DNA of 64,000 bases from the NCBI RefSeq assembly GCF_007341385.1, contig NZ_VJYD01000004.1, positions 1 through 64,000 on the forward strand, in the 5' to 3' direction. Source of the DNA: Flavobacterium daemonense (GTDB lineage Bacteria > Bacteroidota > Bacteroidia > Flavobacteriales > Flavobacteriaceae). The position numbers were made by a program, and so were the translations under genes. Below, piece after piece: positions 1-64,000 of this stretch. Each line of letters begins with the position of its first letter. The first letter of the stretch is position 1. The notes below the pieces were generated by a model that was not told the origin of the DNA, made no database searches, and saw only the letters and a program-made list of their open reading frames with translations.

Positions 1-84
1 AGATTTTAGATTTTAGATTTTAGATTTTAGATTTTAGATTTTAGATTTTAGATTTTAGATTTTAGATTTTAGATTTTAGATTTT
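1..84. repeat. Heptamer tandem repeat (AGATTTT x12)
   Basis: Twelve perfect head-to-tail copies of AGATTTT fill the first 84 bases and may continue upstream of the window. The copies are followed by ttctaaaa and a stretch of ctttgcg-type repeat up to about 210. The tract contains no reading frame of interest. A related degenerate form (aaaatctaaaatctaaag) occurs just upstream of thrC near 37330-37372. Such a tract is a candidate for slipped-strand length variation. Confidence 0.95.
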
Positions 85-212
85 CTAAAAGTCGCTTTGC
101 TCCTTTTGGAATTCATCTAAAGTTTTAGCTTTGCGAGCTTAGCGTTTATTTATAAAACCTTATATATTAAAAAAATCTTAGCGCCCTTTGCGTTAAAAAT
201 AAAAAAAACAAT

Positions 213-605
213 ATGAACTTAGAAAGTCCAAAAGTTACTGTTCAGAAATCAGCTCAAGATTTATTTGATCAATTGACTGATGTAAAGAATTTTGAAAAAT
301 TAATGCCAGATAATATCGCTAAATTTGAAGTGACTGGCGAAGACTCTTTTATTTTTGGATTGAAAGGCATGCCGGAAATCAAATTGAAAATGAAAGACAA
401 AACAGCTCCAAACAAAATTGTTTTGGGTGCTGCAAGCGATAAACTTCCATTTACTTTGGTCTCTGACATTGAAAGTATTTCAGATTCTGAAAGTGCTGTT
501 CAATTGAAATTTGATGGTGAATTCAATGCTATGATGGCCATGATGATCAAAGGGCCAATCAGCAAGTTTATCGAAACTTTAGCAACTAACATGCACAAAC
601 TTTAA
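213..605 (+). CDS. SRPBCC (START-like) small protein
   Basis: This 130-residue cytoplasmic protein has no signal peptide. Its start MNLESPKVTVQKSAQDLFD and the alternating beta pattern ending in a long amphipathic helix (MIKGPISKFIETLATNMHKL region) match the SRPBCC/polyketide cyclase-like helix-grip fold, which binds hydrophobic ligands in many families. The ligand and role are unknown. It ends just before a weak terminator and a palindromic repeat, so it is either monocistronic or the last gene of an operon entering from the left. The family assignment rests on pattern only. Confidence 0.75.
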   Translation: MNLESPKVTVQKSAQDLFDQLTDVKNFEKLMPDNIAKFEVTGEDSFIFGLKGMPEIKLKMKDKTAPNKIVLGAASDKLPFTLVSDIESISDSESAVQLKFDGEFNAMMAMMIKGPISKFIETLATNMHKL

Positions 606-638
606 TAATTGTAAATTATTAATTGTGAATTATAAATG

Positions 639-669
639 AAAAAGTCCGATCTAACGATTGGCCTTTTTT
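639..669 (+). terminator. Intrinsic terminator after SRPBCC gene
   Basis: AAAAAG-CC-ATC pairs imperfectly with GAT-GG-CTTTTT around a TAAC loop and is followed by T residues. It stands just downstream of the SRPBCC stop codon. The stem has one mismatch and one wobble, so strength is uncertain. Confidence 0.6.
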
Positions 670-678
670 GTTTTTTTT

Positions 679-778
679 GTCATTTCGATGTAAAGAGAAA
701 TCACACTAGATTTTCCGTACAGAAGATCACCAATCTTTGTAGAGCTTCTAGTGAAATTTCTCCTTACATCGAAATAAC
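679..778. repeat. GTCATTTCGA palindromic element, copy 1
   Basis: This 100-base imperfect inverted repeat starts GTCATTTCGATGTAAAGAGA and ends TTACATCGAAATAAC. The centre carries CAATCTTTGTAGAG, which is shared with the copies near 37177 and 43830. It lies between the converging SRPBCC and birA genes. It resembles a non-autonomous REP/MITE-like intergenic repeat. No transposase is nearby. Confidence 0.85.
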
Positions 779-835
779 AAACGCTTCGTTTTAAAAAACT
801 TAGCATCTTAGTATCTCAGAACCTTAGCAACTTCC

Positions 836-1576
836 TCAATAAAGCATCTGAACTTCCTTAATATCAAATTCGGAAACAGAATCATCTTCGAGCAAAACCT
901 GCAATTTCCCCACAGGAGAAACACCTTGAATAATTCCCATAAAATTTTGTCCAGATGAATTAGTATCAAGATTTTTAAAAGGCATTGGAACACCTTTTCT
1001 AAAAAGCGAATTAAAATAATTATCCCAAAAAACGGAAGCTGAATCTGACCAACAATCTATTTTTTGTTTAATTTTCTCGATAATCAATTCAGGTAAAATA
1101 TCTTTATTAAGAGAATTTCCTAAAATAACTGCCAATGAAGAAGCATTTGGCAATTCATCAAAATTAGTCTGATTGACATTCAATCCTAGACCGACAACTG
1201 ACACGATTCTGCCATCACTTTTAATAGTGTTTTCAATTAGTATGCCACCAATTTTTTTATTGTATGACATAATGTCGTTTGGCCATTTTATGCTTAAATC
1301 GGGAATATTTAATGATTTTAAAACCTCAATTACACTTAATGACACTATTAAGCTTAGATTAAAAACCTGTTCGTTATTAGCAATAAAATCCTTTACCAAG
1401 GCACTCATAATTAAGTTTTTACCAGATTCGGATCGCCACTTTGCTCCCATTTGCCCTTTCCCTTTTGTCTGATTTTCAGCCGTTACCACAGTAAAATTAT
1501 CAAGTTCATCCTGGCTAGATAATGCTTTTAGAAAGTCGTTTGTAGAATCTATGGCATCGAGTTTGATTAGTTTCAT
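836..1576 (-). CDS. birA: Biotin--[acetyl-CoA-carboxylase] ligase
   Basis: The product is a 246-residue biotin protein ligase that activates biotin as biotinyl-AMP and attaches it to the carrier lysine of acetyl-CoA carboxylase and related carboxylases in the cytoplasm. Visible motifs are GKGQMGAKW (about 39-47), SIKWPND (95-101), KKIGGILIE (107-115) and VVGLGLNVNQ. There is no N-terminal helix-turn-helix, so it is a monofunctional (group I) enzyme and not a repressor. It is divergent from rsfS across about 90 bases. Its 3' end faces the palindromic element at 679-778. Confidence 0.95.
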   Translation of the reverse strand: MKLIKLDAIDSTNDFLKALSSQDELDNFTVVTAENQTKGKGQMGAKWRSESGKNLIMSALVKDFIANNEQVFNLSLIVSLSVIEVLKSLNIPDLSIKWPNDIMSYNKKIGGILIENTIKSDGRIVSVVGLGLNVNQTNFDELPNASSLAVILGNSLNKDILPELIIEKIKQKIDCWSDSASVFWDNYFNSLFRKGVPMPFKNLDTNSSGQNFMGIIQGVSPVGKLQVLLEDDSVSEFDIKEVQMLY

Positions 1577-1669
1577 CCAAGTAATTTATAATAACTTAAT
1601 TTAATATTTTGTTAAGGTTCAAAAATAATCACAAAATTTGGTAACTTTACAAATTCATAAAAATAATTC

Positions 1670-2041
1670 ATGGCGAAAAAGACTATTAATAATGATGTTC
1701 TACTGGCGAACATAATCAAAGGGATTGAGGAAGTAAAAGGAAATGATATCGATATTCTTGACTTAAGAGAAATAGATACGGCTGTATGTGACTATTTTGT
1801 CATTTGCAATGGATCTTCAAACACCCAAGTTAACGCCATCGTAAACTCTATTCAAAAAACAGTATCTAAAGACTTAAAAGATAAACCTTGGCACGTAGAA
1901 GGAACCGATAACGCAGAATGGGTTCTGATGGATTATGTGCATATCGTGGTACATGTTTTCCAAAAACACATTCGTGAATACTATAATATCGAGAGCCTTT
2001 GGGGTGACGCCAAAATAACTACAATCGAAAACAAATACTAA
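1670..2041 (+). CDS. rsfS: Ribosome silencing factor RsfS
   Basis: This 123-residue protein belongs to the RsfS/Iojap family, which binds ribosomal protein uL14 and blocks joining of the subunits in starved cells. The hallmark segments are DIDILDLREI (about 26-35), the CDYFVICNGSS segment (40-50), KPWHVEG, EWVLMDYVHIVVHVF (90-104) and the YYNIESLWGDA tail. It is the first gene of an operon and stands only 15 bases upstream of ftsH. Confidence 0.95.
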   Translation: MAKKTINNDVLLANIIKGIEEVKGNDIDILDLREIDTAVCDYFVICNGSSNTQVNAIVNSIQKTVSKDLKDKPWHVEGTDNAEWVLMDYVHIVVHVFQKHIREYYNIESLWGDAKITTIENKY

Positions 2042-2056
2042 AGAAAAATTTTTCTA

Positions 2057-3982
2057 ATGGCTAAAGATAATAATCCAAATCCGAATAAATTTAAAATAAG
2101 TCCTTGGTTAATTTACACCGCAATACTTCTAGTTTTTTTATTTATAAGTTTTGCAACCGGAGGATCTAACTTAAGCGAGCCTGCTCAATTGACTTCTTCT
2201 AAATTCAATACGTTGTTAGAAAAAGGACAAATTGAAAAAGTTATCGTTTATAATAAAGCTGAAGCTGAAGTTTACTTGACTCCTGCAGCTCTAAAAGACA
2301 AAGCAAACGAGAAAGTCTCTAAAGATATCTTTAAAAACCCTAACAAAGGGCCACATTATACTTTAGAAATTGGTAACGACCAAATCTTCCAAACTAAACT
2401 TGAAAAAGCTGTTGGTGAAGGAAAATTAAAAGATTTCAATTTCCTTCAAAAAAACAATTGGAGCGATATTTTAATCAGCTTGCTTCCTATCATCATCATT
2501 ATTGGTGTATGGATTTTCATCATGCGTAAAATGTCTGGCGGAGGCGCTGGCGGAGGCGGACAAATTTTCAATATTGGAAAATCAAAAGCTAAACTTTTTG
2601 ACGAAAAAACAGACATCAAAACAACTTTTAAAGATGTTGCAGGTCTAGAAGGTGCGAAAGAAGAAATTCAAGAAATTGTTGAATTCCTTAAAAATCCTGA
2701 AAAATATACAAACCTTGGAGGTAAAATCCCAAAAGGCGCTTTACTTGTAGGACCTCCGGGAACTGGTAAAACGTTGCTTGCAAAAGCGGTTGCAGGTGAA
2801 GCTCAAGTTCCATTCTTCTCATTGTCAGGTTCTGACTTCGTTGAAATGTTTGTGGGTGTAGGTGCATCTCGTGTACGTGATTTATTCAAACAAGCAAAAG
2901 AAAAATCTCCTGCAATCATTTTCATTGATGAGATTGATGCTGTTGGTAGAGCAAGAGGAAAAAGCAATATGTCAGGCGGAAACGACGAGAGAGAAAACAC
3001 TCTGAACCAATTATTGACAGAAATGGATGGTTTTGGTACCAACTCAAATGTAATTGTTTTGGCTGCAACAAACAGAGCTGACGTTCTTGACAAAGCTTTA
3101 ATGCGTGCAGGACGTTTTGACAGACAAATTTTTGTTGACTTACCAGACATTCGTGAAAGAGCTGAAATTTTCCAAGTTCACTTAAAACCAATTAAAAAAG
3201 TTGAAGGTCTTGATCTTGATTTCTTAGCAAAACAAACTCCAGGTTTTTCTGGTGCTGATATTGCAAATGTATGTAACGAAGCTGCATTAATTGCCGCAAG
3301 AAACAACAAAGATGCAGTTGATAGACAAGATTTCCTTGATGCTGTAGACAGAATCATCGGTGGTCTTGAAAAGAAAAACAAAATCATTACGCCAGAAGAG
3401 AAAAGAGCAATCGCAATTCACGAAGCTGGTCACGCAACTGTAAGCTGGATGTTGGAACATGCTGCCCCACTTATTAAAGTAACTATTGTTCCTCGTGGAC
3501 AAAGTTTAGGAGCTGCTTGGTACTTGCCAGAAGAAAGACAAATCGTTAGAACAGATCAAATGCTTGACGAAATGTGTGCAACTATGGGCGGAAGAGCTGC
3601 TGAAAAAGTAACTTTTGACAGAATTTCGACTGGTGCATTAAGCGATTTGGAAAAAGTAACGCGCCAAGCTCGTGCAATGGTAACGATTTATGGTTTGAAT
3701 GATAAAATCGGAAACGTTACTTATTACGATTCAAGCGGACAAAGCGAATACAACTTTTCAAAACCATATTCTGACGAAACAGCAAAAATTATTGACGCTG
3801 AAATTTCAGAATTAATTGAAGGCCAATACCAAAGAGCTATTCAAATTCTTGAAGAAAACAAAGACAAGTTAAATCAGCTTGCTGATATCTTAATAGAAAA
3901 AGAAGTTATCTTTAAAGATGACTTAGAAACTATTTTCGGAAAACGCACTTTTGATAAAAATCTGGAAGAAGTGGTTTCGTAA
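2057..3982 (+). CDS. ftsH: ATP-dependent zinc metalloprotease FtsH
   Basis: This 641-residue membrane-bound AAA+ protease degrades misfolded and regulatory membrane and cytosolic proteins. Transmembrane helices lie at about 17-34 and 137-157, with a short extracytoplasmic domain between them. A Gly-rich linker follows at 160-168. The AAA domain shows GPPGTGKT (232-239), IIFIDE (288-293) and the [20 protein letters not shown] second region of homology (about 337-356). The zinc-protease motif is HEAGH (455-459). Length and order are normal. In this operon it precedes the lipid genes, which fits the known FtsH link to lipid balance, though that link is inferred here. Confidence 0.98.
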
Positions 3983-4009
3983 ATAATTCAGAAATATGTA
4001 ATATTTTTT

Positions 4010-4051
4010 AAAATCTTAATTCAAAATAGCCTTTTGAATTAAGATTTTTTT
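4010..4051 (+). terminator. Strong hairpin terminator after ftsH
   Basis: A perfect 17-base stem (AAAATCTTAATTCAAAA with its complement) closes a TAGCC loop and runs into a T tract. It lies between ftsH and the LUD gene. A TATCTTTG box overlaps its 3' end (4051-4058), so the LUD-cdsA-psd genes may have their own promoter. No -33 element at the usual spacing was seen. Confidence 0.85.
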
Positions 4052-4096
4052 ATCTTTGAACGTTTTCAATTAACATGTAAAGTATTTCATATAAAA

Positions 4097-4702
4097 ATGA
4101 ATTTTTTCAAAAAAATATTTGGTTCCAGTGAAGCCGCTTCTGATGAAGAAAATGAAAGCGAATACGGAAGAAATCCTATTCAAAACAGTCATTTATCTAT
4201 AGACGAACAATTCATTTTCAATTTTAAGAAAAATGGTGGCAAATTTTTGTATTGTGAAAACACACAAGAAGTTGCTGAACAATTTGAAAATATTTTAGAA
4301 GAAAATGATTGGTTTGAAAATGAAGTTTTATGTTACGAGCCGGGTCTTTTTCATTTATTAGAAGAAAATAAACTACCTCATATTTCACCAAAAAGCCCAA
4401 AATTCTTATTGGCTTCATGTGAAAATTTAATTGCTGATGAAGGTTCTATTTTGTTTTCGTCTAAACAAATCAGACAAGACAAACCCAACGAGCTTCCGGC
4501 AAATATTGTAATTATTGCTACTACAAGTCAGATTCTACCAATGAAAAGCGACGGATTAAGTGCAATTAAACGCAAATACGAAAGAGACTATCCTACCAAC
4601 ATTACCACTATAAAATATTTCGAAAAGGCAAAAGAGGAAGATTTTACGCAATACGGAAGTGTTGCGAAGAATCTTTATTTATTGCTTTTAGAAGATCTTT
4701 AA
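4097..4702 (+). CDS. LUD domain (LutC/YkgG-like) protein
   Basis: This 201-residue soluble protein has the C-terminal pattern of LUD-domain proteins: LLASCENLIADEGSILFSS (about 116-134) followed by LPANIVIIATTSQILP. Classic LutC proteins act with the Fe-S proteins LutA and LutB in lactate oxidation, but those partners are absent here. In this window the gene instead joins cdsA with a one-base gap, so its function is probably different and remains unknown. The acidic N-terminus (EAASDEENESEYG) is lineage-specific. Confidence 0.8.
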   Translation: MNFFKKIFGSSEAASDEENESEYGRNPIQNSHLSIDEQFIFNFKKNGGKFLYCENTQEVAEQFENILEENDWFENEVLCYEPGLFHLLEENKLPHISPKSPKFLLASCENLIADEGSILFSSKQIRQDKPNELPANIVIIATTSQILPMKSDGLSAIKRKYERDYPTNITTIKYFEKAKEEDFTQYGSVAKNLYLLLLEDL

Positions 4703-4703
4703 G

Positions 4704-5594
4704 ATGAACGAAACACTGAAGAGAACCATTTCTGGTGCTGTTTATATCGCTTTGCTGCTTACCTCTATTCTGTTTTCGACTGAAAGCTTTATTGTTCTTT
4801 TTGGTATCTTCTTAATTATCACAATTTATGAATTTTCCAATTTAGTGAACCTGAATAAAATATTTTCTATTTTATTTGGAACTATATTATTTTCTGCCAT
4901 TATACTTGTTAGTCATTATAATAAGCAAACTACTGCATATTTAAATGATTTATTTGGCGCAAATCTTGACTTAAGTACCAATATCAAACAATTAGACTTA
5001 ATACTTTTAGCAGTTACGCTGGTAATATCTATCAAATGCATTCTGTTTTTATTTTATGATTCGGTTCAAAAAATAAGTACTTCTTCTAAATATTTGTATT
5101 TATTAGGTTATATCACTCTTCCATTTATTTTTATTGTAAAAATTTCCTTTGGAACTAATGATTATAACCCGAAAATTATTCTTGGGCTATTCATTTTAAT
5201 CTGGACCAACGATACTTTTGCGTATTTGGTTGGAAAATCAATGGGTAAGCATAAGTTATTTGAACGTGTTTCTCCTAAAAAAACAATCGAAGGTTTTTTA
5301 GGCGGAGCTGTATTTGCCGCTTTCGCCGGTTTTTTAATATCAAAATTATACATTCAGCCCAAACCTGAGTTTAGCAATAAATCAATTTTAATTTGGACAA
5401 CGATCGCAATAATTGTGAGTATCTTTGGCACAATTGGAGATTTAATCGAATCCAAATTTAAACGAATTGCAGGCGTAAAAGACAGTGGTTCAATTATGCC
5501 AGGCCATGGAGGTATTTTAGATCGTTTAGATAGTGTTATATTTGTAGCACCAATTATATTTTTATTTTATCAAATTTTATATTATGTTTCATAA
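4704..5594 (+). CDS. cdsA: Phosphatidate cytidylyltransferase
   Basis: CdsA makes CDP-diacylglycerol from phosphatidic acid and CTP at the inner membrane. The 296-residue protein has about seven to eight hydrophobic helices. The C-terminal signature is clear: RVSPKKTIEGFLGG (about 193-206), then GDLIESKFKRIAGVKDSGSI and PGHGGILDRLDS (about 245-280). The 3' end overlaps psd by 11 bases, which implies translational coupling of the two phospholipid enzymes. Confidence 0.97.
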   Translation: MNETLKRTISGAVYIALLLTSILFSTESFIVLFGIFLIITIYEFSNLVNLNKIFSILFGTILFSAIILVSHYNKQTTAYLNDLFGANLDLSTNIKQLDLILLAVTLVISIKCILFLFYDSVQKISTSSKYLYLLGYITLPFIFIVKISFGTNDYNPKIILGLFILIWTNDTFAYLVGKSMGKHKLFERVSPKKTIEGFLGGAVFAAFAGFLISKLYIQPKPEFSNKSILIWTTIAIIVSIFGTIGDLIESKFKRIAGVKDSGSIMPGHGGILDRLDSVIFVAPIIFLFYQILYYVS

Positions 5595-6237
5595 AGAAGG
5601 AGGACCATCTATTTTACTAGGTACAATTTTTGCCGTTGCTGTACTGTTAATTGCTGAAAAATTTATAGGTATTACCTGGCTGAGAATGCTTGTTCAAATT
5701 GCTGGCGTAGTAGTTTTGATTATTATTCTGCAATTTTTCAGAAACCCAAAAAGAATTGCAATTCGCAACAGCGATCACATCCTTGCGCCTGTAGATGGAA
5801 AAGTTGTGGTTATCGAAGAAGTTTACGAAGGTGAATATTTTAAAGATAAACGTTTGCAGGTTTCTATTTTCATGTCACCTATAAACGTACACGTTACTCG
5901 TTATGCGATGGACGGAATTATAAAATTCAGTAAATATCATCCTGGAAAATTTTTGGTAGCATGGCATCCAAAAGCAAGCGAGGAAAATGAAAGAACTACA
6001 GTGGTAATCGAAAATGATACTTTTGGAGCTGTTCTTTACAGACAAATCGCTGGAGCATTAGCAAGAAGAATTGTAAATTATGCAAATGAAGGCATGCAAG
6101 TTGTTCAAGGTACTGATGCTGGATTTATTAAATTTGGTTCGAGAGTAGATTTATTTTTACCTTTAGGTACTCCAATTGATGTTGTTTTAGGACAAAAAGC
6201 AATTGGCGGAAAAACAATTATTGCTACAAAAGCTTAA
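5584..6237 (+). CDS. psd: Phosphatidylserine decarboxylase family protein
   Basis: This enzyme converts phosphatidylserine to phosphatidylethanolamine. The 217-residue form is the short PSD-A/archaeal-type protein. A membrane anchor covers about 10-52. LAPVDGKVV (68-76) and MSPINVHVTR (97-106) are the conserved blocks. The self-cleavage site that yields the pyruvoyl group is the FGS motif, with Gly185-Ser186. It overlaps cdsA by 11 bases and its stop codon shares one base with the start of the acyl-CoA-binding protein gene. Confidence 0.95.
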   Translation: MFHKEGGPSILLGTIFAVAVLLIAEKFIGITWLRMLVQIAGVVVLIIILQFFRNPKRIAIRNSDHILAPVDGKVVVIEEVYEGEYFKDKRLQVSIFMSPINVHVTRYAMDGIIKFSKYHPGKFLVAWHPKASEENERTTVVIENDTFGAVLYRQIAGALARRIVNYANEGMQVVQGTDAGFIKFGSRVDLFLPLGTPIDVVLGQKAIGGKTIIATKA

Positions 6238-6506
6238 TGACCAAAAAAGATTTAGATACACGTTTCGCAGAGGCTGTCGAAAATGCTCTAAAAATGACAC
6301 AGGCCTCACTGCCTCAAGATGTGCAGTTGCGACTTTATGCTTATTACAAACAAGCAACTTTTGGAACAGCAGTCTACAATCAATCTCAAAATTTTGACTT
6401 AAGAGATGCTTTCAAAACAAATGCATGGATGCAGATCAGTCATATCTCGATTGAAGAAGCGAAAGAAAGTTATATCGAAATCATTAATTCACTAACATCA
6501 AAATAA
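6237..6506 (+). CDS. Acyl-CoA-binding protein
   Basis: This 89-residue four-helix protein carries long-chain acyl-CoA. Family landmarks are DVQLRLYAYYKQATFG (about 28-43), a central KTNAWMQI stretch and EEAKESYIEIINSL near the C-terminus. The start codon overlaps the psd stop (taatg), so it is co-translated with psd. Its place behind cdsA-psd suggests that it supplies or buffers acyl chains for membrane lipid synthesis, which is an inference. Confidence 0.9.
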   Translation: MTKKDLDTRFAEAVENALKMTQASLPQDVQLRLYAYYKQATFGTAVYNQSQNFDLRDAFKTNAWMQISHISIEEAKESYIEIINSLTSK

Positions 6507-6514
6507 ATTACATT

Positions 6515-7297
6515 ATGAAGAAAAACATTACTCGTTTTGGCATTTTGGCTTCATTTTTCGTATTATTTTCATGTAATGACAGCAATAAACTTACCGAAGT
6601 TGTTGAAGTTCCTTTGCCAACAAAAGAAGAAAAAATTACGATTGGATCGCCTGATGAAGTTACGGTTGCGCCGGGTTCTTTTGGAATTACAAAGCTGCCT
6701 TTCGGCTACGATGGCTTAGCACCAGATATTCGTTCTCTTACTTTAGAAACTCATTATTCTAAACATTATGTTTCGTATACAAATAATTTCAACAAAGAAA
6801 TTGTTTCAACGGAATATGAAAATATGCCTATTGAGGATATTTTAAAGAAAATGGATCTCAGCAATGCAAAACTTCGTCAAAATGCTGGTGGTTATTATAA
6901 CCACACGATGTATTTTAATCTTTTGACGCAAAAAGAACAAACACCAAAAGACACACTTGCTGGATCAATAAATAAGGAATTTGGGTCTTTTAATAATTTA
7001 ACAAATCAGTTTAAAGCGCAAGCAGAAAAACAATTTGGATCTGGATGGGTTTGGTTGGTTGTGGATCGTTATGGCAAACTCCAAATAACAACTACAGAAA
7101 ATCAGGATAACCCTTTAATGAAAAATGCCTTGATTCCGGGAACTCCAATTTTAGGAATTGATTTATGGGAACATGCTTATTATCTTGATTACCAAAACAG
7201 AAAAGGAAGTTATATTGATGCTTTTTACAAACACATAAATTGGGAAAAAGCAAATGAATATTACAAAGAGGCTTTAACGAAAGTTAAAAAAGTATAA
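6515..7297 (+). CDS. Lipoprotein Fe/Mn superoxide dismutase
   Basis: This 260-residue protein has a lipoprotein signal ending FVLFSC with the lipidated Cys at 20. A Fe/Mn SOD follows: LPFGYDGLAPDI, the THYSKHY helix with the first metal His, NHTMYFNLL (second His), GSGWVWLVVD, and DLWEHAYYLDYQNRKGSYI with the Asp and the third His ligand. It is longer than cytoplasmic SodA/B by the signal and a linker of about 40 residues. It should act outside the cytoplasm against superoxide. It is the last gene of the lipid operon and ends at a strong terminator. Metal preference cannot be judged. Confidence 0.93.
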   Translation: MKKNITRFGILASFFVLFSCNDSNKLTEVVEVPLPTKEEKITIGSPDEVTVAPGSFGITKLPFGYDGLAPDIRSLTLETHYSKHYVSYTNNFNKEIVSTEYENMPIEDILKKMDLSNAKLRQNAGGYYNHTMYFNLLTQKEQTPKDTLAGSINKEFGSFNNLTNQFKAQAEKQFGSGWVWLVVDRYGKLQITTTENQDNPLMKNALIPGTPILGIDLWEHAYYLDYQNRKGSYIDAFYKHINWEKANEYYKEALTKVKKV

Positions 7298-7301
7298 ATT
7301 T

Positions 7302-7338
7302 AAAAAAAGCTGATACAAAACAAGTATCAGCTTTTTTT
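7302..7338 (+). terminator. Terminator after SOD gene
   Basis: A perfect stem, A-run plus GCTGATAC with GTATCAGC plus T-run, closes an AAAACAA loop. It ends the rsfS-to-SOD operon. Confidence 0.93.
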
Positions 7339-7366
7339 GTATCTTAATGTTCTGATTTAAAAGAAC

Positions 7367-8425
7367 ATGAAAGATATCGCCAAACGTTTTACAGAAAATC
7401 CCCTATTATCGCCAAAAGATCTGCGCGCAAGCCATGATGGATTAGAGATTACTTGCCTGTTGAATCCAGGAGTTTTTCAATTCCAAAATAAAATTTGGCT
7501 GGCCGTACGCGTAGCTGAAAGACCGAAACAAATTGAAAGCAGTATTTCATTTCCTGTTTTAACTGATCTTGGCGCTATCGAAATTATCGAAATCATAAAA
7601 GATCATCCAGAATTAACTGCAACAGACGCGCGTGTTATCAACTATCAAGGCGCTGATTACTTAACGACTTTATCTCATATTAGACTTCTATGCAGCGATG
7701 GCGGGCGTCACTTTTACGAACCCGAAGGTTATCCACATCTTGTTGGCGAAGGAATTCTGGAGGCATTTGGAATCGAAGATTGTCGTGTTTCGTTAATTGA
7801 AGGAAAATATTACCTGACATTTACTTCTGTATCAAGCAATGGCGTTGGCGTGGGATTGCGGACTACAACAGACTGGAAAGTTTTTCAAAAACACGGAATG
7901 ATTTTACCGCCCCATAATAAAGATTGTGCCATTTTTGAAGAAAAGATAAACGGATTGTTTTACGCTCTGCATCGTCCGAGCAGTGTTGATATTGGAGGAA
8001 ATTATATTTGGATTGCATCATCTCCAGACGGTATTCACTGGGGAAATCATAAATGTATTGTGAGGACCCGAAAACAATATTGGGACAGTAAAAGAGTTGG
8101 TGCAGGCGCTGCGCCCATCAAAACTGAAAAAGGCTGGCTAGAAATTTATCATGGAGCCAATGAACAACATCAATATTGCTTAGGTGCATTTTTAATGGAT
8201 TTGAATGATCCATCAAAAGTGATTTCGAGAACTGAAGACCCAATTATGTTTCCTTCAACCGATTATGAATTAAGCGGTTTTTTCGGAAACGTTGTTTTTA
8301 CTAATGGACATATACTTGATTCTGACAACGATACTCTGACAGTTTATTACGGAGCTTCTGATGAATTTGTTTGTGGTGCTCTATTTTCAATCAAAGAAAT
8401 TCTTTCGCTTTTAAAAGATTTATAA
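7367..8425 (+). CDS. GH130 family glycoside phosphorylase/hydrolase
   Basis: This 352-residue five-bladed beta-propeller enzyme shows the GH130 pattern. The N-terminal block is NPLLSPKDLRASHDGLEIT, then NPGVFQFQNKIWLAVRVAER, GIEDCRVSLIEGKYYLTFTS (about 135-154), DCAIFEEKINGLFYALHRPS and the WDSKRVGAGAAPIKTEKGW block. GH130 enzymes mostly phosphorolyse or hydrolyse beta-mannosides such as mannosyl-glucose or mannooligosaccharides. No signal peptide is visible, so it is likely cytoplasmic, which fits a phosphorylase. The exact substrate cannot be read from sequence. Confidence 0.88.
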   Translation: MKDIAKRFTENPLLSPKDLRASHDGLEITCLLNPGVFQFQNKIWLAVRVAERPKQIESSISFPVLTDLGAIEIIEIIKDHPELTATDARVINYQGADYLTTLSHIRLLCSDGGRHFYEPEGYPHLVGEGILEAFGIEDCRVSLIEGKYYLTFTSVSSNGVGVGLRTTTDWKVFQKHGMILPPHNKDCAIFEEKINGLFYALHRPSSVDIGGNYIWIASSPDGIHWGNHKCIVRTRKQYWDSKRVGAGAAPIKTEKGWLEIYHGANEQHQYCLGAFLMDLNDPSKVISRTEDPIMFPSTDYELSGFFGNVVFTNGHILDSDNDTLTVYYGASDEFVCGALFSIKEILSLLKDL

Positions 8426-8433
8426 AACAAAAA

Positions 8434-8467
8434 AACTTGTTTAGATTCAATTAATCCAAACAAGTTT
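8434..8467. terminator. Bidirectional terminator between GH130 and GH13
   Basis: AAACTTGTT pairs with AACAAGTTT, with a second GATT/AATC helix inside. A-rich and T-containing flanks lie on either side. It sits between convergent genes, so it may serve both. Confidence 0.75.
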
Positions 8468-8492
8468 CATTTAATTCAAAATCGTTCTTTTT

Positions 8493-10364
8493 TTAGTTTA
8501 CTTCAAAAATAAACGATTCTGAAGGCTTTATTTTGATTCTTGCTGTACCTTCGCCATTTTCTACAGTAAAATAGGTTTTACTTTCTAAATATAATTTATC
8601 TACAAGCACATATTTACCATCTTTTAATTTCCATTTTGAAATAACATCAGCTGGAACTTTTAATTCGAATTCGCTTGTTTTATCTGAAGAAAAATTAGCA
8701 ATAACAATCAGTTTTTGCTTTTCGGACCAACGAACAAATGAATAAATCAATTCGTCATATCCTGGATTATTTTGACGATTAACCGACTGAATTTCTTGAA
8801 AACTTCCCATTAAAGCAGAACTATTAATAGAAAAATTCAAAAGCCTTTTATAGAAATCACGTAAATTTTTCTCTGAATCAGATAATTTTCCGCCGTCAAA
8901 TTTTCCATCATTCATCCATCTTTGATGATTTGGAACTCCAATATAATCAAAAATCGACGTTCTGGAACGTTTTCCAAAACCTGCATCTTCATTTCCTGCC
9001 TCCCCTACTTCTTGTCCAAAATAAACCATTGTAGGCGAAGTACTTATTGTTGTCGAAACCACCATTAAAGGTTTTCCACGTTCTGGCGTTCCTGCAAATT
9101 CTGGACTTGCTAAACGCTGTTCGTCATGATTATCTAAAAAATGAAGCATATGATGCTCAATATCTGCCATTCCCTTTTGAATGTCTGACAAACCATCTGG
9201 CGAAGATTTTCCCCTAATGACGTCTTTCAATTTATCATACGTTTCCACTTTATCATACAAATAATCCATTTTTCCTAAACGGATATAATTTCTGTATTCG
9301 TTTGGATTATAAACTTCTGCCAATAAAAAGGCATCAGGGTTTTTCATTTTTATAGCCGAATTCATGTAGCTCCAAAATTCATACGGAACCATTTCAGCCA
9401 TATCGTAACGAAAACCATCTACGCCTTTTGCTGTCCAATACAAAGCAATAGATCTGAATTTCTTCCAAGAATCTGGAACGTCTTTGTCTTGCCAAAAAGC
9501 AAAATGCTCTTTATAAGATTTCTGGTCATAACCTGCTGGAAGTTCAGGAAAATCTTTTGATCCATCGGGACGAATTCCGTAATTTACTTTTACTGTTTCA
9601 TACCAATCATTTTGGTCTGGTTTTGCTTTACGCGAACCATTTCCTGTCCATTTTGCTGGATTTTCGTTAAACTTTCCATCAATAAGCGGATTTTTTTCTC
9701 CATTTAATGGAACATCTCCATCAGGAATTACAAACGCCGTATTCGGAATATAATAAAAGTTATTATTTCGTTTGTATTCGACCGTTACATCATCATCGGC
9801 ACCAAAATCACGAACGCCTTCAGGATTGTTTTTTCCTTCATATTTTCTGGCAATATGATTTGGCACAATATCAATAATCAATTTAAGTCCGGCTTTGTGT
9901 GTACGATCAATTAGCGCTTCAAATTCCTGAAGTCTGTGAGCAGGATTTTCTGCTAAATCAGGGTTTACACTATAATAATCTTTTACGGCATATGGTGACC
10001 CTGCGCGGCCTTTTACAACTTCAGGATCATCATTTGAAATCCCAATTGCAGTATAATCACGAACCAAAGCATGATGTGGAACTCCAGTGTACCAAATATA
10101 AGTTACGCCAAGATCCTTAATTTCATGCAAAGCTTTGTCTGTAAAATCATTAAATTTTCCAACGCCATTTTCTTCAATTGTTCCCCAAGGTTTGTTTGTT
10201 GTATTTTTATTTCCAAACAATCTCGTAAAAACTTGATAAACTACAACTTTCTTGGTTGCAGCATTTTCTTCTTTTGCTGTACTCATTTTTAAATCGTTTG
10301 TTTTACATGCCGAAAAAAGCATGCTTGCTGCCATTCCTGCAGCAAAAAATCGTTTATTTATCAT
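8493..10364 (-). CDS. Alpha-amylase family (GH13) lipoprotein
   Basis: Start taken at the ATG at 10364, giving 623 residues, because this exposes a lipoprotein signal MINKRFFAAGMAASMLFSAC; an upstream in-frame ATG at 10424 would bury it. All GH13 blocks are present: LKLIIDIVPNH, GVDGFRYDMAEM (nucleophile Asp), FLLAEVYNP (acid Glu) and HFLDNHDEQR. The protein should hydrolyse alpha-glucans such as starch or maltodextrins, anchored outside the cytoplasm. It is convergent with GH130. There is no SusC/SusD pair here, so it is not a classical polysaccharide utilisation locus. Confidence 0.92.
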   Translation of the reverse strand: MINKRFFAAGMAASMLFSACKTNDLKMSTAKEENAATKKVVVYQVFTRLFGNKNTTNKPWGTIEENGVGKFNDFTDKALHEIKDLGVTYIWYTGVPHHALVRDYTAIGISNDDPEVVKGRAGSPYAVKDYYSVNPDLAENPAHRLQEFEALIDRTHKAGLKLIIDIVPNHIARKYEGKNNPEGVRDFGADDDVTVEYKRNNNFYYIPNTAFVIPDGDVPLNGEKNPLIDGKFNENPAKWTGNGSRKAKPDQNDWYETVKVNYGIRPDGSKDFPELPAGYDQKSYKEHFAFWQDKDVPDSWKKFRSIALYWTAKGVDGFRYDMAEMVPYEFWSYMNSAIKMKNPDAFLLAEVYNPNEYRNYIRLGKMDYLYDKVETYDKLKDVIRGKSSPDGLSDIQKGMADIEHHMLHFLDNHDEQRLASPEFAGTPERGKPLMVVSTTISTSPTMVYFGQEVGEAGNEDAGFGKRSRTSIFDYIGVPNHQRWMNDGKFDGGKLSDSEKNLRDFYKRLLNFSINSSALMGSFQEIQSVNRQNNPGYDELIYSFVRWSEKQKLIVIANFSSDKTSEFELKVPADVISKWKLKDGKYVLVDKLYLESKTYFTVENGEGTARIKIKPSESFIFEVN

Positions 10365-10669
10365 ATTCACTATATAATCTTGCTTTTTTGAGATTTTGGA
10401 ATTAAAATTATTTTCCAAAACCATTTTCTAAATTTAATCTAATTTTTAAAACTTGAATAAAAACAGATTTCAAATTATTCTAAATACGATTCAAAACAGT
10501 AAACTACAACGTGAGAGTAAATGTTTTTGTTAATAAATTTAAGCCTCAAAGTTTTAAATTAGCAAAGGCACAAAGACCTTGTGTGCCTCTGAATCTAAAA
10601 ATATAAATTAATCCTAATAACATTATAAGGTTGTATCCTTTTTCATAAATTTGACAAAAATTTAATCAA
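10365..10669. other. Divergent promoter region, GH13 / OstA-like
   Basis: About 300 bases without a gene. It separates the GH13 gene (minus) from the OstA-like gene (plus). A TAAATTTG -7-like box lies at 10646-10653, some 17 bases before the OstA-like start codon, but no TTTG was found at the proper distance. A short aggcacaaagaccttgtgtgcct hairpin of the 'ctttg' type is near 10565-10590. Nothing else stands out. Confidence 0.5.
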
Positions 10670-12334
10670 TTGAAGAAATCACTCTTTTTCATATCTTTTT
10701 GTCTGATGTTATTCACTGTGCAATTCGGTTTTGCGCAGGCATCAAAAAATAAACAGGAACCTAAAAAAATCATTATAGAGAACGCTGATTTTTCTGATGT
10801 CAATCAAGAATTAGCGCCAGATGCCCTTTTATTGACTGGAAATGTAAAAATAAATCACGACGGAGTGGTTTTGACTTGCAACAAAGCTTATTTTTTTCAG
10901 AAAGAAAATTATTTAAAAGCCTTTGGAAATGTGCAATTAGTGCAAGGTGATACTTTATACTTAAACAGTAAATATGCTGAATATAACGGAAATCTAAAAA
11001 AAGCATTTGCAACCGGAGATGCCGTAATGACTTCACCAGACGCTACTTTACAAACCGATACAATCAATTTTGACCGAAATGTACAGCAGGTTTTTTATAA
11101 CACTAAAGGAACAATTGTCAACAAAGACAATACGTTAGTGAGCAAATCTGGACGTTATTTTGTTGCCGAGAAAAAGTTTCAGTTTTTAACCGAAGTGACT
11201 ATTACGAATCCGAAATATGTGATCAAATCAAATCATTTGGATTATTACAGTAATTCTGGACATACTTATTTACTTGGACCTTCGACAATTACAAGTAAAG
11301 CCAATTATATTTATACCGAAAAAGGTTTTTATGATACCAAGAAAAATCTCGCTCATTTTCTCAGAAAATCGTATATAAGATATGACGACCGACTCATAGA
11401 AGGCGATAGTTTATATTACGACCGAAATGTAGAATTTGCATCGGCAACGCGAAATGTAAAAATAACCGATTCGATAAATCGTGGTATTGTAAAAGGCCAT
11501 TATGCTGAAATTTTCAAGTTAAAAGATTCGATGTTTGTTACCAAAAGAGCTGTGGCGGTAAATTTTGTCGACAACGATTCGGTTTACATTCATGGACAAA
11601 AGTTAATGGTAACGGGAAAAGAAGGCGAACGAATTTTAAGAGCTTTCAAAAATGTTCGTTTTTACAAAACAGACATGAGCGGTAAATGCGATTCGATTCA
11701 TTCTAATTCTAAAACGGCATTGACCAAATTAATTGGAAATCCAATTTTATGGAATGGCGAAAGTCAGATTACAGGTGATATTATGCATTTAATTGGCGAC
11801 AAAAACACCAGAAAAATTGATTCTCTAAAAGTCCTCAACAATACTTTTTTGGTCTCGCGGGACACTTTAGGAACCGGTTTTAACCAAGTAAAAGGGCTCA
11901 ATTTATTTGGGAAATTCCTTGACGGAAAACTCCATGATGTCGATATAATCAAAAATACCGAAGTTCTCTATTATAGTCGAAATGATCAAAATGAGTTAGT
12001 TGGAATCGACAAAAGCGTGAGCAGCAAAATCAATTTGATTTTGGAAAATAATGCAATCGAATCTATCACACTTTATAATAATGTTGATGGAGATTTATAT
12101 CCTGAAGCTGATTTGCCCGAAAACGCGCGTAAATTGCGAGGCTTACACTGGCGTGGCGATGAACGAATTAAATCGAAAGATGATATTTTTACCGAAGAAG
12201 ACAACGAGCTCAATGACAAATTAGTCAAAGAAGGAAAAGATCAGGAAGAAAAAGACAAAAACGTCCCGATGAAAGTCAGGAAAGAGACTTTGAATTACGA
12301 CAAAAAGAAACCGAAAGCTAAAACTAAGAAATAG
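10670..12334 (+). CDS. OstA/LptA-like organic-solvent-tolerance domain protein
   Basis: This 554-residue secreted protein begins with a signal peptide (MKKSLFFISFCLMLFTVQFGFAQA) read from a TTG start codon; there is no usable ATG. The body is built of repeating beta-strand segments such as DALLLTGNVKINHDGVVLTC and YLKAFGNVQLVQGDTLYLNS, which match the OstA/LptA beta-jellyroll repeats (LptA carries lipopolysaccharide across the periplasm). It is much longer than proteobacterial LptA (about 185 residues), so it likely forms a longer bridge or a combined LptA/LptD-N part. The Lys-rich tail is probably disordered. The transport role is inferred. Confidence 0.8.
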   Translation: MKKSLFFISFCLMLFTVQFGFAQASKNKQEPKKIIIENADFSDVNQELAPDALLLTGNVKINHDGVVLTCNKAYFFQKENYLKAFGNVQLVQGDTLYLNSKYAEYNGNLKKAFATGDAVMTSPDATLQTDTINFDRNVQQVFYNTKGTIVNKDNTLVSKSGRYFVAEKKFQFLTEVTITNPKYVIKSNHLDYYSNSGHTYLLGPSTITSKANYIYTEKGFYDTKKNLAHFLRKSYIRYDDRLIEGDSLYYDRNVEFASATRNVKITDSINRGIVKGHYAEIFKLKDSMFVTKRAVAVNFVDNDSVYIHGQKLMVTGKEGERILRAFKNVRFYKTDMSGKCDSIHSNSKTALTKLIGNPILWNGESQITGDIMHLIGDKNTRKIDSLKVLNNTFLVSRDTLGTGFNQVKGLNLFGKFLDGKLHDVDIIKNTEVLYYSRNDQNELVGIDKSVSSKINLILENNAIESITLYNNVDGDLYPEADLPENARKLRGLHWRGDERIKSKDDIFTEEDNELNDKLVKEGKDQEEKDKNVPMKVRKETLNYDKKKPKAKTKK

Positions 12335-12434
12335 TATTCAGTGTTCAGTTTTTAGTATTCAGTAGCAGTTTTCAGAAACTTGAAACAAAAAACTTAGAAT
12401 CTTAGCATCTCAGCAACTTAGTATCTCAAAAAAA

Positions 12435-13628
12435 ATGAATCCAGATTTTATAAAATATCAGGCACAAACTTCTCCTTATCCTTTAGGAATGGAAGTTTCT
12501 CATGCCATTGGCTCTTATATTTACGACACAAGCGATAAAAAATATTTAGATTTTGTTGCGGGTGTTTCTGCTTGTACGCTTGGACATCAGCATCCACGTG
12601 TAAATCAAGCAATAAAAGATCAGTTGGACAAATATTCACATGTAATGGTTTACGGCGAATATTCACAAAGTCCTGCTGTTCAATACTGCAAATTAATGGC
12701 TTCACTCCTACCAGAATCTTTAAACAAAACTTATTTAGTAAATTCTGGTACAGAAGCAATCGAAGGTTCGTTAAAATTAGCAAAACGAGTTACAGGACGC
12801 AGCCAACTTATTTCTTGTCATAATGCCTATCATGGGAACACAATGGGATCTATGAGCGTTATGGGATTTGAAGAACGAAAACAAGCTTTTAGACCCTTAC
12901 TTCCTGATGTCGATTTTATCACTTTCAACAACGAAGAAGATTTACAGAAAATAACAACTCGAACGGCAGCAATTCTATTAGAAACCATTCAAGGCGGTGC
13001 AGGATTTATTCAGCCAGAAAACAATTTTCTGCAAAAAGTGCGAAAACGCTGTGATGAAGTTGGCGCATTAATGATTGTTGATGAAATTCAGCCAGGTTTC
13101 GGAAGGACCGGAAAGCTTTTTGGATTTCAAAACTACGATGTCATTCCGGATATTGTGGTTATGGGTAAAGGAATGGGAGGCGGAATGCCTGTTGGCGCTT
13201 TTACTGCTTCTGCCGAAAAAATGGATCTTTTGACCGAAAAACCAAAACTCGGGCATATTACTACTTTTGGTGGGCACCCTGTCATTGCGTCAGCCTGTTT
13301 AGCTACTTTGCAGGAATTAACTGAAACAAATTTAATGGCAGAAACGCTGGAGAAGGAAAAACTCTTCAGATCACTTTTGGTACATCCTTTGATAACAGAA
13401 GTTAGAGGAAAAGGATTAATGTTGGCTGCGATGACAGAATCAGCCGAAATTACAAACGAAGTCATTTTAAATTGTCAAGACAGAGGTTTGATATTATTCT
13501 GGCTTTTATTTGAAGGATGTGCGATACGAATTACGCCTCCTTTAACAATTTCCGAAGATGAAATCAGAGAAGGCTGCGCCGTAATTTTAGCAGTGATGGA
13601 TGAAATATTAGAAAAGCGCAACAAATAG
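12435..13628 (+). CDS. Class III (PLP) aminotransferase family protein
   Basis: This 397-residue aminotransferase shares the ornithine/acetylornithine/4-aminobutyrate aminotransferase fold. Visible are SGTEAIEGSLKLAKR, CHNAYHGNTMGSMS, LLETIQGGAGFI, IVDEIQPGFGRTGKLF (PLP-ring Asp) and VVMGKGMGGGMPVGAF with the Schiff-base Lys. The gap from the OstA-like gene (about 100 bases) holds degenerate 'ttcag' and 'cttag' repeats. The substrate is unknown. ArgD-like or Lys/Orn transamination is possible, but no arginine genes are adjacent. Confidence 0.88.
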   Translation: MNPDFIKYQAQTSPYPLGMEVSHAIGSYIYDTSDKKYLDFVAGVSACTLGHQHPRVNQAIKDQLDKYSHVMVYGEYSQSPAVQYCKLMASLLPESLNKTYLVNSGTEAIEGSLKLAKRVTGRSQLISCHNAYHGNTMGSMSVMGFEERKQAFRPLLPDVDFITFNNEEDLQKITTRTAAILLETIQGGAGFIQPENNFLQKVRKRCDEVGALMIVDEIQPGFGRTGKLFGFQNYDVIPDIVVMGKGMGGGMPVGAFTASAEKMDLLTEKPKLGHITTFGGHPVIASACLATLQELTETNLMAETLEKEKLFRSLLVHPLITEVRGKGLMLAAMTESAEITNEVILNCQDRGLILFWLLFEGCAIRITPPLTISEDEIREGCAVILAVMDEILEKRNK

Positions 13629-13901
13629 GTTTTTAAAATTATTTCAACGGTCGTTTCTTCATAGCAAGCTACAAGCAGAATATTAAATATCAGATTTACA
13701 GTCGATTAAAATTTTCGATTTTAAATAAAAATAACAACAAATGAAGCTAATCCCTTGAGAATAAAGGAGATTTCTTCCCAAAATAGAATAAAAAACATCA
13801 TATATTGTTAATTAAATTGTTCAAAACAATTAATTCTCTTTCCTTACAACAATTATATGGTTGCCTAAATTTATAACAGGCTAATTTCAAATAGAGAAAG
13901 T

Positions 13902-15296
13902 ATGCAATTAAGCAACGAAGAAGAAGATTATAACCTATCCCTATCTAAATTTGAGTCGATGTTAAAAACTAACAAAGTACTCTTTTTTGATTCTGAAGAA
14001 TTCGAGGAAATCATTCTTCATTATTTAGACATAGGTAAGGCTAATTTAGCAAAAAAGGCCTTAAAACTTGCATTAGATCAGCATCCAAAATCTACAGGCT
14101 TAAAATTAGTACAAGTAGAAATGCTGGTTTACGACGACAAACTTGATATCGCTGAAAAGCTTTTGAATGAGTTGTATGCAATTGAACCCAACAACGAAGA
14201 GATTTATATCCAGAAAGCAAATATCTGTTCTAAGAGAGATCAACACGAAAAAGCGGTAGAATTATTGAAAATTGCACTGCAATATACAGATGATTACGCC
14301 GATGTGTACAACTTGATTGGAATGGAATATCTTTTTATGGATAATCTTGAGATGGCAAAAGACAATTTCATCAAATGTCTTGAGGAAGATTTAGAAGATC
14401 AATCGGCTTTATACAACGTGGTTTACTGTTTTGAATTTTTAGATCAAAATCAGGAAGCCATCGTTTATCTTAACGAATATATAAACAGAAATCCGTATAG
14501 CGAAATCGCTTGGCATCAGCTGGGGCGCCTGCATTATGGCGTAAAAGAATACGAAGCAGCAATTCGCGCTTTTGACTATGCTACGTTGATTGATGATGAG
14601 TTTTTAGGAGCGTTTATGGAAAAAGCGAAAGCTTATGAGCGCCTTAAAAAATATAACGAAGCAATTGAAAGCTACAATCGCACGATCGAGCTTGATGACG
14701 CGACTTCCTATGCATTATTGCGTATTGGAAAATGTTATGAAAAACTTGGAAATGCAGTAAAAGCGCTTCAATATTACAATCAGACTGTGCATGAAGATCC
14801 ATTGCTAGACAAAGGATGGATTGCTATTACTGATTTTTATGTTCGTCAGAAAAACTTCCAGAAAGCTTTGTTTTTTGTCAATAAAGCTTTGGCAATTGAC
14901 AATCAAAATCGTTTGTACTGGAAACGTTATGCAACGATAAACAAACAGATGAACTTTTTTGAAGAAGCTGAATTTGGTTATAGAAAAGCGGTAGAATTTG
15001 GAGATTATGCCTTAGATACTTGGTTGTTTTGGGTAGATATTCTTCAATTTTTGGGTGAATTCGAAAGTGCTATCCAAACTTTATTGCAGGCAACAGAATA
15101 TTTTCCAGAAGAAAACGAAATCGAGTACCGTCTTGCTGGATTGTATTTTATGATTCAGGACAATACAAAAGCTAAATTTCATTTAAGCAATGGTTTACGT
15201 TTAAACTTCGACAATTATATTTTGATTGAAGATTTGTTTCCGGTTGTCTGGTCCAAAAAAATGGTTAAAAATTATATTGAAAAACATAAGAAATAA
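13902..15296 (+). CDS. TPR-repeat protein
   Basis: This 464-residue soluble protein consists almost entirely of tetratricopeptide repeats (about eleven to twelve 34-residue units; examples are EEIYIQKANICSKRDQHEKA, AWHQLGRLHYGVKEYEAAIR and SYALLRIGKCYEKLGNAVKA). There is no signal peptide. It would serve as a cytoplasmic protein-binding scaffold with unknown partners. Its stop is two bases before aroE, so the two are translated from one mRNA. The upstream 270 bases hold no gene. Confidence 0.88.
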   Translation: MQLSNEEEDYNLSLSKFESMLKTNKVLFFDSEEFEEIILHYLDIGKANLAKKALKLALDQHPKSTGLKLVQVEMLVYDDKLDIAEKLLNELYAIEPNNEEIYIQKANICSKRDQHEKAVELLKIALQYTDDYADVYNLIGMEYLFMDNLEMAKDNFIKCLEEDLEDQSALYNVVYCFEFLDQNQEAIVYLNEYINRNPYSEIAWHQLGRLHYGVKEYEAAIRAFDYATLIDDEFLGAFMEKAKAYERLKKYNEAIESYNRTIELDDATSYALLRIGKCYEKLGNAVKALQYYNQTVHEDPLLDKGWIAITDFYVRQKNFQKALFFVNKALAIDNQNRLYWKRYATINKQMNFFEEAEFGYRKAVEFGDYALDTWLFWVDILQFLGEFESAIQTLLQATEYFPEENEIEYRLAGLYFMIQDNTKAKFHLSNGLRLNFDNYILIEDLFPVVWSKKMVKNYIEKHKK

Positions 15297-15298
15297 GA

Positions 15299-16048
15299 AT
15301 GATTGATACTCTAAAAAGACGTTTTGGCTTGCTTGGCCGTAATATTAGTTACTCTTTCTCAAAAGGATATTTTACAGAAAAATTCAACAATGAGGTTTTT
15401 GCCGGAAATACCTATGAAAATTTTGACATTTCAGAAATAAGTCATTTTAAAGGATTACTTAAAAACAATCCTGATTTAAAAGGCTTAAACGTAACTATTC
15501 CTTATAAAGAGCAAGTTATTCCCTTTTTAGACAAACTTTCAACAAAAGCAAAACTGATTGGCGCTGTAAACACCATTAAATTTACCAAAAAAGGAAAACT
15601 AAAAGGATATAACACTGATTATTACGGCTTTAAAAAATCATTAAAACCATTATTAGAGCCACATCATAAAAAAGCATTAATCCTCGGAACTGGAGGCGCA
15701 TCGAAAGGTGTCGCTTTTGCTTTGGAAGAACTTGATATTCCATACACTTTTGTTTCGCGCGAAGCGAAAGAAAACATTATTGACTATAACTTCATTAATG
15801 CTACCACTTTTGATAATTTCCAAATCATAATCAATTGTACACCAGTAGGAACAAGTCCTAATATTGAAGCGTGTCCTGAACTTCCTTACGAGTTTTTTAC
15901 CGATAAGCATATTGCGTACGATTTGATTTATAATCCTGCTGAAACGCAATTTTTAAAAAATGCTAAAGAAAGAGGCGCAATAATAAAAAATGGCTACGAT
16001 ATGCTTATATTTCAAGCCGAAAAAGCATGGAAAATTTGGAATAAATAA
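15299..16048 (+). CDS. aroE: Shikimate dehydrogenase (NADP+)
   Basis: AroE reduces 3-dehydroshikimate to shikimate in the pathway to aromatic amino acids. The 249-residue length is slightly short for the family. The N-terminal domain has FGLLGRNISYSFSKGYF (substrate Ser pair), NVTIPYKE (catalytic Lys) and NTDYYGFKKSL (catalytic Asp). The Rossmann loop is LGTGGASKGVAFAL. It ends with NGYDMLIFQAEKAWKIW. It sits directly behind the TPR gene. No other aro genes are in the window. Confidence 0.96.
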   Translation: MIDTLKRRFGLLGRNISYSFSKGYFTEKFNNEVFAGNTYENFDISEISHFKGLLKNNPDLKGLNVTIPYKEQVIPFLDKLSTKAKLIGAVNTIKFTKKGKLKGYNTDYYGFKKSLKPLLEPHHKKALILGTGGASKGVAFALEELDIPYTFVSREAKENIIDYNFINATTFDNFQIIINCTPVGTSPNIEACPELPYEFFTDKHIAYDLIYNPAETQFLKNAKERGAIIKNGYDMLIFQAEKAWKIWNK

Positions 16049-16114
16049 AAAAATAACCACAAATTAAATGTTAACGTTTTTTTCGTAACTTAGACTACTC
16101 ATTAATAAGTAGTT

Positions 16115-16864
16115 ATGAAAAAAATATACTTACTTTTTATTTTTGTTTTTTTAGGAATCGCAACTTCAAATGCACAAGGAACAGAAGTTGAAGGAAAAAT
16201 TCCTTTTACCGAACCTCGTTTTCGTTATTACCTGCAAACGTTACTTTTTTATAACGAATATCTGGATACTAAAAACGGTTCATTTAATACTACCCAAGCA
16301 CGTGCTTTAATTCCTATTGGCAGTAAAGCCTGGAATCTAAGATTTGATCTTCCATTGGTTTCTGCAAATACCAATGAAACCAACAAAACAGGTCTTGGAG
16401 ATGTTGGCGCAGGTATCAGCTACATACCTTTTATGAAAAACAGCCAAGGTATTGCGGTTCGAGCAAGAGTTTATGCTAATTCTGCGGTAGATCCTGCTTT
16501 TGGATCTGGTAAATGGGTGTTCATGCCTGCTTTCTTCTACGGTCGCTATTTTAATGAGAAAAAAGACCTTTGGATTTCTTCTTTTGAATACCAGCAAAGT
16601 TTTGCAGGCTCAAGTCAGCGTTCTGATATCAGCATTGGCGTGCTCGAAAGTGTACTCTTTCATTTCTTTGGCAAAAACTGGATTGCCGGCGACGTCGCGC
16701 TAAGATATAATAGTACCATAAAAGGATATCAAAATAATGCTTACGTCGAATATGGAAGAAAAATTACGCCAACAAATCTAGTGTATATCCATCCAAGTGT
16801 TGCATTTGGTGGCGATAAAACATACAATTATGGCATAGAAGGCGGTGTATTGATTCTGTTTTAG
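16115..16864 (+). CDS. Outer-membrane beta-barrel-like protein
   Basis: This 249-residue protein starts with a signal peptide ending in NAQG. The mature part consists of alternating polar and apolar strands with aromatic girdles and ends in a Phe (GVLILF), as outer-membrane barrels do. Blocks such as LGDVGAGISYIPFMKNSQGI and WVFMPAFFYGRYFNEKKDLW recall the MetA/phenol-degradation-like porin family, but this is only resemblance. No function can be assigned. It has its own upstream gap of 66 bases and is followed by 230 bases without a gene. Confidence 0.7.
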   Translation: MKKIYLLFIFVFLGIATSNAQGTEVEGKIPFTEPRFRYYLQTLLFYNEYLDTKNGSFNTTQARALIPIGSKAWNLRFDLPLVSANTNETNKTGLGDVGAGISYIPFMKNSQGIAVRARVYANSAVDPAFGSGKWVFMPAFFYGRYFNEKKDLWISSFEYQQSFAGSSQRSDISIGVLESVLFHFFGKNWIAGDVALRYNSTIKGYQNNAYVEYGRKITPTNLVYIHPSVAFGGDKTYNYGIEGGVLILF

Positions 16865-17029
16865 TATTTCAATATACTTTAATGTAATTTCAGCATTTTA
16901 TTAATTTCTTTCTTCACATTGAATTTACATTTACTTCAAATAAAGATTTAAAACTTTATATGATATATACAATATGAATGTATAAAATAAGAATTTCGTC
17001 GTAAAATAGCGTATAAACAAGCGATTTAT

Positions 17030-17060
17030 TTTGTATTTAGAAACACCTTTACTATCTTTC
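17030..17060 (+). promoter_or_regulatory. Bacteroidota-type promoter for the DUF349 gene
   Basis: TTTG (17030-17033) is separated by 19 bases from TATCTTTC (17053-17060). This fits the Bacteroidota sigma factor consensus TTTG / TAnnTTTG except for the last base. It lies 34 bases before the start codon. Confidence 0.7.
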
Positions 17061-17094
17061 GCACTGTTTAAATAAAAACCTTATACATTTAAAA

Positions 17095-19050
17095 ATGTTA
17101 GAAGAAAAGAATGATAACCTGCAGGATGCAGACGGAAAAGTAGGAATCGAAACAACTGATTCTATTCAAGAAAACGCGATTGATGAAACATTGGCTACAG
17201 AAACAGAAACAAAAGCTGTTGCAGAAGAAGACAATCATCAAGATGCGCTAGACGCCATTACAAACTCTAATGCAGAAGAAAGTGAAGATGAAACGCTGAA
17301 AGAGCGTCATGATATTCCTATGCAGGATTACGATACTTTCTCATTAGATGCACTTGTAGATGAACTAAGAAAATTAATTCAGACAGATAAAGTAATGTCT
17401 GTCAAAGATCATATTGAAGAAATTAAAAAATCTTTTTTACTGCAATACAATCACTTGATTGAAGAAAAAAGAGAAGAATTTAACGCTTCAAAACAAGATC
17501 CTAACGAAGAATTTGAATACCATTCTCCACTAAAATCTAAATTTGACGAATATTATAATGTTTTCAGAGAAAAAAGAAATGCTCACTTTAAACATTTACA
17601 AAGTAATTTAAAAACAAATTTAGAGACTAGACTTGCTATTGTTGAGGAATTAAAAGAACTTATTAATCCGCAGGAAAACATCAAGGATACTCTGAAGCAT
17701 TTTAATGACTTGAGAGAAAGATGGAAAAACGCTGGAGCAATTCCTAAAGACAAATACAACCACGTTTGGAATAATTATCATTTTCATGTTGAAAATTTTT
17801 ATGATTACCTTCATTTAGATCGTGAGGCAAGAGATTTGGATTTCAAATATAATTTGGAACAAAAACAAAAAATTATAGCGCGCGTTGAAGAATTAGCAAA
17901 CGAAACTGATATCAGCAAAGCTTTCCGTGAACTTCAGGATTTACATAGAATCTGGAAAGAAGATATTGGACCTGTTTCTAAAGAGCATCGTGATGAAATC
18001 TGGAATAAATTCAGTGAATTGACCAAAAAAATACATGATAAAAGAGAATTGTTGTTTGAAAGCCAAAGAGCCAACGAACAGAAAAATCTTGAAATCAAAA
18101 AAGAAATAATTGGCAAAATCGAAGTTTTAGGAACCGAAAAAGTAAATTCTCATTCACAATGGCTTGTACAAATCCAAAAAGTTGAAGCACTTAGAAATGA
18201 GTTTTTTGCAGCTGGAAAAGTCCCATCTGATGTAAATGAAGAAACTTGGTCGGCTTTCAAAACTGCCGTTAGAAATTTTAATGCATTTAAAAATTCGTTT
18301 TATAAAGACATTAAAAAAGATCAAAACGATAATTTGAACAAAAAAATGGCTTTGGTTGCAAAAGCTAAAGAATTACAGGAAAGTACTGATTTTGGTAGCA
18401 CTACTCCAATTATGAAGCAAATTCAGGAAGAGTGGAAACAAATTGGTCACGTTCCTAAAAAATATTCGGATAAAATCTGGAAAGAATTCAAAGATGCCTG
18501 CAATCATTATTTTGATAAATTAAAAGAGCATAAATCGGAAGAAAATCAAGATGAAGTTGCTGCTTTTGATAATAAAAAAGCTTATTTAGATATTTTAAGA
18601 GCATATCAACTTACAGGCGATCACAAAACCGACTTAGATGCTATTAAACAGCATATTGAAATTTGGAAAGGTTATGGAAAAGTTCCGTTTTCAAGACGTC
18701 ATATTGAAGGTAAATTCAATAAAATTCTAGATGCGCTTTTTGAAAAATTAAGTTTGAGCAAAAAAGAAAGCGAAATGATGCGTTTTTCAAACCGTCTTGA
18801 CACTTTATCAGAAAGTAACGATACACGCAAGCTTGATAATGAGAAAATCTTTATAATGCGTAAAATTGAAGAAGTTCAAAATGAAATTTTTCAATTAGAA
18901 AACAATATTCAGTTTTTTACAAATACTAAAAACGCTAAAAAAGAAAATTCAATTGTTCTTGAAGTACGCAAAAATATTGCCATCCACAAGGAAAGCCTTG
19001 AAGTATGGAAAGATAAACTGAAACAACTTAGAAATTTAAATCAGGAATAA
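17095..19050 (+). CDS. DUF349 repeat protein
   Basis: This 651-residue cytoplasmic protein has an acidic, Glu/Asp-rich N-terminus of about 85 residues followed by at least five DUF349 units of about 75 residues. The repeated mark is W+...G.+P+...+.+W..F (LRERWKNAGAIPKDKYNHVW, IQEEWKQIGHVPKKYSDKIW, HIEIWKGYGKVPFSRRHIEG). The last 80 residues look coiled coil. DUF349 proteins are helical and their function is not established in this phylum. It has its own promoter and terminator. Confidence 0.9.
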   Translation: MLEEKNDNLQDADGKVGIETTDSIQENAIDETLATETETKAVAEEDNHQDALDAITNSNAEESEDETLKERHDIPMQDYDTFSLDALVDELRKLIQTDKVMSVKDHIEEIKKSFLLQYNHLIEEKREEFNASKQDPNEEFEYHSPLKSKFDEYYNVFREKRNAHFKHLQSNLKTNLETRLAIVEELKELINPQENIKDTLKHFNDLRERWKNAGAIPKDKYNHVWNNYHFHVENFYDYLHLDREARDLDFKYNLEQKQKIIARVEELANETDISKAFRELQDLHRIWKEDIGPVSKEHRDEIWNKFSELTKKIHDKRELLFESQRANEQKNLEIKKEIIGKIEVLGTEKVNSHSQWLVQIQKVEALRNEFFAAGKVPSDVNEETWSAFKTAVRNFNAFKNSFYKDIKKDQNDNLNKKMALVAKAKELQESTDFGSTTPIMKQIQEEWKQIGHVPKKYSDKIWKEFKDACNHYFDKLKEHKSEENQDEVAAFDNKKAYLDILRAYQLTGDHKTDLDAIKQHIEIWKGYGKVPFSRRHIEGKFNKILDALFEKLSLSKKESEMMRFSNRLDTLSESNDTRKLDNEKIFIMRKIEEVQNEIFQLENNIQFFTNTKNAKKENSIVLEVRKNIAIHKESLEVWKDKLKQLRNLNQE

Positions 19051-19075
19051 ACCAACTATTTAAATTCCAATTTTT

Positions 19076-19126
19076 AAATTCCAAATTCCAATTAAAACTA
19101 TTTTGATTGGAATTTGGAATTTTATT
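19076..19126 (+). terminator. Terminator after DUF349 gene
   Basis: A perfect 17-base stem of AAATTCC/GGAATTT type (19076-19092 with 19106-19122) closes a 13-base loop and ends in T-rich sequence. It is long and AT-rich. Confidence 0.8.
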
Positions 19127-19286
19127 TTATGCGCCATTCCCAAAATCGCTCTATTTTTTTTGCTTTTCACTTTCTGGTAACGAATTGATAAAACTGCAAA
19201 TCAAAATAATACTTATATTTGATAGATTGATTTTAATTGAAAATCAATACTTTAAATACGATTTATTAATTCAAAATACTTAAATA

Positions 19287-19706
19287 ATGAAATTTACTAG
19301 AAAAGCACACGCCAACTGGCAAGGAACCGGAATGGAAGGAAAAGGAACAATTAGCACACAAAGTACTACCTTAGACAACGCACAATTGTCATTTAAAACA
19401 AGATTTGCTGACGGAGTAGGAACAAACCCAGAAGAACTTGTTGCAGCAGCGCATTCGGGATGTTTTACAATGCAATTAAGTTTTTTGTTAAACGAAGGTG
19501 GCTTTACCGCAGATAATTTGACTACAGAAGCCACAGTGACTTTTGAAGACGGAACAATTACTTTAATTCATTTAGAATTAAAAGGAAAAGTTCCTTCAAT
19601 TTCTGCAGAAGAATTTAATGCAACAGCTGCAAAAGCAAAAGAGATATGTCCGATTTCAAAACTTTTAAATACTACAATAACGCTGAATGCAACTTTAGAA
19701 AGTTAA
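19287..19706 (+). CDS. OsmC/OhrA family peroxiredoxin-like protein
   Basis: OsmC-type proteins reduce organic hydroperoxides with two Cys residues. This 139-residue protein has the first in AAHSGCFTMQLSF (about residue 55) and the second in KEICPISKLL (about residue 116). The sequence GVGTNPEELVAAAHSGCF is typical of OsmC. It is preceded by a TATATTTG -7-like box at 19214-19221. It is convergent with the TPR gene across a shared terminator. Confidence 0.93.
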   Translation: MKFTRKAHANWQGTGMEGKGTISTQSTTLDNAQLSFKTRFADGVGTNPEELVAAAHSGCFTMQLSFLLNEGGFTADNLTTEATVTFEDGTITLIHLELKGKVPSISAEEFNATAAKAKEICPISKLLNTTITLNATLES

Positions 19707-19724
19707 TCAAGACTTTATACCATA

Positions 19725-19756
19725 AAAAAACCATTCACCGCAGTGAATGGTTTTTT
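19725..19756. terminator. Bidirectional terminator, OsmC / TPR genes
   Basis: AAAAAACCATTCAC and GTGAATGGTTTTTT form a perfect 14-base stem with a CGCA loop. It is symmetrical, with A and T runs on both sides, between convergent genes. Confidence 0.95.
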
Positions 19757-19776
19757 CATTTTTAACTATTTTGAGT

Positions 19777-21042
19777 TTATTTAGCTTTTAAAGCTTTAAC
19801 TTCAGCTGTCATTTCAAGAGCACTATAAACCCCAATTAATGTCTTTTTAACATCTTCGTTTTGAGGATCTAATTCGTTTGCTTTTTTAAGGTAAGGAATA
19901 ACGCTTTTGAAAACACTTTCTCTTTGCGCTTTCAATACGTCATAACGCTTCATATCTTTAGCTGAAGTACCTAATTTATTCATTTCATCAATGATTGGTT
20001 TTTCAGCCTCTAATTTAAGAGCAGCAATGTTAATGTAAGCATTTACATAATCAGGTTTGATTTCGATTGCTTTTAAATAGTATTTCTCAGCATCAGCAGT
20101 ATTTTTTGCACCTGCACTGATAACTCCTAAGTTAAAAATCAAATCAGCATTGTTTGGTTCTTTTTCTAAAGCTTCGTTTACTAATTTTTTATAAGTATCA
20201 TAATCTTTAGTTTCAAGATATAAATTAGCTTCTGTTAGAATCAAAGAAGAATCATCTGGATTTGTTTTTCTTGCGTCAGCAATTGCTTTTTTAGCCTCCT
20301 CAGTTTTTCCTTTTTGAACTAAAATCAATGCTAAGTTTTTATAGATTTCTCCTCTTTTAGAAGGAATAGCTTCTGTTTTAGGTTTTTCGTGAGTTCCTAA
20401 TTTTACAGCTAAATCTCTATCTTTTGCATTAGCAAAACCATCATCGTTTCCAGAAATCTTGTTTACAGCAGTATAAAGAGTTCCTTTTCCAGAATAGTTT
20501 AGTTTTTTCAATTCTTCATACATTGGCAATGCAGTATCGTAATCTTGTGCATTTACAGCTGTAGAAGCCGCGTAGTATAAATTGATTGTATCGTTTTTAT
20601 CTAACAAATAAGCATCATATAATTTAGCAGCGCTTTCTTTGTGTTTATTAGCCTGAGAATCAGCAATAGCTGAGTTGATCAATTTTCCTTTAATCTCAGT
20701 AATTGAAGCTGCAGCCTGAGTTGAATACTTTTGTTTTCCAGAAGTTTTTTCAACATCAATTAATGTTTTATAGCTTTCAGCAGCAGCAGTTAAGTTTTTG
20801 CTTTCTTCTACTTTTTTATTTGCTAAATCTAAGTAAGCGTTTCCTTTTACAAAATAGTATTGTGCTTGCTCTACATCTTTAGCATTTGTTACTAAATTTT
20901 CAGCATCTTTCAATATTGCAATTGCCCCTTGTGCGTCGCCGCTTTTCAGCGCTTTTTCAGCATTTTTGATTTGATCTTTTTGAGCAAACGTTGCTGCCGA
21001 AATCAATAGTGCTGAAGCAAGTAGTACATATTTACTTTTCAT
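19777..21042 (-). CDS. Periplasmic TPR-repeat protein
   Basis: Start taken at the ATG at 21042, giving a signal peptide (MKSKYVLLASALLISAATFAQ); a TTG three codons upstream is less likely. The 421-residue mature protein has about eight TPR units (DAQGAIAILKDAENLV, NADLIFNLGVISAGAKNTAD, DYVNAYINIAALKLEAEKPI). It is Lys-rich and helical throughout. It would act as a periplasmic or outer-membrane-associated scaffold. It lies 58 bases downstream of gyrA on the same strand and may be transcribed with it. Partners are unknown. Confidence 0.85.
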   Translation of the reverse strand: MKSKYVLLASALLISAATFAQKDQIKNAEKALKSGDAQGAIAILKDAENLVTNAKDVEQAQYYFVKGNAYLDLANKKVEESKNLTAAAESYKTLIDVEKTSGKQKYSTQAAASITEIKGKLINSAIADSQANKHKESAAKLYDAYLLDKNDTINLYYAASTAVNAQDYDTALPMYEELKKLNYSGKGTLYTAVNKISGNDDGFANAKDRDLAVKLGTHEKPKTEAIPSKRGEIYKNLALILVQKGKTEEAKKAIADARKTNPDDSSLILTEANLYLETKDYDTYKKLVNEALEKEPNNADLIFNLGVISAGAKNTADAEKYYLKAIEIKPDYVNAYINIAALKLEAEKPIIDEMNKLGTSAKDMKRYDVLKAQRESVFKSVIPYLKKANELDPQNEDVKKTLIGVYSALEMTAEVKALKAK

Positions 21043-21100
21043 AGTGTTCAATTTGTGTATTTAATTTTAATTTTCTCTTTTTTTATTATTCTTCAGATTC

Positions 21101-23731
21101 CTACTCATCAGATTCTTCTTCTTCGTCTTCAACTACATCATCAGCGTCGTCATCGTCATCATCTGCGGTTCCGTCATCTTCAAGAACTTCATCAAGATCT
21201 GGCTTCACTCTTTCAATTGCAGACTCCACAACATTTCCATCCTCATCAACAACCACTTCTTCTGCCTCATCTTTCATTACTTTCGTAACTGCTGCAATCG
21301 AATCTTTACCTTTAAGATTAATCAATCTAACACCTTGAGTTGCACGACCCATAACACGTAGATCTTCAATCGCCATTCTGATTGTTAATCCTGATTTATT
21401 GATAATCATTAAATCATCAGAATCTGTTACAGCGTTGATCGAGATTAATTTTCCAGTTTTCTCTGTGATATTAAGCGTTTTAACCCCTTTACCTCCACGG
21501 TTTGTAATTCTGTAAACATCCTCTCCGTCTTCATCAACTAACTTCGTACGTTTACCGTAACCGTTTTCAGTTACAACCAAAATCTGAGAATCGTTCACAT
21601 CATTTTTACCAACAGTTACCATACCAATTACTTCATCAGTATCGTCTTTTAAGGTAATTCCGCGAACTCCAGAAGCTGTTCTTCCCATCGGACGTGTTTT
21701 AGTTTCCTCAAAACGAACTAACTTACCAGATTTAACCGCCAAAATAATTTGGCTTTCTCCGTCTGTCAATTGCGCTCCAATCAACTCATCACCTTCTTTA
21801 ATTGTAATCGCGGCAACACCATTTACACGAGGCTTAGAATATTTCTCTAAAGAAGTTTTCTTCACCTGTCCTTGTTTTGTAACCATTACAAGGTTATGTG
21901 TATTGATATAATCTTTGTCTTTTAAATCTTGTGTACAAATGAAAGCTTTTACTTTATCGTCGCTTTCAATATTTACCAAGTTTTGAATTGCTCTTCCTTT
22001 TGCTGTTTTGCTTCCTTCTGGAATTTCATAAACACGCATCCAGAAACATTTTCCTTTCTGTGTAAAGAACATCATGTATTGGTGGTTGGTTGCTACGAAC
22101 ATATGTTCAAGGAAATCTTGATCTCTTGTTCCTGCACTTTTTTGTCCAACTCCTCCTCTATTCTGCGTTTTGTATTCTGTAAGGTTTGTACGTTTGATGT
22201 AACCTGCGTGAGAAATCGTGATTACCACATTTTCATCGGCAATCAAATCTTCAATACTTACATCTCCTCCAGAATATTCAATTTGCGAACGACGATCATC
22301 ACCATATTTATCGCGAATTTCAATTAATTCTTCCTTAATCAAATCAGTTCTTAAATTAACATCTGCTAATAAAGCTTTTAAGTGCTCAATTAATTTCATT
22401 AATTCTTCAAACTCAGCTCTTAATTTGTCCTGCTCCAGTCCAGTTAACTGACGAAGACGCATCTCAACAATTGCACGAGCTTGAATGTCAGACAATTTAA
22501 ATCTTTCGATTAATTTTTCTCTTGCTTCGTCTGTGTTTTTAGATCCTCTAATTAACGCAATTACTTCGTCGATATTATCAGAAGCAATAATCAAACCTTC
22601 TAAAATATGCGCTCTTTCTTCCGCTTTACGCAATTCAAATTGCGTTCTTCTAACCACAACATCATGACGGTGCTCAATAAAATAATGAATCATATCTTTT
22701 AGATTCAATAATTGAGGACGTCCTTTTACCAATGCAATGTTGTTTACACTGAAAGAAGATTGTAATTGAGTGTATTTATATAAGGTATTTAAAACTACGT
22801 TTGGCGTAGCATCACGTTTCAAGATATAAACGATACGCATTCCCGTTCTATCCGATTCATCACGGATATTGGCAATACCTTCGATTTTTTTATCATTTAC
22901 CAAATCAGCCGTACGTTTGATCATTTCGGCTTTGTTGACCTGGTATGGGATTTCAGTAACAATAATGCACTCTCTTCCGTCAACTTCTTCAAAACCAACT
23001 TTAGCACGCATTACAATACGCCCTCTTCCTGTTTTGAAAGCTTCACGAACACCTTCGTATCCGTAAATAACACCTCCAGTCGGGAAATCTGGAGCTTTGA
23101 TATGAGTCATTAATTCATCAACTTCAATATCATTATTGCCAAGATAAGCCAAAGTACCGTTGATAACTTCAGTTAAATTGTGAGGTGGCATATTTGTCGC
23201 CATACCAACCGCAATACCGGTTGCTCCGTTCACTAACAAAGTAGGAACTCTTGTAGGCATTACTTTTGGCTCATATAAAGTATCGTCAAAGTTCAGCTGA
23301 AAATCAACTGTTTCTTTTTCGATATCAGCCATAATATCTTCTGAGATTTTACGCATTCTAGCCTCAGTATAACGCATTGCTGCAGGACTATCTCCATCGA
23401 CAGAACCAAAGTTACCCTGACCATCAACTAATAAATATCGCATGCTCCATTCTTGAGCCATACGAACCATTGCATCATAAACAGAAGTATCACCGTGCGG
23501 GTGATATTTACCCAGTACTTCCCCTACAATTCTCGCAGATTTTTTGTGGGCAGATCTTGAAGTTACACCTAAATCATACATTCCGTAAAGAACTCTTCGA
23601 TGCACTGGTTTCAAGCCATCTCTAACATCAGGAAGTGCTCTGGATACGATTACTGACATCGAATAATCGATGTAAGCTGATTTCATTTCATCTTCAATGT
23701 TAATAGGAATTAACTTTTCTCCTTCAGACAT
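21101..23731 (-). CDS. gyrA: DNA gyrase subunit A
   Basis: GyrA cuts and rejoins DNA in the supercoiling gyrase complex. The 876-residue protein shows [13 protein letters not shown] (about 39-51), [18 protein letters not shown] (76-93), the catalytic Tyr121 in [10 protein letters not shown] and the [10 protein letters not shown] GyrA box that marks it as gyrase, not topoisomerase IV. The resistance-determining positions read Thr82, Ser83 and Asp86 (E. coli 83, 84, 87), which is a normal susceptible-type set. The last 50 residues are extremely acidic (long Asp/Glu runs). The stop is TAG. Confidence 0.98.
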
Positions 23732-23939
23732 AAGTTGTTATGTTTAAATAATTATATTAGTTTCAAAGCGTGCCAAGATACGTTTTTTTGAAATTTTTTC
23801 CGCTATTTACTTGCACTTATTTCAATGATTTATTAACAACTTTATTTTCGATTTTAGTTAATAAATTAAGCGTTTTTTAACTCTTTTATTGTTATTTTTT
23901 TTGTCAATTAGCTGACAGCAGATCTCAATAGGTATGATT

Positions 23940-23971
23940 TTTGTTTTTCAACCAGTAAATAATTAAATTTA
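23940..23971 (+). promoter_or_regulatory. Probable promoter of clpC
   Basis: TTTG (23940-23943), 20 bases, then TAAATTTA (23964-23971) fit the Bacteroidota promoter form with one mismatch at the final base. It is 19 bases before the clpC start. Confidence 0.55.
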
Positions 23972-23989
23972 CATATCGAATTATATATT

Positions 23990-26536
23990 ATGGATGATAA
24001 TTTTTCACCAAGAGTAAAAGATGTTATTACATACAGTAAGGAAGAAGCACTTCGTTTAGGGCACGACTTTATTGGTACTGAACATCTGATGCTAGGCATT
24101 TTAAGAGATGGTAACGGAAAAGCTATTCATATACTTAATAACCTAGCAGTCGATTTAGATCATTTACGCAGGAAAGTAGAAATACTGAGTCCAGCCAATC
24201 ACAGCATTGAGATAAACACTGAAAAGAAAAACCTTCATCTTACACGCCAGGCTGAAAGAGCCCTTAAGACAACATTTCTTGAAGCAAAAGTATTTCAGAG
24301 CTCGTCGATAAGCACGGCTCACCTGCTTTTATGCATCTTACGAAACGAAAACGATCCAACAACCAAGCTATTGAATAAACTTAAAATAGATTATGACATA
24401 GCTAAAGAACAATATCTAAACATGACGCCAAACGAAGAAGAATTTTTAGAAAACTTGCCAAGGAATGAGTCATACAATGACGATTCAGGACAAGATGACA
24501 GTCTTAAAGAAAGTAGTTTCAATAATCCCGCCAATAAGTCAAACAAAAAATCTAAAACTCCGGTGTTAGATAATTTTGGGAGAGATTTAACAGAAATGGC
24601 TGAGGAAGGAAAACTAGATCCGGTTGTAGGACGCGAAAAAGAAATTGAACGTGTTTCGCAAATTTTAAGCCGAAGAAAAAAGAACAACCCGCTTCTTATT
24701 GGAGAGCCTGGAGTTGGTAAATCTGCTATTGCAGAAGGACTAGCTTTGCGTATCATCCAGAAGAAAGTGTCTCGTATTCTTTTCCATAAACGTGTTGTAA
24801 CTCTTGATTTGGCGAGCTTAGTTGCCGGAACTAAATATAGAGGACAATTTGAGGAAAGAATGAAAGCCGTAATGAACGAGCTTGAGAAAAATGACGATAT
24901 CATTCTTTTCATTGACGAAATCCATACTATTGTTGGTGCCGGTGGAGCAACTGGTTCTCTAGATGCTTCAAATATGTTTAAGCCAGCATTAGCAAGAGGT
25001 GAAATTCAATGTATTGGAGCAACTACTCTTGACGAGTACAGACAATACATTGAAAAAGATGGCGCTCTTGAAAGACGTTTCCAAAAAGTAATTGTGGAAC
25101 CAACTTCTGTTGAGGAAACTATCGCTATTTTGAACAATGTTAAAGACAAATACGAAGATCACCACAACGTAACCTATACTCCAGAAGCAATTGAAGCTTG
25201 TGTTAAATTAACAAACAGATATATGTCTGAGCGTTTCTTGCCAGACAAAGCAATCGATGCAATGGACGAAGCTGGATCACGTGTTCACATTACTAATATT
25301 GATGTTCCGAAACAAATTTTGGATTTAGAGCGTCAATTGGAAGAAGTTCGCGAGAACAAAAACATGGTAGTCAAAAAACAAAAATATGAAGAGGCTGCCA
25401 AACTTCGCGATGATGAAAAACGTATTGAGAAAGATCTTGCTTTAGCTCAAGAACAATGGGAAGAGGATTCTAAAAACAACAGAATTGAAGTTACTGAAGA
25501 TAATGTAGCCGATGTTGTTTCGATGATGACTGGAATTCCTGTAAACAGAATTGCACAAACAGAAAGCAATAAATTAGCTCAATTACCTGAATTGATTCAG
25601 AATAAAGTAATTGGTCAAAATGAAGCTGTTCTTAAAATTGCACGTTCTATTCAACGTAACAGAGCCGGACTTAAAGATCCAAACAAACCAATTGGTTCGT
25701 TCATTTTCTTAGGGCAAACTGGTGTTGGTAAAACGCAATTAGCAAAAGTATTAGCTAAAGAATTATTCGATTCTGAAGATGCTTTAGTTCGTATTGACAT
25801 GAGTGAATACATGGAGAAATTTGCTATTTCTCGTTTAGTTGGAGCGCCTCCAGGATACGTAGGTTATGAAGAAGGTGGACAATTAACTGAAAAAGTTCGT
25901 AGAAAACCATATTGTGTTGTTCTTTTAGACGAGATCGAAAAAGCACATCCAGATGTGTTTAATATGATGCTTCAAGTTTTAGATGATGGATATTTAACAG
26001 ATAGTCTAGGTCGTAAAATCGACTTTAAAAACACTATTATTATCATGACTTCTAACGTTGGTGCACGTCAATTGAAAGATTTTGGTCAAGGTGTTGGATT
26101 CGGAACTGCTGCAAAAGTGGCTCAAGCCGATGAAAACTCTAAAAGCATTATCGAAAACGCTTTGAAGAAAACTTTTGCTCCTGAATTCTTAAACAGAATT
26201 GACGATGTAATTGTATTCAATAGTTTAGAAAAAGCTGATATTGATTTGATTATCGAAATCGAATTGAAAAAACTATATTCTCGCATCGCTGAGTTAGGCT
26301 ACAAATTAAGCTTGACAGACAAAGCAAAAGCATTTATTGCTGAGAAAGGTTTCGACAAACAGTTTGGAGCAAGACCTCTAAAAAGAGCTATTCAGAAATA
26401 CGTTGAAGATTTGTTAGCAGAAGAAATCATTACTTCGAAAATACATTCTGGTGACGAAATCATGATGGATTTGAAAGATGACTCGCAAGAACTTTCAGTA
26501 GAAATTCATAAAGCTGAAGAACCGACAAATCAATAA
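23990..26536 (+). CDS. clpC: ATP-dependent Clp protease ATP-binding subunit ClpC
   Basis: This 848-residue Hsp100 unfoldase feeds proteins to ClpP. The double Clp-N domain is at 1-150. NBD1 has GEPGVGKS (238-245) and DDIILFIDEIHT. The middle domain carries the UVR motif KKQKYEEAAKLRDDEKR, which defines ClpC over ClpB. NBD2 has GQTGVGKT and CVVLLDEIEKAHPD. It ends normally. It is divergent from gyrA. No mcsA/mcsB or ctsR gene lies near it, unlike in Firmicutes. It ends at a clear terminator. Confidence 0.97.
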   Translation: MDDNFSPRVKDVITYSKEEALRLGHDFIGTEHLMLGILRDGNGKAIHILNNLAVDLDHLRRKVEILSPANHSIEINTEKKNLHLTRQAERALKTTFLEAKVFQSSSISTAHLLLCILRNENDPTTKLLNKLKIDYDIAKEQYLNMTPNEEEFLENLPRNESYNDDSGQDDSLKESSFNNPANKSNKKSKTPVLDNFGRDLTEMAEEGKLDPVVGREKEIERVSQILSRRKKNNPLLIGEPGVGKSAIAEGLALRIIQKKVSRILFHKRVVTLDLASLVAGTKYRGQFEERMKAVMNELEKNDDIILFIDEIHTIVGAGGATGSLDASNMFKPALARGEIQCIGATTLDEYRQYIEKDGALERRFQKVIVEPTSVEETIAILNNVKDKYEDHHNVTYTPEAIEACVKLTNRYMSERFLPDKAIDAMDEAGSRVHITNIDVPKQILDLERQLEEVRENKNMVVKKQKYEEAAKLRDDEKRIEKDLALAQEQWEEDSKNNRIEVTEDNVADVVSMMTGIPVNRIAQTESNKLAQLPELIQNKVIGQNEAVLKIARSIQRNRAGLKDPNKPIGSFIFLGQTGVGKTQLAKVLAKELFDSEDALVRIDMSEYMEKFAISRLVGAPPGYVGYEEGGQLTEKVRRKPYCVVLLDEIEKAHPDVFNMMLQVLDDGYLTDSLGRKIDFKNTIIIMTSNVGARQLKDFGQGVGFGTAAKVAQADENSKSIIENALKKTFAPEFLNRIDDVIVFNSLEKADIDLIIEIELKKLYSRIAELGYKLSLTDKAKAFIAEKGFDKQFGARPLKRAIQKYVEDLLAEEIITSKIHSGDEIMMDLKDDSQELSVEIHKAEEPTNQ

Positions 26537-26564
26537 ATTACTTAAAATTTATACCAAAAATAAT

Positions 26565-26604
26565 ACACCCGTTACGTTTTCATAACATAACGGGTGTTTT
26601 TTTT
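26565..26604 (+). terminator. Terminator after clpC
   Basis: ACACCCGTTA pairs perfectly with TAACGGGTGT around a 13-base loop and is followed by eight T residues. Confidence 0.95.
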
Positions 26605-26674
26605 AGATAATTTACTATCTTTAGTAAAAGCAAATAGCTACTTTTGAATATTAAATTTTATAATAAAATAACGT

Positions 26675-28042
26675 ATGCTTCAACACAAAGTCATTTTAGG
26701 CAGCGAAGAATGGTGCTCATTTCCAGAACTTGGAATCCCAACGATTAAAGCTCGTGTCGATTCTGGTGCCAAAACTTCGGCAATGCACGCTATCAACATA
26801 GCTCCTTTTATAAAAAATGATGCCAATTGGGTAAAATTCGACATTAATCCAATTCAGAATAATATTAAAACTATCATTCATTGCGAAGCGCCGCTGGTTG
26901 ATAAGAGAATTGTAAAAAGTTCAAGCGGTTTTAGAGAACATCGTTATGTTATTCAAACTCATTTAAAAATTGGCGATGCAAAATGGCCAATCGAAATGAC
27001 ATTGACCAATCGTGATTCAATGGGTTTCCGTATGCTTTTAGGCCGTGAAGCCATGAGCGGACGCGTATTAGTTGATCCAGAACAAAAATACCTTTTAGGA
27101 CAGCCTACTCCAGAATCTCTTAAGGAATTATATCAAAATTCAGAAAAAGCAAGTTCTGGTTTGCGAATTGGACTTTTAGCCAGCAATCCCGAATTATACA
27201 GCAATAAAAGAATCATGGAAGCCGGCGAAATGCGCGGTCATGAAATGCATTTTTTGAACATCAAAGAATGTTATATGAAACTAGACGCTAAAACGCCAGA
27301 AATTCACTATCGAGGCGGAAAAATATTAAATCAGTTTGATGCTATTATTCCGAGAATCAGACCGAGCATTACTTTTTACGGTTGTGCTTTGACACGCCAG
27401 TTTGAGGCTTTGAAAGTTTTCTGTTTAAATTCGGCGACAGCCATCACACAATCACGAGACAAATTATATTCGCTTCAATTGCTTTTAAACAGCGGAATCG
27501 ATATTCCAACAACCGGATTTGCCAATTCTCCGCTCGATACAGACAACTTAATTAAAATGGTGGGCGGTTCACCTCTAATTGTAAAATTATTAGAAGGAAC
27601 ACAAGGAAAAGGCGTTGTTTTAGCCGAAACCAAAAAAGCTGCAGAAAGTGTTATCAATGCTTTCAAAAGTTTAAATGCCAATATCTTAGTTCAAGAATTT
27701 ATCAAAGAAGCTAACGGAAAAGATATACGTTGTTTTGTAATCGACGGAAAAGTAGTAGCAGCAATTCAGCGTGAAGCCATGCCAGGCGAATTCAGAGCTA
27801 ATATTCACCTTGGCGGAACTGCATCTGTGATAAAAGTAACTGCCGAAGAGAAAAAAATCGCCATTAAAGCCGCAAAAGCAATGGATTTAAAAGTAGCTGG
27901 TGTAGATATTATTCGTTCATCTAAAGGACCATTATTGCTTGAAGTAAACTCTTCTCCAGGTCTTGAAGGAATTGAAGGCGCAACCAATAAAGATGTCGCT
28001 GGAGAAATGATAAAAGCTATTGAAAAGAATTTCAAACTATAA
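26675..28042 (+). CDS. rimK: RimB-like retropepsin-fold domain fused to RimK ATP-grasp ligase
   Basis: This 455-residue two-domain protein combines two functions. Residues 1-140 match the RimB-like, retropepsin-fold 'ATP-dependent zinc protease' domain: [16 protein letters not shown] carries the Asp-Ser-Gly active loop and [16 protein letters not shown] closes it. Residues 155-455 are RimK, an ATP-grasp ligase that adds glutamate to the C-terminus of ribosomal protein S6. RimK landmarks are [53 protein letters not shown] and [15 protein letters not shown]. In other bacteria the two are separate genes. It may modify S6 or another target; the target is not known here. Confidence 0.9.
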
Positions 28043-28082
28043 TTAAGTTCATTTCAACTTAATTCCACATAAATAATTTAGC

Positions 28083-28120
28083 AGCTTTGTCAAAGTTTAA
28101 AACTTTGGCAAAGCTTTTTT
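28083..28120 (+). terminator. Terminator after the RimK fusion gene
   Basis: AGCTTTG-CAAAGTT pairs with AACTTTG-CAAAGCT with one T-G wobble and is followed by six T residues. It separates the gene from the DUF421 gene. Confidence 0.9.
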
Positions 28121-28150
28121 ATTTAACTTTAATAAAACAAAAGAATAAAA

Positions 28151-28672
28151 ATGATACAATTCCCCTATTTCGATATTATAATTAGAAGTGTCGCTGTGTA
28201 TTTTTTCATGACGATTGCTTTGAGAATTTTTGGCAAAAAAGAACTTTCCCAATTAAATACCGCCGATATTATTCTGATTTTACTGATCAGTAACTCGGTT
28301 CAAAATGCAATGGTTGGCCCAGATACGAGTTTAGCGGGCGGTTTAGTAGCGGCTTTGGTTTTGTTTGTAATCAACTTTGCAATTAAAAAACTTACTCGCA
28401 GATATAAAGTTATTGGAGATTTGATATTAGACAAGCCAGAAGTTTTGATTCACGACGGAAAACTTGATTTTAAAGCCTTAAGCCGACTTGATATTTCTGA
28501 CGAAGAATTAAAAGAAGCTATGCGTGAACACGGAATCGAATTCTTTAAAAATGTAAAACTAGCAATGTTAGAAATCGATGGAACAATCAGCATCATTTCT
28601 GAAGATGACAAAAAACTAAAACAAACACATTACAAAAGAAAACACAATCATAAAAATCTACAGAAATTTTAA
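28151..28672 (+). CDS. DUF421 (YetF-like) membrane protein
   Basis: This 173-residue protein has three hydrophobic helices at about 5-25, 35-50 and 60-80 and a soluble C-terminal half. The DUF421 marks are IALRIFGKKELSQLNTADIILI and DKPEVLIHDGKLDFKAL, LRDHGIEF-like EAMREHGIEFFKNVKLAMLE. The family is found in spore formers and many others, and its function is not known. It is single-gene between two terminated units. Confidence in the family is high, in a function none. Confidence 0.9.
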   Translation: MIQFPYFDIIIRSVAVYFFMTIALRIFGKKELSQLNTADIILILLISNSVQNAMVGPDTSLAGGLVAALVLFVINFAIKKLTRRYKVIGDLILDKPEVLIHDGKLDFKALSRLDISDEELKEAMREHGIEFFKNVKLAMLEIDGTISIISEDDKKLKQTHYKRKHNHKNLQKF

Positions 28673-28708
28673 TAAAGTTATTACATCAAAGCAATCAAAC
28701 TTTGAACG

Positions 28709-29197
28709 CTAATTTATCGGTCGTTTTTTTCCATAAAAAGGAAGTATTAGCTCTTCATTAGCAAATCTGCCGTCTAAATCATATTTTATAGGACTTTTAA
28801 CTAAAAGCGTATTGAAATTTCCTTCAATGTCAATATAAAATGTTTTATTGGATGCATGCTCAGAAGCATGCAAGCCATCCTGAACAGAATAGAGCAAAGA
28901 TTTTCTTGAAGACCTCTCAATATTAAATATATCTCTGACTTTAACAATAACCAACAAAGTATCATTTCTTTCTCGCGAATAATACTCCAATTCATCGGTG
29001 CTGATGCCTTTTATGGTTCTATTTACAAATCCTTTTAAAAAATAAGAAACTGGATCTGTTTTCGCATCAGGAAACTCTGTAACCTTTTCTTGATCTTGAG
29101 CCAAATAAACTTTCCTCACATCATCTGACTTACATGAAAACAAAGAGAAAATAATAATTGCTAAGTATAATTTTAGACTATTTTTAATGTTTGACAT
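28709..29197 (-). CDS. Small lipoprotein of unknown function
   Basis: Start taken at the ATG at 29197 (162 residues), because it gives a lipoprotein signal MSNIKNSLKLYLAIIIFSLFSC; an upstream ATG at 29257 adds a poor N-terminus. After the Cys comes KSDDVRK, close to the S-D-D type export signal described for surface lipoproteins of Flavobacterium. The rest has no domain that I recognise. It is transcribed away from the phosphate operon. Confidence 0.75.
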   Translation of the reverse strand: MSNIKNSLKLYLAIIIFSLFSCKSDDVRKVYLAQDQEKVTEFPDAKTDPVSYFLKGFVNRTIKGISTDELEYYSRERNDTLLVIVKVRDIFNIERSSRKSLLYSVQDGLHASEHASNKTFYIDIEGNFNTLLVKSPIKYDLDGRFANEELILPFYGKKRPIN

Positions 29198-29324
29198 AAT
29201 TACACAATCATTAGATTTTTTTTTACAAAAATATCCTCTGACAACTAAAGCAATCAATCAAATAAGTTCTTAAAATACAATTTTAAGACTTTTACAAAGC
29301 ATGAAAAATCATTATTTATTCAAC

Positions 29325-29361
29325 AAAAAAAGCCGATTTCAAATTTGAAATCGGCTTTTTT
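29325..29361 (-). terminator. Terminator after PiT gene
   Basis: An A run plus GCCGATTTC and GAAATCGGC plus a T run form a perfect stem with an AAATTT loop. It is downstream of the minus-strand phosphate operon. Confidence 0.92.
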
Positions 29362-29411
29362 AATATTTAGGAAAATGCGATTTTTATATCTCACATTTCA
29401 CAATAATCGTT

Positions 29412-30746
29412 TTACGAAATAAACACGCTTAGCACAAAATAAACCAAACCTGCTAATATAGCTGAAATAGGAATAGTCAAAATCCAAGCCCAGATCAAAC
29501 TTACAGTAACTCCCCATCTAACGGCAGAAACACGTTTTGTTAATCCAACCCCAATGATAGATCCTGTAATAGTATGCGTTGTACTTACTGGAATTTTTAA
29601 GTGTTCCGTAAAGTATAATGTCAAAGCTCCAGCAGTTTCTGCAGCAACTCCTTCAAATGAGCTTACTTTTGTGATTTTAGAACCCATTGTTTTCACAATT
29701 TTCCACCCACCACTCAAAGTTCCAGCCGCAATTGCAGAATAACAAGCTAATGGAATCCAGCTTGGCATTACCCCTTTTACTCCTGTATCATCATTTGGCA
29801 ATACAACATCTAACCAAGGATCCATATGAACGCCATGATTTGTATTGATATAAACCGCTACAGCTGCAGCAATAATACCCATAACTTTTTGAGAGTCATT
29901 TCCTCCGTGACCTAAACTGAAGGCTGCAGAAGATATCAACTGCATTTTTTTCAGTGCAGCATCAGCTTGATGAAGATTCAGACTGCTGAATATCAAACAG
30001 AAACCACTAACAGTTAAAATAATAAAGGCAACTAAAAACCATTTAATATTATGAGAATCAAAGACTACACTCCAAAAATGAGATTCAAATCTAGGTTTTT
30101 CTATTTCAGAAAACGGAACCATTTGAGAATATACAAACCAAACAGTAGCAATCATTAAAAGTACAGTAAAAATTTTAGGACCAATACTTTTACGTGAAGC
30201 ATTTAAAAGCCAAATCGAAATCAAATAAGATGCTATTGCTCCTATTAACGGTGCTAAAACAATAAAAGCAATAATAATTATTACTCCAGAAGGCATCCCA
30301 CCGTCTTTTCCGGCTTTGTACCAGCTTACAATTTGGTACCAATAATGTGTTGTACCATCTTCACCAATATATCCTGAAAATCCGTGAACTGCAATTGCGT
30401 GCGCAACGGCTGCCCCTGCAAAACCCCCAATAAGTGTATGTGAAGAACTCGAAGGAATTCCGAGCCACCAAGTCAATAGGTTCCAGCAGATTGCCGCAAT
30501 AACTCCGGCAAGAATCACTACTAGGTTGATTTCCATTGTGTGCGCTGTTTTAGCAACAGTATCTGCAACACCAAATCCGAAAACCCAATAAGCTAAAAAG
30601 TTAAAAAATGCTGCCCAAAGAACCGCCTGAAAAGGCGTCAAAACCTTTGTTGCAACAACTGTCGCTATAGCATTTGCCGCATCATGAAAACCATTGATGT
30701 AATCAAAAATTAAGGCTAATACTATAATTAATATAAGTAGCGTCAT
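29412..30746 (-). CDS. Inorganic phosphate transporter, PiT family
   Basis: This 444-residue inner-membrane permease has about ten helices. The two PiT signature halves are visible: GFHDAANAIATVVATKVLTP near the N-terminus and GGNDSQKVMGIIAAAVAV together with PVSTTHTITGSIIGVG in the second half. PiT proteins import metal-phosphate with a proton. It stands 30 bases downstream of the DUF47 gene, its usual partner. The soluble segment between helices in the centre (about 210-225) is short. Confidence 0.95.
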   Translation of the reverse strand: MTLLILIIVLALIFDYINGFHDAANAIATVVATKVLTPFQAVLWAAFFNFLAYWVFGFGVADTVAKTAHTMEINLVVILAGVIAAICWNLLTWWLGIPSSSSHTLIGGFAGAAVAHAIAVHGFSGYIGEDGTTHYWYQIVSWYKAGKDGGMPSGVIIIIAFIVLAPLIGAIASYLISIWLLNASRKSIGPKIFTVLLMIATVWFVYSQMVPFSEIEKPRFESHFWSVVFDSHNIKWFLVAFIILTVSGFCLIFSSLNLHQADAALKKMQLISSAAFSLGHGGNDSQKVMGIIAAAVAVYINTNHGVHMDPWLDVVLPNDDTGVKGVMPSWIPLACYSAIAAGTLSGGWKIVKTMGSKITKVSSFEGVAAETAGALTLYFTEHLKIPVSTTHTITGSIIGVGLTKRVSAVRWGVTVSLIWAWILTIPISAILAGLVYFVLSVFIS

Positions 30747-30776
30747 AAAATTATAACTTCAGAATGAAAAATTGAA

Positions 30777-31421
30777 TTAAGAATGTTTTACAGAAATAGA
30801 TTCTAGTATATTCGCAACACTCTTACATTTATCTGTTGCTGATTCTAAAACAGATAACACTTCTTTATATTTAATAATATTTTTAGCGTCTGTTTCGTTT
30901 TCAAAAATTTCAAAAACTGCTTTGTTATATACGTTATCAGATTTGTTTTCTAGCTTGTTGATTCTAGCACATGAATCTTTAATAACTTTCATGTTTTTCA
31001 AGTTGCTCAATTCCTTTACAGCACTATCAATATTTTGACAAGCTTCAAGGTTGATTTCTGTCATTTTTCTGATTGATTTTGTAATCTTGTCAACTTGATA
31101 TAATCTCATACGGCTTGCAGCTCCGTGAAGGTAATCTGCAACGTTGTCAATTGAAGTAATTAACGTATGAATATCTTCTCTATCAAATGGAGTAATAAAG
31201 TTTCTGCTCAATTCCAGATTGGTTTGACGCGTAATATCTTCTCCTTTTTGCTCTAATTCATCAATTTTTTGAAAAAGAACTTCTCTTTCTTTTAATGGTA
31301 AGTTTACAGCTTCGTGTAAGTTAGATGCTAATTCAATTAAATTGCTTGAAGCCTCTTCAAAAAGTGGAAAGAATTTCTTGTCTTTCGGCACTAAAAATTG
31401 GAAAATACTGTTTATTGACAT
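30777..31421 (-). CDS. DUF47/PhoU-like regulator of PiT
   Basis: This 214-residue protein is a PhoU-like four-helix protein of the DUF47 family (Pit accessory protein). Its landmarks are DELEQKGEDITRQTNLELSR, ITPFDREDIHTLITSIDNVADYL and ESATDKCKSVANILESISVKHS. It probably regulates the adjacent phosphate permease. A TAATTTTG box on the minus strand at 31441-31448, about 20 bases upstream, is a probable -7 element. Confidence 0.93.
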   Translation of the reverse strand: MSINSIFQFLVPKDKKFFPLFEEASSNLIELASNLHEAVNLPLKEREVLFQKIDELEQKGEDITRQTNLELSRNFITPFDREDIHTLITSIDNVADYLHGAASRMRLYQVDKITKSIRKMTEINLEACQNIDSAVKELSNLKNMKVIKDSCARINKLENKSDNVYNKAVFEIFENETDAKNIIKYKEVLSVLESATDKCKSVANILESISVKHS

Positions 31422-31469
31422 TTTTATATTTTTGATAGTGCAAAATTACTTCAATAATGTTCTATAATG

Positions 31470-32984
31470 TTAAGCCATTGTTAACAAATCGTTTTCAATT
31501 TGGAAACTAGCCAAGAATGAAACTGTTTTCTCAATGTCATAATGAAGGATTCTATCTTCTTTTACCAAAGGTACAACTTCACGATAACTGCTTAAGAACA
31601 TTTCGATAAAATCGCTTGATTTTAAAGGCTCTCTGTACGCAATTGCCTGAGAAGCATTCATCAATTCGATTGCCAAAATACGCTCTAAATTATCTAAAAC
31701 ACGTAAAGCTTTAGTCGCTCCGTTTGCTCCCATACTTACATGATCTTCTTGACCATTGCTAGAAACAATACTGTCAATGCTTGACGGAGTAGCCAATTGT
31801 TTATTCTGGCTTGCAATACTTGCTGCTGTGTATTGCGGAATCATAAATCCTGAATTTAATCCCGGATTATCAACTAAAAATGCTGGAAGATTTCTCAATC
31901 CTGAAATTAACTGATACGTTCTTCTTTCAGAAATACTTCCTAATTCTGCTAAAGCAATTGCCATAAAATCCAAGGCTAAAGCCAAAGGCTGACCGTGGAA
32001 ATTTCCTCCCGAAATAATTTGATCTTCTTCAACAAAAATATTTGGATTATCGGTAACGGAATTGATTTCGGTTTTGAATACTTTTCGAACATAATCAATC
32101 GCATCTTTTGAAGCTCCATGAACCTGAGGCATGCAACGGAAAGAATAAGGATCTTGAACGTGTTTCTTTTCCTGAGCGATAATTTCACTTCCGTCTAAAA
32201 ACTCGGTAATTCGTTGCGCCGTTACAATTTGTCCTTTGTGCGGACGTATATAATGTATCAATTCGTTGAATGGCTCGATTCTTCCATCAAAACCTTCAAG
32301 CGAAATCGTCCCGATTAAATCGGCTAAATAAGATAATTTGTAACCTTTAATTAAAATATGAGCTCCATAAGCACTCATAAACTGCGTTCCATTCAATAAA
32401 GCCAAACCTTCTTTTGACTGCAAAACAATTGGCTCCCAATTGAAATGTTTTAGAACTTCGGCAGCAGCCACTTTCTTTCCTTCAAAGTAAACTTCTCCTT
32501 CTCCTAATAACGGCAAAGATAAATGTGCCAAAGGTGCCAAATCGCCAGAAGCGCCAAGCGAACCTTGAGTATATATAACAGGAAGTATATCGTTATTATA
32601 AAAATGTACTAAACGTTGCAAAGTAATCAACTGAACTCCAGAATTTCCGTAGCTTAAAGACTGGATTTTCAGCAAAAGCATCATTTTTACGATTTCTGCA
32701 GGAACTTCTTCGCCTGTACCGCAAGCATGCGATTTTACAAGGTTTTCTTGAAGTTTAGATAAATTTTCATTTGAGATTTTTACACTATAAAGTGATCCAA
32801 AACCAGTATTGATTCCGTAGATTGGCGCAGAATGTGTTGCCATTTTTTTGTCAAGATAATCACGGCATTTCTGAACGTTTACTTTTGCTTCTTCAGATAA
32901 TTCAAGCATTTTATTGTTTACTAAAATCTCCTGCAGGGTTTCTAAAGTTATGGTTTCCGTACTTATATAATGAATCTCTCTCAT
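31470..32984 (-). CDS. hutH: Histidine ammonia-lyase
   Basis: HutH deaminates histidine to urocanate. The 504-residue length is normal for bacterial HutH. The MIO prosthetic group forms from Ala145-Ser146-Gly147 in GSLGASGDLAPLAHL. YGINTGFG (about 56-63) and LVKSHACGTG support histidine over tyrosine or phenylalanine as substrate. No other hut gene is next to it (a HutD-like gene is 10 kb away). It is divergent from the threonine leader and thr operon. Confidence 0.92.
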   Translation of the reverse strand: MREIHYISTETITLETLQEILVNNKMLELSEEAKVNVQKCRDYLDKKMATHSAPIYGINTGFGSLYSVKISNENLSKLQENLVKSHACGTGEEVPAEIVKMMLLLKIQSLSYGNSGVQLITLQRLVHFYNNDILPVIYTQGSLGASGDLAPLAHLSLPLLGEGEVYFEGKKVAAAEVLKHFNWEPIVLQSKEGLALLNGTQFMSAYGAHILIKGYKLSYLADLIGTISLEGFDGRIEPFNELIHYIRPHKGQIVTAQRITEFLDGSEIIAQEKKHVQDPYSFRCMPQVHGASKDAIDYVRKVFKTEINSVTDNPNIFVEEDQIISGGNFHGQPLALALDFMAIALAELGSISERRTYQLISGLRNLPAFLVDNPGLNSGFMIPQYTAASIASQNKQLATPSSIDSIVSSNGQEDHVSMGANGATKALRVLDNLERILAIELMNASQAIAYREPLKSSDFIEMFLSSYREVVPLVKEDRILHYDIEKTVSFLASFQIENDLLTMA

Positions 32985-33337
32985 GATTATTTTAAATTTA
33001 AAACGTCAAAATTCAACAAATCAATATTAAAAAGCAACATTTTATCACAATAATTAAAATTTGAATCCCGACAATTCTTCCGTTTTATTTATTCAGCAAT
33101 CTGAGATTTCACCAAAATCAACATTTTTTGACAACATTTTCGTTAAAAATCAATTCAATGTATAAGGTTTACAAGCAAAAAAAGCATTCTTAAATATATC
33201 AAAACTTCAATTTAGCTTATCTAATTTTAACAAATACTCAATATTGATTTTTTGAGATTTGAATTATTAAAATATTCGTAAAAAGGCAATAACAATTTTA
33301 AATCCTACTTAAAAGCTGTACTTTTGAAAAATCAAAA
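32985..33337. other. Divergent regulatory region, hutH / thr operon
   Basis: About 350 bases, very AT-rich, with no gene. The hutH promoter must be at its left end (TAAATTTA-type sequence on the minus strand just before the start codon) and the thr promoter at the right end. Clear operators were not recognised. Confidence 0.5.
33319..33326 (+). promoter_or_regulatory. -7 box of the threonine operon
   Basis: TACTTTTG matches the Bacteroidota TAnnTTTG consensus exactly and is only 11 bases before the leader start codon, so the leader would be close to the 5' end of the mRNA, as in classical attenuators. The -33 box is not clear. Confidence 0.55.
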
Positions 33338-33439
33338 ATGAAAAGTAACAGCACAAAATATCATTCTACAATAACAACTCAAACTGGAGTTGCAATTGCT
33401 GCTACAACAATTTCTACTACAACAACAACTACCCCTTAG
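33338..33439 (+). CDS. thrL: Threonine operon leader peptide
   Basis: This short gene encodes a 33-residue peptide with 13 Thr and 3 Ile residues; positions 27-32 are six Thr codons in a row just before Pro and the TAG stop. It starts 11 bases after the -7 box and lies 188 bases before thrA, as expected for a translation-attenuation leader of the E. coli ThrL kind (12 of the last 23 residues are Thr). The stop codon sits inside ACCCCTTAGGGGT, which can fold as a hairpin. Not homologous in sequence to ThrL; the role is inferred from composition and position. Confidence 0.8.
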   Translation: MKSNSTKYHSTITTQTGVAIAATTISTTTTTTP

Positions 33440-33484
33440 GGGTATACATTTTTACATATAATCCTAGGTTACCTATACTTTTTT
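33431..33484 (+). promoter_or_regulatory. Putative attenuator hairpins before thrA
   Basis: ACCCC-TTA-GGGGT (33431-33443) folds at the leader stop codon. Downstream, TAGG-TTA-CCTA (33465-33475), or a GTATA/TATAC pair (33442-33446 with 33474-33478), precedes six T residues (33479-33484). The first hairpin and the GTATA pairing share bases, so they exclude each other, as in attenuators. The stems are short and folding has not been calculated. Confidence 0.5.
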
Positions 33485-33627
33485 CTTGAAAGAAGAGAGT
33501 TATTGGATACATAAAAAATATTGCATAAAAGAAAAAATAGTCGAAGTTTTCCGTTTCAGTTCACAGTTGATAACCTTTGAACCTTTGTTACTCAAACCTT
33601 TGCACCTTATTAAAAAATATCAAAAAA

Positions 33628-36075
33628 ATGAAAGTATTAAAATTTGGCGGAACTTCGGTTGCCAATGCTCAAAATATAAAACTCGTTCTCGAAATTGTTA
33701 AGCAAAAAGCCGAAAAAGACAAATTAGTTGTTGTAGTTTCTGCCTTAAGCAAAGTGACCGATTTACTGCAATTGGCAGCGGCAAAAGCGGCAGCAAACGA
33801 TGAAAGCTTTAGAGAAGTTGTTGCCGAAATCGAGAAAAAACACCTTGATACACTAAAAGAATTGATTCCGGTAAGCGGGCAAAGCAGTTTGTTGAGCCAT
33901 GTAAAAAGAATCATTAATCACTTAGAAACGTTGTTAGACGGCTGTTTCTTGCTTGGCGAATTATCTCCAAGAACTGCTGATACTATTTTAAGTTTCGGAG
34001 AATTGCTTTCGTCATACATCATCGCTCAGGCGTATCAGCAAATCAACAATGACGCGGTTTATAAAGACAGCCGTGAACTGATTAAAACAAATGCTGATTT
34101 TGGGAAAGCGGTTGTAAATTTCGAAATTTCAAACAAATTAATTCAGGAATATTTTGCTTCAAATGATTCAAAAATCAATATTCTACCAGGTTTTATCGCG
34201 CAGACTTTAGACGGAATCACTTCGACTTTAGGTCGTGGCGGATCGGATTATACTGCGGCAATTATCGCGGGAGCAATTGATGCAGAACAACTTGAAATCT
34301 GGACTGACGTGAACGGAATGTTTACTGCAAACCCTAAAATCGTAAAACAAGCACAGCCTATTGCGAACATTTCATATCAGGAAGCGATGGAATTATCGCA
34401 TTTTGGTGCCAAAGTTTTGTATCCGCCAACAATTCAGCCAGTTTTAAGAAAAAATATTCCAATTTTAATCAAAAACACTTTTGAACCGGAAGCTGTTGGA
34501 ACTTTAATTTCTGATACTGTTGTATCAAAAGATACTGTTGTAAAAGGAATCAGCCATATCGACAATATTTCGCTTTTAACGCTTGAAGGTCCCGGAATGA
34601 TTGGAGTTGCTGGTTCGTCAAGACGTTTGTTTGAAGTATTGTCTCAGGAAAAAATCAACGTAATTTTTATTACTCAAGCTTCTTCTGAGCATTCAATTTG
34701 TATCGGAATTTTAAATTCGGATGCTGATAATGCCGAAGCTGCGATCAACAGAGCTTTTGAAATCGAAATTGCGCAGAACAAAATCGATCCTTGCTATGTA
34801 GAAAAAGACCTTTGCATTATTGCTTTGGTTGGTGAAAACATGAAAAACCACCAAGGTTTGAGTGGAAGAATGTTCAGCACTTTAGGGAAAAACAACGTCA
34901 ACATTCGTGCGATTGCGCAAGGTGCTTCTGAAAGAAATATTTCGACTGTAATCAATGAAAGAGATGTTAAAAAAGCGCTGAATACTTTGCACGAAAATTT
35001 CTTCGAAGAAAACACAAAACAGCTGAATTTATTCGTAATGGGTGTTGGAAACGTTGGCGAGAAATTCATCGAACAAATTCACAATCAAAGAAAGTTCTTA
35101 AAAGAAGTTTTAAAAATCAATGTTCGCGTAATTGCGTTGTCGAACTCAAGAAAAATGCTTTTTGACGAAGACGGAATTTCATTAAAAGACTGGCAATCAA
35201 CTTTAGAAAAAGGAGAAACTGCAATTCCAACAGAATTCATCGCGCGTGCAAAAGAATTGAATTTACGCAACAGCATTTTCGTAGATATTACAGCAAATGC
35301 AAGCGTTTCTGAAATGTATGAGAAATTCTTGAAAGAAAGTATTGCAGTTGTAACTTGTAATAAAATTGCTTGTTCATCTGCTTACGACAACTATAAAAAA
35401 TTAAAAAGCTTATCTCGCCAATACAACGCTCCGTTTTTATTTGAAACGAATGTTGGTGCGGGATTGCCAATTATTGATACTGTAAAAAACCTTATTGCAT
35501 CTGGTGATAAAGTGCATAAAATTCAGGCGGTTTTATCGGGGAGTTTGAACTTCATTTTCAACAATTTCGATCAAAACAATTCTTTCCACGATGTGGTTAA
35601 AGAAGCCGGAGTTCAAGGATTCACAGAACCAGATCCAAAAATTGACTTAAGTGGCGTTGACGTAGCTCGTAAAATCCTGATTCTTATTCGCGAAAGCGGT
35701 TACGAAATGGACATCGATGCCATTGCAAATGAATCGTTTTTACCAGCAGAATGTTTAGCAACAACAAACAACGATGATTTTTTTGCTTCGTTAATCAAAC
35801 ACGCCGCTCATTTTGAGAACATTTACAAAGAAGCTTTAGCCAAAGATTCAAGATTGAAATATGTAGCGCAATTCGAAAACGGAAAAGCAAGCGTTGGTCT
35901 GCAATTCATTCCGAAAGATCATCCTTTCTACAATTTAGAAGGAAAAGACAACATCGTATTGTTCTACACTGATCGCTACGTAGATCAGCCTTTATTGATA
36001 AAAGGAGCTGGAGCTGGAGCAGCGGTAACAGCATCAGGAATTTTTGCTGACGTTATTAGAATTGGAAATATCTAA
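33628..36075 (+). CDS. thrA: Bifunctional aspartate kinase / homoserine dehydrogenase
   Basis: This 815-residue bifunctional protein catalyses the first and third steps from aspartate to threonine and methionine. Start taken at the ATG at 33628 (MKVLKFGGTSVANA), since a start at 33577 would prepend 17 residues encoded by repeat-like sequence. The N-terminal kinase has KFGGTSVANA and TLGRGGSDYTAAIIAGA. Two ACT regulatory domains follow (about 310-460). The dehydrogenase has VMGVGNVGEKFIEQI, VTCNKIA, FLFETNVGAGLPIIDT and GFTEPDPKIDLSGVDVARKILIL. It is likely threonine-inhibited and attenuated. Confidence 0.96.
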   Translation: MKVLKFGGTSVANAQNIKLVLEIVKQKAEKDKLVVVVSALSKVTDLLQLAAAKAAANDESFREVVAEIEKKHLDTLKELIPVSGQSSLLSHVKRIINHLETLLDGCFLLGELSPRTADTILSFGELLSSYIIAQAYQQINNDAVYKDSRELIKTNADFGKAVVNFEISNKLIQEYFASNDSKINILPGFIAQTLDGITSTLGRGGSDYTAAIIAGAIDAEQLEIWTDVNGMFTANPKIVKQAQPIANISYQEAMELSHFGAKVLYPPTIQPVLRKNIPILIKNTFEPEAVGTLISDTVVSKDTVVKGISHIDNISLLTLEGPGMIGVAGSSRRLFEVLSQEKINVIFITQASSEHSICIGILNSDADNAEAAINRAFEIEIAQNKIDPCYVEKDLCIIALVGENMKNHQGLSGRMFSTLGKNNVNIRAIAQGASERNISTVINERDVKKALNTLHENFFEENTKQLNLFVMGVGNVGEKFIEQIHNQRKFLKEVLKINVRVIALSNSRKMLFDEDGISLKDWQSTLEKGETAIPTEFIARAKELNLRNSIFVDITANASVSEMYEKFLKESIAVVTCNKIACSSAYDNYKKLKSLSRQYNAPFLFETNVGAGLPIIDTVKNLIASGDKVHKIQAVLSGSLNFIFNNFDQNNSFHDVVKEAGVQGFTEPDPKIDLSGVDVARKILILIRESGYEMDIDAIANESFLPAECLATTNNDDFFASLIKHAAHFENIYKEALAKDSRLKYVAQFENGKASVGLQFIPKDHPFYNLEGKDNIVLFYTDRYVDQPLLIKGAGAGAAVTASGIFADVIRIGNI

Positions 36076-36220
36076 AGAGGTACAAAGGTGCAAAGGCACA
36101 AAGGGACAAAGTTAAAAACCTTTAAACCTATGAATCTTTGCCACTATGAACCTTAAAAAAACAATAAGTAGTAAACCTCTAAACCTTTGAGCCTTTGCCA
36201 CTATGAACCTTTAAAAAGAA
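36076..36220 (+). repeat. 'Accttt' degenerate repeat between thrA and thrB
   Basis: This 145-base gap is made of imperfect copies of acaaaggtgcaaagg and its complement ccttttgcacctttg-like runs (aaacctttgagcctttgcc). Related tracts lie before thrA (33560-33612) and around YbaB (61104-61330). It can form a long imperfect hairpin within the thr mRNA. Confidence 0.65.
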
Positions 36221-37141
36221 ATGGAAATAAAATTATTCTGTCCCGCTACAATTGCAAACCTTTCATGCGGATTTGACGTACTTGGACTTTGCTTAGACAA
36301 TGCGGGCGATGAAATGATTGTTCGAAAAGTCGATCAAAAAGGAGTTCGAATCACTAAAATTGTCGGTGCCGATTTGCCTTTGGAAACCGAGAAAAACGTC
36401 TCTGGAGTTGCTGCTTTGGCGATGCTTGAAACTTTAGGCGATTTGGATTTTGGCTTCGAAATCGAAATTTATAAACACATAAAAGCCGGAAGCGGGATTG
36501 GAAGCAGCGCCGCAAGTTCTGCCGGAGCAGTTTTTGGAATTAATGAATTATTAGGAAGACCGTATTCTCGTAAAGATTTAGTTCAGTTTGCGATGCAGGG
36601 GGAAAAATTGGCCAGCGGAAACGCACATGCCGACAACGTTGCTCCTGCCCTTTTAGGTGGCTTTACTTTGGTAAGAAGTTATGCGCCACTTGATATTATC
36701 AGAATTGACAGTCCAGAGGAATTATACGCAACGGTGGTTCACCCTCAAATTGAATTAAAAACTTCTGACGCACGTTCGGTTTTGAAACAAAACGTTTCCC
36801 TAAAAAGCGCCATCATGCAATGGGGAAATGTAGGCGGACTTGTAGCAGGTCTTTACACTAAAGATTACGAATTAATCGGAAGATCGCTTCATGATGAAAT
36901 CGTAGAACCTTTACGAAGTGTTTTGATCCCGGGATTCGATCAAATCAAACAAACGGCTTATGAAAATGGTGCTTTAGGTTCAGGAATTTCGGGTTCTGGT
37001 CCATCAATTTTTGCTTTAAGCAGAGGAAAAGAAACCGCTGAAAAAATCGCAAAAGCCATGAGCGACGTTTACGAAAAAATGAATTTACCGTATGAAATTC
37101 ACGTTTCGAAAATCAATCCCGATGGCGTTAGGATCTTGTAA
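36221..37141 (+). CDS. thrB: Homoserine kinase
   Basis: ThrB phosphorylates homoserine. The 306-residue protein is a GHMP kinase: ATIANLSCGFDVLGLCLD at the N-terminus, the ATP loop AGSGIGSSAASSAGAVFG (about 88-105), HADNVAPALLGGFTL and GALGSGISGSGPSIFAL near the C-terminus. It is the second gene of the thr operon, 145 bases after thrA, with repeats in between. Confidence 0.96.
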   Translation: MEIKLFCPATIANLSCGFDVLGLCLDNAGDEMIVRKVDQKGVRITKIVGADLPLETEKNVSGVAALAMLETLGDLDFGFEIEIYKHIKAGSGIGSSAASSAGAVFGINELLGRPYSRKDLVQFAMQGEKLASGNAHADNVAPALLGGFTLVRSYAPLDIIRIDSPEELYATVVHPQIELKTSDARSVLKQNVSLKSAIMQWGNVGGLVAGLYTKDYELIGRSLHDEIVEPLRSVLIPGFDQIKQTAYENGALGSGISGSGPSIFALSRGKETAEKIAKAMSDVYEKMNLPYEIHVSKINPDGVRIL

Positions 37142-37176
37142 AATGTGAGATGTATTAAGTAAGAAGAAGACATAGT

Positions 37177-37278
37177 TTGTCATTTCGACGGAGGAGAAAT
37201 CTTCACTAGAAGCTCGACAAAGATTGGAATTTCGTTGCGGAGTTACTTGCGGAGATTTCTCCTCCGTCGAAATGACAA
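37177..37278. repeat. GTCATTTCGA palindromic element, copy 2
   Basis: A perfect 24-base inverted repeat with arms at 37177-37200 and 37255-37278, starting TTGTCATTTCGACGGAGGAG. The loop carries the core in reverse orientation (cgacaaagattgg). It lies between thrB and thrC, so it is transcribed as part of the operon. The rest of the 37142-37374 gap is AT-rich 'aaaatctaaag' repeat without a gene. Confidence 0.92.
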
Positions 37279-37374
37279 GAAAAACGAATATAATTATTGG
37301 AATTTAGAATTTAAAAATTTGGAATTTCCCTCCAAAAAATCTAAAATCTAAAGTCTAAAATCTAAAATTTAGAA

Positions 37375-38664
37375 ATGAAATACTACAGTTTAAACCATAA
37401 TGCCCCAAAAGTTTCTTTCAAAGAAGCCGTAATACAAGGATTAGCAACTGACAAAGGATTATATTTCCCAGAAAGCATTACTGCTTTAGATCCTTCATTT
37501 TTTGATAAAATCGAAAGTTTAAGCCACGAAGAAATTGCTTTTGAAGCGATCAAACAATTCGTTGGCGATGAAATACCTGCAGACAAATTAAAAGAAATCA
37601 TTGCCGAGACTTTAGTTTTTGATTTTCCGGTGGTGAAAGTCGAAGACGGAATCTATTCGTTAGAATTATTTCACGGTCCTACAATGGCTTTTAAAGACGT
37701 TGGAGCGCGTTTTATGTCACGTTGTTTGGGTTATTTCAACAAAGATAAAAAAGACGCTAAAAACACTGTTTTAGTAGCCACTTCCGGTGATACTGGAGGA
37801 GCAGTTGCTAGCGGATTTCTTGGCGTTGACGGCGTTGATGTTGTCATTTTATATCCGTCAGGAAAAGTGAGCGATATTCAGGAAAAACAATTGACTACTT
37901 TAGGACAAAACATTAAAGCGCTTGAAGTGGATGGTGTTTTTGATGATTGTCAGGACATGGTGAAAAAAGCGTTTTTAGATGAAACTTTGGCACATAAAAA
38001 CCTGACTTCGGCGAATTCTATTAATATTGCGCGCTGGTTACCGCAAATGTTTTATTTCTTCTTTGCTTACAAAGCGTTGAAAAGCCAAAACAAACCTTTA
38101 GTTTTCTCTTGTCCAAGCGGGAACTTCGGGAATATCTGTGCCGGAATTATGACAAAGAAATTAGGTTTGCCAATTGAACATTTTGTAGCGTCTACAAACG
38201 TAAACGATACGGTGCCAAGATTCTTGGAAAACGGAAAATACGACCCAAAACCTTCTAAAGCAACAATTTCTAACGCAATGGACGTTGGAAACCCAAGTAA
38301 CTTTATTAGAATTCAGGAATTGTACAATAATGACTTAAAAGCTTTCGAAAAAGATTTCTCTTCTTATAGTTATACTGACGAAGAAACCCTAGTTGCTCTA
38401 AAGAAAATCTATAACATAGATGGTTATATCGCAGAACCGCACGGCGCTGTTGGTTATTTAGGTTTGAAAAAAGAATTGGAAAAACACCCTAACGCAATTG
38501 GTATTTTCTTAGAAACAGCGCATCCTATTAAGTTTTTGGATGTTGTTGAACCTGCTTTAGGAATTACACTTCCTATTCCTGCTCAAATTGAGAGTGTTAT
38601 TAATGAGGAGAAGGTTAGTGTGAAGATTGGGACTTATGAGGAGTTGAAGTATTTCTTGGGATAA
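37375..38664 (+). CDS. thrC: Threonine synthase
   Basis: ThrC converts O-phosphohomoserine to threonine. The 429-residue PLP enzyme shows the type I form: YYSLNHNAPKVSFKEAVIQGLATDKGLYFPE at the N-terminus, GPTMAFKDVGARFMSR with the PLP Lys107, VATSGDTGGAVASGF (phosphate-binding loop) and FVASTNVNDTVPRFLENG. It closes the operon ahead of a long perfect terminator. Confidence 0.97.
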   Translation: MKYYSLNHNAPKVSFKEAVIQGLATDKGLYFPESITALDPSFFDKIESLSHEEIAFEAIKQFVGDEIPADKLKEIIAETLVFDFPVVKVEDGIYSLELFHGPTMAFKDVGARFMSRCLGYFNKDKKDAKNTVLVATSGDTGGAVASGFLGVDGVDVVILYPSGKVSDIQEKQLTTLGQNIKALEVDGVFDDCQDMVKKAFLDETLAHKNLTSANSINIARWLPQMFYFFFAYKALKSQNKPLVFSCPSGNFGNICAGIMTKKLGLPIEHFVASTNVNDTVPRFLENGKYDPKPSKATISNAMDVGNPSNFIRIQELYNNDLKAFEKDFSSYSYTDEETLVALKKIYNIDGYIAEPHGAVGYLGLKKELEKHPNAIGIFLETAHPIKFLDVVEPALGITLPIPAQIESVINEEKVSVKIGTYEELKYFLG

Positions 38665-38684
38665 GAATTTATTTTATAAAAAAT

Positions 38685-38733
38685 AAAACCACAAATTATA
38701 CTGACTTTATATTAGTGTAATTTGTGGTTTTTT
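38685..38733 (+). terminator. Terminator of the thr operon
   Basis: AAAACCACAAATTA-ACT pairs with AGT-TAATTTGTGGTTTT (18 bases, one T-G) around an 11-base loop and runs into six T residues. Confidence 0.92.
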
Positions 38734-38812
38734 ATTTGTAATTCGTATTAGCTTTTTATAAGGAAAATTATTATGTTTGAAAACACAAGAATTCAACAAC
38801 CTAGCATCGCAA

Positions 38813-39742
38813 ATGGAAAATAATAATTGGTGGGGAAATTCTTTCCTTGGAAAAGATTTTGAAAAAAAATTTGAGGAATACACAAAGAAAAAAGTTGAAA
38901 AACGAACAGAAGATGCTGATTTTTTTCTCGACATTCTCATCGAACAAGGAATAATTAAACTAAGCAAGGAAAAAGTAAAAGACTATTTTACAAAATGGTT
39001 TCTAGAAAACAAAGAGTTTGATTTACAGATTAAAGATGGAGATTTAGCAATTGAAGATGGAGACTTAAAATTTGTTCCAGATTTTAATAAAGATGACATA
39101 GTTGGATTCATAAATTGGTTTGAAAATGAAAAAACTGAATTTATAGATTATTTAAAAACCAAAGGAGTAAAAATTGACAATGAAAAAGATTTGGAAATTA
39201 AAAACTCTGGGAATTTAATAATTAACAATAATAGCAATGTTCATAATCAGTCAATTGCAAATTCTGATAAAAAGAAAAAATGGGAGAAAGGAACAATTAT
39301 CAGTTTGATAGGTCTAATTATTGCATTTACTGTTTTATTATTCGGTAACAATCTGGTATCAAGGTTTTCAGATGATTCTAAAAGCCAAAAACAACTTTTA
39401 AAAGAAAGTAATAAAGATATTATTGTTAAAACTTTTAATTTACCATACTTAGAAAATTATCCAATATTAGACAAAGGTTTGTTTCTAAAATATTATTTTA
39501 ATTCTCTTATAGTTGGCGGAGCTAATATTGACGGAATTAAGATTAATACTCGTGGAAAAAATGGAAATAAACTAGAAATAAATAGAGAAACGTCAGATAA
39601 CAATTATGAAATTGACATAAATGAAGAACCATATATTGAGATAGAATATAAGAAGAAATTCTACTCCATTGAAATTACAGGACAACACTACTCTTTTCTT
39701 TGTAAAATAAATGAAATTAAGAATCCAACTCTGGATTTATAA
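38813..39742 (+). CDS. Hypothetical membrane-anchored protein
   Basis: I do not recognise this protein. The ATG at 38813 gives 309 residues; a TTG at 38777 in the same frame would add 12. The first 145 residues are charged and helical (GKDFEKKFEEYTKKKVEKRTEDADFFLDI) and contain a DGDLAIEDGDLKFVPDF repeat. An Asn-rich linker follows. A single transmembrane helix is at about 167-187, then 120 residues of beta-rich, presumably exported sequence. The next gene, 31 bases downstream, is also a membrane protein, so the pair may be one unit. The pair is more AT-rich than its neighbours, suggesting horizontal origin. Confidence 0.65.
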   Translation: MENNNWWGNSFLGKDFEKKFEEYTKKKVEKRTEDADFFLDILIEQGIIKLSKEKVKDYFTKWFLENKEFDLQIKDGDLAIEDGDLKFVPDFNKDDIVGFINWFENEKTEFIDYLKTKGVKIDNEKDLEIKNSGNLIINNNSNVHNQSIANSDKKKKWEKGTIISLIGLIIAFTVLLFGNNLVSRFSDDSKSQKQLLKESNKDIIVKTFNLPYLENYPILDKGLFLKYYFNSLIVGGANIDGIKINTRGKNGNKLEINRETSDNNYEIDINEEPYIEIEYKKKFYSIEITGQHYSFLCKINEIKNPTLDL

Positions 39743-39773
39743 AACATGTAAAGGAAATTTCACATATACTTAG

Positions 39774-40664
39774 TTGGCGATAATTATACTGAAATCAGAA
39801 ATTAAACGGAAAAAATTGATAAAAAAACTTTTAAATTACAAAGAATATCTCCCGATAATCGCCTTGATTATGTACGGTTTTGGTTATATATATCAAAAAA
39901 TATTCTATTCTCATTTTGGAATTGAAATAGAATATTATACATCATTTAGTGATTTGCTCTTTTTTACTGTAAATTTTATTGTTTTTATAGGATTTCTACT
40001 TTTATTGACAGAAATCATTCTTATGATCTTAACTCATTATCCTTTATTATTCTTTTTTAAACATTTTTATAAATCCCAAAGAAAAAAATATAATTCAGAC
40101 GAAGAATTTTATAAGAAAGAAGTAGAAGAAAGAGTGGAAGAAAATTACACAGGATCGTCATTAATAATTTTAACTTTTATTCTAATTTGGGCTATATTTT
40201 TTGCAAAAGAATTTGTTTACCCCTTTTCTATTTATTTTTGTCTTTTTATCATAAAGTTTCACAAATTAGTAAAGAAATGGAATCCCGAAGATGATAAAAT
40301 AGATATTGGAATTAGTTTGGCTGAAGTATTTACCTCGATGTTTTTCTTTTTTTTTCTTCTAATTCTCATCTTTTTTGCATTCAAAGACGCTAAGGATTTA
40401 AAAGAAAATAAAAGCAATAAAAAAATAGAGTTCTGCGACAATGAAAAACAATATTCAACATTATTACAAAGTAATTTAATTTACATTGGTGAAACTAGTA
40501 ACTACTTATTTCTTTATGACAAACAATTAAAAACATCTTCTGTTTTTAACAAGAATAATATAGGAAATTTTACAATTGTTGACCCCACAATTATTACAAA
40601 AGAAGAAATGGATGAGATAAATTCAACTAAAAACTTAATTGAAAAAATTATAAATCCAAAATAA
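39774..40664 (+). CDS. Hypothetical multi-pass membrane protein
   Basis: I do not recognise this protein. The frame opens with TTG at 39774 (296 residues); the first in-frame ATG is at 39870, but that would cut into the first helix. About five helices lie in two clusters: ALIMYGFGYIYQKIFY and LLFFTVNFIVFIGFLLLLTE, then LIILTFILIWAIFFAKEF, FSIYFCLFIIKF and FTSMFFFFFLLILIFFAF. A charged cytoplasmic loop separates the first and second clusters. The C-terminal 80 residues are soluble and Lys/Asn-rich. It is paired with the preceding gene. Confidence 0.6.
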   Translation: MAIIILKSEIKRKKLIKKLLNYKEYLPIIALIMYGFGYIYQKIFYSHFGIEIEYYTSFSDLLFFTVNFIVFIGFLLLLTEIILMILTHYPLLFFFKHFYKSQRKKYNSDEEFYKKEVEERVEENYTGSSLIILTFILIWAIFFAKEFVYPFSIYFCLFIIKFHKLVKKWNPEDDKIDIGISLAEVFTSMFFFFFLLILIFFAFKDAKDLKENKSNKKIEFCDNEKQYSTLLQSNLIYIGETSNYLFLYDKQLKTSSVFNKNNIGNFTIVDPTIITKEEMDEINSTKNLIEKIINPK

Positions 40665-40786
40665 CTATCATGAACTGCTACAATAATAGATTTGACAAGT
40701 ATTTGTTTTTGTCTATGAACTAATTTTGCAAATAGGCGAATCTAATTATAATTTCAATTAGACCTTATATAAAAAAGTTGCTCCTC

Positions 40787-40868
40787 GCTAGCGCGAGCGT
40801 CCCGCTCGTGAACACAAAGAAATTCAAAACCCAATTGGAACGTTCACGAGCGAGACGCTCGCGCTAGC
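40787..40868. repeat. GC-rich palindromic element
   Basis: A 27-base inverted repeat with one mismatch (40787-40813 with 40842-40868) begins GCTAGCGCGAGCGTCCCGCT and closes a 28-base AT-rich loop. It is far richer in G and C than anything around it. It lies between the unknown pair and the S10 peptidase gene in a 290-base gap with no gene. Confidence 0.92.
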
Positions 40869-40956
40869 AGCACATACAAAACTCTCTTTAAGACTAAAAA
40901 TCATCGCTTATTATTTTTTTATATCTTTAAAAACTCTAATAACATACCCAAATTCG

Positions 40957-42489
40957 ATGAAAAAAATATTCACTTTATTCCTTTTAGCGGGATTTCTTAC
41001 TTCACACGCGCAGGAAGCAAAACCAAAAACTACGGATACACCTCCGGCTAAAAAAGAAGAAAATTCACCTGCCAACCTTACTTTCAATCCAGATTCTCAA
41101 GTCGTAACAAATCATACAACGACGATAAAAGGACAAAAAGTTCCGTACAAAGCAACAACCGGAACCATGCCTGTTTGGGACGAAGACGGAAAAGCAATTG
41201 CTGGATTATTTTATACGTATTATGAGCGTTCTGACGTAAAAGATAGGGATTCGCGTCCTTTGGTTATTTCATTTAATGGCGGTCCTGGATCGGCTTCAGT
41301 TTGGATGCAGATTGCTTATACGGGACCAAGTTTATTAAATATTGATGATGAAGGATATCCGGTACAGCCTTACGGAATCAAAGAAAACCCGTATTCTATT
41401 TTAGATGTTGCTGATATCGTTTTTGTAAACCCTGTAAACACAGCGTATTCAAGACCTACAAGCAAAGAAATCCCTGCTGCAAAATTCTTTGGCACAAATG
41501 CCGACATTAAATATTTAGCCGATTGGATCAATGGTTTTGTAACCCGCACGAATCGATGGGCTTCGCCTAAATATCTGATTGGTGAAAGTTATGGTACAAC
41601 TCGTGTTTCTGGATTAGCGCTTCAATTGCAAAACAATCAATGGATGTATCTAAATGGAGTGATTTTGGTCTCTCCTACTGATTTAGGAATAACTCGTGGT
41701 GTTGTTTCTGATGCTGCTCTTAAATTACCTTATTTTGCAGCGACTGCTTGGTATCATAAAATGCTTAGTCCTGATCTCCAAAACAAAGATTTAACAGATA
41801 TGCTACCCGAGGTTGAAGATTTTACTATAAACGAACTTCTTCCTGCAATGAGCAAAGGAGGATTTTTGGAAGAACAAAAAAGAAAAGAAATTGCGACTAA
41901 AATGGCACGTTATTCTGGTATATCAGAGAAAGTTATTCTGCAAAACAATCTAGACGTTCCTTATGATTATTTTTGGAAAGAACTCTTAAGAGACAAAGGT
42001 TACACTGTAGGAAGACTTGATTCAAGATACAAAGGAATTGACCGTAAAGACTCAGGCGAAAGTGTTGATTTTAATGCTGAGCTTACTTCTTGGTTGCATT
42101 CGTTTACTCCTGCAATCAATATGTATGTACGCAATAATCTTAATTACAAAACGGACTTTAAATACATGATGTTTGGCTCTGTACATCCTTGGGACAGGTC
42201 TAATGATAAAACTGGCGAAAACCTGAGACAAGCGATGGCACAAAATCCATATTTACATGTAATGGTGCAATCCGGATATTATGATGGCGCCTGTGACTAT
42301 TTTAATGCGAAATACGATTTATGGCAAATGGATCCAAGTGGAAAACTAACAGATAGAATGTCATGGAAAGGCTACAGAAGCGGTCATATGATGTATTTGA
42401 GAAAAGCTGACTTAGAAGCTGCAAATGAAGACATCAGAACATTCATAAAACAATCATTGCCTAAAGCTGGCGAGCCTGCAAAATATTAA
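40957..42489 (+). CDS. Peptidase S10 (serine carboxypeptidase-like)
   Basis: This 510-residue secreted protein has a signal peptide ending at HAQE (about 19). The S10 fold is marked by SFNGGPGSASVWMQ (oxyanion, about 105-118), IGESYGTTRVSGLAL with the nucleophile Ser211, SGYYDGACDYFNAKYDL with the catalytic Asp region and SGHMMYLRKADLEAA with the His near the C-terminus. It should release C-terminal residues from peptides outside the cytoplasm. It stands alone between repeats. A Pro/Lys-rich linker of about 20 residues follows the signal. Confidence 0.93.
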   Translation: MKKIFTLFLLAGFLTSHAQEAKPKTTDTPPAKKEENSPANLTFNPDSQVVTNHTTTIKGQKVPYKATTGTMPVWDEDGKAIAGLFYTYYERSDVKDRDSRPLVISFNGGPGSASVWMQIAYTGPSLLNIDDEGYPVQPYGIKENPYSILDVADIVFVNPVNTAYSRPTSKEIPAAKFFGTNADIKYLADWINGFVTRTNRWASPKYLIGESYGTTRVSGLALQLQNNQWMYLNGVILVSPTDLGITRGVVSDAALKLPYFAATAWYHKMLSPDLQNKDLTDMLPEVEDFTINELLPAMSKGGFLEEQKRKEIATKMARYSGISEKVILQNNLDVPYDYFWKELLRDKGYTVGRLDSRYKGIDRKDSGESVDFNAELTSWLHSFTPAINMYVRNNLNYKTDFKYMMFGSVHPWDRSNDKTGENLRQAMAQNPYLHVMVQSGYYDGACDYFNAKYDLWQMDPSGKLTDRMSWKGYRSGHMMYLRKADLEAANEDIRTFIKQSLPKAGEPAKY

Positions 42490-42523
42490 ATCTGATTTCT
42501 TTATTCAAAACAAATACAAAATC

Positions 42524-42653
42524 AATTGCCTCCAGCTTTAGCTGGAGGTTTTGTTTTATAGAATAATTCGGCTTTAGCCAAAAAACGTTAAAGATTAGGC
42601 TGAAGCCATTTTCTAATGTAATTTTGTTCCTCCTGTTAAAGCTGGAGGCAATT
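42524..42653. repeat. CCTCCAGCTTTAGCTGGAGG palindromic element
   Basis: Outer arms AATTGCCTCCAGCTTTA (42524-42540) and its exact complement (42637-42653) enclose further pairs, such as CCTCCAGC/GCTGGAGG and GGCTTTAGCC. The whole could fold into a branched, cloverleaf-like structure. It occupies most of the gap between the S10 peptidase and GNAT genes. Confidence 0.88.
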
Positions 42654-42687
42654 TAATTTTATAAAATACATTTCATTTTAATACATA

Positions 42688-43194
42688 ATGATTACAAAAT
42701 CAACATTACAAGACATTCCCGCATTAACAACTCTCATAAATTCTGCCTACAGAGGTGAAACTTCTAAAAAAGGCTGGACAACCGAAGCGCATTTGCTAGA
42801 GGGAAAAAGAACCGACGAACAGGAAATGACAGAAATTTTCCAAAATTCAAAAAATACGATTCTGAAATTCACTGAAAATAAAAAGATTATTGGTTCGGCT
42901 TTATTGGTTGAAAAAGGGCATCAATTGTATTTGGGAATGCTCACGGTTTCTCCAGAACTTCAAAATAGCGGCATCGGGAAAAAGCTTTTGGCTGAAGCCG
43001 AAAATCATGCCAAATCTTTGGGATTGTCAAGTATTATTATGACGGTTATTTCGGTTCGTGAAGAACTTATTGCATGGTACAAACGTCATGGTTATGTGGA
43101 TACAGGCGAAAGAGAAGCTTTTCCTGAAAGCGGTGTTCATGTTATGGTTTCTGAAGAACCTTTAGAATTTATTTTCTTAGAGAAACAGCTTTGA
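42688..43194 (+). CDS. GNAT family N-acetyltransferase
   Basis: This 168-residue cytoplasmic acetyltransferase shows the GNAT acetyl-CoA motif LGMLTVSPELQNSGIGKKLLAEAENHAKSLG (about 91-121) and an earlier TLINSAYRGETSKKGWTTEAH segment. The acceptor is unknown. It is 15 bases upstream of the HutD gene, so the two are probably co-transcribed. Confidence 0.9.
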   Translation: MITKSTLQDIPALTTLINSAYRGETSKKGWTTEAHLLEGKRTDEQEMTEIFQNSKNTILKFTENKKIIGSALLVEKGHQLYLGMLTVSPELQNSGIGKKLLAEAENHAKSLGLSSIIMTVISVREELIAWYKRHGYVDTGEREAFPESGVHVMVSEEPLEFIFLEKQL

Positions 43195-43209
43195 AAATTT
43201 AGAAAACAA

Positions 43210-43758
43210 ATGAACATACATCTTTTATCTAAAGAAAGTAGCAAAGCCTCTGTTTGGAGTGGCGGATTGACATATGAATATATGATATATCCGAAAACAG
43301 CAAACTATGCTGATAAGGATTTTCTATTCAGAATTAGCAGTGCTACAATAGAGGAAGCGCCTTCAGAGTTTACCAAATTTAAAGGCTATTATCGATATTT
43401 GGTTATGCTTGATAACTGCTTAAATATTGAGATAAATAAAGAAAAAAGAACGTATGAGAAATATGAAATCTTGGAATTTAATTCGGATGATGACGTGACT
43501 TCTTATACAAAAGGGATTGATTTTAATTGGATGGTTTCTGAAAAAATAAGCCAACACAAACTGATAAAAACGAATAGTGAGCAGCATTATAATGCTCAAA
43601 TAATAATTTTATTTTTTTTAGATACAACAGTTATTAAAATTAATGAGAAATCATACCATTTGGAACCTTATGATTTATTGGTAGTTGAAAATCAAGAAAA
43701 GGAAAATATAATGCTTGATTTTTCTAATGAATGTCTTGTTGGAATATTGGGTTTTTGA
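43210..43758 (+). CDS. HutD/Ves family protein
   Basis: This 182-residue cupin-like protein shows the HutD/Ves family pattern: KESSKASVWSGGLTYEYMIYP at the N-terminus, FLFRISSATIEEAPSEFTKFKGYYRYLVML (about 38-67) and YHLEPYDLLVVE near the end. HutD of histidine utilisation loci is thought to limit histidine breakdown, but no hut gene is adjacent; hutH is 10 kb away on the other strand. The role is uncertain. Confidence 0.85.
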   Translation: MNIHLLSKESSKASVWSGGLTYEYMIYPKTANYADKDFLFRISSATIEEAPSEFTKFKGYYRYLVMLDNCLNIEINKEKRTYEKYEILEFNSDDDVTSYTKGIDFNWMVSEKISQHKLIKTNSEQHYNAQIIILFFLDTTVIKINEKSYHLEPYDLLVVENQEKENIMLDFSNECLVGILGF

Positions 43759-44068
43759 TCTACGTTTTTTTAATCTCGCAAAGACGCAGAGTCGCAAAGT
43801 TTTTTTTTATCCCCGCATTATCCTCAATATTGTCATTTCGAGGAACGAGAAATCCTCGCAAGTAGCTCCGCACAGAAATGTTGCCAATCTTTGTAGAGTT
43901 TCTTGCGAGGATTTCTCGTTCCTCGAAATGACAAACTGTTATGGGAACTTTGTCTAAAAACTTTGCGACTCTGTGTCTTTGCGAGATTTTTACAATACGT
44001 TACACGCACTGCAGAGCGTCTCTACGAAAAACCTTTGTCGCTCTGTCCCTCTGTAACTTTGTCCCTCT
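43759..44068. repeat. Nested inverted repeats (ctttgcg family around GTCATTTCGA copy 3)
   Basis: The gap has no gene. An outer 29-base inverted repeat (AATCTCGCAAAGACGCAGAG at 43772-43800 with its complement at 43960-43988, one mismatch) encloses copy 3 of the GTCATTTCGA family, a perfect 33-base inverted repeat (43830-43862 with 43902-43934). The loop has CAATCTTTGTAGAG. Beyond 43989 lie further 'ctctgtccctctgtaactttg' repeats. Frames crossing this region are made of repeat and are not genes. Confidence 0.9.
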
Positions 44069-44452
44069 TTAAAGAACCAATTCTTCAAACAAACGCTGAA
44101 TCGTTTTCTCCAAATCCTGACACAAACCAGGATGAGGTCTGGAAGTTTGTATTGCAGAACTCCTAATCGCGGTTAACCATCTAAAACGCTCCGGAATCTC
44201 AAATGCAGCAATTGGACCGCCATCTTTGGCACCGTTGGCGATTTTTGCTAAAGAGGTTAGATTGCATTCTAATTGTTCGATATCAAAATCGTTAGAAAGT
44301 GCTTCTATTTTTTCTTTATTCAAATGAAAAAGAACATTTATAAACTTGGCTTTTTTGCAAAACAAAATGATTCCGATATTCAGGAATTCTTCGCGCTCTA
44401 CCCTTGGCACAACACGAATCACAGCATATTCGTATAAGTGATTATCTTGCAT
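44069..44452 (-). CDS. DUF3037 protein
   Basis: This 127-residue protein belongs to the DUF3037 family (AVIRVVPRVEREEFLNIGIILFC at the N-terminus and FRWLTAIRSSAIQTSRPHPGLCQD towards the end). The start overlaps the end of the HipA-like kinase gene by 11 bases, so they are translationally coupled. DUF3037 genes are often found beside HipA-like kinases; its function is not known. It could be an antitoxin or a target/adaptor. Confidence 0.9.
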   Translation of the reverse strand: MQDNHLYEYAVIRVVPRVEREEFLNIGIILFCKKAKFINVLFHLNKEKIEALSNDFDIEQLECNLTSLAKIANGAKDGGPIAAFEIPERFRWLTAIRSSAIQTSRPHPGLCQDLEKTIQRLFEELVL

Positions 44453-45224
44453 TTTGAGCCTGATTTACAAATATTTCTGAATTCTCTAATCTTGTTTTTA
44501 AAAACTGCAGGTACACATTTCGTAATGCTTCTGGCGTTTCATCTGCATCTTCCCATTGCAACCAATCAACTGGAATCGTATTTACAATTTCTTCCAAAAT
44601 TTCCGGAGTCAAAATCGCTTTAAATTCGGCATCAACTTCTTTTAAAAGTGAAGCTTGAGGCAATAAAACATGATCTTTAATCAACGCAAACGGGCTTTTA
44701 GCATGCTGTTCCCAATTGTTCCAGGAATGATGGAAATACAAACACGCGCCGTGATCAATCAGCCATAATTCTTTATGCCAGATCAGCATATTGGTATTTT
44801 TGAAAGTTCTGTCAACGTTTGTGATATAAGCATCTAACCAAACAATCTGTGAAGCTAATTTAGCATCAACCGTTGTTACTGCAGGATCAAAAGTGATTGC
44901 GCCAGATAAAAAGTGAAGCGCCAGATTTAATCCCTGACTTCCTTGTAGTAAATCCTGAATTTCCTCGTCGGCTTCGGTTCTTCCGAAAGCTTCGTCGAGG
45001 TTTGCGAAAACTAATTCTGGTAATTGTAGTTTTAAAGCTTTTGCTATTTGTCCGCCAACTAATTCGGCTATAAGGGCTTTTACGCCGTGACCGGCACCTC
45101 TAAATTTTAATACGTATTTAAAATCGTCATCGGCTTCTGCCAAAGCGGGTAAAGAACCACCTTCGCGCAGTGGCGTGATATATCGCATGACGTTTACCGT
45201 TCTGAGATCGAAGTTGTTTTCCAT
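44442..45224 (-). CDS. HipA-like protein kinase
   Basis: This 260-residue protein has a HipA-like kinase fold without the N-subdomain 1 of E. coli HipA (440 residues). Candidates for catalytic residues are Lys40 in YVLKFRGAGHG (ATP), Asp138 with Asn143/Asn145 in NVDRTFKNTN (catalytic loop), and Asp157 in LIDHG (metal). It pairs with the overlapping DUF3037 gene. HipA proteins phosphorylate glutamyl-tRNA synthetase and cause growth arrest; no HipB-like HTH antitoxin is present, so a toxin role is unproven. Confidence 0.85.
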   Translation of the reverse strand: MENNFDLRTVNVMRYITPLREGGSLPALAEADDDFKYVLKFRGAGHGVKALIAELVGGQIAKALKLQLPELVFANLDEAFGRTEADEEIQDLLQGSQGLNLALHFLSGAITFDPAVTTVDAKLASQIVWLDAYITNVDRTFKNTNMLIWHKELWLIDHGACLYFHHSWNNWEQHAKSPFALIKDHVLLPQASLLKEVDAEFKAILTPEILEEIVNTIPVDWLQWEDADETPEALRNVYLQFLKTRLENSEIFVNQAQNAR

Positions 45225-45241
45225 ATTACAAACTTAGTAAT

Positions 45242-45418
45242 TTAACCGCAAAGAGCGCAAAGGTTTACGCAAGGTTCGCAGTGTTTTTTTAATCTCGCAA
45301 AGACGCAGAGTCGCAAAGTTTTATATTCTTTGCGACTCTGCGTCTTTGCGAGCAAATTCAGCAACAATATTAAAACACTAGCGTTCTTGGCGTAAACCTT
45401 TGCGCCCTTTGCGGTTAA
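45242..45418. repeat. Nested 'ctttgcg' inverted repeats
   Basis: The outer arms TTAACCGCAAAGAGCGCAAA (45242-45270) and their complement (45390-45418, one mismatch) enclose an inner perfect 25-base repeat (45294-45318 with 45328-45352) that is the same family as the outer repeat at 43772. The right arm overlaps the stop codon of the NAD(P)HX dehydratase gene by four bases. It fills the gap to the HipA-like gene. Confidence 0.92.
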
Positions 45419-46260
45419 ACTAAACTCAAAAAAGCTTTTCCCAGATTTTCAATAATATCCGAGGCAATAAAAGATTCATAACCCGTTTTTGGCAACGCAA
45501 TATCAGCTGTTAAACCGTGGAGGAAAACGCCTAGTTTTGCAGCGTATTTTGGTTCGTAACCTTGTGCGAGCAAACTGGTTATGATTCCGGTTAAACCATC
45601 GCCGCTTCCCGCTGTGGCAAGAGCTGCGTTTCCGGTTGTATTTTGGTAGATTTCGGTTTTGTTGATGATGAATGTCGGTGCGCCTTTCATAACGATAATC
45701 ACTTTGTATTTTTCCGAAAAAGAAATTGTTTTTTGAAACTTCTCTGATTCCGAATTCCAATTTCCTATCAAACGCTCCAATTCTTTAGGATGAGGAGTCA
45801 AAATCGTATCTTCAGGAACTAATTCCAGCCAAGACAAATTTTCGGAAATAATATTCAGAGCGTCGGCATCAAGAACTAATGGCATTTTGTTTATCCTCAA
45901 AAACTCAAATAATGCTTTTTGAGTTCCGAGTTCCTTTCCTATTCCTGGCCCAATTCCGATGGCCTGCGGAAGTAAAGGTAACTGAATATTGGTGATGAAA
46001 TTTGCATTTTCATCAGTCACAACCATAACTTCGGGAATTGAAATTTGAAGAATTTGATAACCGCATTTTGGCACAAACGCTGTTACGAGACCGCAACCCG
46101 TTTTTAAACACGATTTTGAAGCCAAAACTGCAGCACCTATTTTGCCATAACTTCCGCCAATAATCACCGCGTGACCTTGAATTCCCTTATGTGTTTGCGG
46201 ATTTACAGGCTTGTAGATTTTTAAGATTTCTTCTTTTGTAACTAAATATGGAGCTTTCAT
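45415..46260 (-). CDS. nnrD: ADP/ATP-dependent NAD(P)H-hydrate dehydratase
   Basis: NnrD repairs damaged NAD(P)HX. The 281-residue protein is the C-terminal, ribokinase-like domain only. The N-terminal epimerase domain found in the E. coli fusion (YjeF) is missing. Visible are [50 protein letters not shown] and [20 protein letters not shown] (substrate and nucleotide binding). An epimerase must be elsewhere. Its stop codon is in the repeat at 45415-45417. Confidence 0.92.
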
Positions 46261-46271
46261 TTTTGTTTAAG

Positions 46272-46387
46272 TTTTTTTGCCACAGATTTAAAGGATTAAA
46301 AAGATTTTTTTTTTGCTACACTAAAAAATTATTTTCTTTCTTTTAGAATTTAAATCCTTTTAAAATCCAATAATCTGTGGCAAAAAA
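46272..46387. repeat. TTGCCACAGATT palindromic element
   Basis: TTTTTTTGCCACAGATT (46272-46288) pairs with AATCTGTGGCAAAAAA (46372-46387); inside, AAAGGATT pairs with AATCCTTT. It occupies most of the 150-base gap between the NAD(P)HX dehydratase gene and the adenylate cyclase gene. It may also act as a terminator, given the T and A tracts. Confidence 0.85.
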
Positions 46388-46411
46388 TAATCATCAATTT
46401 GACTGAAATTT

Positions 46412-48235
46412 TCAATTCAAATGTTTATTTACAAAATACATTTTCATTCTGCCTTTATTTTTAACTTCGATTTCGCCGCGATAACTGCAATCGAAATTAT
46501 CTTTTATCAACTCAAACGTGTTTTCGGAGATATTTATTTTTCCGGATTCCGAGTTTGATTCCATTCTTGAGGCAATGTTTACGGCATCTCCCCAAATATC
46601 GTAGGCAAACTTTTTAGTGCCAACAACTCCGGCAACAACAGGTCCCGAATTAATTCCGATTCTGATATTAAAACCAGTTTCATTAAAATCTAAATTTGAT
46701 TTTGAGTCTTCAACAAATTTAAGCATTTCTAAAGCAGCAAGAAGCATTAAATTTGCATGATTATCAGACGGATATGGCAATCCGCCGGCGCACATATATG
46801 AATCGCCAACGGTTTTTATTTTCTCTAAATCGTATTTCTCAATTATTTCATCAAATTTCGAAAAGTAATAATCGACCGTTTTTACTAATTTTTCTGGTGA
46901 TAAATTTTCAGAATAACTGGTAAAACCTTCAAAATCTGTAAACAAAACCGTAACCGATTCAAATTTTTTAGCCAATACTTTTCCGGTTTCTTTTAATTCG
47001 GCAGCCGTTTCTTCTGGCAGAATATTGAGCAATAAAGAATTCGAACGATTTCTTTCATTTTCAATAATTTTGTTGGTTTTGTGCACAAATTTATATCTTC
47101 GGTACAAACCAAAAGCCAGCAAAAGCACCAATACAAAAGAAATTATAGACGAAATAGCTATAATTTTTTGTGTCTTTTTTTGCTGATTCAGTAAATTGAC
47201 TTCAACTTGTTTTTGCGCAATTTCTGCCGTTGTACGAATGTCGGCCATTTTCTGAACCATTTCAATATTATTTACACTGTCGCGATAAACAATGTGATTT
47301 TTAAAATAATAAAGTGATTCTCTGAAATTTCCCGATTTCTGATATAATTCTGAGAGTTTTAAATTTGTATTGCTCAGCTGCTCTTTCAAACCGTATTTCT
47401 GCGCCAAGCTCAAACTTTCTTCGGCATAACCCAATGCTTTTTTCCAATTATTTCGCTTCAAATAAATATCGGACATATAAGTTAGATAGTCCGAAATGGC
47501 GTAATAATCCCCGACTTTTTCAAGAATCGCAATGGCTTCATTTATATTCTTCATCGCCAAATCGTCTTTTCCTTGCTCTGCATAAAGCATTCCGGTATTC
47601 CCTAAATTATAGGCTGTACCAATTAAATAATTAGCCCTCTTAAAAAGAATACCGGACTCTTTATAGTAAGCTAATGCATTTTCATACCTTTTACTTTTCG
47701 AATATTCTTCGCCTGCATTCAATAAGGCAGTGGCTAATGAGATTGTATCGGTAGTTTTTCGTAAAATTGAAATTGCTTGCTTATAGTAAATTTGGGCGTT
47801 GATAGCGTTATCCATAACCGAATATACATCGGCAATCGACATATTTGCGGCACCTTCGCCAGCAGGAAAATCAGCTTGAACTGCAGCATCTTTGCTTTTA
47901 AAATAAGCTTCGAGTGCCGTATTCAAATCGCCCAAAACGCGGTACGAATTTCCTTTTTGCAGATAACCGCGATGCAGATAGAGATAATTCTTTTCTTTTA
48001 TTGATAACCTAATGAGCTCGTTAGCATATTTTAATGATGTTTTGAGATCACTGACTTCGTTGAATGATAAATTTCGCAATAACTCGAGCTTTGCTTCGCC
48101 AGAAACTTTATTCTCCATATAAATTTTCTTCAAGCTGTCGGCTACTTTTTGATTTTGAGCCTCACTAAAAAAAGGCAAAAAACAGACAACAGCGATCAAA
48201 AAACAAACTCTGGCTACTGCGATACTTTTCTTCAA
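46412..48235 (-). CDS. TPR-transmembrane adenylate/guanylate cyclase
   Basis: This 607-residue sensor cyclase begins at TTG (48233-48235), as no ATG gives the signal peptide (MKKSIAVARVCFLIAVVCFL). Six or seven TPR units cover 50-310 in the periplasm, a coiled linker follows, and a transmembrane helix lies at about 358-377. The class III cyclase domain (about 425-600) has metal Asp434 and Asp478 (FTDFEGF, KTVGDSY), Lys474 and Asp546 that favour adenine, and Asn553/Arg557 (VNIASRM). So the enzyme looks active and likely makes cAMP. It is 5 bases after the preceding gene. Confidence 0.9.
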   Translation of the reverse strand: MKKSIAVARVCFLIAVVCFLPFFSEAQNQKVADSLKKIYMENKVSGEAKLELLRNLSFNEVSDLKTSLKYANELIRLSIKEKNYLYLHRGYLQKGNSYRVLGDLNTALEAYFKSKDAAVQADFPAGEGAANMSIADVYSVMDNAINAQIYYKQAISILRKTTDTISLATALLNAGEEYSKSKRYENALAYYKESGILFKRANYLIGTAYNLGNTGMLYAEQGKDDLAMKNINEAIAILEKVGDYYAISDYLTYMSDIYLKRNNWKKALGYAEESLSLAQKYGLKEQLSNTNLKLSELYQKSGNFRESLYYFKNHIVYRDSVNNIEMVQKMADIRTTAEIAQKQVEVNLLNQQKKTQKIIAISSIISFVLVLLLAFGLYRRYKFVHKTNKIIENERNRSNSLLLNILPEETAAELKETGKVLAKKFESVTVLFTDFEGFTSYSENLSPEKLVKTVDYYFSKFDEIIEKYDLEKIKTVGDSYMCAGGLPYPSDNHANLMLLAALEMLKFVEDSKSNLDFNETGFNIRIGINSGPVVAGVVGTKKFAYDIWGDAVNIASRMESNSESGKINISENTFELIKDNFDCSYRGEIEVKNKGRMKMYFVNKHLN

Positions 48236-48240
48236 AATGC

Positions 48241-48693
48241 TTAACTATTTGCTCTTAATTTAGGATCAATCAGGTACTTTTTGACATTCTTTTTGTAGTA
48301 AATGCTGAAATTGATTTTGTAAATATTGTTTGTCTCAGCAATTTCGGCCTGATCTTTAACGGTTGCAACCACTTTGCTGTTTTTCCCACCAGAACCTGTA
48401 ATGGTAATATCGTCATCTAGAAAATAAATGTCAGTCGGGTCATTTAAATCAAAATCATAAACAATACTTTCAATCGCAATATCGTATCCAACATCTTTAG
48501 ATTCTCCAACCCATTCTACATTTTGAGCTATGTAAACATCGCTTATAAAATCAACGATTTTACCTGTTTCGGATTTTCCGTCATTATCATCAGAGAGGGA
48601 GCAATTCTCGTGAATATCATCCTGAGAAGGATTTGCCATATGATAGAGTCTGCTGGCATCAACAGTCAAAACTATCTGCACATTTTTACCCAT
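48241..48693 (-). CDS. Hypothetical protein, possibly AidA/PixA-like
   Basis: This 150-residue protein has no signal peptide. It looks like the AidA/PixA inclusion-body family: an N-terminal VQIVLTVDASRLYHMANPSQDD block, a middle acidic beta-rich segment and a C-terminal YKINFSIYYKKNVKKYLIDPKLRAN block resembling the family's Y-aromatic-DPxI end. The match is by eye only. Its stop is 5 bases before the start of the adenylate cyclase, so the two are translated together, which suggests a linked function. Confidence 0.5.
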   Translation of the reverse strand: MGKNVQIVLTVDASRLYHMANPSQDDIHENCSLSDDNDGKSETGKIVDFISDVYIAQNVEWVGESKDVGYDIAIESIVYDFDLNDPTDIYFLDDDITITGSGGKNSKVVATVKDQAEIAETNNIYKINFSIYYKKNVKKYLIDPKLRANS

Positions 48694-48990
48694 AATTCAA
48701 TCATTTAGAATTAATTAATTTACTTTTTACAGGCCAAAAATTAGTTTAGGACTTCATGATTAACTGGTTGATTTTTAAGGGGTAACATTTTTAATACACT
48801 CAAATTTAGTGATTTTTTTATTTAAAGAATTATAAAATATTCAAGTTGCGCTTTAATCGGATTAAAGTATCGTTTCATCGGATTTTTAGTTAATAAAACA
48901 AGTAAATTCTCTATATTTATAATTACAATTATCTATCTATAAACCAATTACAAGTTTACTTCGAATAAATTTCAGCTAACACAAACGCTC
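48694..48990. other. Divergent promoter region
   Basis: About 300 AT-rich bases between the AidA/PixA-like gene and the YitT gene. It should contain both promoters; a TATATTTAT stretch at about 48914 is a weak -7 candidate. No gene or strong repeat is seen. Confidence 0.4.
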
Positions 48991-49878
48991 ATGAACGTAA
49001 ACAAACACACGATAGATTGGAACGAAATTTTCAACTTTAAAAACATTGCTCTAAATATAATTGGAGTCGCTTTTATCACTCTGGCGCTTAAAGGTTTCAT
49101 GCTTCCAAATAAATTTCTGGACGGTGGCGTAATTGGGATCTCCATTCTTCTTCATGAAATTCTTCATCTTCCGTTTGGTGCATTGGTGCTGGTTTTAAAT
49201 ATTCCGTTTCTTTTTATTGGAAAAAAAATCCTCGGAAATACATTCGCCTTGCAAAGTCTTATTACGTTTGTTCTGATTGCTTTGAGCATTAATTTTGTTC
49301 ATATTGAAGCCGTAACCTCAGATCGATTATTGATCGCTTTATTTGGTGGTTGTTTAATTGGGATTGGAATGGGATTTTGCATCAGAAGCGGTTCAACTGC
49401 CGATGGAATCGAGATTTTAGCTTTGTTGACTACCCGAAAAATCGGTTTAAATGTTTCTGAAGTAATTTTCGGAATCAACAGTTTGTTATTTTTAGCAGCG
49501 GCTTGGTATTTCGGAATTTCCACTGCTTTATATTCTATCGTTACGTATTTTTCAGCGGTAAAATCTTTAGATTATATTTCGCAGGGCGTTGAGCAGTATA
49601 TTTCGCTTCATATAATTTCGGCAAAAAGTGATGAAATAAAAGATTTGATTGCCAATAAATTCCGAAAAGGAATTACCATTATTAAAGGCGAAAGAGGTTA
49701 TTTGCCAGACAGTTTTGATGAAAAATGGGATTGCGATATTATCGTAACTATTGTCACGCGCCTTGAATTGCTTCGAATTAAAGAAGAAATAAGCCAGCTT
49801 GATGCTCACGCATTTATGTACATCCAATATATAAAAGATGCAAGCGGCGGAATTCTAAGATTAAAACCAAAACATTAA
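48991..49878 (+). CDS. YitT family membrane protein
   Basis: This 295-residue protein has five or six N-terminal helices (DUF161, about 15-215; motifs GGVIGISILLHEILHLPFG, GIGMGFCIRSGSTADG and YSIVTYFSAVKSLDYI) and a soluble C-terminal DUF2179 domain (ISAKSDEIKDLI, GITIIKGERGYLPD, ISQLDAHAFMYI). The function of the family is unknown; a ligand-binding or transport role is suspected. It is a single gene followed by an 8-base tandem repeat. Confidence 0.92.
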   Translation: MNVNKHTIDWNEIFNFKNIALNIIGVAFITLALKGFMLPNKFLDGGVIGISILLHEILHLPFGALVLVLNIPFLFIGKKILGNTFALQSLITFVLIALSINFVHIEAVTSDRLLIALFGGCLIGIGMGFCIRSGSTADGIEILALLTTRKIGLNVSEVIFGINSLLFLAAAWYFGISTALYSIVTYFSAVKSLDYISQGVEQYISLHIISAKSDEIKDLIANKFRKGITIIKGERGYLPDSFDEKWDCDIIVTIVTRLELLRIKEEISQLDAHAFMYIQYIKDASGGILRLKPKH

Positions 49879-49891
49879 ATCTTTAAATTCT

Positions 49892-49971
49892 TCAATCTTT
49901 CAATCTTTCAATCATTCAATCATTCAATCTTTCAATCTTTCAATCTTTCAATCATTCAATCATTCAATCTT
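49892..49971. repeat. Eight-base tandem repeat with a 40-base super-period
   Basis: Ten units of TCAATCTT or TCAATCAT lie head to tail. The order (TT, TT, AT, AT, TT) is repeated exactly, so the tract is two identical 40-base copies of a 5-unit block. It lies between the YitT stop and gcvT. Confidence 0.95.
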
Positions 49972-50098
49972 TTAAATCCATTCCAAAGCTAGAGTATCAC
50001 AAGAATTACCCCTAAATAATTGCGAAATTTATAATTTAGACTATAAAAATTCGATATTTTTTGAATAAATTTGCGACTCAATTTTATAAAACAACACA

Positions 50099-51181
50099 AT
50101 GAAAAATACTGCGCTTACGCACATACATGAAGGTTTAGGAGCAAAAATGCTTCCTTTTGCTGGTTATAACATGCCTATTACTTATGAAGGAGTTAATGCT
50201 GAACACGAAACGGTTCGTAACAGCGTGGGCGTTTTTGACGTTTCGCACATGGGCGAATTTTTATTGACGGGTCCAAATGCTTTGGCTTTGATTCAAAAAG
50301 TAACTTCAAATGATGCATCAGTTTTAACGATTGGAAGAGCGCAATATTCTTGTCTTCCTAATAATGAAGGCGGTATTGTTGATGATTTGATCATTTATAA
50401 AATGAAAGATGAAGAATATTTACTTGTTGTAAATGCTTCGAATATTGAAAAAGACTGGAACTGGATTTCATCTCATAATGATTTAGGAGTTGAAATGAAG
50501 AATCTTTCTGATGATTACTCTTTATTGGCAATTCAAGGACCAAAAGCAGTTGAAGCTATGCAATCTTTATCGTCTATAGATTTGTCTGCAATTGCATATT
50601 ACCATTTTGAAGTGGCTGATTTTGCTGGTTTCAATGATGTAATTATCTCTGCAACTGGCTATACTGGTTCTGGCGGATTTGAGATTTATTGCAAAAACGC
50701 TGATGCTGAAGCAATTTGGAACAAAGTTTTTGAAGCTGGAGAAGCTTTCGGAATCAAGCCAATCGGACTTGCAGCACGCGATACTTTACGTTTAGAAATG
50801 GGATTCTGCTTATACGGAAACGATATCAACGACACGACTTCTCCTCTTGAAGCTGGTTTAGGATGGATTACTAAATTCACTAAGGATTTTACTAATTCTG
50901 AGAACCTGAAAAAACAAAAAGAAGAAGGCGTTTCTAGAAAACTAGTTGCTTTTGAAATGCAAGAGCGTGCAGTGCCAAGACACGATTATGAAATTGTTGA
51001 CGGTTCTGGAGCTGTAATCGGGATTGTGACTTCTGGAACAATGTCGCCTTCTATGAATAAAGGAATTGGTTTAGGATACGTGACAGTTGCAAACAGCGCT
51101 GTTGATAGTGATATTTTTATCAGAATCAGAAAAAATGACGTTCCTGCAAAAGTGGTAAAACTGCCTTTTTACAAGAAATAG
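50099..51181 (+). CDS. gcvT: Glycine cleavage system T protein (aminomethyltransferase)
   Basis: GcvT transfers the methylene group from the aminomethyl arm of GcvH to tetrahydrofolate. The 360-residue length is normal. Landmarks are [30 protein letters not shown] (about 42-57), ALQGPKA-like [43 protein letters not shown] and [19 protein letters not shown] (folate-site region). A TAAATTTG -7-like box lies at 50066-50073. gcvH and gcvP are not in the window. No glycine riboswitch was recognised upstream. Confidence 0.97.
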
Positions 51182-51189
51182 TTTTCAAT

Positions 51190-51312
51190 AAGTCTTAAAG
51201 TTTTAAAGTCTTAAAGTCATAAAGTTGAAATACAAAACTTTTAGACTTTTGACTTTCGACTTAAAAAAAATCTGAAATGCATTACAGTTTTAAAATTGTA
51301 ATGCATTTTTTT
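51190..51312 (+). terminator. 'ttaaagtc' repeat and terminator after gcvT
   Basis: A tract of ttaaagtcttaaagtc copies and complementary acttttgacttt copies (51190-51262) precedes a classical terminator: AAATGCATTACA (51275-51286) pairs with TGTAATGCATTT (51297-51308) and ends in T residues (51306-51312). The rest of the gap to 51477 holds nothing recognisable. Confidence 0.85.
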
Positions 51313-51492
51313 ATTTCCAAAAACGCACTTTTTTTGAAATAATAAATAGTGTTTTTCCATTTTTCAGCTGGCATTTTTCTCATTTGATGTCATTCATAGA
51401 TAAAATCATTTCGTTGTCGATATTCTGCGGAAATTACTGTCTTTTATCAAAAAAATACCGTAATTTTAATGTAACTGATGATTTACAGATCT

Positions 51493-53523
51493 ATGAAAAA
51501 CCTATTATTAGTATTTCTGCTGACTTCAACTGTTCTATTTGGTCAAAATAGTACTCAGACGTGCCAGATTTTAAACAAAATCAATGCCCTTATTCAATCC
51601 GAACACATTCGGCCAAAACCTGTAGACGACAGTTTATCTGTGTTTGTTTTTGATAATCTGATCAATGAATTAGATCCTTCCAGAAACATTTTCTTTAAGA
51701 CCGAATATGACGAAATGTCTACTAAATACCGCAAAAATCTTGATGATTTAATCTTGAGCAATGACTGCAGTTTTCTTGATGACATTACTTCAAAATATAA
51801 AACGGGACTTTTGAGAACTAAAGCGGTTTTAGAAAAAATTCAGGCAGAAAAAATTGATTACACAACAAAAGACACTATTCGTTTCTACAAAAAAGCCTTT
51901 CCTTTTTATCTTAAAAAAGAAGATCTTGAAAAAGTTTGGCGTAAAAAACTGCGCTATCAAATTTTAGACGATATAGCCGAAACAAGCGACAATTTGGATT
52001 CGATTAAAGCAAACTTTACCTCAATTGAAGCATCAGCAAAGCGTGTGATTTTATCAAATGAAATTTGCAGAATCAATACACTTTTAGAAACTAAACTTAA
52101 ACAGGAAGAAAATCTATACAACTATTTTTGCACGTATTTCGATCCGCATACGGCTTATTTCAGCGATGATTCTAAAACCAGTTTTGTAGCTTCATTGTCT
52201 AAAGAGCATCTTTCACTAGGAATGAGCGTTAATCTGAATGAAAAAAACGAAATAATTATAGCCGAAATTGACCCAAATGGCCCGGCCTATCAAACCGGAC
52301 TTATTAAAAAAGGTGATCAGATTATTTCGATCTCAAACCAAAAAGAAACCTTGAAAGTTTCCTGTGCTTCATTGGAATCAATTTCGAGCATGATTTTATC
52401 AGAATCGAATAAAAGCATTACGCTTACGCTGAAAAGAAACTCAGGAAAAAGCTTTGATGTTTTTATCGAAAAACAAGTTATGAAAGATGAAGACAATTCG
52501 GTTTTCAGCTTCATAATTGGAAAAGACAGTAAAATTGGCTACATCAAAATTCCGAGTTTTTATGCTGATTTAGATGAAAACAACAGAAAAGGCTGTGCCG
52601 ATGATGTTGCACGAGAAATAATGAAACTCGAAAGAGACAATATAAAAGGATTGGTTATTGACTTGATTGACAACGGTGGCGGTTCTATGGAAGAAGCCAT
52701 AAAATTAGCCGGAATGTTTATTGATTACGGCCCGATTTCGATTGTAATAGACAACAAAAAAGAAAAATCTGTGATAAATGATCCTTATAAAGGCTTAATT
52801 TATAAAGGACCAATTGTAGTTTTGGTAAACAGTAATACGGCATCGGCAAGTGAATTTTTCGCTTCGATAATGCAAGATTATAATCGAGCGCTTTTAATGG
52901 GAAGTACTACTTTAGGAAAAGCAACCATGCAGACAATCCTTTCGCTTGACGAACAAAAAAATACCGACTTTTTGAAAATTACAATTAATAAATTTTACCG
53001 CGTTACAGGTAAAAGCCATCAATATGTGGGCGTGACTCCTGATGTGGTACTTCCGGAATTTTATGAGGATGTTTATCAAAAAGAAAGTGATTTCCCTACT
53101 GCGATCAAAAATGACAGCATTGCGCCATTTTTAAAATACAGACCGTATGAAAAACGTGCTCTAATCGATAAACTAGCCAAAAATTCTGCCGCAAGATTGG
53201 CTGACAATTACTATTTTAACGACATCAAAAAAATAAATCAAAAAATTGACAACATCGTAAACACGCCAAAAGCCGAACTTCCAATGACACTAGACGCTGT
53301 TTTCAAACAAAAAAAACTGGTGAATTCGCTTTGGAAAGAAATCAATACTTTCAACGATGAGAATAATCCGCTGGATGTTTACAACTCAACTGTAAATCAG
53401 TTTTTACTTGGCGTTTATCCAAACGACAAAACGGTAAATCAATACCAAATCGATAATCTAAAAACTAATCCGTACTTGAACGAAGCCGTAAATGTTATCA
53501 ATGAATTTAATGGCTCAAAATAG
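51493..53523 (+). CDS. S41 C-terminal processing protease (PDZ)
   Basis: Start taken at the ATG at 51493 (676 residues), because it starts a clean signal peptide (MKNLLLVFLLTSTVLFGQN); 51478 would add MIYRS. An N-terminal helical domain (about 20-235) carries LDPSRNIFF, typical of tail-specific proteases. The PDZ domain has SLGMSVNLNEKNEIIIAEID and GPAYQTGLIKKGDQIISI. The catalytic core is NSNTASASEFFASIMQDY (nucleophile Ser) with STTLGKATMQT (Lys). It trims periplasmic proteins. Single gene. Confidence 0.92.
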   Translation: MKNLLLVFLLTSTVLFGQNSTQTCQILNKINALIQSEHIRPKPVDDSLSVFVFDNLINELDPSRNIFFKTEYDEMSTKYRKNLDDLILSNDCSFLDDITSKYKTGLLRTKAVLEKIQAEKIDYTTKDTIRFYKKAFPFYLKKEDLEKVWRKKLRYQILDDIAETSDNLDSIKANFTSIEASAKRVILSNEICRINTLLETKLKQEENLYNYFCTYFDPHTAYFSDDSKTSFVASLSKEHLSLGMSVNLNEKNEIIIAEIDPNGPAYQTGLIKKGDQIISISNQKETLKVSCASLESISSMILSESNKSITLTLKRNSGKSFDVFIEKQVMKDEDNSVFSFIIGKDSKIGYIKIPSFYADLDENNRKGCADDVAREIMKLERDNIKGLVIDLIDNGGGSMEEAIKLAGMFIDYGPISIVIDNKKEKSVINDPYKGLIYKGPIVVLVNSNTASASEFFASIMQDYNRALLMGSTTLGKATMQTILSLDEQKNTDFLKITINKFYRVTGKSHQYVGVTPDVVLPEFYEDVYQKESDFPTAIKNDSIAPFLKYRPYEKRALIDKLAKNSAARLADNYYFNDIKKINQKIDNIVNTPKAELPMTLDAVFKQKKLVNSLWKEINTFNDENNPLDVYNSTVNQFLLGVYPNDKTVNQYQIDNLKTNPYLNEAVNVINEFNGSK

Positions 53524-53560
53524 ATTTTTTGTTTTAGGTTTCAGGTTTCAGGTTTGAAGT

Positions 53561-53679
53561 TTAACCGCAAAGCACGCTAAGTTTACGCAAAGTTCGCAAA
53601 GATTTTATACAAAGCTTTGCGAACTTTGCGTTTATAGGCGCAATCTCAAACAAAAAAACTTTGCGTGCTTTGCGGTTAA
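53561..53679. repeat. 'ctttgcg' inverted repeat
   Basis: The outer perfect 17-base arms TTAACCGCAAAGCACGC (53561-53577) and 53663-53679 match the outer arms of the element at 45242. Inner arms ACGCAAAGTTCGCAAAG and CTTTGCGAACTTTGCGT add a second hairpin. It fills much of the gap between the S41 protease and yebC. Confidence 0.92.
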
Positions 53680-53733
53680 TTCAACACAAGCCATTCAACC
53701 TTAAACTTCAAACAAAAAAAGAACTGCATTGTT

Positions 53734-53764
53734 TTTGGAAAAATAAGGAATAACCGTATTTTTG
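53734..53764 (+). promoter_or_regulatory. Bacteroidota-type promoter of yebC
   Basis: TTTG (53734-53737), 19 bases, then TATTTTTG (53757-53764) match the TTTG / TAnnTTTG consensus without error. The start codon is 23 bases downstream. Confidence 0.85.
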
Positions 53765-53787
53765 CATCACAAAACTAAAAATTAGAA

Positions 53788-54501
53788 ATGGGAAGAGCGT
53801 TCGAATTTAGAAAAGGAAGAAAAATGAAACGTTGGTCAGCAATGGCCAAAACATTTACCAGAATTGGTAAAGATATCGTTATGGCTGTTAAAGAAGGCGG
53901 ACCAAACCCAGACGCCAATTCTAGATTGAGAGCTGTAATACAAAATGCGAAAGCGGCCAACATGCCGAAAGACAATGTGGAGCGCGCTATTAAAAATGCA
54001 AGCAATAAAGATACTGCCAACTATAAAGAAATTTTGTTTGAAGGATATGCGCCTCACGGAATTGCAATTTTGATTGAAACTGCTTCTGACAACAATAACA
54101 GAACAGTTGCAAACATTAGAAGCTACTTCAACAAATGCAACGGAACAATGGGAACTCAAGGTTCTGTTGAATTTATGTTTGATCATACTTGCAACTTCAG
54201 AATCGCTAATAACGGTCTTGATGCTGAAGAATTGGAATTAGAATTAATTGATTTTGGTGCTGAAGAAGTTTTTGAAGATGAAGACGGAATCTTGATCTAT
54301 GCTCCTTTTGGAAGTTTTGGTGCTTTACAGAAAGAATTAGAAAACAGAGGTCTTGAAATCTTATCTTCTGGTTTTGAACGTATTCCGCAAATCACAAAAG
54401 AATTAACTGAAGCTCAAATCGCTGACGTTGAAAAATTAATCGAGAAAATCGAAGAAGATGATGACGTCATGAACGTTTATCATACAATGAAAGAAGAATA
54501 A
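53788..54501 (+). CDS. yebC: YebC/PmpR family transcriptional or translation regulator
   Basis: This 237-residue protein has the YebC/PmpR three-domain pattern: GRAFEFRKGRKMKRWSAMAK (about 2-21), GGPNPDANSRLRAVIQNAKAANMPKDNVERAIKNA (30-64) and FEGYAPHGIAILIETASDNNNRT (80-102). The family was named as DNA-binding regulators; recent work links YebC proteins to translation of proline stretches. The protein has its own promoter and terminator. Confidence 0.96.
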   Translation: MGRAFEFRKGRKMKRWSAMAKTFTRIGKDIVMAVKEGGPNPDANSRLRAVIQNAKAANMPKDNVERAIKNASNKDTANYKEILFEGYAPHGIAILIETASDNNNRTVANIRSYFNKCNGTMGTQGSVEFMFDHTCNFRIANNGLDAEELELELIDFGAEEVFEDEDGILIYAPFGSFGALQKELENRGLEILSSGFERIPQITKELTEAQIADVEKLIEKIEEDDDVMNVYHTMKEE

Positions 54502-54524
54502 TATTCTAAAAAATACTGAAATAG

Positions 54525-54551
54525 AGCCTTAGATTTTTCTAAGGCTTTTTT
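54525..54551 (+). terminator. Terminator after yebC
   Basis: AGCCTTAG pairs perfectly with CTAAGGCT around an ATTTTT loop and runs into T residues. Confidence 0.93.
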
Positions 54552-54643
54552 GTTTGTAATGGTTTTAAACTAAGAGCAAAATAGTCAGAAAAATATATTT
54601 ACTATTATATTTGCCAAACCTCAAACAAAAATTAAAATAAAAA

Positions 54644-54853
54644 ATGCAAACATCAAAATACACCAAAATAGCAGTCGTTGTACTGGTCCTTTTGTTTTTA
54701 GCTTTAAGCGTAATCAGCTGTAGTACTTATGTACATACGAGCGCTCCTGCACCAGCACCAACAACAAAAAAAGTGCCACCAGGACAAGCTAAAAAAATGT
54801 CAGGAAGCCAAAGTGCAAAAGCATACGCTCCAGGACAACAAAAGAAAAACTAA
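54644..54853 (+). CDS. Small lipoprotein with PPGQAKK motif
   Basis: This 69-residue protein has a signal-anchor-like helix (about 8-26) ending VISC, which is a lipobox with Cys at 26. After a Pro/Ala-rich stretch it carries VPPGQAKKMSGSQSAKAYAPGQQKK. Proteins with this PPGQAKK...APGQ motif are common in flavobacteria and are sometimes labelled 'quinol oxidase subunit 4', which nothing here supports. The function is unknown. A TATATTTG box at 54606-54613 precedes it. Confidence 0.75.
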   Translation: MQTSKYTKIAVVVLVLLFLALSVISCSTYVHTSAPAPAPTTKKVPPGQAKKMSGSQSAKAYAPGQQKKN

Positions 54854-54892
54854 AAAAAAAGCCTTCTGAGATATAATTCAGAAGGCTTTTTT
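54852..54892. terminator. Bidirectional terminator
   Basis: A run plus GCCTTCTGA pairs with TCAGAAGGC plus T run around an eight-base loop, between the convergent small lipoprotein gene and LamG gene 1. Confidence 0.95.
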
Positions 54893-54926
54893 ACATAAAT
54901 AGCGAAAAATTTATGACTAAATAAAA

Positions 54927-55832
54927 CTATTTTTTCGAAGGATTTTTAGTTACTTTAAGCAAATACGTTCCTTCTGGCAAATCAGTAATGCTAGAAGCGT
55001 TTCCAGTTATTTTTTTCCCTTGCGAAAAAACTTCAATGGTTTTCGATTCTCCACTGTTTTCAGCCGAAGTTGGTGTATTAGAAGTTGGTGTTTTTGCTGG
55101 AACGGCAGTCTTTGCAGGAGCATCAGCTACTTTTTTTGCCGTACTAGAAGCTGAAGTCGCTACAGCCATAGATGCTGGTTTAGAACTCATAAAAGCATCT
55201 TTAACTTGCTCGTCGGTCATTGCAACATTATAAATTTTAAGATCGTCTATATCGGCATTAAGAACAGTTGTAGTATTTATTTGTCCTAATCTAAGAATAT
55301 ATCCTTTTGTAGCACGAATAATTCCCGTTGCCGATTTTAATAATTCTCCGTTTCTATATATTTTAGATATAGTGCCGTCATACGTAATATTGTATTGATA
55401 CCAAACTTCTTTTTGAAGAGGAACAGAAGCAATTAAATTATTAGCGTCTCCCCAACCCACAAGGCTCAAATCGGAATTTCCAGAAGTTGTAGGTTGCTGC
55501 AATAATCCAAAAAACTGCCCATTGACAGCCGTACCGTAACCAAAAATATAATTTGCGGAAGCAACAGTATTGAATTTCACCCAAAAAGAAATTGATCTAG
55601 GCTTATTTTCCTGCGGAAGATCCCCCACTACTCCCTGCAATACTTTATTGGTAATCCTTTGTGCTGCTTTTGGCGTTCCCATTCTGTCGTTTACAAAATT
55701 AGGAGCTCCCAATAGTGTGATCGTATTATCAGCACTGCTTAAAGTACCATTGAAATTAAATTCCTGTACAGGATTTTGGGCATTAGAATTTAAAAAAGCT
55801 ACAAACAGTAATGTAAGTAATAATTTTTTCAT
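54927..55832 (-). CDS. LamG-like domain protein 1 (exported)
   Basis: This 301-residue protein has a signal peptide (MKKLLLTLLFVAFLNSNAQ). Residues 22-205 form a concanavalin A-like/LamG domain: QEFNFNGTLSSADNTITL, RSISFWVKFNTV and DIDDLKIYNVAMTDEQV (typical for the fold's last strands). A Lys/Ala/Ser/Thr-rich linker follows. The final 40 residues (EVFSQGKKI-DLPEGTYLLKVTKNPSKK) resemble the end of a type IX secretion sorting domain. It is a close paralogue of the next gene. It probably binds carbohydrate at the surface; the ligand is unknown. Confidence 0.8.
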   Translation of the reverse strand: MKKLLLTLLFVAFLNSNAQNPVQEFNFNGTLSSADNTITLLGAPNFVNDRMGTPKAAQRITNKVLQGVVGDLPQENKPRSISFWVKFNTVASANYIFGYGTAVNGQFFGLLQQPTTSGNSDLSLVGWGDANNLIASVPLQKEVWYQYNITYDGTISKIYRNGELLKSATGIIRATKGYILRLGQINTTTVLNADIDDLKIYNVAMTDEQVKDAFMSSKPASMAVATSASSTAKKVADAPAKTAVPAKTPTSNTPTSAENSGESKTIEVFSQGKKITGNASSITDLPEGTYLLKVTKNPSKK

Positions 55833-56158
55833 AGATATGATTTAGGGTATTTAAAAATCTTCTTAAAACGGATGGAATGACCAAAAGCATTCTCAATAAA
55901 TAATTTCAATATTTTGTTAAAAATATAAATTTAATTCAAAGCTACAAAACATTCACAACTCATTAGTACATTATTCTTATTAAAATGATGATAAAGTAAA
56001 AACTGATAAATTTCAGTCTGCTATTTGTAAAAACATCTTTACAAAAAAAACCTTCTGAATTTCAAAAGGTTTTTTCCACTATCCAAAATAAATGCTTACT
56101 AAACAACATAATAAAAAACTAAAAAACTAACTATTTCTATTAACCAAATTTTTGATGC
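55833..56158 (-). other. Gap with terminator between the two LamG genes
   Basis: About 325 bases without a gene. It holds the promoter region of LamG gene 1 and, at 56043-56077, a hairpin of AAAAAACCTT and AAGGTTTTTT with an inner TGAA/TTCA pair. The hairpin is downstream of LamG gene 2 on the minus strand and is a likely terminator. The rest is AT-rich with nothing seen. Confidence 0.7.
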
Positions 56159-57085
56159 TTACTTTGAAGTGATTTTTTTTGATGGTGCATTTGTTATTTT
56201 CAACAGATACGTTCCTTCCGGCAAATCACTAATACTCATTGAATTATCTCCAATTATTTTTTGCCCTTGCGAATAAACCTCAACATTTTTACCAGACACA
56301 TTTACATCACTAGTAGCTATAATTGTTGTTGAAGGCGCCGTTTTAACTGGAGTTTTACTTTTTACAGCCAACGTTTTAGTAGTTGCCGTTTTTATTGCTG
56401 GCGCAGCGTCGGCAGCAATAGCAATCACAGGTTTTGATTCTTCATAAAATGCAGCAACTTGCTCATTTGTTAGCGCAACATTAAAAATTTTCAAATCATC
56501 AATATCTGCATTAATACCTACTGTAGTATTTATTTCACCAAGTCTAAAAATATTGCCTTTTGTTGCACGAGTCATGCCATCTAATGATTTTACAAGTACG
56601 CCATCACGATATATTTTAGAAACTGATCCATCAAAAGTTATTGTATAATTATACCATTTTCCTTTCGTTAAAGGAACCGAAACAATTACATCATTACTTG
56701 CACCCCAGCCAGCTAAACTTAAATCTGAATTTGAAGAAGGGGTTCCTTGTTGCAGCAAACCGTAATATTGAGCATTATAAGCTGTTCCGTACCCTAAAAT
56801 ATAGTTTGCTTTTGAAATATCGTTTAACTTCACCCAAACACTAATTGATCTTGCAGCATTGTTTTGAGGCAAATCATCAATTACAGCTTCAAGCGCTTTA
56901 TTGTTCAAACGCTGTGCACCAGTTGGATTTCCCATACGATCTGGAACAAAATTATTTGTTCCCATGAAGGTAATTGTATTTTGAGTATTGTTTAAAGTTC
57001 CGTTGAAGTTAAACTCCTGAATAGGATTTTGCGCAGTTGCATTCAAATAACTTACAAACATTAAAGAGAGCAGTAATTTTTTCAT
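56159..57085 (-). CDS. LamG-like domain protein 2 (exported)
   Basis: Start taken at the ATG at 57085 (308 residues), giving the signal MKKLLLSLMFVSYLNATAQ; an upstream ATG at 57115 adds ten unlikely residues. The domain order equals that of LamG protein 1: QEFNFNGTLNNTQNTITF, RSISVWVKLNDI, DIDDLKIFNVALTNEQV, an Ala/Thr/Lys linker and a sorting-domain-like end (VYSQGQKIIG, DLPEGTYLLKITNAPSKK). A recent tandem duplication explains the pair; the linkers differ most. The function is unknown. Confidence 0.8.
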   Translation of the reverse strand: MKKLLLSLMFVSYLNATAQNPIQEFNFNGTLNNTQNTITFMGTNNFVPDRMGNPTGAQRLNNKALEAVIDDLPQNNAARSISVWVKLNDISKANYILGYGTAYNAQYYGLLQQGTPSSNSDLSLAGWGASNDVIVSVPLTKGKWYNYTITFDGSVSKIYRDGVLVKSLDGMTRATKGNIFRLGEINTTVGINADIDDLKIFNVALTNEQVAAFYEESKPVIAIAADAAPAIKTATTKTLAVKSKTPVKTAPSTTIIATSDVNVSGKNVEVYSQGQKIIGDNSMSISDLPEGTYLLKITNAPSKKITSK

Positions 57086-57464
57086 AGCGATAGATTTAGG
57101 GTTATTAAAAAACATTGTGTCATTTTAACACTGCTAAACTATATTTTTATGCTTTTCACCGAAAATTTTTTCGATAACTAACCTAAATAATCGTTTAAAT
57201 AACCAAAATTGATGATTTTAAACGATCAATTGCATTTTTTTATACTTTCAGTAATATTATTAAAATAATAGTATTACTTCAATCAAACTTAAACTTTCTT
57301 ACGTATAAATACGGTATTTATAATAATTATTGATTTTTACAAATCGTCTTTTTTAGGCGTTTTTGAAAAAATATCAAACTTTAAAAAATTGAACCAATCA
57401 AGAACAAAAAAAAACTCCATCATTACGATGGAGTTTTGTTATATAAAATCTAATGATCTTTCTC
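57086..57464. other. Intergenic region upstream of LamG gene 2
   Basis: About 380 very AT-rich bases without a gene. It should carry the LamG gene 2 promoter at its left end. At 57411-57437 AAAACTCCATC and GATGGAGTTTT form a terminator for the cysteine synthase gene (minus strand). Nothing else stands out. Confidence 0.6.
57411..57437 (-). terminator. Terminator after the cysteine synthase gene
   Basis: AAAACTCCATC pairs perfectly with GATGGAGTTTT around an ATTAC loop; on the minus strand the hairpin is followed by a T run. Confidence 0.92.
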
Positions 57465-58505
57465 TTATTTTACGAATTCAATTTTTTGAACTTCTTCTTC
57501 GTTGATGCTGTCAAAGAATCCTTGTTCATTCATCCAGTCATCGCTAAATACTTTACTCATATAACGAGAACCGTGATCAGGGAAAATAGCAATAATGTTG
57601 CTGTCTTTTGTAAACTCGCCTTCTTCAGCATATTGCTTAATAGCCTGCATTACTGCTCCTGATGTATATCCAACGAACAAACCTTCTTTACGAGTAATTT
57701 CACGTGCAGAATGAGCACTTTCCTCGTCGGTTACTTTCATGAATTTATCGATGATATCAAAATCTGTAGCAGATGGAATTAAGTTTTTACCTAAACCTTC
57801 AATTCGGTAAGGGTAAATTTCTTTATTGTCGAATTCTCTTGTTTCGTGATATTTCTTCAATACTGAACCAAAAGCATCAACACCCAGAATTCTGATATTA
57901 GGATTTTGTTCTTTTAAGAATTTTGCAGTTCCAGAGATTGTTCCACCTGTTCCGCTGCAAGCAATCAAGTGTGTAATTTTTCCGTTTGTCTGTTCCCAGA
58001 TTTCTGGACCGGTTGTGTTGTAATGTGCATCAATATTTAACTGATTGAAATATTGATTAATATAAACAGAACCTTTTGTTTCTTCGTGTAAACGCTTGGC
58101 AACATTGTAGTAGGATCTTTCATCATCAGCTGAAACGTGAGCAGGGCAAACATAAACTTTTGCTCCTAAACTTCTTAGCATGTCTATTTTATCTTTTGAT
58201 GATTTTGAACTTACTGCCAAAATACAGTTATAACCTTTAATAATGCTGACCATTGCCAAACTAAATCCAGTATTACCGGAAGTTGTTTCAATGATCGTAT
58301 CACCTGGCGACAAAATTCCTTTTCTCTCGGCTTCTTCAATAATATATAATGCGATTCTATCTTTTGAGGAATGACCTGGATTAAAAGCTTCTACCTTTGC
58401 GTAGAAATTTCCTTCTAACTCTTCGGTGATTTTATTTAGCTTAATAAGTGGGGTGTTACCTATTAATTCTAAAACATTATTATAAGCATTTATTTCTTCT
58501 TTCAT
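57465..58505 (-). CDS. PLP-dependent cysteine synthase / cystathionine beta-synthase family
   Basis: Start taken at 58505 (346 residues), since [23 protein letters not shown] is the family N-terminus. The fold type II PLP enzyme has [12 protein letters not shown] with Schiff-base Lys48, [12 protein letters not shown] (substrate and PLP ring), [13 protein letters not shown] (phosphate-binding Gly loop) and [10 protein letters not shown]. It joins an activated serine with sulfide or homocysteine. The SSKDR motif with the C-terminal [15 protein letters not shown] resembles cystathionine beta-synthases; choice between the two is not certain. Confidence 0.9.
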
Positions 58506-58575
58506 AAAAAAATAGTTAATCAAAGGTTTTTTTTAAAACCCCCGATAGGTTGCAAATTTAACAAAAATTTTCTAA

Positions 58576-60636
58576 TTAGCTTTTAATTTTCTCTAAATCT
58601 AATAAAAAACTAAATTCTTTTGCTAAGTCCTTCAAAGCCTCAAAACGTCCTGAAGCACCGCCATGACCGGCATCCATATTAGTATCTAAAAACAAAAATT
58701 TATCGTTTGTCTTCATATTTCTTAATTTGGCTACCCACTTGGCAGGCTCCCAATATTGTACCTGCGAATCGTGCAATCCTGTAGATACATACATGTTTGG
58801 ATAATCTTGCGCTCTTACATTATCATACGGCGAGTATGACAACATATAATCATAATATTTTTTATTGTTTGGGTTTCCCCATTCATCATATTCTCCGGTT
58901 GTTAACGGAATTGTATCATCTAACATTGTTGTTATTACATCAACAAAAGGAACTTGAGCAATTACTCCGTTGTATAATTCGGGAGCTTCGTTTGCAATAA
59001 CTCCCATCAAAAGTCCTCCTGCTGATCCTCCTTCTGCATATAAATGTTTTGCAGAAGTATATTTCTCGTTTATTACAAATTTAGAGCAATCGATGAAATC
59101 TGTAAAGGTATTTTTCTTTTTTAACAGTTTTCCATCTTCATACCATTGTCTTCCCAAGTCTTCTCCTCCACGTATATGCGCGATCGCGTAAATAAATCCG
59201 CGGTCTAAGAGCGAAAGTCGTGTTGATGAAAAATAAGTATCCATTGTAATTCCATATGATCCATAAGAATACAATAAAAGCGGATTTTTGCCATTTTTCT
59301 CCAATCCTTTTCTATAAATCATCGAAATTGGAACTTTTACTCCGTCTCTTGCCGTTACCCAAACACGCTCTTCGATGTAATTTTCTTTATCAAATTTTCC
59401 TCCCAAAACCTGTTGCTCTTTCAAGATTTCTTTGGTTTGGGTTTTCATATTAAAATCAATTACTGAAGATGGCGTTGCAAGCGACTGGTAGCTGTAACGC
59501 AAAATATCGGTATCAAAATCAATATTTGTTGTTGTGTAAGCATTGTAAGTTTCGCTTCCAAATGGCAGATAATAATCGGGTTCGCCATTCCAAGGCATGA
59601 TTCGAATATGATTTAATCCGTTTGAGCGCTCTTCAACAACCAAATAATTCTTAAAGATTTCAATATCTTCCAACAAAACATCTTCTCTGTGCGGAATAAC
59701 ATCTACCCAGTTTCTTTTCTTTGTTTTGTTTTCAGGCGTTTTCATCAACTTAAAATTCGTTGCCTTATCTTTATTTGTCAAGATATAAAACGAATCTTCA
59801 TAATGTGAAATACTGTACTCTAATCCGCGTACACGAGTTTGAAAAACCTCAAATTCGCCATCTGGATTATCAGAATTCAATATTCTGTATTCCGTCGTCA
59901 AAGTACTTCCGGAACTGATTACAATGTATTTTTTAGACTTTTCTTTGTGTACAGAAACATTAAAAGTATCATCTATTTCATCATAAACTAAAACATCATC
60001 TTTTGAATTTGTATTTAATTTGTGTCTGAAAATCTTGTCGGCTCTTAAAGTAACTTCATCTTGTCTGGTATAAAACAAAGTCTTGTTGTCATTTGCCCAA
60101 ACCGAGCTTCCTGTCGCATTTTCAATTTTGTCTGATAAAATTTCTCCCGTTTCTAAATTTTTAACTTGAACCGTGTAAATTCTTCTTCCAACGATATCGA
60201 CTCCAAAACTGGCAAATTTATTATCTGGACTAATACTCAATCCGCCTAATTTGAAATAAGCATGTCCTTTTGCCAATTCGTTGCAGTTGAACAAAATTTC
60301 TTCCTCTGCAGAAAGGCTTCCTTTTTTTCGGGCAAAAATTGGGTAATCTTGACCAGTTTCAAAACGGGTGATATAAAAATAACCGTTGTAGAAATAAGGA
60401 ACTGATGAATCGTCTTCTTTAATTCGGCTTTTCATTTCTTCATACAAAGATTCTTGCAAATCTTTAGTATGAGCAGTCATACTTTGATAGTAATCGTTTT
60501 CTTTATTGAGATAATCGATAACTTCAGGATTTTCGCGGTCGTTTAGCCAAAAATAGTTGTCAATTCTAGTCTCTTTATGTTTTTTTAGTTTCTTCGGAAT
60601 TTCTTTGGCTGCGGGAGCCATTATATGATTTTGCAT
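58576..60636 (-). CDS. S9 family peptidase (oligopeptidase B-like)
   Basis: This 686-residue cytoplasmic serine peptidase has an N-terminal beta-propeller (IDNYFWLNDRENPEVIDYL to about residue 400) and a C-terminal hydrolase domain. The catalytic set is GGSAGGLLMG (Ser), STGLHDSQVQYWEPAKW (Asp) and MDAGHGGASGR (His). FIYAIAHIRGGEDLGRQWYEDGKL is typical of oligopeptidase B. It cuts small peptides after basic residues or Pro. No signal peptide is seen. A TACTTTTG box lies upstream on the minus strand near 60676. Confidence 0.93.
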   Translation of the reverse strand: MQNHIMAPAAKEIPKKLKKHKETRIDNYFWLNDRENPEVIDYLNKENDYYQSMTAHTKDLQESLYEEMKSRIKEDDSSVPYFYNGYFYITRFETGQDYPIFARKKGSLSAEEEILFNCNELAKGHAYFKLGGLSISPDNKFASFGVDIVGRRIYTVQVKNLETGEILSDKIENATGSSVWANDNKTLFYTRQDEVTLRADKIFRHKLNTNSKDDVLVYDEIDDTFNVSVHKEKSKKYIVISSGSTLTTEYRILNSDNPDGEFEVFQTRVRGLEYSISHYEDSFYILTNKDKATNFKLMKTPENKTKKRNWVDVIPHREDVLLEDIEIFKNYLVVEERSNGLNHIRIMPWNGEPDYYLPFGSETYNAYTTTNIDFDTDILRYSYQSLATPSSVIDFNMKTQTKEILKEQQVLGGKFDKENYIEERVWVTARDGVKVPISMIYRKGLEKNGKNPLLLYSYGSYGITMDTYFSSTRLSLLDRGFIYAIAHIRGGEDLGRQWYEDGKLLKKKNTFTDFIDCSKFVINEKYTSAKHLYAEGGSAGGLLMGVIANEAPELYNGVIAQVPFVDVITTMLDDTIPLTTGEYDEWGNPNNKKYYDYMLSYSPYDNVRAQDYPNMYVSTGLHDSQVQYWEPAKWVAKLRNMKTNDKFLFLDTNMDAGHGGASGRFEALKDLAKEFSFLLDLEKIKS

Positions 60637-60724
60637 TTATTGAGCATTTATTTTTTAAATACGAAGGAGCAAAAGTAGTACAATCAAAACAGAACCAGAA
60701 TTAATTTTTTCATAAAATATTCTA

Positions 60725-60754
60725 TTGATTTACCATAGCAATATACTAATTTTG
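60725..60754 (+). promoter_or_regulatory. Bacteroidota-type promoter of the ybaB gene
   Basis: TTG (60725-60727), 19 bases, then TAATTTTG (60747-60754) match the TTTG / TAnnTTTG consensus. The start codon follows at 60783. Confidence 0.85.
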
Positions 60755-60782
60755 TCGTAAATAATTTAAAAAATCGAGAAAA

Positions 60783-61103
60783 ATGGATTTAATGGGAATG
60801 ATGGGCAAACTTAAAGAAACCCAGCAAAAAATTGAAGATACAAAGAAACGCTTAGATACTGTTTTAATTGACGAACAAAGCGCTGACGGATTATTGAAAA
60901 TTACAATTACAGCAAGCAGAAAAATAAAAACTATTTCTGTTGATAACTCTCTTTTAGAAGATAAAGAACAATTAGAGGACTACTTGATCGTAACTTTAAA
61001 TAAAGCAATTGAAAAAGCAACTAGCATCAACGAAAGAGAACTTGACGCTGTAGCAAAAATGGATATGCCGATGATTCCTGGGATGGATAATCTTTTTAAA
61101 TAA
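60783..61103 (+). CDS. YbaB/EbfC family nucleoid-associated protein
   Basis: This 106-residue protein has the YbaB/EbfC pattern: [26 protein letters not shown] (N-terminal helix), [21 protein letters not shown] and [25 protein letters not shown], then a Met/Pro tail. The homodimer binds DNA like tweezers. In many bacteria it follows dnaX and precedes recR; neither is here. It has its own promoter and terminator. Confidence 0.9.
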
Positions 61104-61332
61104 GGTTCAAAGTTGCAAAGGTCCAAAGGCTCAGAGGTTTTCTACATTGTAACCAATAAAAAAGACGCATTAAAATGCGTCTTTTTTTATTTTAAACCTT
61201 TGTCCCTCTGAACCCCTGCAACTTTGAAACTTTGCAGCTTTAAACCTTTGCTCCTCTGAGCCTCTGCAACTTTGAACCTTCGAAGCTTCAAACCTTTGCC
61301 CCTCTGAACCTTTGCAACTTTGAACCTTTTTT
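61104..61332. repeat. 'Accttt' degenerate repeats and terminator after ybaB
   Basis: GACGCAT and ATGCGTC (61158-61188) form a terminator with A and T runs. On each side lie degenerate copies of gcaaaggtccaaaggctcagagg and its complement (ctctgaacccctgcaactttgaaactttg). The family matches the tracts at 36076 and 33560. No gene is in this 229-base gap. Confidence 0.75.
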
Positions 61333-62352
61333 CTAGATCTTCGAAAAAGTCTCCATCACATACGTGTGCATAACTTCTTTGTAATCTAAATGCGTTACGA
61401 TTCTGAGTTTATTGCGCCCTAGGGAGCTTATTAATATGTTTTTCTGTTTCAATTTTTCGATTAAAAGCGTATCGCTATAACCCTCTGCTAAAGAGAAAAT
61501 CAAAATATTAGTTTCAACAGGCTCAACACTTGAAACCCAAGATTTTGTGCTTAAAATAGCGCCAATTTCTTTTGCTCTTCTGTGATCTTCTGCTAGTCTT
61601 TCAATATTATTTGCCAAAGCATATAATCCGGCTGCAGCCAAATAACCAACTTGGCGCATTCCCCCGCCTAATATCTTTCTGATTCTCAACGCTCTGTGAA
61701 TATCAGCTTTGGTTCCAAGCAAAACAGAACCAATTGGCGCGCCTAATCCTTTTGACAAACAAACGGATATTGTATCGAAAATAGCTCCAAATTCTTTCGG
61801 ATTTTGTCTTTTGGCTACCAATGCATTCCAAATTCTGGCTCCATCTAAATGGAATTTCAAATTATTGGCATCGCATACTTTTTTAATCTCTCTTAAATCT
61901 TCCAATTCATAACACGCTCCTCCTCCTTTATTGGTTGTGTTTTCGACACAAACCAAACTAGTCAACGGACTGTGATAAAATTCAGGATCATTGATTGCTG
62001 CTGCAACTTGAGCTGCGTTGATCATGCCACGGTCGCCATCTAACAAACAGCAAGAAACGCCACTGTTAAAGGAAACTCCTCCCCCTTCAAAATTATAAAC
62101 GTGCGCAAATTTATCGGCAATTAACTGCTCGCCAGGCTGTGTGTGAAGTTTAATAGCGGTTTGATTTGCCATAGTCCCTGATGGAAAAAATAGTCCAGCT
62201 TCCATACCAAAAAATTCGGCTACTCTTGTTTCTAATTCGATAACCGTAGGATCCTGCTTATATACGTCATCGCCAACTTGTGCATTGAACATATATTGCA
62301 GCATTTCGTATGTAGGTTTTGTAATGGTATCGCTAACTAAATTTATTTCCAT
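61333..62352 (-). CDS. Low-specificity L-threonine aldolase family protein
   Basis: This 339-residue PLP enzyme (fold type I beta-eliminating lyase family) cleaves threonine or allo-threonine to glycine and acetaldehyde. Landmarks are EINLVSDTITKPTYEML, FPSGTMANQTAIKLHTQPG, LKFHLDGARIWNALVAKR (PLP Asp) and SVCLSKGLGAPIGSVLLG with the Schiff-base Lys, followed by RKILGGGMRQVGYLAAAGLYAL. It has its own upstream region with a TAATTTTG box on the minus strand near 62386. It offers a route to glycine, which would feed the glycine cleavage T protein. Confidence 0.95.
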   Translation of the reverse strand: MEINLVSDTITKPTYEMLQYMFNAQVGDDVYKQDPTVIELETRVAEFFGMEAGLFFPSGTMANQTAIKLHTQPGEQLIADKFAHVYNFEGGGVSFNSGVSCCLLDGDRGMINAAQVAAAINDPEFYHSPLTSLVCVENTTNKGGGACYELEDLREIKKVCDANNLKFHLDGARIWNALVAKRQNPKEFGAIFDTISVCLSKGLGAPIGSVLLGTKADIHRALRIRKILGGGMRQVGYLAAAGLYALANNIERLAEDHRRAKEIGAILSTKSWVSSVEPVETNILIFSLAEGYSDTLLIEKLKQKNILISSLGRNKLRIVTHLDYKEVMHTYVMETFSKI

Positions 62353-62719
62353 ATAAAACTAATATCTTTTTTTGGACAGCAAAATTACGTATTACTGTTA
62401 TTTATTAATCGCAAGTTTTCATAAATTTTAACTTTCGATTACTATACAACCAAATTAACGTAATATTTATAAAAAACATATAAAACTAACATTAATAATT
62501 CAAAAATTGAAGAGCAGTTTTAGAAACTATTTTATTTGACAAAAAACCAACTCTTCAAAATTGGTCAAAATCATTAATTTTTAACCACTTACAAACTAAT
62601 GTGCGTATTCTAAATTTATTACTGCTTTCTAAAAACTAAATCTTATTTTTGTACTACGAAACTGTAAAATCAAATCAAGGCAGTTTCTACAAAAAACATC
62701 TAAAACTATTTAATAATTT
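62353..62719. other. Divergent promoter region, threonine aldolase / prfB
   Basis: About 370 AT-rich bases without a gene. A TATTTTTG box at 62644-62651 is a probable -7 element of prfB; a TAATTTTG on the minus strand near 62386 serves the aldolase gene. No repeat is seen. Confidence 0.55.
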
Positions 62720-63818
62720 ATGACAACAGCCGAACAAGTAAAAGGTATTGTGGAGCGCCTTGGTGCGTTGAGGAGGTATCTTTGACGTTGATGCCAAGCT
62801 AATCGAAATTGCAAACGAAGAAGAAAAAACTTTTGCGCCAGATTTTTGGAACAATCCGAAAGAAGCAGAAAACATTGTAAAAAATCTTCGAAACAAGAAG
62901 AAATGGATTGAAGATTATGATAAAGCTGTCGAACTTACTGATGAGCTTCAGCTTGCTTATGATTTTTATAAAGAAGGCGAACTTTCTGTAGAAGAATTAG
63001 ACGAGCAATACAATAATGCACAATCGCATATTGAAAACATCGAATTCAAAAACATGCTTTCTGATGAAGGTGACAGTCTTAGCGCCGTTGTTCAAATTAC
63101 AGCCGGAGCCGGAGGAACGGAAAGCTGTGACTGGGCCGGAATGTTGATGCGTATGTACATGATGTGGGGCGAAAGCTACGGCTACAAAATAAAAGAACTT
63201 AACTTTCAAGAAGGTGATGTTGCCGGAATTAAAACGGTAACTTTAGAATTTGAAGGTGATTATTCTTTTGGTTATTTAAAAGGCGAAAATGGTGTTCACC
63301 GTTTAGTGAGAATTTCTCCTTTTGACAGTAATGCTAAGCGTCATACATCGTTTGTCTCTGTATATGTTTATCCGCTTGTTGATGATAGTATCGAAATCGA
63401 CATTAATCCTGCTGATATCGAAATTACAACTTCACGTTCAAGTGGAGCTGGAGGACAGAATGTAAATAAAGTGGAAACGAAAGTCCAATTGGTTCACAAA
63501 CCAACTGGAATCCAAATTCAATGTTCTGAAACACGATCTCAGCAAGACAACAGACAACGTGCCATGCAAATGCTTCGTTCTCAATTGTACGAAATCGAGT
63601 TAAAAAAACAGCAAGCACAACGCGCTGATATTGAAGCCGGAAAAATGAAAATTGAATGGGGTTCGCAAATTCGTAATTACGTAATGCAACCTTATAAATT
63701 AGTAAAAGACGTTCGTACAGGTTACGAAACTAGCGATGTTGATGGTGTAATGAACGGAAATATCGATGCTTTTCTAAAAGCCTATCTAATGATGATGGGA
63801 CAGAAAGAGGAAGAGTAA
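62720..63818 (+). CDS. prfB: Peptide chain release factor 2 (programmed +1 frameshift)
   Basis: RF2 releases peptides at UGA and UAA. It is encoded in two frames: 62720-62782 (21 codons) reaches an in-frame TGA at 62783-62785, and the second frame starts at 62784, giving 365 residues, the usual RF2 length. The frameshift site is AGGAGG TAT CTT TGA C, with an SD-like AGGAGG at 62771-62776 three bases before CTT, as in E. coli. Downstream, SPF (199-201) is the stop-codon reading motif and GGQ (244-246) the release motif. Frameshifting would depend on RF2 level (autoregulation). Confidence 0.97.
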
Positions 63819-63887
63819 ACAGTGTTCAGATTTATAGTATTCAGTCACAGTAAACCTGAAACCTGAAACTTTAAAACTAAAAAAGTT

Positions 63888-64000
63888 ATGATAAAATGGG
63901 CCGATGTAATTCATTTTACAAATAAAGGAAATCCAGCTCCGGAGAAAAGAGTTGAGAAAACGGAAGAAGAATGGAAACAACTTCTAACTTCTGAAGAATT
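63888..64000 (+). CDS. msrB: Peptide-methionine (R)-S-oxide reductase, N-terminal part
   Basis: The frame starts at the ATG at 63888 and runs off the window after 37 codons. The sequence MIKWADVIHFTNKGNPAPEK, then RRVEKTEEEWK-like KRVEKTEEEWKQLLTSEE, matches the N-terminal region of MsrB proteins, which reduce methionine-R-sulfoxide. The catalytic region is outside the window, so the call is from the leading segment only. The gap after prfB contains 'attcagt' and 'ctgaaac' repeats. Confidence 0.7.
   Translation, partial: MIKWADVIHFTNKGNPAPEKRVEKTEEEWKQLLTSEE

Follow-up and report, generated by a model that had tools for sequence, protein, structure and literature searches.

The thr operon of Flavobacterium daemonense is, by its sequence and that of its relatives, almost certainly preceded by a threonine-sensing leader peptide. 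In the leader RNA we found a conserved series of elements: a hairpin in the ORF (P0), a run of Thr codons, a hairpin at the stop codon (P1), about 10 nt of spacer, the single-stranded motif CAUAU(N)nYCC, and a further hairpin (P2). The sensor is of a type already known; the output module is undescribed as far as our literature searches reach. In the explanation that we prefer, and to which we give a little less than an even chance, the position of the ribosome on the Thr run would set the folding of P1, and P1 and the motif (with P2) would act directly on RNA polymerase. The features are listed below in coordinates of the window, by which we mean the whole 64,000-nt stretch that was analyzed (contig NZ_VJYD01000004.1, positions 1 to 64,000).

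33319 to 33326, + strand: exact TAnnTTTG box (sigma-A -7 box), TACTTTTG, 11 nt 5' of the leader ATG, from the sequence
33338 to 33439, + strand: leader ORF, MKSNSTKYHSTITTQTGVAIAATTISTTTTTTP, 33 codons, 13 of them Thr, from the sequence and conservation counts
33356 to 33366, + strand: 5' copy of the motif ahead of P0, AAATATCATTC, weak here by motif score (6.2 bits)
33375 to 33392, + strand: P0 hairpin within the leader ORF, CAACUC-AAACUG-GAGUUG, from folding statistics
33416 to 33433, + strand: run of six Thr codons abutting P1, from the sequence and Thr enrichment across leaders
33430 to 33444, + strand: P1 hairpin, UACCCC-UUA-GGGGUA, containing the stop codon, from the sequence, folding and comparison
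33454 to 33464, + strand: single-stranded motif ACATATAATCC at fixed spacing 3' of P1, from motif counts
33478 to 33499, + strand: P2 hairpin CTTTTTTCTTGAAAGAAGAGAG, that is CUUUUUUCU-UGAA-AGAAGAGAG, from folding statistics
33628 to 36075, + strand: thrA, bifunctional aspartate kinase/homoserine dehydrogenase I (NF006959, 1050 bits, cut-off 726)
36221 to 37141, + strand: thrB, homoserine kinase (NF002288 and TIGR00191, both over cut-off)
37375 to 38664, + strand: thrC, threonine synthase (TIGR00260, 298.6 bits, cut-off 167.1)

The three genes of the window are consecutive in the order thrA, thrB, thrC, and ThrA is 97% and 95% identical to its counterparts in F. zhairuonense and F. potami, respectively. 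To count leaders ahead of thrA we used a fixed rule, which required an ORF of 10-60 codons that starts with ATG and has three or more Thr codons among the 12 before a CCC..GGG hairpin at its end. The first sample comprised the regions 5' of thrA in 80 named genomes and at 29 loci from a 60-genome search, 109 in all; the search had given 30 loci, of which L030, lying before a paralogous thrA, was excluded. Leaders conforming to the rule were present in 80 of the 109 (55 of the 80 named genomes and 25 of the 29 other relatives), compared with 3 of 2180 dinucleotide shuffles, none of 109 reverse complements and none of 35 his, phe and ilv upstreams. A strong thrA match was present in 163 of 219 genomes, and 100 further Flavobacterium stretches chosen from these yielded 95 leaders; five of these stretches duplicate named genomes, and with duplicates removed the count is 91 of 95. 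The shuffle, reverse-complement and further-Flavobacterium counts led us to reject a chance Thr-rich ORF. Among the 34 upstreams that miss the ATG-leader rule, 12 have P1 together with a leader that starts at a codon other than ATG or is poorer in Thr, including the GTG/TTG leaders of Chitinophagaceae, and 22 are without P1 by pattern. All but one of these 22 are also without a Thr-rich ORF, the exception (L150) having such an ORF with a different GC hairpin: leader ORF and P1 are retained or lost together.

Codon usage in 135 non-redundant leaders (175 thinned by shared 9-mers) points to the amino acid that is read. Thr accounts for 29.3% of their residues, 5.5-fold the 5.3% in the long ORFs of the window, and occupies codons -1, -2, -3 and -4 before the ACC of P1 in 113, 116, 106 and 83 leaders. 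All four third bases are used at these Thr codons, and such freedom indicates selection for Thr codons rather than for one RNA string. The A of ACCC lies in frame 0 in all 135 leaders, and the median leader has 10 Thr codons, some of them well 5' of P1. Because the ORF is Thr-rich and kept in frame, it very likely senses charged tRNA-Thr. Ile is the commonest substitute at the first three codons before P1; overall it is not enriched (8.2% vs 8.2%), and we therefore rejected it as a co-signal. The hallmarks of leader-peptide regulation found here are clustered cognate codons in a short, putatively translated ORF before the operon, an own promoter (as the box only) and control codons conserved in frame across relatives.

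These results uphold much of the original prediction, made from the window alone: the 33-codon ORF with its 13 Thr codons, the exact box 11 nt before the ATG and the 188 nt from leader stop to thrA all hold as to coordinates and counts, the proposed reading of charged tRNA-Thr is very likely correct on the evidence of conservation, and the flavobacterial conservation of Thr codons and frame that it had set as a check is kept (135 of 135 in frame; 91 of 95 Flavobacterium upstreams conforming). The six consecutive Thr codons that it placed before the stop are real as a run; they do not stand directly at the stop, since one Pro codon intervenes before TAG.

The TAnnTTTG consensus is that given in PMC9723704, and transcription is expected to start a few nucleotides 3' of the TACTTTTG box. 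Of the 135 leaders, 119 have such a box no more than 45 nt from the leader ATG, vs 4.8 expected; between leader stop and thrA there is none in the window, and 7 of the 135 leaders have one. From this distribution the RNA very likely begins 5' of the leader. As for an RNA start downstream of 33440, which had been named as an argument against the leader, the window's sequence, with no box between leader stop and thrA, seems to give no sign of it.

Other elements were noted as well. A AACCTTTGAACCTTTG-like repeat occurs at 33572-33587, 36117-36197, 61116-61139 and 61307-61322 of the window (8 places with at most 2 mismatches, 0.14 expected), with copies from leader to thrA and from thrA to thrB; the leader copy is absent from a close relative (L003). 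A related stretch, ATGAAATCGCT...AGCGATACC, was seen before thrA in L007 and before the paralogous thrA-type gene in L030, and only its ...AGCGATACC portion is present before thrA in L009; it is an inverted repeat spanning a small ORF and may be a separate element.

The stop codon lies within P1, as had been predicted for an ACCCC-TTA-GGGGT hairpin, the G of TAG being the first base of the 3' arm. The stop hairpin is present in 94 of 95 genus leaders and in 80 of 85 leaders of the set of named genomes plus 29 relatives; when displaced by 55 nt as a control, the hairpin rule gave 0 and 2 matches in these sets, and 5 and 6 in the families f30 and f53, where the control is accordingly less clean. 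The first base of the stop falls inside P1 in 59 of the 135 leaders and no more than 10 nt past the last G of P1 in another 72, while 4 have a more distant stop; with 131 of 135 in the first two groups, a terminating ribosome would nearly always cover P1. Covariation is weak (a score reached by 104 of 500 shuffles; one pair changed on both sides in alignment A3, of 46 hand-picked rows, alignment A2 holding 38 of the 46 proposed rows), which we attribute to the near invariance of P1 within Flavobacteriaceae. Aberrant forms occur in L136 (GCACCC-UUGU-GGGUGC), L140 and L150 (AAUCCGC-UAA-GCGGAUU).

Downstream of P1 the conserved element is a sequence. Between P1 and P2, 96 of the 135 leaders match ACAUAUAAUCC at no fewer than 9 of 11 positions (about 1 expected from mononucleotide shuffles), and CAUAU starts 9-12 nt 3' of P1 in 103. 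A motif-like match of 9 or 10 of 11 was found within 330 nt in 3 of the 22 P1-less upstreams (L087, L125, L127). We rejected the idea that the UAA of the motif is a coded stop, since 21 of the 135 leaders have C and 9 have T at position 7, and we rejected the motif as a general genome element: the genome has 7 exact copies of ACATATAATCC (the backward-read pattern occurs twice), and a CCC..GGG hairpin precedes the thr copy alone, at a distance of about 10 nt, one other site (L037) having GTCCC-AGAC-GGGAC about 30 nt 5'. A covariance model of Thr run, P1 and motif (R1) matched, under strict filters, 50 of the 149 genomes sampled from the family and 9 of the 247 sampled from the class, at one place per matched genome; these counts are probably low estimates, as the model is short.

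The family f30, of which 30 of 33 matches were examined, separates what is conserved in P1 from what is conserved in the motif. In 14 of its 30 thrA upstreams P1 is strand-swapped, reading ACGGG(G)-stop-(U)CCCGU or a near variant (the ACGGGG-UAA-UCCCGU type). The swapped P1 adjoins Thr/Ile codons and keeps the stop (UGA, UAG or UAA) in its loop in all 14, and CAUAU follows 9-11 nt 3' of it in 11 of the 14, being missing in 3. This swap, with spacing and CAUAU kept, indicates that P1 is conserved as a hairpin and the motif as a sequence. In the swapped relatives the P1 3' arm is C-rich, like the motif; pairing between P1 3' arm and motif cannot form there and thus is no common principle.

The composition of the RNA after P1 bears on an unlikely competitor of our preferred explanation, namely Rho-dependent attenuation, in which the C/A/U-rich, G-poor leader and post-P1 RNA would load Rho, and a ribosome on the Thr codons would hide the site or block Rho from polymerase. 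The genome has a rho gene, such a mechanism needs no intrinsic terminator, the 25 nt 3' of P1 contain only 4.5% G and 18.4% C (C/G 4.1), and from P1 to the AUG the C/G ratio is 1.67 vs 1.13 in 35 control 5' regions of the window. However, the excess per species is modest (C/G above 1.5 in 75 of 135 leaders vs 7 of 35 controls), and Rho leaves the 10-nt spacing, the CAUAU motif and the strand-swappable hairpin unexplained. The papers listed on this subject, by title and abstract start, appear not to describe such a leader in Bacteroidota.

The two outer hairpins are conserved as folds. Compared with dinucleotide shuffles, the P2 region has a mean z of -1.52 (118 of 135 leaders negative, 119 distinct arm pairs) and the P0 region, between ORF start and Thr run, a mean z of -1.39 (117 of 135 negative), with highly variable arms (106 distinct arm pairs); these z values, like all z and t values here, are overstated because the species are not independent. 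Against synonymous-codon resampling of the same peptide, in which some leaders were omitted, P0 was negative in 104 of 131 (Stouffer -9.1). The 314-nt leader of the window as a whole is not unusually stable (z -0.46). Before P0, 48 of the 135 leaders have a 5' copy of the motif scoring 6 bits or more, compared with a mean of 7.4 and a maximum of 13 in 50 rounds of codon-order shuffling. P0 often precedes a U-rich stretch and then passes the lenient terminator rule (e.g. L013, L020, L225, L241, L250), and may by itself act as a pause or weak stop signal.

A motif so placed might also be a binding site: CAUAU(N)nYCC would bind a protein or small RNA controlling the translation of thrA or the stability of its mRNA, with the site opened or hidden by the leader ribosome. 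Conservation at the sequence level, the fixed distance to P1, the location of P2 mostly 24-35 nt 3' of P1 and, in part of the species, the two motif copies before P2 and P0 all fit this proposal. We nevertheless judge it improbable: the 5' copy is found in only those 48 of 135 leaders, a dedicated protein would serve one operon, given that the module occurs once per matched genome, and inserts before thrA are tolerated in several species. The AUG of thrA shows moderate openness, with a median unpaired value of 0.61 and values below 0.5 in 21 of the 132 leaders used (some being omitted), and some species have about 80 nt of extra sequence between P2 and thrA; together these observations argue against control at the AUG itself.

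How, then, could the leader end transcription? The original prediction was of a ribosome-mediated attenuator; in its classical form P1 would be the 1:2 hairpin, pairing of GGGGUAU with UAUAAUCC the antiterminator, and a terminator would follow. In the window there is no T tract 3' of P1 or P2: the second short hairpin of the prediction exists as P2, and its six-T tract (33479-33484) forms part of the 5' arm and is not a tail. Under a strict terminator rule 1 of the 135 thr leaders passed, and that one at P0, vs 22 of 33 his, phe and ilv upstreams from Flavobacterium and genomes of the same order (12 of 12 his, 4 of 11 phe, 6 of 10 ilv). Taken separately, the 95 genus leaders include none with a strict terminator, and the 85 of the named-plus-29 set include one. 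Under a lenient rule the controls rose to 12 of 12 his, 10 of 11 phe and 6 of 10 ilv, the phe stems having only three G-C pairs but eight- or nine-T tails; the ilv controls exclude two short loci (L065 and L071), and some of their misses are explained by several ilvD genes not being first in the operon. The lenient rule was passed by 32 of the 135 thr leaders (shuffle rate 1.9%), by reading 20 at P0 with a broken U-rich tail, 8 at P1 and 2 at P2, and on these matches the hairpin that acts might be P0, or in some species P1 might work as a weak terminator of the ordinary kind. We rejected P1 as an ordinary terminator in general (the T-rich stretch of the window starts about 5 nt 3' of the stem, and marine genera such as Maribacter are without one), as well as P2, which passes even the lenient rule in just those 2 of 135.

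The antiterminator fared no better. In 80 species the 2:3 pairing was weaker than in shuffles on average (z +0.32, not negative in 59 of 80), and, in a test from which some leaders were omitted, pairing within species was not clearly better than across species for any pair of segments except the arms of P0 and P2. The rows for these two are biased, since the hairpins were chosen by folding, and the shuffle and resampling tests are fairer to them; the test is also blind to invariant segment pairs, and P1 is too invariant to register. Pairing of the P0 3' arm with the Thr run was rejected (t -1.7, not clearly better in the same species), as was a closing helix around P2, which had no overall support (motif with the region after P2, t +1.2). 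By these comparisons, the intrinsic terminator of a classical attenuator is missing under the strict rule from all but one of the 135 leaders, and its mutually exclusive antiterminator helix finds no support. Such an attenuator retains some support, in that an extended helix around P2 (AAUCC region with downstream GGAU or GGGU) folds in some Flavobacterium, the lenient rule finds P1 with a U-rich tail in 8 leaders, and relatives in f53 have truly classical thr attenuators. Against this stand the terminator counts, the failure of the 2:3 pairing and above all the 14 swapped relatives, whose C-rich P1 3' arm makes that pairing impossible and largely refutes the classical reading, to which we now give a small chance.

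The f53 relatives (30 of 35 matches examined) are informative as to what P1 and the motif might do. Their thr leaders, and those of three f30 genomes, have a Thr/Ile-rich leader before the same thrA, as in the window. Unlike the window's, leaders of this type are classical: the end of the ORF, GGAGGAAG, is able to base-pair with CUUCCUCC in a terminator of the GCCUUCCUCC...GGAGGAAGGCUUUUUU type. A strict terminator is present in 18 of 25 f53 leaders, 5 of which also scored a P1-like hairpin, and the stop hairpin alone in 2; the remaining 5 scored with neither, by eye having a GC hairpin with a shorter or broken T run. In f30 the proportions are reversed, with P1 alone in 15 of 18 leaders, a terminator alone in 2 and both by rule in 1. 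That relatives have either the module or a real terminator points to one shared job, and we take it as evidence that the module at the stop codon achieves by another route what the terminator achieves. The type of thr leader switches inside one family and also between genera (L332/L333 vs most of L335-L361; L307, L325 and L329 vs L313-L323).

A last alternative, that P1, motif and P2 form a processive antitermination RNA whose two hairpins both form upon a far-upstream stall and modify polymerase, while a ribosome at the stop covers P1 and leaves polymerase termination-prone, would suit two hairpins with a conserved single-stranded link, the lack of a strict terminator and Thr codons well 5' of P1, but is very improbable because the Thr run abuts P1 and many stalls would open it.

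We return, therefore, to the leader-peptide regulator in which P1 and the motif act on polymerase itself. With little Thr-tRNA, the ribosome would stall on the Thr run abutting P1, the P1 5' arm would be kept open, and transcription would continue. With ample Thr-tRNA, the ribosome would arrive at the stop and depart, P1 would fold behind a polymerase delayed at CAUAU(N)nYCC, and transcription would end early, perhaps with Rho or NusG. The ribosome would have to leave before P1 folds, since the stop lies inside P1, and this needs the assumed delay of polymerase. The comparison of sequences supports the ORF, its codons and frame, P0, P1 at the stop, the spacing, the motif, the apparent lack of a canonical terminator and the alternation with terminators; translation of the ORF is presumed, and pathway logic suggests the direction of control. 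That P1 folding is the switch, and that a ribosome on the last Thr codons or the stop must open it, we consider slightly more probable than its contrary. That the output is transcriptional, with polymerase paused or subjected to factor-dependent termination at the motif some 10 nt past P1, we consider slightly less probable than not.

We place the output there on three grounds: the spacing known from hairpin-dependent pauses, the moderately open thrA start and the tolerated inserts of about 80 nt. In pauses of the E. coli his/trp type the pause hairpin is about 10 nt from the RNA 3' end, and the E. coli pause consensus includes a G at the pause site. The spacing of P1 and motif and the presence of a 3' motif fit this comparison; the pause-site G is absent from the motif. 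Further points count against the preferred explanation: there is no strict U-tract terminator, covariation in P1 is weak within Flavobacteriaceae, 32 of 135 leaders pass the lenient terminator rule, 3 of the 14 swapped relatives are without CAUAU, 5 f53 leaders score both types, the displaced hairpin rule still gives matches in f30 and f53, and 3 of the 22 P1-less upstreams have a motif-like match.

If this explanation is taken one step further, thr leaders in Bacteroidota may have a new kind of output module in place of the usual U-tract terminator, made up of the stop-codon hairpin, 10 nt, CAUAU(N)nYCC and a second hairpin, a generalization that we regard as possible and somewhat doubtful. 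The module would tell polymerase to stop or pause in a sequence-specific way, gated by a hairpin whose folding depends on a terminating or stalled ribosome, and lineages would have swapped module and classical terminator at the same locus. In textbook attenuation the output consists of terminator/antiterminator pairs; here the sensor is kept and a conserved module stands in the terminator's place, in many genomes across the phylum. Terminators are retained, by contrast, in the leaders of his, phe and ilv genes in related genomes and in thr leaders of a different family. These leaders form a ready comparative system for what can substitute for an intrinsic terminator, in a phylum that to our knowledge has unusual promoters and no Shine-Dalgarno sequences, and the module provides a marker by which to locate thr leaders of the kind that went unflagged by the Rfam library here.

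Leader-peptide attenuation in flavobacteria has been proposed before. Vitreschak and colleagues are said to have predicted attenuators in 2004, including threonine attenuators and some in Bacteroidetes. The Bacteroid-trp RNA is an attenuator-like leader for trp. It is described as a cis-regulatory candidate in Bacteroidetes (RF01692) in PMC2864571, and RF01692 has no match at the thr leader. For F. psychrophilum, Guerin et al. (2021) reported 'strong clues' for leader-peptide attenuation before amino-acid operons (PMC9723704, section 19), naming pheA and hisG among conserved 5' elements; 'thrA' and 'threonine' do not occur in the main text of that paper, to which our search was confined. Translation in F. 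johnsoniae has been mapped by ribosome profiling (PMC6847099), 'attenuat', 'uORF' and 'threonine' being absent from the text available, and leader-peptide-like small ORFs in Bacteroides are mentioned in PMC7366714. A thr leader in Bacteroidota was not among the matches listed in the open literature, by titles and abstract starts.

Of the known systems, the his, phe and ilv leaders of Flavobacterium and the same order likewise encode cognate-rich peptides directly before the gene and differ in ending in intrinsic terminators. The same genome has classical attenuators of all three kinds: before hisG (L042) LHHHH... then AAACCCGTTTGAGTACATCAAACGGGTTTTTT, before pheA (L054) RFYFSNNFYFFF... then AATCCTGATGCAAATCAGGATTTTTTTTT, and before ilvD (L066) QISIIITSVVVVNV... 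then AACCTTCCAAATACTGGAAGGTTTTTTTTT. The thr attenuator of E. coli resembles the leader described here in having a short Thr-rich ORF (ThrL) just before thrA of thrABC, and there a ribosome stalled at the Thr codons is the sensor. The Rfam Thr_leader covariance model found no match in 33300-33640, even at E 10. The suggestion that the flavobacterial leader is independent of ThrL fits this anatomy, but flavobacterial leader-peptide attenuation itself is already published (PMC9723704). Unlike the E. coli attenuator, the leader of the window has no strict terminator and no alternative helices that we could find, and Ile is not enriched overall in the 135 leaders; its stop codon lies instead at a GC hairpin, followed by the conserved CAUAU(N)nYCC.
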